Below are positions 1-47,679 of a stretch of DNA of 47,679 bases, one piece after another. The stretch spans positions 1 through 47,679 of the forward strand of contig JASUSO010000007.1 of NCBI GenBank assembly GCA_030446015.1. The letters are read 5' to 3'. The position numbers and the translations under genes were made by a program. This DNA is from Methanobacteriota archaeon. GTDB taxonomy: Archaea > Halobacteriota > Methanomicrobia > Methanomicrobiales > Methanoculleaceae. A model generated the notes under the pieces. The model worked only from the letters and a program-made list of their open reading frames with translations, did not search any database and was not told the origin of the DNA. Position 1 is the first letter of the stretch. The number at the start of each line of letters is the position of its first letter.

Positions 1-128
1 TTTCCCATCGGGAAAGTCGTCTTTCGCACCTTACGATGCTCATGCTCCTGCCATTCTGGCAGTCGCACTTCACACCTTCGGTGTTCGAACTCCTTTCCCA
101 TCGGGAAAGTCGCACTTCGCGTGAGACC
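1..128. repeat. Hairpin-rich intergenic repeat element (left copy)
   Basis: TTTCCCATCGGGAAAGTCG occurs at 1-19 and 94-112. Small hairpins: TTTCCC-atc-GGGAAA (twice), CTGCCA-ttc-TGGCAG (48-62), ACACC-ttc-GGTGT (72-84). 'gtcgcacttc' flank occurs at 62-71 and 109-118. Ends in cttcgcgtgagacc, the inverse complement of ggtctcacgcgaag near 47580. Confidence 0.7.
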
Positions 129-195
129 CACATTGCCCCTCTCTATCGGTAACTGAGTGTTATCCAGAGGTTGTGGAAAACATTTCAACGGGGCC

Positions 196-202
196 AAAAA
201 AA
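196..202 (-). terminator. Oligo-T run just downstream of the 208-3384 gene
   Basis: Minus strand reads ccctcTTTTTTTggcccc right after the stop codon; archaeal oligo-T termination is plausible. Confidence 0.35.
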
Positions 203-207
203 GAGGG

Positions 208-3200
208 TTATCCGATCCGCTGGTTGGTCTTCGGATCCATGTAGATCGGGTCGCGCATCTCGGAGGCGGCTCCCAGTTCCGCGGTCGGGAAGGGGAACTG
301 CTCGTAGAGCGTCGTGAAGATGTACTCGAAGAGTTTGTCGGCCGCTTTGATCGGGTTTATGACGACATACCAGTCGATCTCCCGCTCCGAGCCGGGCACG
401 TCTACCGTCACCTTCACATAGAGGGTCTCGGCAGCAGCCTTTCCTAACTCCTCCGTCACGTAGGACGCACCGAAGCCGAAGAGCCCTTCCACGTACTTCT
501 GGAGGATGGGGCCTACCGCTACGTCTTCCGTGAGGGTGTTCACGCCAGGAACCGCGAGTTTGCCCTCGGGCATCAGATCCTCGAGCATCTTGGCCGCCGA
601 AGAGTTCAGGAGCTTGGAGATGCTGGATTTCGGGTCGTTGAGTTTGCCCTTGAGGAAATCGCCGAACTTGTTCGAGAAGAACTCGAGCGAGATGTCGGAG
701 AACGACGAGATGATAGCGTTGTACAGGCTGCGTTTCCCGTTCTCGTCGAGATCGAAGGTGTAGTGGCGCACCAGGTTGAAGACGCAGAGCCCCGCGATGA
801 CCCGGGCGAGTTTCCTCGGGTCTGCCTTCGCGATATCCTCGAAACACGACTTGGTGTAGTTCTCGATCATCTCGGAGATGTGCACGCCGACCTTGATCTC
901 GTCCCAGTTCACCCCGTTGCCCATGAAGAGGTCGGCCGAGAGCTCGCCGATCAGCTCGACCGTAAGCTCCTTTGTGGGGGTGAGGATCGCCTCTCCCGCA
1001 GGCCCCGTGTAGACGGTCATGAGGTACGAGAACGCCTGGTCCCCGAACCACTTCACGACGGAGAGGAAGGTGATCCAGTCGTCCATGGTGTCCGCGGTCT
1101 CCATGAAGTCCGCCGACTCCTGGGTGTAGTAGACGATCGAGTCGTAGACGATCTTCTTGCTCATCAGGCGGAGCTCGGCGGCGGTGAAGTTCTGCACGTT
1201 CTCCCGGAGGAACCGGGCGGTCTCCGGATTGATGCCGAACTTCTGGATCCTCTTCTTCAAGAGGGCGAGTTCGGTCTCGCGATCTTTGCGCACCCCGAGT
1301 TTGTCGCCGATGAGGCGGATGGGGAGATCGAGCTCGTAGGTCTTGCCATCGTACTCGCAGGTGATCGGGAGTTCCAGGAAGTAGGGGTTCTTCTCGTCCT
1401 CGCCGATCTGCTGGGCGGGGGTGAACTTGTAGGCCTTGTTGGTGTTGTCCAGCTTCTTCTCGATGGTGTACTTGAACCTCGAGGCAAGGACCTCCGTCCT
1501 CGGGTCGGTTCCCTTGAGTGCGCCGAACTCGGGCGTGTACTCCGTCCCATCCAGGAGTTTCACCACTTCCTTCTCGCCCTCTGTCACCCTGACGGCAAGG
1601 TTCACGATGAAGCCGGTCGGCTCGACGTCGTCCTCTTCTGTCTCGAGGTCGTCGTAGGCCGCAAACTTGGCATGCCCTTCGTCGTCGTAGACGACGTCGG
1701 TGACACTGATGCCCTCGGGGTAGAAGATCACCGTGAACGCCTCCTCGACGACCTCATCGTCCTCGGTGGTGGCGATGACCCTCGCGCCGTATCTCGTCAC
1801 CTGGGCCCCCTTCTCGGGCAGCGGGCTTGTGTTGACGATCTTTGCGATGTAATGCATATCGTCGATCTTCTCTAGCGAGCTCGTGAACGGCGCCTCGTCT
1901 GCTTGAGTGATCGTGACCTCCTTCGGCGGCTCGATGAAGTCGACGAGTTCGACCTCGACATCGTAGGTCATGCCGTCGCCGTAGAGGGCGTTCAGCCGCA
2001 GGTCCATGGCCGCCCCCTGCTCGGGGAACGTGACCCTCGGTTTGCCGATGATCCGGAAGTGGATGTTGTTCGTGAACGACCCGCCCTTTCCGATGTAGGC
2101 CACCCTGACGACGCCTTCATCCGCGAGTTCGTTCTCGTCCGCAGATACGAACGCTCCCATATAGCCGCCGGTGAACGTCGGATCCTCGACCCGGAGCCCG
2201 CCGCCGGAGGTTATCGAGAGCGTCGCGGTGAGGTCGTCGCGCTCGATCTCTTCACCTTCCGCGGTGATCTCGATCATCTGGGCGTAGATGGTCTCGGGAC
2301 TCTTCCCGCAGACGATGTAATCCTCAAAGTCCTTGCGGATCCTCATCCGGTAGGTGCTGGTGCGCTCCGTCTCGCTGCCGCCGTTGCCGCCGCCGGCCGC
2401 CGCTGCAGCGCCTGCAACCGCGGCTCCCGCGGCACCGATCCCGGTTAGAACCGCGAGCGGTATACCGTAATCGCTCTCACCGGCTCCCCCGCCCGGGGTG
2501 TTTATAGAGAAGGCGCCGCCGCCGTAGCCGCCGAAGACCTCGTCGTAGTTCCCGACGATGAGCGTTCCTTTTGCGTTCGCCGCATCGGCGATGATCGAGT
2601 CCATGACCTTGTTCGCATCCTCGTACGCCTTTCTCATCTCGGAGCGTGCCATAGCCACCTGGTTATCCGAGGGATACGGATCATACGTCAGTGACCGGCC
2701 GTTGTCATGCTCGAGGCCGACATGGCCCCGTATCCTGATGTGGGCGAGCCCTGAGCCTGCCGGGTAGAAGTCCTCACGGATCACGTAGTAGGTGAACGTG
2801 TTCTCCAGGTGGTTGTCCCCGACGTTGCCCGCCCGGTTGAGGTCGTCCGTCAACTCGCGCACGCCGATGACGCGGTGTCCGTTTATGGTCGTATCCACGT
2901 ACTCGATCTTTGCGGTGGAGCCCTCAACCGATTTCTCGAGTTCGGTCTTCAAGTAGTTGGCATACTCGCCCACCGTCTTGTACTTCGTGGTGAGGCCGAA
3001 CTCGGTGAAGATGTAGCGGCCGGCGGTGACTTCTCCCGTAATCTGCCTGATCTCGCCGCCGCCTGCGTCGCCCTGGTAGGTGTAACTGTAGACGTCTGTC
3101 GGGATCTCGGTCAGGACAAGCCGTTCCGCCTCGGGGTCTACTTTTCCGAGGTTGCTGATGATCAGCAGGGTGTTCTCGGTCGCAAGGAGTTCGTCCGTCC

Positions 3201-3384
3201 CTTTCTTGTAGACGCCGATCGGCATATCGACGACGAACCCCTCGTCTTCCATGCTGTGGATGTACTTGCTCGCCAGTTTGTAGTCGTAACTGTTGGTGTC
3301 GGTGAGCGAGTAACTTGCAGCCGCAATTCCAGTAAGGAAGAAGGCTGCAAGGAGCACGAGCAGCATTCTCGCCATCGGTCTCAT
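208..3384 (-). CDS. Large secreted/surface hypothetical protein (about 1058 aa)
   Basis: Start moved to MRPMARMLLVLLAAFFLTGIAAAS (signal peptide) at 3384, preceded by a GGAGGTG RBS; one internal hydrophobic Ala/Gly segment. The start overlaps the stop of the upstream gene. Confidence 0.8.
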   Translation of the reverse strand: MRPMARMLLVLLAAFFLTGIAAASYSLTDTNSYDYKLASKYIHSMEDEGFVVDMPIGVYKKGTDELLATENTLLIISNLGKVDPEAERLVLTEIPTDVYSYTYQGDAGGGEIRQITGEVTAGRYIFTEFGLTTKYKTVGEYANYLKTELEKSVEGSTAKIEYVDTTINGHRVIGVRELTDDLNRAGNVGDNHLENTFTYYVIREDFYPAGSGLAHIRIRGHVGLEHDNGRSLTYDPYPSDNQVAMARSEMRKAYEDANKVMDSIIADAANAKGTLIVGNYDEVFGGYGGGAFSINTPGGGAGESDYGIPLAVLTGIGAAGAAVAGAAAAAGGGNGGSETERTSTYRMRIRKDFEDYIVCGKSPETIYAQMIEITAEGEEIERDDLTATLSITSGGGLRVEDPTFTGGYMGAFVSADENELADEGVVRVAYIGKGGSFTNNIHFRIIGKPRVTFPEQGAAMDLRLNALYGDGMTYDVEVELVDFIEPPKEVTITQADEAPFTSSLEKIDDMHYIAKIVNTSPLPEKGAQVTRYGARVIATTEDDEVVEEAFTVIFYPEGISVTDVVYDDEGHAKFAAYDDLETEEDDVEPTGFIVNLAVRVTEGEKEVVKLLDGTEYTPEFGALKGTDPRTEVLASRFKYTIEKKLDNTNKAYKFTPAQQIGEDEKNPYFLELPITCEYDGKTYELDLPIRLIGDKLGVRKDRETELALLKKRIQKFGINPETARFLRENVQNFTAAELRLMSKKIVYDSIVYYTQESADFMETADTMDDWITFLSVVKWFGDQAFSYLMTVYTGPAGEAILTPTKELTVELIGELSADLFMGNGVNWDEIKVGVHISEMIENYTKSCFEDIAKADPRKLARVIAGLCVFNLVRHYTFDLDENGKRSLYNAIISSFSDISLEFFSNKFGDFLKGKLNDPKSSISKLLNSSAAKMLEDLMPEGKLAVPGVNTLTEDVAVGPILQKYVEGLFGFGASYVTEELGKAAAETLYVKVTVDVPGSEREIDWYVVINPIKAADKLFEYIFTTLYEQFPFPTAELGAASEMRDPIYMDPKTNQRIG

Positions 3385-4385
3385 GCCGGGACACCTCCCG
3401 CCTGCTTCTGCACGGTGACCATCAGGACGACGCCGGCCACGAGGAGGAGGAACCCGGCGATGTAACAGGTGTATCCCCCGAAGACGGAGAGGACGACGCC
3501 GAGACCGAACCCTCCGGCCCATCCCGCCATCACCTGTGTGACCAGCCCGGAGTCGGCCCTGCCCTCTTTTGCAAAGACCGCGGCAATGACCTGCCGCACG
3601 CAGCCCGCCCGGTTCGCCAGCGCACGGGCGGCGAGGAGGAACGCCACGATCCCCACCATGCAGTTCATGATCGACGATGTTCCCGCAAGGAAGTTGTAGA
3701 CGAAGAGGGCCGCGCCGCCGCCGATGAGAAGAGGAGAGATTGACGTGAGATCCCATTTCTGCCCGGAGAACCGTGCAGCAAAAGAGCGCACGTTTGAGAC
3801 GATACTTTCGCCGGAGATCCCGCCGACGATGAGCAGCGTCGCGAAGTAGGCGATCAGCCCTTTCCCGATGAGGCCGCCGATGAGCCCCGGCACCCCGCCG
3901 GAGAGCCCGCCCCGTGCGAACGTCAGGAAGGAGAGGGACTGCACGGGAGCCGGGTTGAACCCCAGGGCCGGGAGGATGGTCAGGGCAAACCAGACGAGTG
4001 CCATGGTTCCCGCAGTTATCAGGAGTTTCTTATTCGCTAAACCGCTCTTGAATCCGTCGATCCTCTTTAGCATGCACCCTTTCACGACCTCGCCCGCGGT
4101 GTGCCTGACCGGTATGCCCGCTGCATCGCCTGCCGTGTTGGAGACGGAGAGTTCACCGGAGAGGACGCACTCACCCGCCTCCGGCGCTGCACGGACATCG
4201 CCGTCCTGAGCGTAGTTGCCGTTGCCTGTACGCGGAGATGCTCTGGACTCCTCGCGCATCTCCTCGACACCCGCTGAGACCCTGGCCGCTGCAGAGTCGA
4301 TCATCACGGTTGCCTTATCGGCAGCACCGGACGCAATCTCCTCGGCCCTGCCAAAAATATCCTTCACTCTGTCACTGTCTGCCAT
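3381..4385 (-). CDS. Hypothetical multi-pass membrane protein
   Basis: Likely start MADSDRVKDIFGRAEE at 4385; soluble N-terminus, then several hydrophobic segments; 4-nt overlap with the next gene. Confidence 0.75.
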   Translation of the reverse strand: MADSDRVKDIFGRAEEIASGAADKATVMIDSAAARVSAGVEEMREESRASPRTGNGNYAQDGDVRAAPEAGECVLSGELSVSNTAGDAAGIPVRHTAGEVVKGCMLKRIDGFKSGLANKKLLITAGTMALVWFALTILPALGFNPAPVQSLSFLTFARGGLSGGVPGLIGGLIGKGLIAYFATLLIVGGISGESIVSNVRSFAARFSGQKWDLTSISPLLIGGGAALFVYNFLAGTSSIMNCMVGIVAFLLAARALANRAGCVRQVIAAVFAKEGRADSGLVTQVMAGWAGGFGLGVVLSVFGGYTCYIAGFLLLVAGVVLMVTVQKQAGGVPA

Positions 4386-4692
4386 TGCAGTAGAACTCCG
4401 CTGTACGTCAGTCCAATCTGTAATTGTCGGCAAATATCGCCGAAAATCCGGGGTGTCGGAAAAATCAACGGTATTTCCCAATGGAAAATAATATATAATC
4501 AACGTAAGTGTATATAACATGTCCTAAATGTTTCGTCGGCAAGCGGCTGAGCGGACTTGAGGCGGATGGGGATCGGAGGATATCTCCGGTTTGCCTGATT
4601 ATCCCATGATGTTGACCCTATCCCGGGGCGGGAGTGTTACCGTCCCGAGATCTCGGCTCCTGTTTGCGCCAAAAAAGAGTATACCGAGCCCG

Positions 4693-4971
4693 TCACCAGA
4701 TGACGGGCCTCTCTTCGATGTCCCGATAGAGAGCGTCACCGGGCTGGATCTCCGGGAATGCCTCGTAAAACTCTGGAATGTTGAACAAAACGCCGTTCAC
4801 CCGGAACTTCTCCGGGGAATGGGGATCGATCAGCACCCGGTTGCGCAGCGCCTCCTCCCGGATGTTCGCCCTCCAGAGCGTGGCGGCGGCCAGGAAGAAC
4901 CGGCGGTCGGCGGCCGGGTCGGCCGAGATGTTCTCCGTCTTCTTCCATGCATGATAGGCGAGGGTCAGCAT
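4693..4971 (-). pseudogene. C-terminal remnant of an M13 (neprilysin/PepO family) metallopeptidase
   Basis: RFFLAAATLWRANIREEALRNRVLIDPHSPEKFRVNGVLFNIPEFYEAFPEIQPGDALYRDIEERPVIW matches the M13 C-terminal pattern (W..N.R.E.L......DPHSP..FR.NG.L.N.PEF..AF...PGD.....V.IW). The HExxH and ExxxD parts are absent because another gene lies immediately upstream. Confidence 0.7.
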
Positions 4972-4990
4972 GGAATAAGATTGCGGAGAC

Positions 4991-6253
4991 CTACGCCGCC
5001 GCCCTCTCAACCGGGGATCTCTCGCGGCCGACGTCCCCCGTCCCGGCGATCCGCATGACAGCACCGACGTCCGGCGTCACCATACAGACGGGGAAGTAGC
5101 CGAAGAGCGAGGCGTAGTCGATCTTGAGTGCCCGGTACCGGGCGAGATCGAGGGTTATCCTCTCAAGGTCCTGCACCATCTGCGCCGTCACGACCCCGCT
5201 CCCCGGCGCCGGGGCTAGGTCTCCGACGGCCGGGAGCACCTCCTCGCGGATCGTCGCGATCCTGGACGAGAGGAGGGAGTTGACGAGTCTGCGGCTGTAC
5301 CCGCCCTGCAGGTGCCGGACAATGATCAGCTGCGTTAGAAAGATGAGGGCGAACATGCCGGCCCCGAGTTCGATGTCGGCCTCGGCGGAGATGAAACTCT
5401 GGTAGGTCACCCCGGGGAGGACGATCGCCGCGATGGTAAGGATGCCGGCGACGGTCGTCACGACGGCGGCGGTGAGCGCATACTTCAGCCCCCTAATCCA
5501 GGCCTCGTTGTACCGCTCCCTGATGCGGGAATGTATCCCGAGTATCCCCGCAAAGAAGCCCCGCGAGTACGGCTGCACGTATACGATCGCGAGGTAGAAG
5601 ACGATGATCGCGGCGGACTGGACGGTGACGATCACGGCGGAGTAGGCCTCGAACTCGCCGCCCACGAGCCAGCCTGCAAGTGCAAAGACCGAGGAGAGGG
5701 AGAAGAGCACGAGAAAGCCCGGGGCGAGCGGCTGGCAGTTGATGAAGAAGAGGTTCCAGCCGAGTTCGTAGAGGGACCTCCTCTGCCGCGTGAGCCGCCG
5801 GACTGTCTCTATCGCCTCGGCGGGGACGGCGGCGCCCTTCTCAAGACGCTCCCACGATATGATCTCCTCAAGGCTCGTCCTCTCCCTGCTTTTGAGATCC
5901 TTAAAATACCGGATGTAAGACTTCAGATCCGCCGTATCGGTTGGGAGCAGGAGGAGGAAGGGGTTGATCATCAGGAATATGAAGGACGCCATGATCCAGT
6001 AGAGGTAGTATTCCGGGGTATATGCGAAGAGGAGCCCCAGGTTGACCAGGATCGCCGCTCCGAGGATGGGCGACGTAAATCTGAGACTCCACTTAACCCC
6101 GGTAAGGGTGGCCAGGTCGTTCTCTGCCGCCTCGAGGATCTTCTCCGCCTCGGCCCGGGTGGACGCGAGCCTCTGCGAGAACTCGTCCGGCGAGATCGCC
6201 ACCCATCCCGCCTCGCTATCCTTCCCGGACCTGATCCCGTGCGGCAGTCTCAT
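4991..6253 (-). CDS. Hypothetical multi-pass membrane protein
   Basis: 420 aa ORF with several hydrophobic helices. Confidence 0.75.
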   Translation of the reverse strand: MRLPHGIRSGKDSEAGWVAISPDEFSQRLASTRAEAEKILEAAENDLATLTGVKWSLRFTSPILGAAILVNLGLLFAYTPEYYLYWIMASFIFLMINPFLLLLPTDTADLKSYIRYFKDLKSRERTSLEEIISWERLEKGAAVPAEAIETVRRLTRQRRSLYELGWNLFFINCQPLAPGFLVLFSLSSVFALAGWLVGGEFEAYSAVIVTVQSAAIIVFYLAIVYVQPYSRGFFAGILGIHSRIRERYNEAWIRGLKYALTAAVVTTVAGILTIAAIVLPGVTYQSFISAEADIELGAGMFALIFLTQLIIVRHLQGGYSRRLVNSLLSSRIATIREEVLPAVGDLAPAPGSGVVTAQMVQDLERITLDLARYRALKIDYASLFGYFPVCMVTPDVGAVMRIAGTGDVGRERSPVERAAA

Positions 6254-6309
6254 CGATCATAATTCCTCCGGGGCTGTTCATAAAAATGAAGGATGGCGGG
6301 GGATACTCC

Positions 6310-7908
6310 TCACTCTTCGTCGCCGGCCGCCGCCCGGGCGACGGGATACCCCTTCTCCGTCACGACGGTCGCCCCCCCAAGGTCCGGCCACTTGAGGATG
6401 GCCCCGTCTGTATCCTTCAGCGGGACAGGGGGATGCGTCTTCTGCGTCAGCATCGAGACGGCGTACATCATGATCCCGCCAACGACCATCGGGACGAAGG
6501 TGAAGAAGACCATCCACTCGTTGTCCGGCGGGACGAGGGTCGGCGTCCCCTGCTGCACCGAGAGAACGATGACGCCTGCCACCGTCGTGACAAAGCCGCC
6601 CGCCATCGAGGCGATGGCGCCGGGTGCGTTCGCCCGCTTCCAGAAGAGACCGCAGACGAGCGCCCAGAAGAGGCAGGCGAAGAGCAGGGTGAACCCGAAG
6701 ATCATCAGGTCGTAGAGGCCGGGCGCAATGAAGCTGATCCCGATGCTAAAGAGCCCGATGGCGACGACGAGAGCGCGGGTGAGCCGCAACACCTTTCTGT
6801 CGTCCCGGGCGTGATCGGAGACCGCGCCGTGAATGATGGTGGTCGAGATCACGGCGGCCGCCGCGAAGATCGCGGAACTCGCCGTGGACATGATCGCCGC
6901 CATCAGGGAACCGACGAAGATGGCCATCATCCAGGGGGAGAGCAGGGTCTTTGCCAGGAAAGGCACGATCAACTCGGGGTCCTCGGCCAGGATGGCGCCG
7001 TCGATCATGCCGGTGTTGACCATCACGATCCCGAGCAGGCCGAGGAAGATGGGCCCGAGGCCGGCGACCCAGTAGAGCCCCGCGCCAAGGAAGAGCCCCT
7101 GTTTTGCGGCCCTGTCATCGCGTGCGCAGAAGACCCGCTGGGAGATATCGAGCGACGCGAGACTGCCGAGCCCCATACCGCACCATGCGGCAAACCAGGC
7201 CATGATGCCGGTGACCGTCCACCCGATGCCGCTCGGGGAGGCGTCGCTTGGGAGGATCGACCAGAAGTCCGTCGGGGTGTTCGCGGCGATGACATCGAAA
7301 CCGCCGACGAATGCGATGCCTGTCGGTATGAGGAACACAAGGCCGAGGAGGATCAGAACCATCTGGATGTTGTCGGTGATGATGACGGCGAGCATCCCCC
7401 CGAGGTAGGTGTAGATGATCACGATCAGCCCCGCGAGGACGGCGCTCTCGAGACCGGGAAGGCCGATCAGGATGTTGAGGATCTTGCCGATGGCGAGGAT
7501 CTGCACCGAGGTCCAGAAGAGGAGCGTGGGAATGGAGAGGAGCGAGGCGAGGAGTGCGCCCCGTGTCCCATACCGCAGGTAGTACATCTCGCCGAGAGAT
7601 GCGATCTTCATCTTCCGCAGGATCGTCACGAAGAAGAGTGCCATCAGAATGAGCGTGATGCCCGAGGCCCATGGATCCGCGATAGTGGCGAGCATATGGC
7701 CGCCGTAAGCCGCGCCGGCCCCTCCGAGCAGGGTGCCGCCGCCCCAGAACGTGGCAAAGAGCGTCCCGCCGATGAGGAGTGGACCTACGTTCTTATTGGC
7801 AATCAGGTACCCCTTCGACGTATTGACGCCGCCACGACGCTGGACAATGAAACCGATGGCAAGCATCGCTGCGAGGTACAGCAGGATAATCAGGAGTTCA
7901 ATAGTCAT
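6310..7908 (-). CDS. Sodium:solute symporter family (SSS) transporter
   Basis: About 13 hydrophobic segments; SSS-like start MTIELLIILLYLAAMLAIGFIVQRR...SKGYLIANKNVGPLLIGGTLFATFWGGGTLLGGAGAAY. Confidence 0.88.
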   Translation of the reverse strand: MTIELLIILLYLAAMLAIGFIVQRRGGVNTSKGYLIANKNVGPLLIGGTLFATFWGGGTLLGGAGAAYGGHMLATIADPWASGITLILMALFFVTILRKMKIASLGEMYYLRYGTRGALLASLLSIPTLLFWTSVQILAIGKILNILIGLPGLESAVLAGLIVIIYTYLGGMLAVIITDNIQMVLILLGLVFLIPTGIAFVGGFDVIAANTPTDFWSILPSDASPSGIGWTVTGIMAWFAAWCGMGLGSLASLDISQRVFCARDDRAAKQGLFLGAGLYWVAGLGPIFLGLLGIVMVNTGMIDGAILAEDPELIVPFLAKTLLSPWMMAIFVGSLMAAIMSTASSAIFAAAAVISTTIIHGAVSDHARDDRKVLRLTRALVVAIGLFSIGISFIAPGLYDLMIFGFTLLFACLFWALVCGLFWKRANAPGAIASMAGGFVTTVAGVIVLSVQQGTPTLVPPDNEWMVFFTFVPMVVGGIMMYAVSMLTQKTHPPVPLKDTDGAILKWPDLGGATVVTEKGYPVARAAAGDEE

Positions 7909-8375
7909 CCAGAAACCACTATAGTTTTTCCTCTGGTGTTTTGAGGATTTCGGAATTCATCGCCGCTGATTGCGGGAAATACCCGGGAAAAAGGGGTCTA
8001 TTATGGGTAATTAGAGGCCGGTTCTGGCATTACGGCCGATATCGACCGGCGCAGGTGATGGCTGCCTGGAGAGGATTGGATATCCGGTTCAACCTCCCCG
8101 GAGAGCCCTGGCGGAAAATTGGGTGCCCGCCGCCCGATTGGGGCCCGCGGGGAGACCGGGGCGGTGTATCATCCCTGGGGCTTGAGAACCCCGGCCCTAC
8201 GGTCATATCGGAGAAAAGGGGTAGGATGCGGCACGGTCCCGGTACAGGGTCAGGACATCCGCTACCGTTGCCGTGGTATCGACGGAGAGGGCCTCCCGAT
8301 CGGTCGGGGGATCCCGTCGCCCATCTCCTCGGTCGTGTCGTCTGGGAAGCACACGACGTCGCCGGGCGGCGCAGG

Positions 8376-8942
8376 TTAATCGGCCCCGGCCGTTGGGGTT
8401 GCTGCCGCGGGCAGATCGGCAGGCCCCGTATAGATCCCTGACCCGAGCCACCAGTCATCGTCCATCTGCACAGTGTATGCCAGTTTCGACTCAACCGTTC
8501 CGTTATGCGCGGGGTTGATGTAGGCGATCCGGTGGAAACTCTCCCCGTTTCTGATCTCCTCGTTTACCTGTCGAAGGAACGCCCCGACATTCCCCTCTGT
8601 CTCATTTATGCGGTTGACGCCGATCTTCTCCGGGTTGATCGGGTGGGCGAGGGTGGTGCCGTTGAAGTCGTAGGCATAGATGTAGAGTTCGCCCTGGATA
8701 AACGAGCCGTTCGGGTCGGAAAACTCGGCAAGGGCCTTCTCTTTCCCGTTCTCTCTGACGTAGGCAACCGCACTCTCGACGAAGGCGACGAGCGTCTCGT
8801 TCGAGGTGTACTGCTCCTGCGGTACGGTGGTACTCTCCGGTGTCGGGACACCCGTGCTGGAATCGCTCTGCATGCAACCGGCCGAGATCAAAGACAGGCC
8901 GAGAACAAGCAGGACTGTGAATGAAATCGCAAGAGATCTCAT
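8376..8942 (-). CDS. Lipoprotein with single Cache-like sensor domain
   Basis: Lipobox LSLISAGC; Cache-like pattern FVESAVAYVRENGKEKALAEFSDPNGSFIQGELYIYAYDFNGTTLAHP...GNGESF-type region...WWLGSGIY. Confidence 0.8.
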   Translation of the reverse strand: MRSLAISFTVLLVLGLSLISAGCMQSDSSTGVPTPESTTVPQEQYTSNETLVAFVESAVAYVRENGKEKALAEFSDPNGSFIQGELYIYAYDFNGTTLAHPINPEKIGVNRINETEGNVGAFLRQVNEEIRNGESFHRIAYINPAHNGTVESKLAYTVQMDDDWWLGSGIYTGPADLPAAATPTAGAD

Positions 8943-9093
8943 ACTCCAGGGTTAGTTTCGGCTGCTGATAGTAGTTTCCGGCAGGCGTAATCCCCGATGG
9001 CCGGAGGAACCGCATTTCTGCCTGAAATTAAACTCGAGCAGCCCGTCCTCCCCCCGTCCCGACAGGGAGGCAACGGGCGGCGAGCCCGCAGCC

Positions 9094-9588
9094 CTACCTC
9101 CCTCCCGCTCCGCTCGCCGCCCGCTCCGTCAGCCACGCGTAGAACTTCCGGTGCCAGAACGGCACGTCGACCGGCCGGGAGAGCGACTGCCAGGCCGCCC
9201 AGACAAGCCGGTCGGCGAGGCTCTGCCACTCGCCCGCCCGCCTGACCATATCGTCCGCGGGCTGCCCGATCGCGTGCAGGATCTCGTGCCAGATGCGGAG
9301 GACGATCGCCTCATCGTCCCTGTCCTCCCGCGTGACCCGGATGCTCGCGCGGTTCTGCATCCCGCCCCCGAGCGCCCGGGCGGGGATCGGATCGTCGAAG
9401 ACGTAGACGGTTCCGTCGGGGACCGGGAAGGGGAAGCCCTTCCACATGGGGTCCTTCTGGTCGAAGTAGCGGATCTCCGGGGTTCCCGTCCGGACGGTGA
9501 ACTGGAAGTACGGCGGGATGAGGTCGAGGTGCGGCTCAAGCCTCCGCCGCAGTTCTTCGGTCTTGAAGAAGAGGTCGAAGTGGGGCAT
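9094..9588 (-). CDS. Hypothetical protein with HExxH motif (putative zinc protease-like)
   Basis: Likely start MPHFDLFFKTEELRRRLEPH at 9588; contains IVLRIWHEILHAIGQPADDM. Confidence 0.6.
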   Translation of the reverse strand: MPHFDLFFKTEELRRRLEPHLDLIPPYFQFTVRTGTPEIRYFDQKDPMWKGFPFPVPDGTVYVFDDPIPARALGGGMQNRASIRVTREDRDDEAIVLRIWHEILHAIGQPADDMVRRAGEWQSLADRLVWAAWQSLSRPVDVPFWHRKFYAWLTERAASGAGGR

Positions 9589-9703
9589 CGGGTGCGCATG
9601 GGTGCGCGTGCTGATAAACCATGGGGTCTCGCCGGGAGTTGCCGCGCCGGGTGCCGTCCGCCTTGTGGAGATGCCCGCCGGCCGGGCACTCCCGATCGCT
9701 CGC

Positions 9704-9979
9704 CTACGGCGGTTTTTGGGCAAGCGCCTCCTGCCGCTCGTCGATCCAAGCCCTGGTCCAGACCCGGAGATCGTTGATGCTCGCGGACCCCTGCCGGTCC
9801 CGCATCGTTCGCAGGTGTTCCTCAAGTTCGTCGGCCATCGAGAAGATCAACTCTTCGGACGCCTCTTGTGGCAATGGCCCTTCCGCCCGCAGGCGGGCAG
9901 CCCCCAGGTCGAGGAAGTGTTGCAACTCGCCTGTCGCCTGGAGGATTCTGGTGAGATCCAGTTTGACAGTTGGCCCCAT
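9704..9979 (-). CDS. Hypothetical protein (91 aa)
   Basis: MGPTVKLDLTRILQATGELQHFLDLG...; same strand as the HExxH gene. Confidence 0.6.
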   Translation of the reverse strand: MGPTVKLDLTRILQATGELQHFLDLGAARLRAEGPLPQEASEELIFSMADELEEHLRTMRDRQGSASINDLRVWTRAWIDERQEALAQKPP

Positions 9980-10183
9980 GAGGAGGGGATTGGCGCACCC
10001 CTTTATAATCTAATTCATTTTATTCGTGTGATTTATAGGGGTTATTTTTGAGTACAGGCGATCTTTTGGTCTTATTTTTGACAGAGGGCGCATCTCCCGC
10101 CAGACCTGGCCATCCATTGGCCGCGGTGTGCAAATTATTTTAAGGACTCCCGACATCCGGTGCACGCCCCCGATGCAGGGGTG

Positions 10184-10675
10184 ATGGAGCTGAGGAAGAT
10201 GCAGGAGCGATCGGAAGTAATCCTCGAACGCAGGACGCGGACGGCCGGTGAGGAGTGGTTCATGTCGGCCGACGACATCCTGGACAAGAACGTGATCAAC
10301 CCGCAGGGAGATAACCTCGGGGAGATCTCGGATATGCGGATAGGGTTCCCCGAGGGCAAGGTGGAGTACCTGGTGCTCCGTCACGGCGGCATGCTCGGGA
10401 TAGCGGCAAAGAGGTTCGCCATCCCGCCGGAAGCCGTGATCTACCGCCCCGGGGACGACAAATTCGTCGTGAACATCGAGAAGCAGCGGCTGGACGACCT
10501 GCCGGGCTTCGACGAGGACAACTGGCCGCGGGAGGCAGACTACAGCCTCATCCAGTCGGCCGGAACCATGACCCCGCCGACCCGCGAGGAGGCGGAGGCC
10601 ATGCGGCGGACAGAGACCCCGCCGCCCGATGTCGTGACGACCGAGCGGGTCGAGACGCGGCCCCGGCAGAGGTAA
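10184..10675 (+). CDS. PRC-barrel domain protein
   Basis: WFMSADDILDKNVINPQGDNLGEISDMRIGFPEGKVEYLVLRHGGMLGIAAKRFAIPPEAV is a typical PRC-barrel pattern. Confidence 0.8.
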   Translation: MELRKMQERSEVILERRTRTAGEEWFMSADDILDKNVINPQGDNLGEISDMRIGFPEGKVEYLVLRHGGMLGIAAKRFAIPPEAVIYRPGDDKFVVNIEKQRLDDLPGFDEDNWPREADYSLIQSAGTMTPPTREEAEAMRRTETPPPDVVTTERVETRPRQR

Positions 10676-10843
10676 CCCCGGACGGCCGTCCGGGGAACGG
10701 CTGCTTTTTTCGGCGGGAGAGCCGGTTGCCCGATGTTCCCCGGCGCCCTGCGCCAGGTATTTATACCCGCGGCCCGTTGACGCCACCTGCCCGATCCCGG
10801 CGTGCCGGGCGGGAGACGGAGTGGGTGGTTTGTCGTGCAGTTC

Positions 10844-11074
10844 ATGAGTATCTTCTCGTGGGAGCCCGGGAGAACCGGCGAGATCATGGAGATGCGGGCC
10901 GTGGGGAAGACCCCTGACGGGATGATCGTCATCAACGAGTGGATCGATCCCGGCAGCAGCACGGTCTTTCGGCTGGTCGCGGTGGAGGATCCGGCAGCAC
11001 TCCTGAAGGCCGGCTCCATCGGGATTCACCCGGCCATGGAGGAAATGGGGGCACTGAAGCACCCGGGGAGGTAG
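10844..11074 (+). CDS. Small hypothetical protein (76 aa)
   Basis: MSIFSWEPGRTGEIMEMRAVGKTPDGMIVINEWIDPGSSTVFRLVAVEDPAALLKA... Confidence 0.6.
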   Translation: MSIFSWEPGRTGEIMEMRAVGKTPDGMIVINEWIDPGSSTVFRLVAVEDPAALLKAGSIGIHPAMEEMGALKHPGR

Positions 11075-11080
11075 GGACTC

Positions 11081-11869
11081 TCACGCCCCTCCCCGGAGGC
11101 TGCCCGGCCTGACCGGGACCACGTAGGGCGCCGCAAGATCCCGTTTCACCACCGCCTCGATGCCGTAGACCGTCCTGAGCATCTCCTCGGTGAGCACCTC
11201 CGCCGGCGCCCCGTAGCCGTAGACCGACCCCGCTTTCATGACGAGGAGGCGGTGGCAGTAGGTGGCGGCGAGGTTTAAGTCGTGGAGCGCGATGACGACC
11301 GAGAGCCCCTTCTCCTCCGCAAGCCCGCGGAGAACCTCCATGACCCCCATCTGGTGGCAGACGTCCAGGTTGCTCGTCGGTTCGTCGAGGAGGATCGCCC
11401 CGGTCTCCTGCACGAGCGCCCGGGCGATCATCACCCGCTGGCGCTCCCCGCCGGAGAGTTCGCCGACCCTGCGGAGCGCGAGATCCCCGAGGTCGAGGGC
11501 ATCGAGCGCGGCAACCACCTTCTCCTCGTCGGCCCTGCTCACCGTCCAGTTCAGGTAGGGCCGCCTCCCCATCAGGACGGTCTCAAAGACCGTCGCCGCA
11601 GTCCGGTTTCCGGCCGACTGCGGGACGTAGGCCATCGCCTGCGCGACCTCGCGGCGGTGCATTGTGCGGATCTCCCGGCTGTCGAGCACCACCTGTCCCC
11701 CGTCCGGGGTGAGCATCCCGTCGACACACTTGATGAGCGTCGTCTTCCCGCATCCATTCGGCCCCACGAGCCCGAGCACCTCGCCCGCGTCGACAGAGAA
11801 GGTGATCCCCCGGAGCACCTGGCGGTCCCGGTAGGCAAACGAGAGGTCTTCGACCGAGAGCCGGGGCAT
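11081..11869 (-). CDS. ABC transporter ATP-binding protein (iron-siderophore/cobalamin type)
   Basis: Walker A GPNGCGKTT, LSGGERQRV signature, AILLDEPTSNLD; FecE/BtuD-like. Confidence 0.92.
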   Translation of the reverse strand: MPRLSVEDLSFAYRDRQVLRGITFSVDAGEVLGLVGPNGCGKTTLIKCVDGMLTPDGGQVVLDSREIRTMHRREVAQAMAYVPQSAGNRTAATVFETVLMGRRPYLNWTVSRADEEKVVAALDALDLGDLALRRVGELSGGERQRVMIARALVQETGAILLDEPTSNLDVCHQMGVMEVLRGLAEEKGLSVVIALHDLNLAATYCHRLLVMKAGSVYGYGAPAEVLTEEMLRTVYGIEAVVKRDLAAPYVVPVRPGSLRGGA

Positions 11870-12921
11870 CAGGCCTCCCTCCGGTGCATGAAGAGATAGA
11901 TGAAGAACGGCACGCCGAGGAACGCGGTCACGATCCCGACGGGGAGGATCTGCGGCGCAAGGACGCTCCGTGCGATGCTGTCCGCACCGAGGAGGAGGAG
12001 CGCCCCCACGAGGCCCGAGGCGGGGAGGAGCGTGCGGAAATCCCCTCCTATCGCCATCCGGGTGATGTGCGGGGCGACGAGCCCGATGAACCCGATCGTC
12101 CCGGTGAAGCAGATGATCACCGCGGTGATGAGAGAGGCGATCGCCATGAAGACGATCATCGAGCGCTCCACGGGCACCCCGAGACCGGCCGCCACCTCGT
12201 CCCCTTCCGCGAGGGCGTTTAAGTCCCAGGCGCGGTAGAGGAGGTAGGGTATGGTGCAGGCGAGGACGAGGGAGACGATGGCGAGTTTGGGCCAGGTGGA
12301 CTTGTCGACCGAGCCGAATGTCCAGAAGACCACCGCACGGAGTTGTTCGGCGCTGCCGACGTACTGCAGGAGCGACGTCACCGCGGAGAAGAGGTACATG
12401 ATGGCGATACCGGCGAGAACCATCGTCTCGGAGCCGATCCCCCGGTAGCGGGCCATCCCGTAGATGGCGAGCGCAGCAAGCAACGCGAAGAGGAAGGCGT
12501 TGCCGATGACGAGGTACTCCCCTCCGACGACCCCGGCGCCGAGGACGATCGCGATCGAGGCGCCGGTGGTTGCCGCCGACGCTATCCCGAGGGTGAAGGG
12601 GCTCGCGAGCGGGTTTCGAAGGATCCCCTGCATGACCGAGCCCGCCACCGCGAGCCCGAACCCGGCCGCGACCGCGAAGAGCACCCGGTGGAGCCGGTAG
12701 TCCCAGACGATGATCCCGGCCATATCGGGGGCGGTGAACGTGCCGGGGAAGAGCCCGGCGAGGATCGCGAGGTAAGACTCGGCCACGGTGAAGTCGGCCG
12801 ACCCGAGCGTGACCGCGACGCCGACGAGGACGGTGAGGGCGGCGAGGAGCCCGCCGATGAAGAGGGCCCGGGTCTTCTTCAGCCGGGCATAGCCCTCCTG
12901 GATGACGATGCTCTGTTCCAT
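11869..12921 (-). CDS. ABC transporter permease, FecCD family
   Basis: Start MEQSIVIQEGYARLKK at 12921; FecCD motifs such as GSVMQGILRNPLASPFTLGIASAATTGA and GTIGFIGLVAPHITRM. Confidence 0.9.
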   Translation of the reverse strand: MEQSIVIQEGYARLKKTRALFIGGLLAALTVLVGVAVTLGSADFTVAESYLAILAGLFPGTFTAPDMAGIIVWDYRLHRVLFAVAAGFGLAVAGSVMQGILRNPLASPFTLGIASAATTGASIAIVLGAGVVGGEYLVIGNAFLFALLAALAIYGMARYRGIGSETMVLAGIAIMYLFSAVTSLLQYVGSAEQLRAVVFWTFGSVDKSTWPKLAIVSLVLACTIPYLLYRAWDLNALAEGDEVAAGLGVPVERSMIVFMAIASLITAVIICFTGTIGFIGLVAPHITRMAIGGDFRTLLPASGLVGALLLLGADSIARSVLAPQILPVGIVTAFLGVPFFIYLFMHRREA

Positions 12922-12932
12922 TTCTGCACCGG

Positions 12933-14141
12933 TCACGGGTAGACGAACGTTCCTTTGGACGCGAGGTCGAAGTCGATCCCCTGGAACTCGGTCAGGTAGC
13001 GCTGGTGGACGGCGTGCGGGTCGAGGTCGGCGAACCGGTCGGGGTAGAACCACTTTGCGAGGTAGGCCGTCCCGATGAAGTGCTGGGCGCCGCCGAGGAT
13101 GTCGGAGTGGATGACGTGGATGCGACCGTCCTTCACCGCGGAGATCGTCGTCCACCCGGGCCGCTCGATGAGCGCCGACCGGATCGCAGCGAGCGCTTCG
13201 GGGTCGTGGCCCGCGTATCCGCCGGCGGCCAGGCCCTGCCCGGCCAGTTTGACGATGACCTCGGGGTCCGCGACGAGGATCGCCTCGGGGTCGACGACGG
13301 GGTACTCCGCGGTCCCGACGGCGAAGGGGTTCAGCCCTCCGGCGAGTTCGGTCTTCTCGTTGTAGCCCGCACTGGCGGCGACGGTCGTGTAGTCGAACCA
13401 GTACTCGAAGTAGACCCGGGTCTTCTCATTGTCCGGGATGGTGCCCGTGCCGTCCCGGATCCGGTCCATCGTCGATTCGTAAAATGACGCAAACTCCTCT
13501 CCCCGCTCGGGTGCATCGACGATCGAGGCGATGGTGCGGATCTCGTCCGCGTAGGTGGCGGGCTTGAAGCAGTCGAACCGGAAGACCCGGATGACGGGGC
13601 TGCTCGCCTCGAGCCGCTTCTGGATGTCGTCGCAGGCCGCGGTGCTGATCGTCGCGTAGAGGAAGACCGCGTCCGGCCGCACGGAGATGACCTTCTCCAT
13701 GTCGGGCGACCAGATCGACCCGACGTTTGCCTTATTCTGGCATTCGGGGAAGAAGGTCTTCTTCTCGTGGCTGTATTTGTCAACGGCGACAACTCTGTCC
13801 ATATCGAACCCGAGAGACCGGAGGGTCTCGAGGGACTCGCCGGTGAAGGTCACGACCCGGCGCAGGGGGCGGTAGAGCGTCACCGTCTGCCCCGAGGAGT
13901 CGACGACCTCGCGGGGTTTCCCGTCCCAGCGAGCGTAGACCCAGGCGGCGTCCTGGATGTCGGTTCGGTCGAGGTCTCCCGCCCCGCCCATGTAGGCGGC
14001 ATCAAGGTAGGCGAGGGCCGCCAAGGCGTATTCGCCGGAGGTGAGCACCCCGTCGCCGTCGGCGTCCCCGGGGATTCCGCCTGCCGCCGCCGAGGCCGGG
14101 ACGGCGAGGAGCAGGAGGAGGGCGAGGAGGAGTCGCTTCAT
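12933..14141 (-). CDS. ABC transporter substrate-binding protein (iron complex/corrinoid type) with N-terminal dockerin-like repeat
   Basis: PBP-type region RRVVTFTGESLETLRSLGFDMDRVVAVD...; N-terminal GDADGDGVLTSGEYALAALAYLDAAYMGGAGDLDRTDIQDAAWVYARWDG. Confidence 0.88.
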   Translation of the reverse strand: MKRLLLALLLLLAVPASAAAGGIPGDADGDGVLTSGEYALAALAYLDAAYMGGAGDLDRTDIQDAAWVYARWDGKPREVVDSSGQTVTLYRPLRRVVTFTGESLETLRSLGFDMDRVVAVDKYSHEKKTFFPECQNKANVGSIWSPDMEKVISVRPDAVFLYATISTAACDDIQKRLEASSPVIRVFRFDCFKPATYADEIRTIASIVDAPERGEEFASFYESTMDRIRDGTGTIPDNEKTRVYFEYWFDYTTVAASAGYNEKTELAGGLNPFAVGTAEYPVVDPEAILVADPEVIVKLAGQGLAAGGYAGHDPEALAAIRSALIERPGWTTISAVKDGRIHVIHSDILGGAQHFIGTAYLAKWFYPDRFADLDPHAVHQRYLTEFQGIDFDLASKGTFVYP

Positions 14142-14653
14142 CGCCGACCACCCCTTCCGGCGATGAGGAGGGCGGCAACCGCTGCAAGGACCGCAAACGG
14201 CGATGCGGCTTCCTGTGCGGCGGGTTTCTCGGCGCTCTTCTCCGGATCGGTCTCGATCCCGTCCACCGCGACGTGCGAGGGGGCTATCTCCCCGTTCGTC
14301 TCACCGAGGAAGTCCTCCCACGTCCCGGTGATATCCCCGCTCCCGGAGGTGGGGGCGGTGACGGTGTAGGTTATGCGGGTCTCGTTCATCACGGCAAACC
14401 CGATCTTCTGCCCCCGGACGAGGACGCGGTCGTCCGGGTGGTCGGTCCCCGCAAAGGCGTAGCCTGCCGGCAGCGTCTCGACCACCCCGCCGAGGTCGAT
14501 GCCGTCGGTCGAGAGCGAGACGACAAAGACCTCCCCCACCCCCGGCTCGGTCGTGGAGAGTGTCCGGGTGACCGATGCGCCGCAGACCGCGGCCGGGATG
14601 AAGAGCGACAGGAGAAGGATGCAGAAGAGACGATTTGCCGGGAGACCTATCAT
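14138..14653 (-). CDS. Secreted surface protein with C-terminal hydrophobic anchor
   Basis: Signal peptide; RTLSTTEPGVGEVFVVSLST...GGVVETLPAGYAFAG...TYTVTAPTSGSGDITGTWEDF; C-terminal hydrophobic stretch plus RGGRR. 4-nt overlap with the binding protein gene. Confidence 0.75.
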   Translation of the reverse strand: MIGLPANRLFCILLLSLFIPAAVCGASVTRTLSTTEPGVGEVFVVSLSTDGIDLGGVVETLPAGYAFAGTDHPDDRVLVRGQKIGFAVMNETRITYTVTAPTSGSGDITGTWEDFLGETNGEIAPSHVAVDGIETDPEKSAEKPAAQEAASPFAVLAAVAALLIAGRGGRR

Positions 14654-14907
14654 GGGTCTTTTATTGTCGATCGGGTAATATGAATGTTTCTTATTGTGCT
14701 AACAAGTCTGAATATCGGGTGTCCGGGAGTATATCGGGATGATAGTCGGGTGGAGTGGTACACCGCAGGGCATGCCGGTGCGAGACGCGGGGAGGGTGCC
14801 GGGGGTACAAGAAATGCTGCAATGCTGCCGGACCTGAAACGGCGAGTGCACTCGTCCTTAAAGGTCGCCAGAAGTAGCATGGTGAACCCCTCCCTACTTT
14901 GTCCCAC

Positions 14908-14921
14908 CTACCTCAAGGTAG
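14908..14921. promoter_or_regulatory. Short inverted repeat CTACCT-ca-AGGTAG in a long intergenic region
   Basis: Perfect 6-bp arms with a 2-nt spacer, upstream of the importer genes. Confidence 0.25.
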
Positions 14922-15098
14922 CCTCATCCGTTTCGGGAAGGACTTACTCACTGGATGCATGGTCCGTATGCGAAGGGGATAAATGTTACGTAAAGCCACG
15001 TCGATAGTCTGGTTCCTGCAACCCGATCAAGCAGGCATACCCTCTTTTTGAACGTATTCACTCTGGAAAAGATATCCGGCCACCCGCAGAACAACCGT

Positions 15099-15506
15099 CT
15101 ACAGCATCCCCCGCTGCCCCAGCATGACGAGCAGCATCGCCGACGCCGCCGAGAGAGAAACGATCGTCACCGCCCAGACGACCACGAACGCGACGATCAT
15201 GAGCACGCTCGTCTCCCGGTAGGGGACGAGACCCTCGTTCATGCCTTTCGCCGTCCGGTAGGCGTCGTAGACCCCCCAGGCCCAGATCGCCACCCCCGGA
15301 ACGATCAGGACGAAGAGGCCGAGGAGGCTTCCGAGCAGCACCAGGACGCCCCGTGCGAACTGTCCGTTGTAGGCCTGGCCGAGGCCGTTGAAGAGGAGCG
15401 AGAGTCCTGCCGCGAACGCCGGGTTCTTCCTCCCCTCCCGGCGGGAGACCTCCGCCTCCCTGAGGGCATCCCCGAGCGAGACTCGCTCCGCCGCATCGCC
15501 GTGCAT
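15099..15506 (-). CDS. Small membrane protein (TM2-like topology)
   Basis: KNPAFAAGLSLLFNGLGQAYNGQFARGVLVLLGSLLGLFVLIVPGVAIWAWGVYDAYRTAKGMN. Confidence 0.75.
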   Translation of the reverse strand: MHGDAAERVSLGDALREAEVSRREGRKNPAFAAGLSLLFNGLGQAYNGQFARGVLVLLGSLLGLFVLIVPGVAIWAWGVYDAYRTAKGMNEGLVPYRETSVLMIVAFVVVWAVTIVSLSAASAMLLVMLGQRGML

Positions 15507-15561
15507 GACTGTCAGGTACGCCCGGCAGGGCTATCATTCTTTCCCGGCGGCCAAAGCGGCG

Positions 15562-15708
15562 TTACCGCTCAAAGACCTTCTCGATCCGCACCCGCCGCCC
15601 GAGTTTCGTCTCGTACCACTCCTGCTGCTTCAAGGCCTGCTTCCAGCTCCTGATACGGTGGCGGACCCGCGTCCCCGTCGCCGTATCGATCAGTACCAGC
15701 CTCGGCAT
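15562..15708 (-). CDS. Small basic protein (48 aa), absent from the supplied ORF track
   Basis: Translated by eye: MPRLVLIDTATGTRVRHRIRSWKQALKQQEWYETKLGRRVRIEKVFER*. It fills the gap between two same-strand genes. Confidence 0.5.
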   Translation of the reverse strand: MPRLVLIDTATGTRVRHRIRSWKQALKQQEWYETKLGRRVRIEKVFER

Positions 15709-15741
15709 CTCGATCGCTCCATCGATGCATGGAGATCGACG

Positions 15742-16929
15742 TCAGGGGTTACGAACGTTTCCTTTCGGGATCGCCTCCCTCCGGGTCTCACGTAGCGGTC
15801 GGAAGAACGCCCGGATCTCCCGTGCCATGAGGTCCGGGACTTCCATCGCCGCGAAGTGGCCGCCGCGCTCAAGCACCGTCCAGCGCCGGATGTCTTTTAG
15901 GTTGCGCTCCGCAAACTCCCGCGGTGGGAGCGGGTCGATATCCTTCGGGGGGAGCGCGAGCCCCACCGGGACGTCGACCCGCTGGTCCGGCGCAAGCGAA
16001 GGCGCTACCCACTCCTCGCGGTAACTGATCGCCCTGACCGACGGGCCGGCCGTCCAGTAGAGCATGACGTTCGTCAGCAGTTCGTCCTTCGTGTAGACAG
16101 TCTCAAGGTCCCCGTCGCAGTCGCTCCAGGTACGGAACTTCTCGATGATCCAGGCGGCATAGCCCGCGGGCGAGTCGACGAGCCCGTAGGCGAGGGTCTG
16201 CGGTTTCGTGCCCTGGAGCACCGCATACGCGCCCTCGATAAATCCCCTTTCTCGCGATCTCGCGAGGTACTCCCGCTCCGCATCCGAGAGGTCAGGGAAG
16301 TCTGCCGTGAGAATGGGAAACCCGATATCGGTGAGGTGGAGGCCGATGATCGACTCCGGGTGGTTTACGCCGATGATCTGCGAGATCGGGCTCCCGCCGT
16401 CCCCGCCGCCGGCGCCGAACCGCTCATGCCCGAGTTCCCTGGTCATCAGCCGGTAGGCTAACTCCGCCATCGCTGCAAGCGGCCGTCCTTTGTCCGGGGG
16501 CGACATCCCGGGATCGCCGATGAGCGAGGGGACGACGACGTCGAACGAGTCGGCAGGATCGCCGCCGTACGCCGCCGGATCGGTGAGCATCGGGATCAAC
16601 TTGAGGTAACGGCAGATCGAGTCCGGCCAGCCGTGGAAGAGGATGAGCGGGATCGGGTCCGGCCCCTTCCCGCGCTCGTGGATGAAGCGGATCTCCTGCC
16701 CATCGATATCGGCGATGTAGTGATGGAACCGGTTCAACGCCGCTTCCTGCGCCCGCCAGTCGTAGGTGTGCAGCCAGTAGTCGACCAGTTCCCTCATATA
16801 ACCGAGGTTCGTCCCGTAGTCCCAGCCCGAGCCCTCGACCTCGTCGGGGAAACGGGTGCGGGCGAGCCGTTCCCGGAGGTCGTCGAGCGTCACGTCGGGG
16901 ACGCTGATGGTGTAGGGCCGTACCGTCAT
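15742..16929 (-). CDS. Epoxide hydrolase family protein (alpha/beta hydrolase), copy 1
   Basis: Start MTVRPYTISVPDVTLDDLRERLARTRFPDEVEGSGWDYG; HGWPDS, GGGDGGS nucleophile region, C-terminal ERGGHFAAMEVPDL. Confidence 0.85.
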   Translation of the reverse strand: MTVRPYTISVPDVTLDDLRERLARTRFPDEVEGSGWDYGTNLGYMRELVDYWLHTYDWRAQEAALNRFHHYIADIDGQEIRFIHERGKGPDPIPLILFHGWPDSICRYLKLIPMLTDPAAYGGDPADSFDVVVPSLIGDPGMSPPDKGRPLAAMAELAYRLMTRELGHERFGAGGGDGGSPISQIIGVNHPESIIGLHLTDIGFPILTADFPDLSDAEREYLARSRERGFIEGAYAVLQGTKPQTLAYGLVDSPAGYAAWIIEKFRTWSDCDGDLETVYTKDELLTNVMLYWTAGPSVRAISYREEWVAPSLAPDQRVDVPVGLALPPKDIDPLPPREFAERNLKDIRRWTVLERGGHFAAMEVPDLMAREIRAFFRPLRETRREAIPKGNVRNP

Positions 16930-18104
16930 CCCGACACCCCCACGGCCGTCCGGCGCTCCGCCCGGAGCGGCCGGAAGAACTCCCGGATATCCCGGGCGAA
17001 GAGTTCCGGCTCCTCCATTGCCGTGAAGTGGCCGCCCTGCGGCATCTCGGTCCACCGCTCGATGTTCAGTCTCCGCTCCACCCATTCCCGGGGCGGCGGG
17101 ATGAAGTCCTTCGGGAAGACGGCCATCCCGACCGGAGTCTCGATACGTTCGTTGAGGAAGGAGAGCGGCAGGGCGTGCACGTTCTCATAGTAGAGTCGGA
17201 CCGACGACCCGATCGTCTCCGTCGTCCAGTAGATCATGATGTTCGTGAAGAGTTCGTCCTTGCTAAACCGCCGCTCGATATCGCCGCCGCAGTCGCTCCA
17301 GGAGCGGAACTTCTCGACGATCCATGCGGCGAGACCTGCGGGCGAGTCGTTGAGCCCGTAGGCGAGCGTCTGCGGTTTTGTCGACTGCACCATGCTGTAA
17401 GCGCCCTCCTGCATCCATAGCTGCCGGATCGTATCGAGATACTCCCGTTCGTTCTCCGAGAGGCCGGGGATATTGGTGTCGAGGGAGAAGAACCCGGGAT
17501 CGGTGAGGTGGAGGCCGACGACCCTCCCTGGATGCCTGAGCGCGAGGAGCTGGGAGATCCCGCTCCCGATATCCCCGCCTCCTGCGGCGAACCGCTCGTA
17601 GCCGAGCACGTCGGTCATCAACCGCGCCCAGAGGTCGGCGACCCGCGCCGAAGTCATCCCGCGCTCTCGCGGGCGGCCGGAGAACCCGTAGCCGGGGATC
17701 GACGGAACGACGACGTCGAACGAGTCGGCGGCATCCCCGCCGTACGCCGCCGGGTCGATGAGCAGCGGGATGACCTTCTGGTAGCGGTAGAAGGAGTCCG
17801 GCCAACCGTGCGTGAGGATGATCGGGATCGGGTCCGGCCCCTTCCCGCGCTCGTGGACGAAGTGGATCTTCATCCCGTCGATATCGGCGGTGTAGTGGTG
17901 AAATCGGTTTAACTCCGCTTCGCGGGCCCGCCAGTCGAACTGGTTCAGCCAGTAATCCACCAGTCCCGCCATGCAGTCGAGATTCGTCCCGTAGTCCCAG
18001 CCCGAGCCCTCGACTTCGTCGGGGAGACGGGTCTCCTGGAGCCGAACCCGGAGATCGTCCTGGACGTACCCCGGAATATTGACGGTAAACGGCTGAATCT
18101 CCAT
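16926..18104 (-). CDS. Epoxide hydrolase family protein (alpha/beta hydrolase), copy 2
   Basis: Paralogue of copy 1 with ATGA overlap; HGWPDS, GGGDIGS, PQGGHFTAMEEPELFARDIREFF. Confidence 0.88.
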   Translation of the reverse strand: MEIQPFTVNIPGYVQDDLRVRLQETRLPDEVEGSGWDYGTNLDCMAGLVDYWLNQFDWRAREAELNRFHHYTADIDGMKIHFVHERGKGPDPIPIILTHGWPDSFYRYQKVIPLLIDPAAYGGDAADSFDVVVPSIPGYGFSGRPRERGMTSARVADLWARLMTDVLGYERFAAGGGDIGSGISQLLALRHPGRVVGLHLTDPGFFSLDTNIPGLSENEREYLDTIRQLWMQEGAYSMVQSTKPQTLAYGLNDSPAGLAAWIVEKFRSWSDCGGDIERRFSKDELFTNIMIYWTTETIGSSVRLYYENVHALPLSFLNERIETPVGMAVFPKDFIPPPREWVERRLNIERWTEMPQGGHFTAMEEPELFARDIREFFRPLRAERRTAVGVSG

Positions 18105-18330
18105 GCGGAGGTTACTGGAAAGAGAGGTAATAGTTCTTTCGTGCAGTCGTGGCGCATCGCCTCCCTGCTGCTAATAATGGATGGCGGTCCTCCTGCACAC
18201 GTGGGTAGCTGCTGAAACCCTCACGCCGGTCCGCAGAATGGACGGTTCTGGAACGGCGTATGGTGATTATCCGGATCCTGAAGAAAAGTTTATCCTCTGG
18301 CATGCCTCCTCTATCCTCAGGTGAATTCGG

Positions 18331-18516
18331 ATGCCGAAATTAGCCTATTGCGGATACTGCGGACGGGAGTTCTCGCTAGAGGAGCGGGCCGCAGGCGGAA
18401 GCATACCCTACTGCAGCGCGGAATGCCTGGAGGCTGCGGCAAAGAGGGACGCCGTAGAGGAAGCGCACCGGTCGGAGAGAGTTCTGTTCTCGGGCCGATC
18501 CCCCTGGAGCAGGTGA
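18331..18516 (+). CDS. Small zinc-ribbon-like protein (61 aa)
   Basis: MPKLAYCGYCGREFSLEERAAGGSIPYCSAECLEAAAKRDAVEEAHR: CxxC plus CxxxC; TATA-like gtttatcc upstream. Confidence 0.65.
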   Translation: MPKLAYCGYCGREFSLEERAAGGSIPYCSAECLEAAAKRDAVEEAHRSERVLFSGRSPWSR

Positions 18517-18728
18517 CCCCGCCAGAGTAGAACCCACCCCCACGAGATTGCGTGTAGTGGTGCGAGGCGGCGTTCACCGTCGAGGAGTGGAGGCTATGGT
18601 GCACCGGCATATTCTCTTTTCAGCACGCAACCACGGCTATCTCGTTTTCGGCGTACATGTTGGCTTCTCGCGTTTCAGGGGGTTACGGGGACAGGATAGC
18701 GCAGGTAGAACAAGGGTAAAAGTGAGTA

Positions 18729-18801
18729 CGCCGCCAACAGGACTCGAACCTGTGACATGCTGGTTAACAGCCAGCCACTCTACCAACTGAGTTATGGCGG
18801 C
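18729..18801 (-). tRNA. tRNA-Asn(GTT)
   Basis: Reverse complement GCCGCCATAACTCAGTTGGTAGAGTGGCTGGCTGTTAACCAGCATGTCACAGGTTCGAGTCCTGTTGGCGGC+G folds as a cloverleaf with a 7-bp acceptor stem, anticodon GTT and GGTTCGAGTCC T-loop. Confidence 0.96.
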
Positions 18802-18840
18802 ACTGAAACAAGTGCTCTATAGTGTCTTGACTGAATCGTA

Positions 18841-19140
18841 TTAAACGTTACGGGAACTCTCTTTCCGGATAACCAGAAGGAGATCGATCAGTTCGTCGAC
18901 CTCGGCATCAAGGTTGGAAAGAAGGTCGCTCGCAAGGGGTGTCGCCACCGCGCCTGCCGGCGAGGCGCGGATGTACCCCTCCTGCTCCAGGATCCGCAGC
19001 GAGTAGCGGACCCGGTGGTAGGGGAGATCCAGGATCTCGGCAAGTTTCATGATGCCGATGGGCTGGTGCTCCACGACCGCCCGGATCACCTCCAGGTGTC
19101 TTGAGACGAGTTCGATCTCGGATTTGATCTTTGCCAGCAT
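18841..19140 (-). CDS. Winged-helix transcriptional regulator-like protein
   Basis: IKSEIELVSRHLEVIRAVVEHQPIGIMKLAEILDLPYHRVRYSLRILEQEGYIRAS. Confidence 0.75.
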   Translation of the reverse strand: MLAKIKSEIELVSRHLEVIRAVVEHQPIGIMKLAEILDLPYHRVRYSLRILEQEGYIRASPAGAVATPLASDLLSNLDAEVDELIDLLLVIRKESSRNV

Positions 19141-19170
19141 GGATGTACCCGCGCGAGTGCCACGCACACA

Positions 19171-19404
19171 TTATGGTTGTTCGTGCAGCCAGACCTTTGT
19201 CCGGGCATACTTCTTCCGGAATGATACGGAGACGACCGCTCCTATTACGAGGAGGAGAAGGCCGATCGCAAGACCGAAGGTCCCCTGGGGCGCGTACCGG
19301 AAGAGGACGAAGACACCCATGGCGAAGCAGAGGACGATGACGTTGAGCATCACCGTCAGCATGATGAACTTTGCCTTGAAGACCTGTTTGGTTGCCTCAT
19401 CCAT
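19171..19404 (-). CDS. Small membrane protein (77 aa)
   Basis: Two hydrophobic segments; MDEATKQVFKAKFIMLTVMLNVIVLCFAMGVFVLFRYAPQGTFGLAIGLLLLVIGAVVSVSF. Confidence 0.65.
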   Translation of the reverse strand: MDEATKQVFKAKFIMLTVMLNVIVLCFAMGVFVLFRYAPQGTFGLAIGLLLLVIGAVVSVSFRKKYARTKVWLHEQP

Positions 19405-19463
19405 TATTCATACTTGAACGCGGGGGTAAAAGTACTTGTGGTTTCAACAGGAGAGGTAGTAGA

Positions 19464-20594
19464 ATGAATGAACTGGATTCGGCTATCCGGGATGCAGATA
19501 CGGCGGCATACGTGGCCTACGGCTCGTCGATAGATGCCAACGTGCGCTACCTGACTCGGTTCCGCACCACCGATCCTGTGGTCTACATCCAGAAGCCGGG
19601 CGAGCGCGGGATGATCGTCGTCCCGCAGATGGAGCATGAACGTGCCGTCCGCGAATCGACGGCGGCGGTCGTCACCCGTGCCGACGCAGGCTACCTCGAT
19701 TACATCAAGGCAGGAGAGCCGCGCTGGCGCGCGACCGCCCACATGATCGCCGACCTCGCCGGCGGCCCCGTCCTCGTCCCCGCGAACTTCCCGCTCGCCC
19801 TCGCCCGGGAACTCGAATCGTTCCAGCCGGTCGTGCTCGACGAGCGGGGGGCGGTCGAGGCGATGCGGGCGGTCAAGACGCCAGAGGAGATCGAGCGGAT
19901 ACGCTCGGTCCAGCGGGCTACCGAGGCCGCGATGGAGCGCGGGATCGCGCTCATCCGGTCGTCCGTCCCGAGGGGGGGCGTCCTCTACCGGAACGGCGCG
20001 CCCCTCACTTCTGAAGCCGTCCGCGCTGAGATGCACACCTACCTCCTCGCCCAAGGCTACCGCGGGGTCGACACCATCGTCTCCTGCGGTCTCGACACTG
20101 CCCTCCCGCACAGCCCCGGTACCGGGCCGCTCCGGGAGAACGAGCCGATCGTCATCGACATCTTCCCACAGGACGAACTGACCGGCTACCACGCCGATAT
20201 GACCCGGACGGTCGTGAAAGGCGAACCCTCTCCGGAAGTCCGGGAGATGTACGAGGCTGTGCGGGACGCAAAAGCCAACGCCGCATCGATGCTCCGCGCC
20301 GGCGCCGTCGGCGCAGACCTCTACCGCGCGACGGTCGAGTTCTTCCGCGACCGCGGCTACGAGAGCAACGCGCAGGGGTTCATTCACAGCCTCGGCCACG
20401 GTGTCGGGCTCGAGGTGCACGAAGAACCGTCGCTCGGGCCGCAGGGCGGGGCGCTCGTCGCCGGCAACGTCGTCACGATCGAGCCGGGGCTCTACTACCC
20501 CGGAACCGGCGGCGTCCGCCTGGAGGATATGGGCGCGGTGACAGAGACCGGGTTTGACCGGTTCACCCAATACGGAGAGGAGCTCATGCTATGA
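19464..20594 (+). CDS. Xaa-Pro aminopeptidase/dipeptidase (M24 family)
   Basis: M24 metal-site patterns: DIFPQDELTGYHADMTRTVVKG, HSLGHGVGLEVHEEPSLG, VVTIEPGLYYPGTGGVRLEDMGAVTETG. Confidence 0.92.
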   Translation: MNELDSAIRDADTAAYVAYGSSIDANVRYLTRFRTTDPVVYIQKPGERGMIVVPQMEHERAVRESTAAVVTRADAGYLDYIKAGEPRWRATAHMIADLAGGPVLVPANFPLALARELESFQPVVLDERGAVEAMRAVKTPEEIERIRSVQRATEAAMERGIALIRSSVPRGGVLYRNGAPLTSEAVRAEMHTYLLAQGYRGVDTIVSCGLDTALPHSPGTGPLRENEPIVIDIFPQDELTGYHADMTRTVVKGEPSPEVREMYEAVRDAKANAASMLRAGAVGADLYRATVEFFRDRGYESNAQGFIHSLGHGVGLEVHEEPSLGPQGGALVAGNVVTIEPGLYYPGTGGVRLEDMGAVTETGFDRFTQYGEELML

Positions 20595-21472
20595 TCATGG
20601 ACGACGAAGTCTACGACGCCTACCGGGAAGCAGGGGTGCTGGCACGGAAGGTGCTCCGCCGGGGTGCGGGGCTCGTGAAGGAGGGGACGTCCCTCCTCGA
20701 GATGGTCGAAGAGACGGAGAGTATGGTGGCCGAGGAGGGTGCGCTGCTCGCCTTCCCCTTAAACGTCTCCTTCAACGAGGCCGCGGCGCACGACACCGCC
20801 ATGCCCGGCGACGAGCGGGTCTTCGCCCGGGGCGACCTCATCAAGGTCGATCTCGGGATCCACGTCGACGGCTACATCGCCGACACCGCCATGACCGTCG
20901 ACCTCGGCGACCACGGCCCGCTCGTCGAGGCGTCCCGTGCAGCCCTCGAGGCGGCGATCGGCGCCGTCCGGCCGGGTATCGTCACCGGAGAGCTCGGGGT
21001 GATCATCCAGGCGGCGATCGAGGAGCACGGCTACAAATCGGTCGGAAACCTCACCGGGCACGGCCTCGACCGCTACGACCTCCATGGTAAGCCCATGATC
21101 CCGAACGTCGCGATGAACGGCGGCACCGTCCTTGAGGAGGGGATGGTCTTTGCCATCGAGCCCTTCGCGACGACCGGGTCGGGGAGGGTCGCCGAAGCGG
21201 CGAGGGTGGAGATCTACAAGCAGATCGCAGCCCGGCCGGCCCGACTCCCGTCGGCAAAGCGGATCCTTGAAGCCGCCCGGCCGCGCAGGGGGCTCCCGTT
21301 CTCCCGCCGCTGGGTTCCGGGGGACAAGGTCGAGATCGGGTTATCCACCCTTGTGCGCAACGGCATCCTGCATCCCTTCCCGGTACTGCACGACGTCCCG
21401 GGATCGTTCGTCTCGCAGGCGGAGCACACCGTGATCGTCACCGCTGATGGATGCGAGGTCACCACCCGGTGA
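20591..21472 (+). CDS. map: Methionine aminopeptidase, type II
   Basis: M24 fold: LIKVDLGIHVDGYIADTAMTVDLG, NLTGHGLDRYDLHGKPMIPNV, MVFAIEPFATTGSGRV, QAEHTVIVTADGCEVTTR. Confidence 0.93.
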   Translation: MIMDDEVYDAYREAGVLARKVLRRGAGLVKEGTSLLEMVEETESMVAEEGALLAFPLNVSFNEAAAHDTAMPGDERVFARGDLIKVDLGIHVDGYIADTAMTVDLGDHGPLVEASRAALEAAIGAVRPGIVTGELGVIIQAAIEEHGYKSVGNLTGHGLDRYDLHGKPMIPNVAMNGGTVLEEGMVFAIEPFATTGSGRVAEAARVEIYKQIAARPARLPSAKRILEAARPRRGLPFSRRWVPGDKVEIGLSTLVRNGILHPFPVLHDVPGSFVSQAEHTVIVTADGCEVTTR

Positions 21473-21500
21473 GTTACGCTTATTGATGCCGCGTGCAAAT

Positions 21501-22802
21501 ATGTCTGCTCGTAATATGACCGGCGACACTGGTACCCGTGACGTCCTCGCCGTCATGGAACTCCTGCTCACCGCGGAGATATTCAACCGGAACGAGGAAC
21601 TCGACATCAACGACCTCAACCCGCGCAGCCGGGAGTTCTTCGGTGCCGGGAGCGGCGGAAACCCCGAGGTGAAGCGTCCCCTGATCGTGAGCGAGGGAGC
21701 GATCAGGAAGACGCTCGACGTCCCGGACACCGTCTTCCAGGCCGTCCGCGCGAACCCGTTCGTCGGCTACGAGGAGTTCGGGCAGCGGCTGAGCCTGCCG
21801 TCGCTCGACACGGCGGCGGGATGGTTCCTCAAGAAGGGTGGTGAGGAGAGGGTCGGCGAGAACCCCGTCCTCGCGTACTTCTTTGAGGGGAAAGACGGCA
21901 TCGAGGTCAGGTACCGCGAGGTTCGGGCGAAGAACCGCCGGTTCGAGGATACGAAGGAGTACGTGGAGGCGAAGGTCTCCCGGATCATCGCCGAGAGCGA
22001 GGAGATGCGGGAGGCGCGCGACCTCATCATCATCAGCGCACCGGACGAGGTCGAGTTCTCGCTCTCGAAACTGGTCTGCACCCCGCGCCAGGAGGAGACG
22101 ATCAAGAAGATCGCCGTCGCTCTCGAGCACCGCGACTTCTTAAGGCAGCACGGCATCTACGAGTTCGGCAGGCTCCTCTTCGTCGGCCCGCCAGGAACCG
22201 GAAAGACCTCGCTCGCGCTCGCGATGTCGCAGGAACTCCACATGCCGGTGCTCGAGGTCCGTCTCGCGATGGTCACCTCCCAGTACCTGGGCGAGACCTC
22301 AAAGAACATCGATCGGATCTTCGACCTCGCGAAGAAACTCGCCCCCTGCATCCTCTTCATCGACGAGTTCGACTTCGTCGCGAAGACCCGGGTCAGCGAC
22401 GACCACGGTGCGATGAAACGTGCGGTGAATATGCTCTTGAAGAACATCGACCAGATCAGTTTCATCAAGAACGGCGTCCTCCTTATCGGGGCGACGAACC
22501 ACCCCCGTATCCTCGACGAAGCGGCCTGGCGGCGATTTGATGAGGTCGTGGAGTTCCCGCTCCCCGATCGGGAGATGCGGCGGGCGATCCTCGAGAAGGT
22601 TGCCGCTACGATCGAGTGCGACTGCGACTTCGCGGACCTTGCCGCCCGGACGGAGGGGTTCTCGGGCTCCGACCTGAGGATGATGATGAAAGAGGCGGTG
22701 ATGTCTGCGCTGATGGAGGACCGGCACCGGGTCGGCCCGGTGGACATCGAGCAGGGGCTCCTCCGGGCGGAGGAGCGAAACGTCATCCGGACCGGGAACT
22801 GA
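21501..22802 (+). CDS. AAA+ ATPase
   Basis: Walker A GPPGTGKTS, Walker B CILFIDEFDFVA, sensor GATNHP, C-terminal AAA lid. Exact start uncertain (21486, 21501 or 21516). Confidence 0.9.
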   Translation: MSARNMTGDTGTRDVLAVMELLLTAEIFNRNEELDINDLNPRSREFFGAGSGGNPEVKRPLIVSEGAIRKTLDVPDTVFQAVRANPFVGYEEFGQRLSLPSLDTAAGWFLKKGGEERVGENPVLAYFFEGKDGIEVRYREVRAKNRRFEDTKEYVEAKVSRIIAESEEMREARDLIIISAPDEVEFSLSKLVCTPRQEETIKKIAVALEHRDFLRQHGIYEFGRLLFVGPPGTGKTSLALAMSQELHMPVLEVRLAMVTSQYLGETSKNIDRIFDLAKKLAPCILFIDEFDFVAKTRVSDDHGAMKRAVNMLLKNIDQISFIKNGVLLIGATNHPRILDEAAWRRFDEVVEFPLPDREMRRAILEKVAATIECDCDFADLAARTEGFSGSDLRMMMKEAVMSALMEDRHRVGPVDIEQGLLRAEERNVIRTGN

Positions 22803-22803
22803 G

Positions 22804-23532
22804 ATGCGGATCACGCTGCTCGGGACCGGGGACGCCATCGGGACGCCGAAGGTAGGGTGCGACTGCGAGAACTGCCGGGCGATGATCGCGGCGGGAAGGT
22901 CGAGGCTCCGGACATCCCTCCTCGTCGAGGCTGAGGAGAAGCACATCCTCATCGAGTCGTCCCCGGACCTCCGCCAGCAGCTCCTCCGGGCCTGCTCCCC
23001 CCATATCGACGCCGTCCTCTGGTCGCACGGCCACTACGACCACTTCATCGGGTTCGGGGAGTTCTACCGGGTGCAGGAGGTGCCTCCAGCCTACGCGGCG
23101 CCGGAGGTGATGGACTACTGCGCAAGGTACCTCCACTTCCTCCCGTTTGAGAAGCACCCCGTCCCGGTCTACGAGCCCTTCGACCTCTTCGGCGTGACGT
23201 TCACATTCTTCCCGGTGAACCACCCGCCGGTCCACACCTGCGGTCTCCTTATCGAGCACGACGACGTCGTGGTTGCCTACACCGCCGATACGCGGGAGGA
23301 TATCCCGGAGGCGAGCAGGGATCTCCTCAAAAATACCGATATCGACCTCCTCTTCGTCGACGCCATCGCTCCTGAGGGCTACTCCATCACCAAACACATG
23401 AACTACGCCGAGGCCGTCCGGTTCGCCCGCGACGTCGGGGCGAGGGACTACCGGTGCATCCACATGAGCCACCTGGTCCCGCCGGGGATGCCGCACGCCG
23501 GGTACGATATGGAGACCTTCTGCTGGGAGTAG
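22804..23532 (+). CDS. MBL-fold metal-dependent hydrolase (PhnP-like)
   Basis: MRITLLGTGDAIGTPKVGCDCENC...; SHGHYDHFIGFGEF; YTADTREDIPEA; CIHMSHL. Confidence 0.88.
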   Translation: MRITLLGTGDAIGTPKVGCDCENCRAMIAAGRSRLRTSLLVEAEEKHILIESSPDLRQQLLRACSPHIDAVLWSHGHYDHFIGFGEFYRVQEVPPAYAAPEVMDYCARYLHFLPFEKHPVPVYEPFDLFGVTFTFFPVNHPPVHTCGLLIEHDDVVVAYTADTREDIPEASRDLLKNTDIDLLFVDAIAPEGYSITKHMNYAEAVRFARDVGARDYRCIHMSHLVPPGMPHAGYDMETFCWE

Positions 23533-23610
23533 GAGAGCGGAGGCCTTACCCGCCTATGCACCAGCTCCGGTGAGCATAGTTGGGGTGACGGCCTCCTGCA
23601 GATCCCTCGC

Positions 23611-23883
23611 TTAAAACTTCCGATACACCCGGCTTCGGTGCCCGACTGCGATGACGTGGATCACCAGGATGTCGTCTATAATCGAGAGAATCGCCCGGTA
23701 GTCCCCGATCCGGAGTGAGTAGAACGGGGGGTTGCTCGCTCCTTTCAGTCGTTTGAGATACTTTTTCGGGTTGGTCTCGCCGGCGAGCGATGCAATTTCT
23801 TCGCCTATCTTGACTGCTACGGGGCGTGGAATGCTCCTGAGATCATGACGGGCCGCTGCTGTGATGACCACGCGGTAGGTCAT
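23611..23883 (-). CDS. RelE/ParE-family toxin
   Basis: MTYRVVITAAARHDLRSIPRPVAVKIGEEIASLAGETNPKKYLKRLKGASNPPFYSLRIGDYRAILSIIDDILVIHVIAVGHRSRVYRKF; typical RelE motif order. Confidence 0.88.
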   Translation of the reverse strand: MTYRVVITAAARHDLRSIPRPVAVKIGEEIASLAGETNPKKYLKRLKGASNPPFYSLRIGDYRAILSIIDDILVIHVIAVGHRSRVYRKF

Positions 23884-24113
23884 TCCTCCTTCAGCTCCGC
23901 CATGACCTCCTCCAGGGTGTAGACCCTTCCGGCCCTGAGATCCTCAAGCGACTCCTCGATTCTCTGGATCGTTTCTTCGCTGAGCGGTTCCTCATCGATT
24001 GCCATCTCGACCAGGCGCTCGATCACCTCGTTGTAAGACTCCCGGGGATGGACTTTCAGGGCGTTGAGCCGGTCCCTGAGTTCGACGCCGATCTTGATGG
24101 TTGTGCTCGTCAT
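23880..24113 (-). CDS. Cognate antitoxin (ribbon-helix-helix-like, archaeal VapB/RelB type)
   Basis: MTSTTIKIGVELRDRLNALKVHPRESYNEVIERLVEMA...; overlaps the toxin start by 4 nt. Confidence 0.85.
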   Translation of the reverse strand: MTSTTIKIGVELRDRLNALKVHPRESYNEVIERLVEMAIDEEPLSEETIQRIEESLEDLRAGRVYTLEEVMAELKEE

Positions 24114-24218
24114 ACTAGGGTATACTCAGGTTTACCTGATGAAGGTTTGCATGGATTGGTGTGTGGTTTCCTGCAGGGTGTCCAGGATATCGGAGATCGT
24201 TGCCGGGGAGCAGCCCCC

Positions 24219-25148
24219 TCACCGCAGTTCCTCGATCCTCCACCCGAGATAATCCCTTATCACCGTGAACGCGAGCCCCGGCGGGATCGCCCCCTGCTCG
24301 GTGACGATCAGGTCGATATACTCCGCTGGCGTTACGTCGAAGGCCGGGTTCCTGACCCGGACGAAGGGGAGCTTCTCCGCCACCTCACGGGGCAGCACCT
24401 CGGCCGGGTCCCGCTCCTCGATCTCGATCAGTTCCCCGAGGATCGTCCGTGGCGCGAACTTGTAGGTCTCGGCCGCCACGATGACGTTCGTCCGGGCTTC
24501 GTGTGCGGAATGCGCGATCTGGGCGGTCCCGATCTTGTTCACCACCGCGCCGTTCACCGCGATCGCGTCGGCGCCGACGAAGACCAGGTCGACATCGTTG
24601 ATGAAGTAGCGGACCGCCGAGTCGACGATGTAGTTCGTCCGGATACCGGCATCATTCAGGGTCTTGATCGTGATGAGCCCCTGGCCGCGGGGCCGGACCT
24701 CCGTCGCGTAGACCTCGATCTCCTTCCCCTGCCGGTGGGCCTCCAGGATGCACGAGAGCGCCGCCTCGGAGTTGCAGTGGGTCATGAGAACGTCGCCGTC
24801 GGAGATGTGGCGTGCCCCGATCTCGGCTATCCGCTCGATTGCGTGCTCCGAGTGCTCGATGAACTCCGCCGCCCGGGCGAGGAGTGCATCCCGTGCGGCC
24901 TCAACCGAGTCGAACGAGTCGAGCACCCTCATCACGGAGCGCACAGCGTTCGGGAGCGAAACGGCGGTCGGCCGGGTTCCGGTGAGGATATCGGCCGCCT
25001 TCTGCATCTCCAGTTTGAAGGTCTCGGGGTCGGATACATCGAGATTTCGGGCATAATCGGCCAATGCATCCACCGCAGCCCGGGCGATCCTGCCGGCGCC
25101 CCGGATCTCCATATTCTTTATGCTTGCTGCCGTCTCACTCAGTAACAT
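24219..25148 (-). CDS. Ribose-1,5-bisphosphate isomerase / eIF-2B alpha family
   Basis: SIKNMEIRGAGRIARAAVDAL; LMTHCNSEAALSCI; YATEVRPRGQGLITIKTLNDAGIRTNYIVDSAVRYFINDVDLVFVGADAI. Confidence 0.88.
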   Translation of the reverse strand: MLLSETAASIKNMEIRGAGRIARAAVDALADYARNLDVSDPETFKLEMQKAADILTGTRPTAVSLPNAVRSVMRVLDSFDSVEAARDALLARAAEFIEHSEHAIERIAEIGARHISDGDVLMTHCNSEAALSCILEAHRQGKEIEVYATEVRPRGQGLITIKTLNDAGIRTNYIVDSAVRYFINDVDLVFVGADAIAVNGAVVNKIGTAQIAHSAHEARTNVIVAAETYKFAPRTILGELIEIEERDPAEVLPREVAEKLPFVRVRNPAFDVTPAEYIDLIVTEQGAIPPGLAFTVIRDYLGWRIEELR

Positions 25149-25202
25149 AGTTCCTCATTGAAGAGAGGGCAGGAGACTACATAGACTTATTGACGTGAGA
25201 AC

Positions 25203-26075
25203 ATGTCGGTAGCCGTTGTTTTTGATAGTGCGGGCACACTTCTGCGGACCTACCGCGTCGCACGTGACGTCCTCCACGACGAGATGCTGACCGAGGTCGA
25301 GACTACGACCATCACCTTCGGTTCGGACGCCCGGGTGCTCGTCGTCCTCCACCTCCACTCCCGGGACGTCATGGAGGCGCCGGAAGACCAGTGCCTCTCC
25401 GAGTTCTTCCTGGAGCAGTCGGTCGGGTTCGGGGTGGCCTGCTCCCGCCGGGTCATCCCCGCCGAGGAGGTCGGGAACATCCTCTACAACGACGAACATG
25501 CCCGCATCGGCGATCTGCAGGCATGCATCCGGCAGGTCTGGAACTGCTGCAAGAAGGAGTCGATCGTCACCATGAACAGCGGCGTGATCTTAAACATGGA
25601 CATCCCCGGCATCGAGTTCACGGTGACGACGGGGGGCAGGCCGTTTGAGGGTGCGAAAGAGGCCATCAGCGAACTGCACCGGATGGGCGTCCCTGCATAC
25701 ATCGCATCCGGCGACCGCGTCGCAAAGCTCGAACGGATGGGCGACTATCTCGGGATCCCCCGGGAACGGGTCTACGGTGTCGCAACCCCCTCGATGAAGG
25801 CCCGGATCGTGGAGGACCTCAAAGAGCAGTATGATAAGGTTGTTATGGTTGGAGATGCCATCAACGACTTGAACGCCTTTCGGAAGGCAGACCTCGCGGT
25901 GCTCACCGAACAGCAGTCCGACCAAAAACCGGCCATCCTTTACTCGAGCGTGGATCGGGTGATCCGCAACGTCCGCGAGGTGCCCGGTATCGTGGCGGAA
26001 CTCCTCACGGATACCGCGCCGCCCGGGAAAAAGTGCACCAATATAAACTCTAATATGATACCAGAAGAAGATTAG
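25203..26075 (+). CDS. HAD-superfamily hydrolase/soluble P-type ATPase-like protein
   Basis: Motif I VVFDSAGTLLRT; motif IV VVMVGDAINDLNAFRKADLAV; 17 nt upstream of atwA on the same strand. Confidence 0.82.
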   Translation: MSVAVVFDSAGTLLRTYRVARDVLHDEMLTEVETTTITFGSDARVLVVLHLHSRDVMEAPEDQCLSEFFLEQSVGFGVACSRRVIPAEEVGNILYNDEHARIGDLQACIRQVWNCCKKESIVTMNSGVILNMDIPGIEFTVTTGGRPFEGAKEAISELHRMGVPAYIASGDRVAKLERMGDYLGIPRERVYGVATPSMKARIVEDLKEQYDKVVMVGDAINDLNAFRKADLAVLTEQQSDQKPAILYSSVDRVIRNVREVPGIVAELLTDTAPPGKKCTNINSNMIPEED

Positions 26076-26092
26076 TTTAAGAGGACCTCAGG

Positions 26093-27706
26093 ATGACCCC
26101 ACTTATTACGGTGAAGAACCTCTGCATGGAGTTCAACGGGACTGCCGTGCTCAAAGACATCAACTTCGAGGTGGCGGAGGGAGAGACCGTCGGCATCATT
26201 GGAAGAAGCGGCGCCGGCAAGACCGTTCTCATGCATCTTATGCGGGGTGTCGACCAGCCCCCGACGCGGGGTGCCGTCATCTATCACGTCGCCGTCTGCG
26301 GTGGATGCGATCACGTCGATGTTCCGAGCGCGGCGGGGAAGCCGTGTCCTGTCTGCGGGGGCACGCTCGAACCGGCGGATATCGATTTCTGGGCCGACGA
26401 GAACGCAATGATGAAACGGCGGATCATGCGGAGAACCGCCATCATGTTCCAGCGGACGTTCGCGCTCTACGGCGACGACCGGGTGATCGAGAACGTCCTG
26501 CGGGCGCTCGACGACGTCGGCTACCCGAGCGAGAAGGCCGTCAGCAGGGCAGCCGACCTGATCGACCAGGTCAGGCTCTCCCACCGAATGATGCATATCG
26601 CCCGCGACCTCTCCGGCGGCGAGAAGCAGCGGGTGGTGCTCGCCCGACAGCTCGCGAAGAACCCGTTCCTCCTCTTTGCGGACGAACCGACCGGGACGCT
26701 CGACCCGGAGACCGCAACGCTCGTCCACCGGATGCTCATCGAGAGCGCCCAGGCGAACGACATGGGCATGGTCGTCACCTCCCACTTCTCAAACGTCATC
26801 AAGGATGTTGCCGACCGGGCAATCCTCCTTGAGGACGGCGAGATCAAGGAGATCGGCCTCCCGGCGGATGTCATCGGCCGGTTCATGGAGAACTACAGCG
26901 ACGCCGCAGAGCGCCAGACCGCGGAGGTCGGCGAGAAGATCCTGGTCGCCCGAGACGTGGTCAAGCGCTTCCTCTCGGTCGACCGGGGTGTCGTCCGGGC
27001 GGTCAACAGCGTCTCGTTCGATGTCGGCGAGAAGGAGATCTTCGGGATCATCGGCAAGAGCGGGGCGGGCAAGACGACCCTCTCCCGAATCATATCCGGG
27101 ATCCTCGAGCCCACCAGCGGCGAGATGAACATCCGGATCGGCGACGACTGGATCGATATGACGAAACCCGGCATCGAGAATCGCGGCCGTGCGAAGGGAT
27201 ACATCGGGCTCCTCCACCAGGAGTACGACCTCTACCCGCACAGGACGGTGCTCGACAACCTCACCGACGCCATCGGCCTTGAGTTCCCGAAGGAGCTTGC
27301 GATGAGGAAGGCGATCATCACCCTTGGAATGGCCGGGTTCACCCCCGAGAAGAGCAAGGAGATCCTGAACCGCTACCCGGGCGAGCTCTCCGAAGGCGAG
27401 AAGCACCGGGTGGCCCTCGCCCAGGTGCTGATCCGTGAGCCGCTGCTGGTCGTTCTCGACGAGCCGACCGGCACCATGGACCCGATCACGAAGATCGACG
27501 TGAAACACTCGATCCTCCACGCCCGCGAGGAGATGGACGAGACATTTATTGTCGTCTCGCACGATATGGAGTTCGTGCGAGATATCTGCGATCGCGTCGC
27601 CCTCATGCGGGGCGGAAAGATCATCAAACTGGGGCCGACGGAAGAGGTGCTCGCCCATCTCACCGAGGACGAACGAACGGTGATGGGGGGCGGCGGAGCC
27701 GCCTGA
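26093..27706 (+). CDS. atwA: Methyl-coenzyme M reductase activation component A2 (dual ABC ATPase)
   Basis: Two intact NBDs: GRSGAGKTVL...LSGGEKQRV...LLFADEPTGTLD and GKSGAGKTTL...LSEGEKHRV...VLDEPTGTMD. CxxC...CPVC insertion (CGGCDHVDVPSAAGKPCPVCGG) in the first NBD; adjacent mmp genes. Confidence 0.92.
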   Translation: MTPLITVKNLCMEFNGTAVLKDINFEVAEGETVGIIGRSGAGKTVLMHLMRGVDQPPTRGAVIYHVAVCGGCDHVDVPSAAGKPCPVCGGTLEPADIDFWADENAMMKRRIMRRTAIMFQRTFALYGDDRVIENVLRALDDVGYPSEKAVSRAADLIDQVRLSHRMMHIARDLSGGEKQRVVLARQLAKNPFLLFADEPTGTLDPETATLVHRMLIESAQANDMGMVVTSHFSNVIKDVADRAILLEDGEIKEIGLPADVIGRFMENYSDAAERQTAEVGEKILVARDVVKRFLSVDRGVVRAVNSVSFDVGEKEIFGIIGKSGAGKTTLSRIISGILEPTSGEMNIRIGDDWIDMTKPGIENRGRAKGYIGLLHQEYDLYPHRTVLDNLTDAIGLEFPKELAMRKAIITLGMAGFTPEKSKEILNRYPGELSEGEKHRVALAQVLIREPLLVVLDEPTGTMDPITKIDVKHSILHAREEMDETFIVVSHDMEFVRDICDRVALMRGGKIIKLGPTEEVLAHLTEDERTVMGGGGAA

Positions 27707-27716
27707 GGTGCACGTA

Positions 27717-29243
27717 ATGGAGATCCACCTGGACGGTAAAGCGATCTCGGTTCCGGAGGGGTCCCGGCTCGGCGACATCCTCCCCGAGCGGGACGAACAA
27801 CTCAGCGTCGCCGTCATCCGCCCGGCGCTCGTCGAGGATGAAGCCGAGTCGCAGGAGGTCAGGTTCGCCACTCCGGCGGGAGACCTGGTCGTCGAGGTGG
27901 CGAAGACCGCGGCGGTCTCCCGTCTCCTCCAGCCGGATCTTGCAGAACGGCTCCGCCTGCACTGGCAGGACCGCTACGCCGCCGCTTTTGGGCCGTTTGA
28001 GTCCGACGTCCGCCCGACACGCCGCCCGGGCCGGTACGAGCGCGGCGACGTCATCCTCGGGTGCGGTGGCTACGATCCCTCCCAGTCCTACCTGATCTTT
28101 GCACGCATGAGGCATACCGCCGACTACGGCGCCCCGGAGGATGGTGGCGTCATCGGCAAGATCGTCACCGGCCGCGGGCTGATCGACCGGCTTGCCGACG
28201 GTGACCGGATCACCGGGGTCGAGCGTGTCTTCCGGCGCGTCGACCGCGCAAACGTCGTCGTCACCCGTGACGCCGGCTTCCCGCTCGAAGACGGGATGCA
28301 GATCGTCTCCTACGTGGAGGCGGAGGTGCAGGGGTTCGGGGAAGACGGGATCGATACCGGCACCGCCCGGAGCGTTGAGCATTTCCTTCTCTCCGTCCAG
28401 GACGGCAGATTCAGGGTAGGCCGCTCGAGCAGCACCTACGTTGCCGACACGCACCTGGTTCCGACCCGGGTTCCGGCGGAGTTCTCCGGCCCGAGGCTTG
28501 AAGGCACCGTCACCGTCAGGACCGCCGGGAAGTCCTCAGGAGGCGTCTACATCTATACCCAGGGCGTCTCGGCAAGCCCGGCGCACACCGTCGTCGGGAG
28601 AGTCGTCCACGGCATCGAACTCGTCAGGTTTGCCGGAGAGGGCGATACCTTCGCCATCCGTGCGGATCCGGAACGGTTCGATCTCGTCGGCCTCTCGCTT
28701 GCCGAGGCGGAGGCGGTCGCCGCCCGGCGCGGCGTCTCCCTCACCGCCGACGCGACCGGGGACGATCGCATCGTCGTCGCCCAGACCCCGGCAACGACGC
28801 TCGAGGTGCTGGCCAGCGGCGAGGCCCGGCTTGAGACGGTGCCTGCCGACCACGTCGTCAGCATCACCCTCGACGAGGCGGCCGCGCCCCGGTCGGTCAC
28901 GATCTTCCGCGAGGTGACCGGGCTCAAGCACCGCAGCGTCGGGAAGATGCCGCTCGTCTTCGTCTTCGAGGACGTCTTCCTCTTCAAGCCGAAGATTGGC
29001 AAAGGCGTCGGGATCATCCCGGAGAACACCCCGACCGGAGAGGTGCCGGCCTACACCCTCGCGATGACGAACGACTCCCGGCGCGGCGCGGGCATGGTCG
29101 GCATCCGGACCACGCCGAACGCCGAGTTCGGCCCGACCTCCGAACCCCTCACCGGCACGAACGTCATCGGGAAGGTGCTCGATGCGGGGAACCTTGCCGG
29201 GATGCGCGAGGGAGAGACGGTATACGTGAAGGAGGTGAGGTGA
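27717..29243 (+). CDS. mmp3: Methanogenesis marker protein 3
   Basis: MEIHLDGKAISVPEGSRLGDILPER...; IGKGVGIIPENTPTGEVPAYTLAMTNDSRRGAGMVGIR; position in the mmp cluster. Confidence 0.88.
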   Translation: MEIHLDGKAISVPEGSRLGDILPERDEQLSVAVIRPALVEDEAESQEVRFATPAGDLVVEVAKTAAVSRLLQPDLAERLRLHWQDRYAAAFGPFESDVRPTRRPGRYERGDVILGCGGYDPSQSYLIFARMRHTADYGAPEDGGVIGKIVTGRGLIDRLADGDRITGVERVFRRVDRANVVVTRDAGFPLEDGMQIVSYVEAEVQGFGEDGIDTGTARSVEHFLLSVQDGRFRVGRSSSTYVADTHLVPTRVPAEFSGPRLEGTVTVRTAGKSSGGVYIYTQGVSASPAHTVVGRVVHGIELVRFAGEGDTFAIRADPERFDLVGLSLAEAEAVAARRGVSLTADATGDDRIVVAQTPATTLEVLASGEARLETVPADHVVSITLDEAAAPRSVTIFREVTGLKHRSVGKMPLVFVFEDVFLFKPKIGKGVGIIPENTPTGEVPAYTLAMTNDSRRGAGMVGIRTTPNAEFGPTSEPLTGTNVIGKVLDAGNLAGMREGETVYVKEVR

Positions 29244-29704
29244 TGGCTGAATACACCCCGAAATACGTGGGCACGGTGACCAAGTACGTCTTCGTCGAGT
29301 CCCCGACCATGACTCCCGGCGAGCTCGCGCTCAGGGCCTACGAGGCCTCCGAGGGCGTCCTCATCAAGGAGACGTGCTTTGGGCTGCAGGTGACGGGCGA
29401 ACCGGAGGCCGTCGACCGCCTCATCGAGGAGATCCGCTCGTTCGACCCGACCCACATCTTCGTCAAGGACCGGGGGTTTCCGCCCGGGGATCCGCGGCGC
29501 TGCCGGGCGAACCTCGGCGGAGCGAGGCCGGGCTACCTCGGTCACGAACGGGAGTTCCGCATTCTGCGCTACATCACCCGCGGGCTTGAGGAGCTCGGCC
29601 GGGGTGAGGTACGTGAGGAGGAACCAGCATCGCCCGCACGCCGGAAGCGATCGTTACTTGATATCAAGCGACTACAAGAACTGATAGATACAGAGGAGCC
29701 CTGA
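29243..29704 (+). CDS. mmp6: Methanogenesis marker protein 6
   Basis: HIFVKDRGFPPGDPRRCRANLGGARPGYLGHEREF; position in the cluster. Confidence 0.88.
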   Translation: MAEYTPKYVGTVTKYVFVESPTMTPGELALRAYEASEGVLIKETCFGLQVTGEPEAVDRLIEEIRSFDPTHIFVKDRGFPPGDPRRCRANLGGARPGYLGHEREFRILRYITRGLEELGRGEVREEEPASPARRKRSLLDIKRLQELIDTEEP

Positions 29705-29709
29705 ATAGA

Positions 29710-30177
29710 ATGGCAAAGGTGTTTATCTACCCTGCAACGAGCCTCATCCTCTCCGACCTGGTTGCCCGGTTCGGTCATAAACCGCTCGGTGCAGCCCTTG
29801 GAATCCGGGAGAGGATACAGACCGCCGGGGTAGACTCCCCGCCCCTGCAGATCACTCCCGAAGACCCAAAGCGCGGCCTGAAGTATGCGGCCGTCGAGGT
29901 TCCGTCCGGTGTCCGGGGACGGATGGCGATCTACGGCCCCCTCATCGAGGAGGCCGATGCCGCGATCATCGTCACCGAGGCCGACCTTGCGTTCGGGTGC
30001 ATGGGCTGCGCCCGCACCGACGAGCTGATCCTCTTCTCCCTGCGCCAGAGCGGGATCCCGATCCTGGAACTGGAGTACCCAAGAGACGAGGAAGAGGGCA
30101 TCCGGTTCGTCGCCGCCGTCAAGAAGTTCCTCGACGGTCTCCCGAAGGAGGAGTCGAACAAGGAGGGTGAAGCATGA
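29710..30177 (+). CDS. mmp5: Methanogenesis marker protein 5
   Basis: [26 protein letters not shown]...; position in the cluster. Confidence 0.88.
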
Positions 30178-31415
30178 GCGACCGGAAGGTGCGGATCGCC
30201 CAGCTCTCCTGCGGGGCGGAGTACAGCGGCGTCCAGAAGGAGATCTACGAGGCCGCCGAGTCGGTGGGCGCGGAGGTCTTCTTCCCCGATATCGCTCTGG
30301 CCGATGTGGAGCGTGCGGTCAAGAAGTTCGGGCTGGATGTCAAGAGCGCCGACTTGAAACTGATGATCGCCCGGGCGCTTGCCCTGGTGGAAGGGAAGGT
30401 GGAGGCGGACGGGGTCTTCATCGGCACCTGTTTCAGGTGCGCAGAGGCGGCGATCGTCAGAAACGAGCTGCGGCGCTACATCCCCGAGCACTCGAAGCTC
30501 TCGGTGGTGAGTTACTCCTTCACCGAGCGGACGACCGCGGGGACCCTCCTCACCAGGATGGAGGCCCTGACCACCATCGCCCGCCGGAGAGCGCTCCTTG
30601 CCCGTGAGGAGCAGACCGGGATCACGATGGGCATCGACTCGGGTTCGAGCACGACGAAGGCCGTCGTGATGAAGGACAACGTGATCGTCGGCACCGGGTG
30701 GCACCCGACGACCGAGGTGATCAAGAGCGCCGAGAGCGCCGTCGCGGACGCGCTCGCGATGGCGGGCCTTGCCCGCGAGGATATCCAGGCCATCGGCACC
30801 ACCGGATACGGGCGGTTCCTGATCGGAAAGCACTTCGGGGCCCAGCTCATCCAGGAGGAACTGACGGTGAACTCGAAGGGCGCCGTCTACCTCGCCGGCC
30901 ACCAGCGGGGCTCCGCGACCGTCATCGATATCGGTGGGATGGACAACAAGGCGATCAGCGTCATCGACGGCATCCCCGGGACCTTCACGATGGGCGGGAT
31001 CTGTGCCGGGGCGAGCGGCCGGTTCCTGGAGATGACCGCAAAACGGCTCGGCGTGGATATCACCGAGCTCGGCCCCCTCGCGATGAAAGGGATTGGAAAG
31101 AACGTCCCGATGAACAGTTACTGCATCGTCTTCGGGACGCAGAGCCTGGTGAACGCGCTCGCCGCCGGCTCCTCGCCGGAGGACGTCGCGGCCGCGGCCT
31201 GCCACAGCGTTGCCGAACAGGTCTTCGAGCAGCAGCTGCAGGAGGTCGACATCAAGGAGCCGGTGATCATGGTGGGCGGGACATCCCTGATCGAGGGGCT
31301 GGTCTATGCGATGGGCCAGCTCCTGCAGACGGAGATCGTTGTCCCGCACCACTCGCAGTACATCGGCGCGGTCGGGTCCGCCCTGCTCGCGTCGGGCTTC
31401 ATCAAGGGAGAATAG
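30174..31415 (+). CDS. mmp15: Methanogenesis marker protein 15 (ASKHA/acyl-CoA dehydratase activase-like)
   Basis: [56 protein letters not shown]. Confidence 0.9.
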
Positions 31416-32000
31416 ATGCCCCCGTTGAACTACTTCGTGGTCGAGTCGCCGGACGAGGTCGGGAGGGACGCCTACGAGCGGGTCGCAGGCGACGTTCTCC
31501 AGGACCTCGATCTCATCAAGGTGATCGACCGGCTGCACATCTACGTCGACCCGAAGGTGCCGATCTTCATCGCCGCCGGGCTCCTGCGGCATATGCCGCG
31601 TGAGATCCGCGTCGCCGACTTTGCCAACGTCAACCGCGGCGAGAAGGAGATCGTCCTCGATATCGGCGATGAGACCTATCTTGCGCCGCTCCTCCAGAAA
31701 CTCTGGGTTATCTACGGCAAGGAGAACGTCGACCAGCCCGACAGGTTCACCGTCGTCCTCCCGGCAGGGGTTGCCGGCGAGGAAGACCTCGACCGGCTGG
31801 TGGTGGCCGATCCGAGCGAGACCCTCTACAAGGACGTCATCTACGCGCTCCAGTACATCGCACCGGAGGGGTTCAAGGTCCGCCGCCAGTACATCCGGGA
31901 CGGGAAGTTTTACTACGTGGCGAGCGAGGATACTCTGCCGCCTGACATCGTGGAGACGGCGGTCGTGCCGCTCTTTGAGAAGATGGGGGTGACGCTATGA
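31416..32000 (+). CDS. mmp17: Methanogenesis marker protein 17
   Basis: Size (about 194 aa) and position between mmp15 and mmp7; VADFANVNRGEKEIVLDIGDETYLAPLLQKLW. Confidence 0.85.
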   Translation: MPPLNYFVVESPDEVGRDAYERVAGDVLQDLDLIKVIDRLHIYVDPKVPIFIAAGLLRHMPREIRVADFANVNRGEKEIVLDIGDETYLAPLLQKLWVIYGKENVDQPDRFTVVLPAGVAGEEDLDRLVVADPSETLYKDVIYALQYIAPEGFKVRRQYIRDGKFYYVASEDTLPPDIVETAVVPLFEKMGVTL

Positions 32001-32938
32001 CGACACTGGTGCCGGTGACCTACAAGGGAGGCGTCTACCGGCACGACGAGATCATGGACCTGATCGACGACCTCGGGGGCTACGTCGTCCAGAAGCACGT
32101 CATGGCCCAGGATGTCGTGCTCCAGTCGTTCGTGCCGCGCGACGACCTCGAGATGATACGCCGGATCGCAAAACCGCTCGCCGGCGAGGTGATCGAGGCC
32201 CCCCTCGTCGGGACGGAGATCGCCGTCGTGAGCCCGAGCCTTGAGATCCATCACCTCCCCCACATCTCCTGCGATGTCGCCGAGTACCTCCGGCGGTCGG
32301 GCGCGAAGACCAACATGGTCGGGCTTGCGCGGGGCTTTGGAAAACGGATTGCGAATTTAAACGACGAGGAGCGGGACGTCATCAACGAGCACGATCTCGC
32401 CGTCTACGTCCTCGGCAACTTTGAGGAGTGCATCCGGCAGAAGTTCCCGGCGATCCGGCGGGAGATCCGCGTGCCGATCGTGGTGACCGGCGCGCCCGAC
32501 CGCGAGACCCTGATGCGGGCGATCGACCCGCCCGTCGAGGGGTACGTGGGCGGGATCGGCAGGATCATGCACCGGTTCAAACGCCCCGAGGAACTCGCGA
32601 AACTCGATGAACTGGTGGACGAGGTCTCCCGCGTCCTGGATGCGCGGCGGGATGCTCTCGCAAAAGACCCACTCTCCGTCTTCCCGCCCCGCCTGATGGC
32701 GATCATCGAGGAGCAGATCCACGAGGTCACCATGCTGACGCACCCGACGCCGGTGACCGCCCAGATGGAGGGCCTCCGGGTGAAACTCCCCTACGACTCG
32801 TATGCCGACGACGTGCGGTCGCTTCCGGTCACCGAAGGGGTGACGGTCGGCGATATCGCCGACGTCACGCCGTCGCGAATGCGCAACTACATATTGATTC
32901 GGATTAAACCTTTCTCGGAAACGAGAATACTGGTGTAG
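31997..32938 (+). CDS. mmp7: Methanogenesis marker protein 7
   Basis: VTYKGGVYRHDEIMDLIDDLGGYVVQKHVMAQDVVLQSFVPRDDLEMI...; position in the cluster. Confidence 0.86.
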   Translation: MTTLVPVTYKGGVYRHDEIMDLIDDLGGYVVQKHVMAQDVVLQSFVPRDDLEMIRRIAKPLAGEVIEAPLVGTEIAVVSPSLEIHHLPHISCDVAEYLRRSGAKTNMVGLARGFGKRIANLNDEERDVINEHDLAVYVLGNFEECIRQKFPAIRREIRVPIVVTGAPDRETLMRAIDPPVEGYVGGIGRIMHRFKRPEELAKLDELVDEVSRVLDARRDALAKDPLSVFPPRLMAIIEEQIHEVTMLTHPTPVTAQMEGLRVKLPYDSYADDVRSLPVTEGVTVGDIADVTPSRMRNYILIRIKPFSETRILV

Positions 32939-32943
32939 ATGCG

Positions 32944-33390
32944 ATGGATTTCGAGAAGGTACTCACGAAGGTTATGGAGCGGGGGTCGGACGCCTTCGCG
33001 AAGGATCTCCTCCGGGAGATCGAGAACGAGTACGGCAGGGTCCCCCTGATCTTTGAACGGATGGCGGAACGTCCCGAGATCCTCATCTCACACCTTCTCT
33101 ACAAGGGCGCCGTCGTCGAGACCAGCCAGCTCGAACCGAAGACGATCGAGCTCATCAGCCTCGCGGTGGGCGCCGCGCTCAAGTGCAGCCACTGTGTGGA
33201 GTACCACCTGCAGGCTGCGATGGCGAAAGGCGCAACCCGGGCCGAGATCCTCGAGGTGATCCTGATCGCGGGAATGCTCGCGAACTCCGCGGTCCTCGCG
33301 GATGCCTACCGGGTGGTGAACGGCTCGGCCCCCTGCCCCTCCTGCGACATCAACGGGACCGGCCTCAAGAAGACCTGTTCGGAAAAATAA
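32944..33390 (+). CDS. Carboxymuconolactone decarboxylase (AhpD-like) family protein
   Basis: AVGAALKCSHCVEYHLQAAMAKGATRAEILEVILIAGMLANSAVLADAYRV; extra C-terminal CPSCDINGTGLKKTC. Confidence 0.9.
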   Translation: MDFEKVLTKVMERGSDAFAKDLLREIENEYGRVPLIFERMAERPEILISHLLYKGAVVETSQLEPKTIELISLAVGAALKCSHCVEYHLQAAMAKGATRAEILEVILIAGMLANSAVLADAYRVVNGSAPCPSCDINGTGLKKTCSEK

Positions 33391-33406
33391 CCTCTTTTGG
33401 CTGAAT

Positions 33407-35212
33407 ATGTGCGGTATTGCCGGGCAGTTTGCCCTGAACGGGGAGGATGCGGATGCGGCTCTCGTCGGGGCGATGGCGGAGCGCCTGGCTCACCGCGGCC
33501 CCGACGGCGAAGGGACGTTCTTCTCCGGCCCGGTCGGCCTTGCCCATCGCCGCCTCGCGATCATCGACCTCTCCGACGAGGGCCGCCAGCCGATGGGAAA
33601 TGAGGACGGCATGCTTCAGATCGTCTTCAACGGCGAGGTCTACAACTACCGCGAGATCCGGGAGGAACTCGTGGCCGCCGGTCACCAGTTTGCCTCCGCA
33701 ACCGATACGGAGGTGATCCTGCACGCCTACGAGGAGTGGGGGAGGGACTGCCTTGTTCGGTTCAACGGGATGTGGGCGTTCGCCCTCTGGGACGGGCGCC
33801 GCCGCGAACTCTTCTGCGCCCGGGACCGCCTGGGGGTCAAGCCGTTCTACTACACCGTGACTGACGGTTCGTTCCTCTTTGCCTCTGAGATCAAGGCGCT
33901 CCGGGTGCACCCCGGGGTCGGCCGGCGGCCGAACGACAGGATGCTCTCGACGTTCCTTGCATGGGGGGTTGCGGACCACACCGCGGAGACGATGTACGAC
34001 GGCGTCTTCCAGCTCCCGCCGGCGCATACGCTCGTCGTCTCCGCCGCGGGCGTCGGGGAGCCGGAACGCTACTGGGACTTTGCGATGAGCGGCGCCCCGG
34101 CCGGCGCCGACGACGAGGCCGCCGCGCGAGACGTCCGCGCTCTCCTGACCGACTCCGTCCGGCTCCGGCTCAGGAGCGACGTCCCGGTCGGGACCTGTCT
34201 CTCCGGCGGCATCGACTCCTCGACGGTCACCGCCCTGATCAACGTTATCCTGCAGGAGGAGAGCCCGGAGAGCGTCGGCGAGCGGCAGAGGACGTTCTCG
34301 GTCTGTTTTGACGACCCCCGGTTCGACGAGAGCCGGTACATCGATGCGGTGGTCGCGGCGACAAATGTTGCGAACCGCCGGACGACGCCGGGCACGGACG
34401 GGCTCTGGGAGGATATCGAGCGGCTGCTCTACATGCAGGACGAGCCGTTTGCGTCGCTCTCGATCTACGCCCAGTACTGCGTGATGCGCCTTGCGAGCGG
34501 CGAGGTGAAGGTGGTCCTCGACGGGCAGGGCGCCGACGAGCAGCTTGGCGGCTACATCGCCTACCAGGCACCCTACATCCGGGGGCTTCTGCGGCGGGGG
34601 AAGGTTCTCGCGGCTCTCCGGGAGGGAATCGGGAGTCTGCGGCGCCACCGGTCGTTCTTCTCGTGGGCGGCCGCTCAGTCCCGGGTGCGGTCGGAGCGCC
34701 GGGGTCTCCTCCGGGGATCGCCGCCGGAGGTTCTCCGGTATGCGGGGTCGCTTGAGGCGGTGCTGAAACGGGAGGTCACGGCGTCGAACCTCCCCCTCCT
34801 GCTCCACTGGGAGGATAGGAACTCGATGGCCTTCTCAGTCGAGGCGCGGGTCCCGTTCCTCGACTACCGGCTTGTGGAGTACCTCGGGTCGCTCCCGCTC
34901 GACCAGAAGATCCGCGGCGGCGTCACGAAGTACGTCCTCCGGCGGGCGATCCGGGGGCTTGTCCCGGATGCCGTCCGGTGCAGGATGGACAAGATGGGCT
35001 TCGTCACCCCCGAGGAGGTCTGGATGAAAGGCGAACTTGCGCCGCGCATCCTCGAACTCTTCTCGACGCCCGGGTTCCGGGAGCGGCCCTACTGGGACGC
35101 GGAGCGTGTGCTCGAGAATTACCAGGCGTTCCTTGAGGGGAAGAGTCCGTATTCCACCGAGTTCTGGCGGATAGCCTGTGCGGAGATGTGGCTGCGGCAG
35201 TTCGATGCATAG
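33407..35212 (+). CDS. asnB: Asparagine synthase (glutamine-hydrolyzing)
   Basis: MCGIAGQFALNG N-terminal Cys nucleophile; HRRLAIIDLSDEGRQPM; SGGIDSSTVTAL; DGQGADEQLGGY. Confidence 0.93.
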   Translation: MCGIAGQFALNGEDADAALVGAMAERLAHRGPDGEGTFFSGPVGLAHRRLAIIDLSDEGRQPMGNEDGMLQIVFNGEVYNYREIREELVAAGHQFASATDTEVILHAYEEWGRDCLVRFNGMWAFALWDGRRRELFCARDRLGVKPFYYTVTDGSFLFASEIKALRVHPGVGRRPNDRMLSTFLAWGVADHTAETMYDGVFQLPPAHTLVVSAAGVGEPERYWDFAMSGAPAGADDEAAARDVRALLTDSVRLRLRSDVPVGTCLSGGIDSSTVTALINVILQEESPESVGERQRTFSVCFDDPRFDESRYIDAVVAATNVANRRTTPGTDGLWEDIERLLYMQDEPFASLSIYAQYCVMRLASGEVKVVLDGQGADEQLGGYIAYQAPYIRGLLRRGKVLAALREGIGSLRRHRSFFSWAAAQSRVRSERRGLLRGSPPEVLRYAGSLEAVLKREVTASNLPLLLHWEDRNSMAFSVEARVPFLDYRLVEYLGSLPLDQKIRGGVTKYVLRRAIRGLVPDAVRCRMDKMGFVTPEEVWMKGELAPRILELFSTPGFRERPYWDAERVLENYQAFLEGKSPYSTEFWRIACAEMWLRQFDA

Positions 35213-35236
35213 AATTTGCCCCTGGTTGCCCCCCCT

Positions 35237-35944
35237 TCACTCCCCTCCCTCCTGCGGGCAGACGCCCCCCTTCTTTCGGAGCCCCCTCCCTGCATACGCC
35301 GCAAGAATGACCGCGAGGATGCCGGTGACGAAAATGCCGTCGAAGATCCCTGCGCCCCCGATGGTGAGGACGGTCGGCCCGTCCCCGGTGAGCGCTGAAA
35401 AGACCTCGGGGTCCGCGAGGTTGAAGATATCGGCCCCGAGCAGGGTGCCCATCGTCCCCCCGGCGTAGGCGATGCCGGGAGCGGCGCGGCAGCCGCGGGC
35501 GAGGAGGAGCCCCGTTACGGCGCCTGCGAGGGGTGCGACGTAGAACGGCATCGTGATCCCGAGGCCGGGGACGGGTGTTGCAGCGGCGTAGGCGACGACC
35601 GCCACGATGCCGACGGCGGTGAGGGACTTCGGCCGCGAAACGCGACCCCGCCCGACCATCTCGATGGTCACGAAGAGGGGGATCACGGCCCCACCCACGT
35701 TGACCGCGATGACGTCTTCTCCTACCGGGATGAGCGGGATATCGATAAGGCTCCCGACCAGCGCCCCTGCGGTCACCAGCACCGCCTGGTAGAACCGGAG
35801 CCCGATCGACTCAAAGACCCCCTCGCTGATGAGGAAGAGGTTGAATATGACCAGAACCGGTATGAGAACCGCTAACGCAACGAGGATCTGTTCCGGGCTG
35901 AAGGGAACCGGGAGAATCGCTATCGCGGGCAGCTCGGTCTCCAT
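35237..35944 (-). CDS. DUF1614-type membrane protein
   Basis: Multi-pass protein; VNVGGAVIPLFVTIEMVGRG...AYAGGTMGTLLGADIFNL. Confidence 0.75.
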   Translation of the reverse strand: METELPAIAILPVPFSPEQILVALAVLIPVLVIFNLFLISEGVFESIGLRFYQAVLVTAGALVGSLIDIPLIPVGEDVIAVNVGGAVIPLFVTIEMVGRGRVSRPKSLTAVGIVAVVAYAAATPVPGLGITMPFYVAPLAGAVTGLLLARGCRAAPGIAYAGGTMGTLLGADIFNLADPEVFSALTGDGPTVLTIGGAGIFDGIFVTGILAVILAAYAGRGLRKKGGVCPQEGGE

Positions 35945-36223
35945 AGGTCGGAGATACCGGTAGTTTATATCATAAATAGTTTCACGGCCCGCTCCCGAAC
36001 GACTTCGATCTCACGGTCCCCCGGCCGGTCGGTGCTGCCCGACCCGGCCCGCTCCATCACCTCCAGAATGATGCATATTTCAATGATTATGTAAAAGGGA
36101 GAGTTGAGAGGAAATAGAAATCCCAAATTACGTATTTTATATTCATTTTGTAATAGATATATTCATATATGCGCAACCGGAAATAGTGTTGAAGCAATAG
36201 TTCCTTCCCCGGATCGAGCAACA

Positions 36224-36288
36224 GGCGCCTGACAGCAACTGTCGTGCGCCGCCGCTCACGGAGATGTCCCATCGGTGTGAATCCGATG
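36224..36288 (+). promoter_or_regulatory. Structured leader region with two strong hairpins
   Basis: 36224-36250 GGCGCCTGACAG-caa-CTGTCGTGCGCC (12-position stem with one mismatch and one G.U); 36270-36288 CATCGG-tgtgaat-CCGATG. Lies upstream of the 36360 gene. Confidence 0.4.
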
Positions 36289-36359
36289 CAGATCTCGGGG
36301 ATGGTGTGTGGCCGGGAACAACTTGGTCTATCCGACCGATTGCACCTGTACGGAGTAGC

Positions 36360-37079
36360 ATGACTGCCTTTACCGTTGAGGACCTTATCCGGCGTCTGGA
36401 TCGGCTCCAGGCGAGAGGTCCGATCCCGTTTGACGTCAAGAGCGGAGAGATATTCGGGATTCTCTGCCCATGCGGTCAGGATCGGCAGACTCTGATTGCC
36501 ATTCTCATGACGACGCTCTTTCCGGTTCCCGGGTTTGCCGAGCCTTCACCACTTGCGGTTCTCGGCAACCTCGGGGACGTGCGCAGAAGCATGGGTATCG
36601 TCCTCCCCGAGTCGGTGCTCGACCCTGCGCTGACCGGCAGGGAGAACCTGGACTTCCACGCCCGACTGCACGGTCTGGGCGACGACCTCAGGACGAGGAG
36701 GATCCGCGAGGTCCTTGACCTCTTTTGCATCGCCGGAAGCGCCGATGCTCCTGTCGAGACCTACTCTCCCGCCATGCTGCAGCACCTTGAGATCGCCCGG
36801 GCTTACCTCACGCACCCGTCGGTCCTCTTCCTTGCCGAACCGACGGCCGGCCTGGATGATGCCGGGCGCCGGGAGACCTGGGACCTTCTCCGGCGGCTGA
36901 ACCGCGAACGAAGGGTGACGATCATCTTCACGACACACGATGTGGAAGAGGCGGAGGCGATCTGCACCCGCGTTGCGGTGGTCGACCGCGGTGAGGTCGT
37001 TGCCCTGGACACGCCGGAGACCTTCCGTACGGTGATGGCCCTCGACGACGCGCCGATCGAGTTCGACAACCCCGCCTGA
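36360..37079 (+). CDS. ABC-transporter ATPase-like protein with degenerate catalytic motifs (putative pseudo-ATPase)
   Basis: GEIFGILCPCGQDRQTLIAIL in place of GxxGxGK[ST]; signature TYSPAMLQHLEIA in place of LSGGQ; Walker B VLFLAEPTAGLD (D to A); H-loop TTHDVEEAE kept. Confidence 0.85.
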   Translation: MTAFTVEDLIRRLDRLQARGPIPFDVKSGEIFGILCPCGQDRQTLIAILMTTLFPVPGFAEPSPLAVLGNLGDVRRSMGIVLPESVLDPALTGRENLDFHARLHGLGDDLRTRRIREVLDLFCIAGSADAPVETYSPAMLQHLEIARAYLTHPSVLFLAEPTAGLDDAGRRETWDLLRRLNRERRVTIIFTTHDVEEAEAICTRVAVVDRGEVVALDTPETFRTVMALDDAPIEFDNPA

Positions 37080-37142
37080 GCGCCCTGCTCCCGCGCCGGA
37101 GCGATCGAAACCGATTTATTGTTATGGCCGTGATATGGATGC

Positions 37143-37565
37143 ATGGCCGTTCACCTCCGTCTCCTGCTCGCGCTCCTGGTCGCTGCTACGTTTGCGCTGG
37201 CCGGCGGGTGTCTCGACGGCAGCCCGCCGCCCGACACCCAGGTTGTCCGGACGATCACGCCGGACGAAGCATTCGCCATGATAGAGGAGCGGGGGGACGA
37301 TCCGGACTTTGTCATCGTCGATGTCCGGAGACCGGAAGAGTTCGCCGCCGGGCACATCCCGGGCGCGATCAACATCAATTCGGCGGGGTTCTCGGAGCAG
37401 ATCGACGGCCTTGATACGGAGGCGACCTACCTCATCTACTGCCAGTGGGGCGCGCGAAGCGCCGGTGTCCGGGAGCTGATGCGTGATGCCGGGTTCCGTG
37501 AGGTCTACGAGATCGAGGGCGGAGTGAGTGCCTGGGAGGCGGCCGGGCTCCCGGTGACCGGCTAG
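37143..37565 (+). CDS. Rhodanese-domain lipoprotein
   Basis: Lipobox ALAGGC; FVIVDVRRPEEFAAGHIPGAININS; active site YCQWGARSAG. Confidence 0.9.
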   Translation: MAVHLRLLLALLVAATFALAGGCLDGSPPPDTQVVRTITPDEAFAMIEERGDDPDFVIVDVRRPEEFAAGHIPGAININSAGFSEQIDGLDTEATYLIYCQWGARSAGVRELMRDAGFREVYEIEGGVSAWEAAGLPVTG

Positions 37566-37651
37566 AACCGTATTGATCCGTATGGGTGGGCTCGACGCGG
37601 CTGCTGTATCGGGCCCGGATGAGTGGAGGAGAAGGGGGAGACGGATCCCCC

Positions 37652-39277
<1,626 letters not shown>

Positions 39278-39550
39278 TCACTCGATCTTTGCCAGGATGT
39301 CTTTGAACGGGACGAACACGTACGTCTCAGAGTCGATCTCGAACGTATCCGAGGAGTAACCCCCGTACAGAACATGGTCACCGGGGTTCAAGGGGAGACT
39401 GGATCCGTCGTCGCGCTGTCCTACCGCAACGACGGAACCTTCTTTTCTCCCCTCCCGTGCGGATTCGGGGATGTAAATGCCGCTTTTCGTAACCTCTTCT
39501 CTTCGTATGGGTTTGATAAGGACTCGTTCTCCGATTGGGATAATCTCCAT
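39278..39550 (-). CDS. groES: Co-chaperonin GroES
   Basis: MEIIPIGERVLIKPIRREEVTKSGIYIPESAREGRKEGSVVAVGQ...DHVLYGGYSSDTFEIDSETYVFVPFKDILAKIE. Confidence 0.92.
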   Translation of the reverse strand: MEIIPIGERVLIKPIRREEVTKSGIYIPESAREGRKEGSVVAVGQRDDGSSLPLNPGDHVLYGGYSSDTFEIDSETYVFVPFKDILAKIE

Positions 39551-39612
39551 GAGCCTATCACCTTCAGAGAGTTTTTGCAACAGGATCGTAAGGTCGCCTA
39601 AATATTTAAACA

Positions 39613-39642
39613 TTATCGATATTATCGAAATCATTTCGATAA
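39613..39642. promoter_or_regulatory. Operator candidate: perfect 21-bp palindrome plus an extra half-site
   Basis: 39622-39642 TTATCGAAAT-C-ATTTCGATAA; extra TTATCGA at 39613-39619. It sits between oppositely oriented TATA-like elements (tttaaatatt for groES, tctttatacc for the divergent gene). Confidence 0.7.
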
Positions 39643-39687
39643 ATTGGATATCTTTATACCAGATTGGGTCATACGCATGAACGATCG

Positions 39688-40101
39688 ATGACACCGATGG
39701 CAAGGCAGATAATCTTTCGGCAGATCGAGAGGCCGAGAGGTAACAGGACGGAGGAGAATCTCGACTGGTTCTTCAACAGCCTCGGTATCGGAGAAGGGAG
39801 GGACGTCGACCAGGTCGCCCAGCGGATTCTCGTCGTCCTCCTTTCGCATCAGGTCTCCGGGAACGGCGTGTCCGTGGAGAGGATCTCGCGCGACCTGGAC
39901 GTCTCCAGTTCCCGCATCAACCACCACATCAGGAACCTTGTCGATGCCGGTGTCGTGTACCGCCACAAGCGGCAGATCTACCTCCGGGGCAACTCCCTCC
40001 AGTCGATGGTGCGGGAACTGCGCAAAGACGCTCTCCGGGTCCTCGACGACATCGAGGCTGCGGCTGCGGAGATCGATCGCTTGTTCGGCATCGAGGAGTG
40101 A
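39688..40101 (+). CDS. Winged-helix transcriptional regulator divergent from groESL
   Basis: DVDQVAQRILVVLLSHQVSGNGVSVERISRDLDVSSSRINHHIRNLVDAGVVYRHKRQIYLRG. Confidence 0.82.
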   Translation: MTPMARQIIFRQIERPRGNRTEENLDWFFNSLGIGEGRDVDQVAQRILVVLLSHQVSGNGVSVERISRDLDVSSSRINHHIRNLVDAGVVYRHKRQIYLRGNSLQSMVRELRKDALRVLDDIEAAAAEIDRLFGIEE

Positions 40102-40119
40102 CGGCGGGCCGGGCGCTCC

Positions 40120-40572
40120 TCACTCCTTCTGCTTCACGTAGGTGACACCCTCCGGCTCCTCCACCTCGCGGGTCTCGATCACGACGGTACCCGAGATCCG
40201 GTTGAAGAGCCGCTGTTTCGAGCCCGGCATGGCGAGCCAGCCGATCAGGCAGTCGGGGACGAGGAGGAACGCCTTGCCGAAGCTCTCTATTGCTGCGATA
40301 GAATACCCGATATCCTCCCCGGCGCGGCCGGTGACCCGGATCTTTAGCGCCATCTTGCCGATCGACTGGCCACGGTATCCCTCAAAGAGTGTCCAGTAGA
40401 GGAAGAAGACGACCGAGGAGAGGCTGATCGAGATAAGCCCGGGGTCGATGCTGAACTGCCAGGAGGGCGGCAGCCGGTCGGAGAGAGCCCAGACGGGCAG
40501 CCCTACCAGGATGATGTCGATGAGCCAGGCCCAGAACCGGGTCTCCCACCTGGCGAGATAGAGGGTGACCAT
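40120..40572 (-). CDS. RDD family membrane protein
   Basis: RFWAWLIDIILVGLPVWAL...FFLYWTLFEGYRGQSIGKMALKIRVTG. Confidence 0.9.
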   Translation of the reverse strand: MVTLYLARWETRFWAWLIDIILVGLPVWALSDRLPPSWQFSIDPGLISISLSSVVFFLYWTLFEGYRGQSIGKMALKIRVTGRAGEDIGYSIAAIESFGKAFLLVPDCLIGWLAMPGSKQRLFNRISGTVVIETREVEEPEGVTYVKQKE

Positions 40573-40710
40573 ATTGTGGATCTGTCGTATCCCGGGTTCT
40601 TAAGGGTTCAGGTCGGTTGATGGGACTATCGGGATGCCCCGGTCACTACAGTGATGCGGTACACTTCCAGGTATACTACGTATCCCATCAAATGCTCTCT
40701 TCTACGGGTG

Positions 40711-40717
40711 AAAAAAA
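40711..40717 (-). terminator. Oligo-T run downstream of the PAC2 gene
   Basis: Minus strand gccCTTTTTTTcaccc shortly after the PAC2 stop codon. Confidence 0.35.
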
Positions 40718-40731
40718 GGGCGTTATTCGAG

Positions 40732-41478
40732 TTATCCGATATAACTCAGTTCTTCGCGGCCTTTGGCCTCTTCAGCTTCCTGGATCTTTGCGATGATCTG
40801 CTCCATATCCTCGGCACGCTGCTGCAGCAGGGTATGGTCGACCTCGATCCCGGTCAGGCGGGAGAGCACCGTAAGAAGGCCGTCGGCACTCTTCGGGTCG
40901 ACGATGTAGCCGCTCGTCTCGCCCATCAGGCAGATCCCCTCGATGCCCCGCTCCTCGCCGAGGCCGAGCAGGAGCCCCGAGGCGCCCACGATCGTCCCGC
41001 CGCCCCCGGCGTTCTCGAATGACCCGCCTGCCGCCTCCACCTCGGGGCGGAGGTGCTCCATGTTGACCGCCGAGAGCACCCTTGGGCTCTCGACCAGGTG
41101 TCCGACACCGTAGCCGCCGAGTGCGTAGATCCGTTTGACGCCGAGGTCTTCGGCGATATCGAGGTAGCGCTCCGCGAGGACGTAGTGCCCCTTGGCCGAG
41201 GTGCTCTGGAAGTCACCCACGAGAAAGAGAACCGCCCTGCCGTCCTTCTCGTAACGGTAGATCTCGTTCTTGACGAGGTGGGTGACGCCCTGCTCGTCGA
41301 CGAGCACCTGCGGCGGGAAGTGAAGGGAGGCGATCTCCCCTATCTTCTCGGCGTCGAGTTCGTGGATCAGGTGGTCGGCAACGAGTTTCCCGACGTGTCC
41401 TATGCCGGGCAGACCCTCGATCAGGATCGGAGCATCGATGTTATCTTCTCGCAAAAAGGTTACTCTGACGTCTTCCAT
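40732..41478 (-). CDS. Proteasome assembly chaperone (PAC2) family protein
   Basis: APILIEGLPGIGHVGKLVADHLIHELDAEKIGEI...; adjacent to nop10/eif2a as is common in archaea. Confidence 0.9.
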   Translation of the reverse strand: MEDVRVTFLREDNIDAPILIEGLPGIGHVGKLVADHLIHELDAEKIGEIASLHFPPQVLVDEQGVTHLVKNEIYRYEKDGRAVLFLVGDFQSTSAKGHYVLAERYLDIAEDLGVKRIYALGGYGVGHLVESPRVLSAVNMEHLRPEVEAAGGSFENAGGGGTIVGASGLLLGLGEERGIEGICLMGETSGYIVDPKSADGLLTVLSRLTGIEVDHTLLQQRAEDMEQIIAKIQEAEEAKGREELSYIG

Positions 41479-41627
41479 CTGCGTACGGCCCTCCTGTATC
41501 TACCGTACCTATCCTCGGGTGAAAAACGCGCCGGGTGGGCTGGCCGGGATGGCTGGCCGCAGACCGGGCAGAGATCCGAGAGCGTATATCGCCGGTCGTG
41601 CGGACAGCGGCGAATGCGGCTGCTCAT
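41460..41627 (-). CDS. nop10: H/ACA RNA-protein complex component Nop10 (missing from ORF track)
   Basis: Translated by eye: MSSRIRRCPHDRRYTLSDLCPVCGQPSRPAHPARFSPEDRYGRYRRAVRRWKTSE*. Nop10 hallmarks RIRxC, YTL, CPxCG, HPxRFSPEDxYGxYRR; located between eif2a and PAC2. Confidence 0.93.
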   Translation of the reverse strand: MSSRIRRCPHDRRYTLSDLCPVCGQPSRPAHPARFSPEDRYGRYRRAVRRWKTSE

Positions 41628-41633
41628 ATGGTC

Positions 41634-42428
41634 TTATCCGGCCTTCTGCTTCCGGATAAACTTGCCGGTGCCGCCGGCCCGCTCGACCACGCCGACGGCG
41701 GCGCTTGCCGCCTTCTCGATCGCCTTCTCGGCTTCCTTGTAATCGGGTGCGGTCACTTTTATCCGGTATTTCGGGGCTCCGATATAGATCAGGTCGATAT
41801 CCACGTTCTCGATCTTCGGCTGCGCACTTCGGAGCGCCCGGCGGATCACGTTGACGCCGTCGGGCCGGGGCGACGTCAGGATGAGGTGACCGGTGATCGT
41901 CACGCGCGAGACCTTCACGTTCTCGTTCGCGACGGCGATGAGTGCTTTCTTGACCGGCTCGTCGAGGTTCAGTTTATCCGCCGCCTCGCCGCCGGTGGTG
42001 ACGATCTCCTCGAAGGCCGGGTATAGCTGACCGTATTCGCGGAAGATTGCCTCCTCGATGATCTTCCTGTCCACTCCCGACGCCTCGGATGCGAACCCTA
42101 TCCACTTTGCGGCCTTCTGCTCGTTCTTCCACTCGTGAATCTTCTCGCGCCGCTGGTGCTCGTTTACATCTTTCAACGAGAGATCGATGTGGCCGCGATC
42201 GGGGTCGACGTTCAGGACTTTGCAGACGACCTTCTGTCCTTCTCGTATGAAGTCCCGGATGTACTTAATCCAGCCCCGTGCTATCTCGGATATCGGTATG
42301 AGCCCTCTTCGCTCGTTGTACTCGTCCAGGGTCACGAACGCCGCAAAGTCCTTGACGTCCGCGACCGTGCAGACAACGAGTTCTCCTTCCTCGGGCCACT
42401 CTCTCTCGTTCATGCAGGTATCACTCAA
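41634..42428 (-). CDS. eif2a: Translation initiation factor aIF-2 subunit alpha
   Basis: [79 protein letters not shown]. Confidence 0.95.
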
Positions 42429-42609
42429 GTACTGCCATTATCTCGGCTTTTATATCAGCCTTCCCGCCGTGGGGTTCCGCAAGGACACGTCCGCAGACGT
42501 TGCACTCTACGACGGTGCTTGCTCTCTCAAAGACAATCTGTTCGTTCTCGCAGTCGGGGCACTTTACCCGGAGGAACGTGCTCCTGTTCTCTCTGTTTAC
42601 CCGGACCAT
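42421..42609 (-). CDS. rps27e: 30S ribosomal protein S27e
   Basis: [40 protein letters not shown]. Confidence 0.95.
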
Positions 42610-42615
42610 ACCAAC

Positions 42616-42894
42616 TCACTCCGTAAGCTCGAATTTGCCGATCCTGAATCCCGGCCGGAGGTGCGCCTTGCCGCAGACCGTACACCGGTATCTGACGTTG
42701 ATCCTCTTTGTCGGCTTGTCGCCGCCAGGCACCTTGTTGAACTTGCCCATGTTGCCCACCGTGCTCCTGCGCGCCTTCTGGCGGTCGATCCAGTTGAAGT
42801 GGCGCACCTTGCCCTTCTTTACCTTCACGACTTCGTGAACCTGGTGGTTCCTGCAGAACGGGCAGTACGTCTTGAATTTTGACGGCATTTTCAT
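42616..42894 (-). CDS. rpl44e: 50S ribosomal protein L44e
   Basis: [76 protein letters not shown]. Confidence 0.95.
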
Positions 42895-42931
42895 GATAAT
42901 AACCTCTATTCAATAGATTCGAGTACCTATA

Positions 42932-43591
42932 TTACTTGTTAAGCCTAATATTTAAGGCTATGTCGTGCTCGCAGAGCACGTCTGCATTGTTTTCCGGCAG
43001 GGTGACGATATCCCCCATCTTCAAGTCATACGTCCTGCCGTCCATCCCCATGAACGGTTCCACATCGGAGCGGATATGCACGAGGGCGTAGGGAGATTGG
43101 ATGGGGCGGGGAGCGGGAGCCGCCGGCGTCTCCCGGGGCTCCGGGATCTCGTCGGCCCCGTCGTTTCGGCCGACGGCGGCCGCACCGTCGCCGAGCGGGG
43201 TCGTCTCGCCGTGGACGAGAACTTCCCGGCACTCCTCGATGGCGCTGATGATCCGCTCGTACATCACCCGCTCCTCCGGGAGCATCTTGCGGGCCTCGTC
43301 CTTGTCGAAGTACTGCCCCTCCATCTGCTGGAACGCAAGGTCGAGGATCTGCCTCGTCCTGACCGAGAAGATCTCCTGGACGGTCTCGGTGACGCTCCCG
43401 ATCTCCTCGATGAGCAGACTCCCCATCCGGCTCTCCAGGGGGTTTTTGAGGGCGTAGTAGTCCGCCTTGCGCTTCTCGATGTACGCCCGGGCGTTGTCGT
43501 AGATGCCGGGCTCGATGTAGGAGAGCCTTCCCGAGTGCTGCATGTCAAGCAGCATCTGCCGGAGTTTCTCCAGGAGGTCGTCGGGCATCAT
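42932..43591 (-). CDS. DNA replication complex GINS family protein
   Basis: Position between rpl44e and priS; LSYIEPGIYDNARAYIEKRKADYYAL...; C-terminal EPFMGMDGRTYDLKMGDIVTLPENNADVLCEHDIALNI. Confidence 0.88.
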   Translation of the reverse strand: MMPDDLLEKLRQMLLDMQHSGRLSYIEPGIYDNARAYIEKRKADYYALKNPLESRMGSLLIEEIGSVTETVQEIFSVRTRQILDLAFQQMEGQYFDKDEARKMLPEERVMYERIISAIEECREVLVHGETTPLGDGAAAVGRNDGADEIPEPRETPAAPAPRPIQSPYALVHIRSDVEPFMGMDGRTYDLKMGDIVTLPENNADVLCEHDIALNIRLNK

Positions 43592-44703
43592 GCACCCCCG
43601 GCTATCTCGGCCAGGCCCCGGCAGCAGAGGAAGATCGCGAGCGCTTCGGGGACATTCCGGACCCCTGCGCTGAGCGAGTAGGTGTTCCCGAGCAGGGAGG
43701 TGTTGACGTTCGTCCTCAGGTCGACCCGTACGTCGCGGTCACCAAAGACCACCGCGTCCACGAGCGGGTCGAACTCCGCAAAATCCCGGATATCGAGCGG
43801 CACGACCCGCATGCCGCTCCCGCCATGGAGCGACCCCGGCGTCCGGATCAGCCGCTTGATGTCGGTCGTGACCGGTTCGTCCGCACGCGCCCCGGCATCC
43901 CGGAGCCGCTCCTCGAAGTCGGGTGCGGCCGTGATCGCCCGGACGACCCGATCTTTGAGGAGATCTCCTGGAGATCCGGCGGCGAGGCTGCCGGCTTTCG
44001 CGAGGAACTCCGCGGCGGTCCGTTTCCCGATACCGTCGAGCCCCGCAAGATACGCCGTCGCTTCCGCAGGATCGCGGGCGGCAATCTCCAGGAGATGGGC
44101 GCGGAGCGTCTCAATGTAGCGCCGCCGCCACCCGGTTGGCGCACTCCCCGGCGTGAGCATCGCGGCCGGGTCGAGCCCGATGCCGCAGACGTAATCGACG
44201 ACCTCGCGCCGCTCCTGGCTGCCCCACCCCCGGACGGCGATCTCGGTGACGTGGACGTGGTAGCCGCGTCCCCCGGAGAAGGCGATCCGGATCTGGTTCC
44301 TGGCAAAGCCGAGCTCGTCGGTCAGCATCGCGAGCAGTTTCTCGGTCTCCTCCTTGACCCGCGCAAGCATCATCGCGTAGGGGCCGCGGACGATCTGGTC
44401 GGCATCGAGATCGAAGATGAGGTCGGCGCCCGCCCAGTGCTTCTCGCTCATCGTCGGCGCCGACGGCGTCTGGTAGTAGGCCGTCGAGTAGTAGACGTGA
44501 GCGGGAACCAGGTTTTTCACGTAGGCACTGAGTTCTTCGCGGTCGGCAAACGCCATATGCCGCCGCATCCGGACTTCGGCCGCGGCGTCGAAGAAGATGA
44601 ATCCCCATTCGCGCTGCTCGAGGGAGGAGGGAACGGTAAGGTTCTGCCGCCGATAGTACTCGGCGAACTTCTGCTTCACAAACTCGAGCGTCGCGGGCTT
44701 CAT
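43588..44703 (-). CDS. priS: DNA primase small (catalytic) subunit PriS
   Basis: LIFDLDADQIVRGPYAMM, FSGGRGYHVHV, TTDIKRLIRTPGSLHGGSGMRVVPL. Confidence 0.94.
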   Translation of the reverse strand: MKPATLEFVKQKFAEYYRRQNLTVPSSLEQREWGFIFFDAAAEVRMRRHMAFADREELSAYVKNLVPAHVYYSTAYYQTPSAPTMSEKHWAGADLIFDLDADQIVRGPYAMMLARVKEETEKLLAMLTDELGFARNQIRIAFSGGRGYHVHVTEIAVRGWGSQERREVVDYVCGIGLDPAAMLTPGSAPTGWRRRYIETLRAHLLEIAARDPAEATAYLAGLDGIGKRTAAEFLAKAGSLAAGSPGDLLKDRVVRAITAAPDFEERLRDAGARADEPVTTDIKRLIRTPGSLHGGSGMRVVPLDIRDFAEFDPLVDAVVFGDRDVRVDLRTNVNTSLLGNTYSLSAGVRNVPEALAIFLCCRGLAEIAGGA

Positions 44704-46274
44704 GAGAACGTCTTGATCATATATGGCCCCACTCGTTCATATCCCTGCTTCCTGTAGTAGGGCCGCACACCGACACCGCTCATCACCGCGAGGCGCCGGT
44801 AGCCGTGATCGCGTGCCTCTTCCTCGGCCGCGGAGAGGAGGGCGCTCCCGAAACTGCGGTGCTGCCACTCGTCGGCGGATGCCGGGGCGCTGATCGGCAC
44901 CACGCTCCCGTAGACGTGGAGCTCGCGCAGGAGCGCGGCTTCCGCGAGTTCGTCGCGGAAGGGGTTGTGCGGGAACCGGAGCCGGGCGAACCCGACGAGG
45001 GCGTCCTTTGAACCCGCCTGGATGAACCGTTCCTCTCCGCCGCACGCCCGGTAGACCAGGGTCGAGATCGCCACCTCCTCCGGTTCGGGCGTTCTGCCCA
45101 CCTCGCGGCAACGGATACAGCGGCAGCGGAGCCCCTGCGAATGGAGCCGCGCCTCCGCGAGCTGGCGGAAGTTGCTGTGCCGCGAGCCCGCGACGATCAG
45201 TTTTGCCGGGATGTCGCGCTGGATCCTCTGGAGACGGACGTACTCCGGGAGGAGGGACTTTGCGTAGGCGACGAGGTCGATAAGTTCCTCCTCGGTGTAG
45301 GGCCGGTACTCCCCTCGCTCCCAGAGCGCCTCGATCTCCGAGCCCGGGGTCACCAGGGTCGGGTAGATCTTTAAGAAGTCCGGCCGGAACCGCTCGTCGG
45401 CGAAGAGTTCCCGAAACATCCGCCGGTCGTCCTCCATACTTGCGCTCGGGAGGTTCGGCATCACGTGAAACCCGACCTTCAGCCCGGCGTCCCGCAGGAG
45501 GCAGTTCGCCGCGACCGAGTCCGCGACCGCGTGGCCGCGGCGGTTGTAATCGAGGATCCGGTCGTCCAGGTGCTGGATCCCGAGTTCCACCTTGGTCACC
45601 CCCATCGAGAGCATCCGATCGATGTGCTCCTTGCGGCACCAGTCCGGCCGCGTCTCGAAAGTGGCGGCGACGCACCGGACCCTCGCCGACTCGTTCGCGG
45701 CAAAGATCGCATCGAGGTCGGGTCGCTCCTGGGGAGTTCCCGCCCGGGGGTAGTCGTTCATCGCCTGGACGGCGGCCCCGACGAACCATTCCTGGTACTC
45801 GAGCAGGCGGGCGGTCATCGTCCCGCCCATCACGATCAGCTCCGCCTTGTCGACGTGGTGGCCGAGCGCCTCGAACTGCCCGAGGCGGGCCTGCACCTGG
45901 GCGTAGGGGTCGAAGGCGTGCTCTCTTGCCCGGAGCGCCGCAGGCTCCTCTCCGGTGTAACTCTGTGGGGATGCAAAGGGGTGCTCCGGCCCGCCGGGGC
46001 AAGGGAGGCACGTGCCGTGGGGGCAGGGGTGGGGCGAGGTCATCACCGCAACGGGCGCGACTCCAGAGAGGGTCCGGGTGGGTTTCACCTGGAGGATCGG
46101 CCTGAGCCGCTCGCGCTCCTCGGGTGTGGCGGCGGCGAGGACCGCGGAGTTCTTGGGCATGTCTGCGCTGTGCTCACGGCAGACCTCGAGCTTGATCTTC
46201 TGGACGTCGGCAGGGCCCGGTCCGGTAGAAAGGATGCGGGAGATGATCTCCCGGAGCGTATCGGTATCGTTCAT
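44700..46274 (-). CDS. Elp3-family tRNA uridine-34 modifying enzyme (radical SAM + GNAT)
   Basis: CPHGTCLPCPGGPEHPFASPQSYTGEEPAALRA; HVMPNLPSASMEDDRRMF; RCRCIRCREVG; C-terminal GNAT-like HRSFGSALLSAAEEEARDHGYRRLAVMSGVGVRPYYRKQGYERVGPYM. Confidence 0.93.
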   Translation of the reverse strand: MNDTDTLREIISRILSTGPGPADVQKIKLEVCREHSADMPKNSAVLAAATPEERERLRPILQVKPTRTLSGVAPVAVMTSPHPCPHGTCLPCPGGPEHPFASPQSYTGEEPAALRAREHAFDPYAQVQARLGQFEALGHHVDKAELIVMGGTMTARLLEYQEWFVGAAVQAMNDYPRAGTPQERPDLDAIFAANESARVRCVAATFETRPDWCRKEHIDRMLSMGVTKVELGIQHLDDRILDYNRRGHAVADSVAANCLLRDAGLKVGFHVMPNLPSASMEDDRRMFRELFADERFRPDFLKIYPTLVTPGSEIEALWERGEYRPYTEEELIDLVAYAKSLLPEYVRLQRIQRDIPAKLIVAGSRHSNFRQLAEARLHSQGLRCRCIRCREVGRTPEPEEVAISTLVYRACGGEERFIQAGSKDALVGFARLRFPHNPFRDELAEAALLRELHVYGSVVPISAPASADEWQHRSFGSALLSAAEEEARDHGYRRLAVMSGVGVRPYYRKQGYERVGPYMIKTFS

Positions 46275-46277
46275 CGT

Positions 46278-46544
46278 TTAATGTTCGGTTGCAATACGTT
46301 CTGACTGAAAATCGGCGTGATAATCGATGTATGGGTTGTGGTTGGCGCGGATGTGATGGACAAGCTCGCCCCCGAGCGTTAAAATAGCCTTTTTGTGAGT
46401 GACTTTATTCTTGTGGATATGGACGGGTGAGATGTGGAGAGCGTTATACTGGTCGGTCGGGACATCCTCCCCCGTCGTGCTTTCGTAGTATTTCCTGATG
46501 TGGACTAACAGCATGTGTAAGTGGAGCAGCTCTTCCTTTTGCAC
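46278..46544 (-). CDS. UPF0058 family protein
   Basis: MQKEELLHLHMLLVHIRKYYESTTGEDVPTDQYNALHISPVHIHKNKVTHKKAILTLGGELVHHIR. Confidence 0.85.
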   Translation of the reverse strand: MQKEELLHLHMLLVHIRKYYESTTGEDVPTDQYNALHISPVHIHKNKVTHKKAILTLGGELVHHIRANHNPYIDYHADFQSERIATEH

Positions 46545-46611
46545 GATATCACCTTTCCTCGAAGAATACTACTGTCCGCGGGTAGATATATTTTGTTGGT
46601 GATCTTTTTAT

Positions 46612-47484
46612 ATGCACAAGATGCGGGCGGTCGGAGCGCTCATCGGGCTTGCAATAGGCGACGCTCTGGGCGCGCCCCTGGAAGGCCTTCCGCCGGCCCC
46701 GTTGGTCGTAACGGAGATGGTGGGGGGCGGAATTCATAACACCATCCCGGGCCAGTACACCGACGACACCCTCCAGGCGTCAGCCCTTGCGCAGACCCTT
46801 CTCGAGTGCGGTGGGTTCGACCCGGAGGACTTCGCTCGCCGCCTGGTTTTGGTCTATCACGCCCACCCGGAGTTCTTCGGGCCGACCTCCCGGGCCGTCC
46901 TCGACCTTGTCGAGGCGGGCGTCGCGCCCACCGTCGCCGCGAGAACGGTGCATGAGGAGCGGGGCGGGAGCCGGAGCAACGGGAGTGTCATGCGCGGCAT
47001 CCCGGTCGGGATCTTCTACCCGCCCGGTGAAGTGCGGGAGGTGAGCCTCGCCGCATCCCGGGTGACGCACTTCGATCCCGCCGCCGGCGAGGCCTCGGCG
47101 TTCGTCAACCGGATGGTCAGCGGGCTCTGCCGGGGGGAGGAGGCTTCCGTGGCCTTCGGTCGGGCGCTTGCCGCCTGCGAGGACCCCGAACTCCGCGGAC
47201 TCCTCGAGGACTACCGGGCGCATCCGCCGGAGCCGTCGCTCGATGCCGTCCTCTGCACCCACTGCGCCGTCAGAGTCTTCATGGATGCCTCCTCGTTCCG
47301 CGAAGCGGTGGTCACGGCGGTCAACCTCGGGGGCGACGCCGACACCGTCGGGGCGATCGTCGGCGGGCTCGCCGGGGCGCGGTACGGGTGCGAGGCGATC
47401 CCCCCATCGTGGCTCGCCGCGCTCCAGGACCGGGAGGAACTCGTTGATCTGGCTCGCAGGCTTGCCCGGGTGAGCCGGGCATAG
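46612..47484 (+). CDS. ADP-ribosylglycohydrolase family protein
   Basis: GLAIGDALGAPLEG, GQYTDDTLQASALAQTLL, GSRSNGSVMRGIPVG, AVNLGGDADTVGAIVGGLAGARYG. Confidence 0.92.
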   Translation: MHKMRAVGALIGLAIGDALGAPLEGLPPAPLVVTEMVGGGIHNTIPGQYTDDTLQASALAQTLLECGGFDPEDFARRLVLVYHAHPEFFGPTSRAVLDLVEAGVAPTVAARTVHEERGGSRSNGSVMRGIPVGIFYPPGEVREVSLAASRVTHFDPAAGEASAFVNRMVSGLCRGEEASVAFGRALAACEDPELRGLLEDYRAHPPEPSLDAVLCTHCAVRVFMDASSFREAVVTAVNLGGDADTVGAIVGGLAGARYGCEAIPPSWLAALQDREELVDLARRLARVSRA

Positions 47485-47544
47485 AGAGAGGACAGCGGGT
47501 CGCACTCTTTGAGTGCTCCAACTCCTTCCCCGGCGTGGAAGTCG

Positions 47545-47679
47545 TTCATCGCGTGAGATTGTAGCAGGAAAAGCAATCAGGTCTCACGCGAAGAACGCGA
47601 AGCCGCGAAGAACGACGGGCCGAAGGGCCGAAGTTTGAGCACCGCTAGGTGCGGAGGGGAGTTGCTCTTGGATAACCGA
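47545..47679. repeat. Hairpin-rich intergenic repeat element (right copy, inverted relative to left end)
   Basis: ggtctcacgcgaag matches the inverse complement of cttcgcgtgagacc at the left end. Small stems: cgcgaagccgcg, gggccgaagggcc, GCACC-gcta-GGTGC. Confidence 0.6.

Follow-up and report, generated by a model that had tools for sequence, protein, structure and literature searches.

Genomic context

The window analysed here is a stretch of 47,679 nt (contig JASUSO010000007.1) from an archaeon of the Methanoculleaceae. On its forward strand, positions 36360..37079 encode an ABC-type protein of 239 aa, hereafter pseudo-NBD. Homology begins at the ATG at 36360 and not at the in-frame upstream ATG at 36264; the chain contains no hydrophobic segment and is that of a soluble protein. 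The divergent neighbour on the reverse strand (35237..35944) encodes a DUF1614 membrane protein with seven hydrophobic segments. Downstream on the forward strand follows a rhodanese-domain gene (37143..37565), whose product carries a lipobox-like signal, LAGGC, at its N-terminus. Most orthologue loci share one arrangement, with the mmp genes first, then asparagine synthase, DUF1614 (−), pseudo-NBD (+) and rhodanese (+), and the rhodanese gene lies downstream at both the Methanofollis loci described below and most Methanoculleus loci. In genus g25 (L155, L156), an unrelated opposite-strand gene of about 330-350 aa separates pseudo-NBD from rhodanese. Positions 37652-39600 encode a bacterial-type (group I) GroEL together with GroES, here in a methanogen; some Methanoculleus genomes have the pair inserted between rhodanese and w40120, and others lack it at this place.

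The genes upstream of the locus are methanogenesis markers. The window holds a complete run of the methyl-coenzyme M reductase (MCR) activation genes A2, Mmp3, Mmp6, Mmp5, Mmp15, Mmp17 and Mmp7 (26093-32938), among which component A2 is a non-transport tandem ABC ATPase.

Upstream of the gene lies a conserved AT-rich, archaeal TATA-like block (36134..36170, forward strand), which is the probable promoter of pseudo-NBD and may alternatively serve the divergent DUF1614 gene. In Methanoculleus, 36134-36240 comprises this block together with another conserved, CCTTCCCCGAATCGGATAACGG-like stretch; they lie about 120-230 nt before the start of pseudo-NBD, a distance that implies either that the leader is long or that a small RNA has gone unrecognised. 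A riboswitch or other RNA leader was considered and rejected, as an Rfam search of the upstream region, run up to E 10, gave no match and the conserved block looks promoter-like.

Motifs of the pseudo-NBD

The protein matches the Pfam family ABC_tran (PF00005) above the cut-off (E 5.8e-10), and profile and fold place it in the ABC superfamily, the fold being taken from a model in which the N-terminal lobe has low confidence. By direct reading, Walker A (residues 36-44, 36465..36491) is CPCGQDRQT, with Lys replaced by Arg, the first Gly by Cys and the sixth-position Gly by Asp; the third Gly is retained. The signature reads YSPAM (36762..36776), and Walker B reads VLFLAEP (36822..36842), in which Asp is replaced by Ala and the catalytic Glu is retained. 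Neither the consensus Walker A GxxGxGK[ST], nor the Walker B Asp, nor an LSGGQ-type signature is present in pseudo-NBD, and its orthologues share these departures. The first-pass annotation, made from the sequence of the window, had read these three motifs correctly, and the open reading frame indeed runs through 239 aa without a frameshift.

That annotation had also held the damage to be confined to the catalytic motifs. These are degraded as described, but the changes extend further. The Q-loop is gone as well (GIVLPES, 36594..36614; VFQEP changed to VLPES, with Gln83 replaced), the A-loop Phe has become an invariant Leu13, and the chain ends before the C-terminal extension of DrrA. The ABC-beta lobe has been altered in both halves, residues 1-30 (36360..36449), which contain Leu13 and an invariant ARGPIP segment, and residues 57-74 (36528..36581; family consensus AERSPLAILGNLGDV). 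The permease is also lost from the locus. The D-loop reads GLDDAG. The H-loop TTHD (36930..36941) is intact in the window copy, as had been noted, although 6 of 33 orthologues have lost its His. The label 'ABC transporter ATP-binding protein' given to this gene by automatic annotation is misleading.

Conservation in the family

Orthologues were found in 30 of 35 Methanoculleus genomes (65-90% identity) and in four of the five other genomes of the family (G109-G112, 57-59% identity), which are placed in other genera; G110 is Methanoculleus sp. FWC-SCC1. No orthologue found contained an internal stop, and all full-length orthologues inside the family are degenerate. We compared 33 full-length orthologues with 74 intact relatives. 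Position 36 is Cys in 33/33 and Gly in 99% of the intact relatives; position 13 is Leu in 33/33 and Phe in 81% of them. Position 42, Lys in 74/74 intact relatives, is Arg in 30, Lys in two and Gln in one of the orthologues. Position 159 (Asp in 74/74) is Ala in 32 and Val in one, and position 137 (Gly in 67/74) is Pro in 31/33. The Walker B Glu is retained in 30/33. Positions 38, 83 and 138 vary freely in the clade, and codon parsimony indicated drift at the P-loop positions 38, 41 and 43. By the same method, Cys36 has undergone at least five codon changes and Ala159 at least four, both with no amino-acid change. Because 33 independent sequences carry these substitutions, chance and sequencing or assembly errors are excluded as their origin; the substitutions are common to the orthologues, a point that the first-pass annotation had wished to see checked.

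Of the 34 family genomes with pseudo-NBD, 33 also have DUF1614. The exception is G109, an 81% complete genome in which it was not found; in G111, 16 kb separate the two genes. In the complete genomes G002 and G024, which represent one nested lineage, DUF1614 and pseudo-NBD have been cleanly deleted together and the site is otherwise intact. Among the other Methanoculleus genomes without a match, the contig ends at the site in G050 and G046, and G023 is an incomplete draft. Behind the conserved upstream block of G046 (L159:5832-6322) comes sequence that, on reading, gives the impression of the end of an IS200/IS605-type element, and then the contig end; the pseudo-NBD gene may be interrupted there. 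The MAG UBA77 (G016) contains two copies of the locus (L041 and L046), 73-74% and 99-100% identical to the window, probably as a result of contamination by the window's species.

Selection and shift of constraint

A GY codon model on the codon tree of 30 orthologues yielded an omega of 0.188 for pseudo-NBD. For the same 92 species pairs, the median pairwise omega was 0.225 for pseudo-NBD and 0.226 for the intact DrrA paralogue; the flanking genes ranged from 0.11 to 0.35. Evolution of the gene is thus not neutral. The first-pass annotation had regarded it as a repurposed pseudoenzyme, a view at odds with intact orthologues in sister species combined with neutral dN/dS; neither was found, and the pattern of selection supports that reading. 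Catalytic residues are lost throughout a monophyletic set of orthologues and purifying selection follows the loss, while the hallmarks of a pseudogene, stops or frameshifts or a neutral dN/dS, do not occur in pseudo-NBD.

Constraint within the protein was compared between pseudo-NBD and the intact DrrA paralogue in 14 shared species. In the catalytic motifs, pN was 0.107 for pseudo-NBD and 0.000 for the paralogue. The ABC-beta lobe (residues 1-30 plus 57-74) showed the reverse, with a pN of 0.064 against 0.187 in the paralogue, a threefold stronger conservation (difference with a 95% interval of −0.177 to −0.069; 0/5000 lobe-versus-rest permutations). The remainder of the protein was about equal (0.110 and 0.101). 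Omega was 0.13 in pseudo-NBD versus 0.46 in the paralogue for residues 1-30 and 0.14 versus 0.30 for residues 57-74. The helical subdomain, at 0.25 versus 0.27, is under average constraint only. The ABC-beta, or adenine-binding, lobe thus appears to have been rebuilt, and no other part of pseudo-NBD is now under stronger constraint. Antisense overlapping genes were rejected as the cause of this N-terminal conservation, since dS is not lowered there (0.45 and 0.59 versus 0.47 overall).

These data bear on the view that the gene is a functionless relic in slow decay. Motif loss is progressive over the clade and the gene has been deleted in one nested lineage, as such a relic would lead one to expect. 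Against it, omega equals that of the intact gene in the same species, internal stops are lacking in all orthologues, the upstream block is conserved, the new residues are frozen despite synonymous turnover, and the N-terminal lobe is more constrained than in a working paralogue. Neutral decay was rejected on the basis of omega, the turnover at the frozen residues and the constraint on the lobe, and we consider a slowly decaying relic very improbable.

Origin and order of the losses

Four Methanofollis genomes (G082, G067, G077 and G072) have DUF1614, a 313-aa NBD (counted from the homologous start), a DrrB-type permease and rhodanese at the same syntenic site. In G082, whose locus was read completely, the NBD has intact motifs (GPNGAGKTT, SGGM, LDEP). 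This NBD scores 366.6 bits with the drrA profile TIGR01188, above the cut-off of 312.45 bits, and the permease scores 213.9 bits with drrB, just below the DrrB cut-off. The best NCBIfam match of pseudo-NBD is also drrA, with a score of 191.9 bits that falls below the cut-off, a likeness that reflects common ancestry with the NBDs of DrrA/DrrB (ABC-2) exporters. In two further Methanofollis genomes (G032 and G062), DUF1614 adjoins rhodanese with no ABC genes between them. From Methanofollis sites that hold or lack the NBD and permease (L144:11669-12834, L145:8988-10276) it appears that the exporter pair comes and goes. Compared with the Methanofollis exporter, the Methanoculleaceae locus lacks the permease and the C-terminal ~75 aa of the NBD.

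In the protein tree, the pseudo-NBD clade is monophyletic (support 1.0) on a long stem of 0.71, and this long branch does not group with the Methanofollis-locus NBDs, which figure among its best outside matches. As the sequence does not single out the Methanofollis NBD as the sister, descent from that exporter rests on synteny, which points to a DrrAB exporter as the putative ancestor of the locus. Horizontal gain into either the Methanofollis or the Methanoculleaceae lineage may have occurred.

Two genomes of a sister genus represent a less advanced state. G110 (L155) reads CPNGSGKST in Walker A, VFQEQ in the Q-loop, YAPGQ in the signature and LLMAEP in Walker B; G111 (L156) reads CPNGYGKRT, VFQEE, YTPGM and LLLAEP. 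Both retain the Walker A Lys and the Q-loop Gln and have lost Gly36, the Walker B Asp and the signature Gly. The presence of this Lys suggests that Walker B and the signature were probably lost earlier. On the tree, the simplest order would have Gly36, Asp159 and Gly137 lost first, Lys42 later, and the Q-loop Gln last and repeatedly.

The history of the site also bears on a possible part of pseudo-NBD in MCR activation, in which the A2/Mmp3/Mmp7/Mmp17 machinery would have recruited it and the rebuilt lobe would hold or gate A2 or MCR without ATP. Only 3.4 kb separate the A2-Mmp3-6-5-15-17-7 cluster from pseudo-NBD downstream of it, the cluster includes in A2 another ABC ATPase with no role in transport, and A2, Mmp3, Mmp7 and Mmp17 belong to a solved activation complex (PMC12176620). 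That complex has no such subunit, however (PMC12176620). AsnB and DUF1614 intervene between the cluster and pseudo-NBD, and an exporter probably stood at the site ancestrally. The link is unlikely because G024 and G002 keep mmp genes (with A2 in G024) without pseudo-NBD and because in G111 the gene is displaced to about 20 kb from the cluster. We give both the accessory role as such and the recruitment in this form a very small chance. If true, pseudo-NBD would be a lineage-specific regulator of methanogenesis in the Methanoculleaceae.

Predicted structure and possible partners

The best solved relative is the DrrA-type protein TM_1403 (PDB 4yer; sequence E 1.2e-45). Foldseek aligned the pseudo-NBD model to 4yer with E 2.1e-21 and TM 0.81, the N-terminal lobe of the model being of low confidence. 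The AlphaFold2 model is good for residues about 81-210 (mean pLDDT per block of 80 and up), so the fold that the first-pass annotation took to be kept is borne out for this part of the chain. The statement does not extend to residues 8-21 and 53-71, where pLDDT fell below 50; an intact relative modelled with the same alignment rows reached 84-97 over residues 1-70. The low values fit a rebuilt lobe, or alternatively may mark a limit of the prediction.

This region matters for whether pseudo-NBD could be a nucleotide sensor, in which hydrolysis is gone and bound nucleotide still switches an interaction. Some nucleotide contact is possible, since the Walker B Glu (30/33), the D-loop Asp and mostly the H-loop His remain; GxGK is retained in Walker A of the two sister-genus genomes, and the exchange of Lys for Arg preserves the positive charge. 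Methanoculleus, however, has lost the first P-loop Gly, usually the Gly at position 6, the A-loop aromatic, the Q-loop Gln and the Walker B Asp, the P-loop positions 38, 41 and 43 drift, and the model no longer gives the adenine-binding lobe a standard fold. We regard a sensor as improbable.

The well-modelled part raises another alternative, that the dead NBD is a regulatory or dominant-negative subunit that throttles a resident DrrB-type permease, on which it docks, or an intact DrrA, with which it pairs. Pseudo-NBD derives from a DrrA NBD, its permease-contacting helical subdomain keeps its fold (pLDDT 89-97) and a TGRENLDFH core, and many genomes also have an intact DrrAB paralogue. But the strongest constraint lies outside the helical subdomain, and pairing with an intact NBD would leave the heterodimer no competent site, since Walker A/B and the signature are both dead. 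In 11 genomes with pseudo-NBD, moreover, the closest intact paralogue has no match at E<=1e-45. No permease gene adjoins pseudo-NBD in any genome inspected, as had been noted for the window, and all DrrB-type permeases in G000, G003, G020 and G111 adjoin their own NBD, so that no orphan permease was found in these four genomes as a partner in trans. We hold this subunit role to be unlikely.

Discussion

We are highly confident that the gene encodes a pseudo-ATPase that is conserved and goes back to an exporter NBD. The events leading to it can be proposed as follows. A two-gene DrrAB-type exporter would have stood between the DUF1614 and rhodanese genes, and the Methanoculleaceae ancestor would have lost the permease gene and the C-terminal extension of the NBD. 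The orphan NBD would then have fixed Gly36>Cys, Asp159>Ala and Gly137>Pro, followed later by Lys42>Arg and loss of the Q-loop. ABC proteins without Walker A/B and signature motifs are not expected to hydrolyse ATP, and none is expected of pseudo-NBD, which has lost them. The product would be a soluble pseudo-ATPase that does not hydrolyse and most likely does not bind ATP, and might serve as a scaffold or regulator that binds via its rebuilt N-terminal lobe without ATP.

The sequences directly show that the gene is conserved, that its substitutions are shared, that purifying selection acts on it, that constraint has shifted and that its locus is syntenic with an intact exporter. From this evidence we infer the loss of ATP binding, the role as a binding module and the partnership with DUF1614. 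With no orphan permease, no working site in a mixed dimer and constraint concentrated in the rebuilt lobe, an ATP-independent binding protein appears most likely among the functions considered; taken by itself, this mechanism is tentative and has not quite an even chance in our estimate. Among candidate partners, the 7-TM protein DUF1614 comes first, as its gene is divergent, occurs in 33/34 carriers and was lost together with pseudo-NBD, although the association may be mere adjacency. Taken as a whole, we think it reasonably probable that pseudo-NBD is an exporter-derived, stand-alone pseudo-ATPase working as an ATP-independent binding module with DUF1614 as its foremost candidate partner.

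Unlike the DrrA NBDs, pseudo-NBD has no C-terminal extension, no nucleotide-site motifs and no neighbouring DrrB-type permease gene. Degenerate-site heterodimeric exporters (TM287/288, TmrAB, BmrCD, TAP, MsRv1273c/72c) likewise have replaced catalytic residues under selection, and their degenerate site still binds ATP and faces a consensus site (PMC12038006, PMC7756269). Conserved deviation from the consensus has been argued to imply an acquired function (PMC7756269). In these exporters one site is degenerate and the NBD is linked to its own TMDs and paired with a consensus NBD; in pseudo-NBD, Walker A/B and the signature are lost in one TMD-less chain with no partner gene at the locus.

Soluble, non-transport ABC ATPases such as ABCE/ABCF, SufC, Rad50/SMC and MutS have working ATP sites. 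The same window encodes another soluble non-transport ABC ATPase, MCR component A2, which holds ATP at both sites (PMC12176620). Pseudo-NBD differs from all of these in having no retained ATP-site motifs. Its pattern of lost catalytic residues and a scaffold under purifying selection is that of pseudokinases and pseudo-GTPases, with which it would share binding or regulation as the probable function; among pseudoenzymes it is a stand-alone ABC type with a traceable exporter ancestor. We found no direct precedent for a stand-alone degenerate ABC ATPase in the literature searched, although one may still exist.

Degenerate ABC sites are known as halves of working transporters, whereas here a whole, permease-free NBD is kept by selection. 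Present-day genomes show putative stages of the transition, from an intact exporter at the site through lone NBDs with the Walker A Lys to forms that are dead throughout. Pseudo-NBD is thus a tractable case of a motor subunit turning into a non-motor protein, and it is held across a family of important biogas methanogens.
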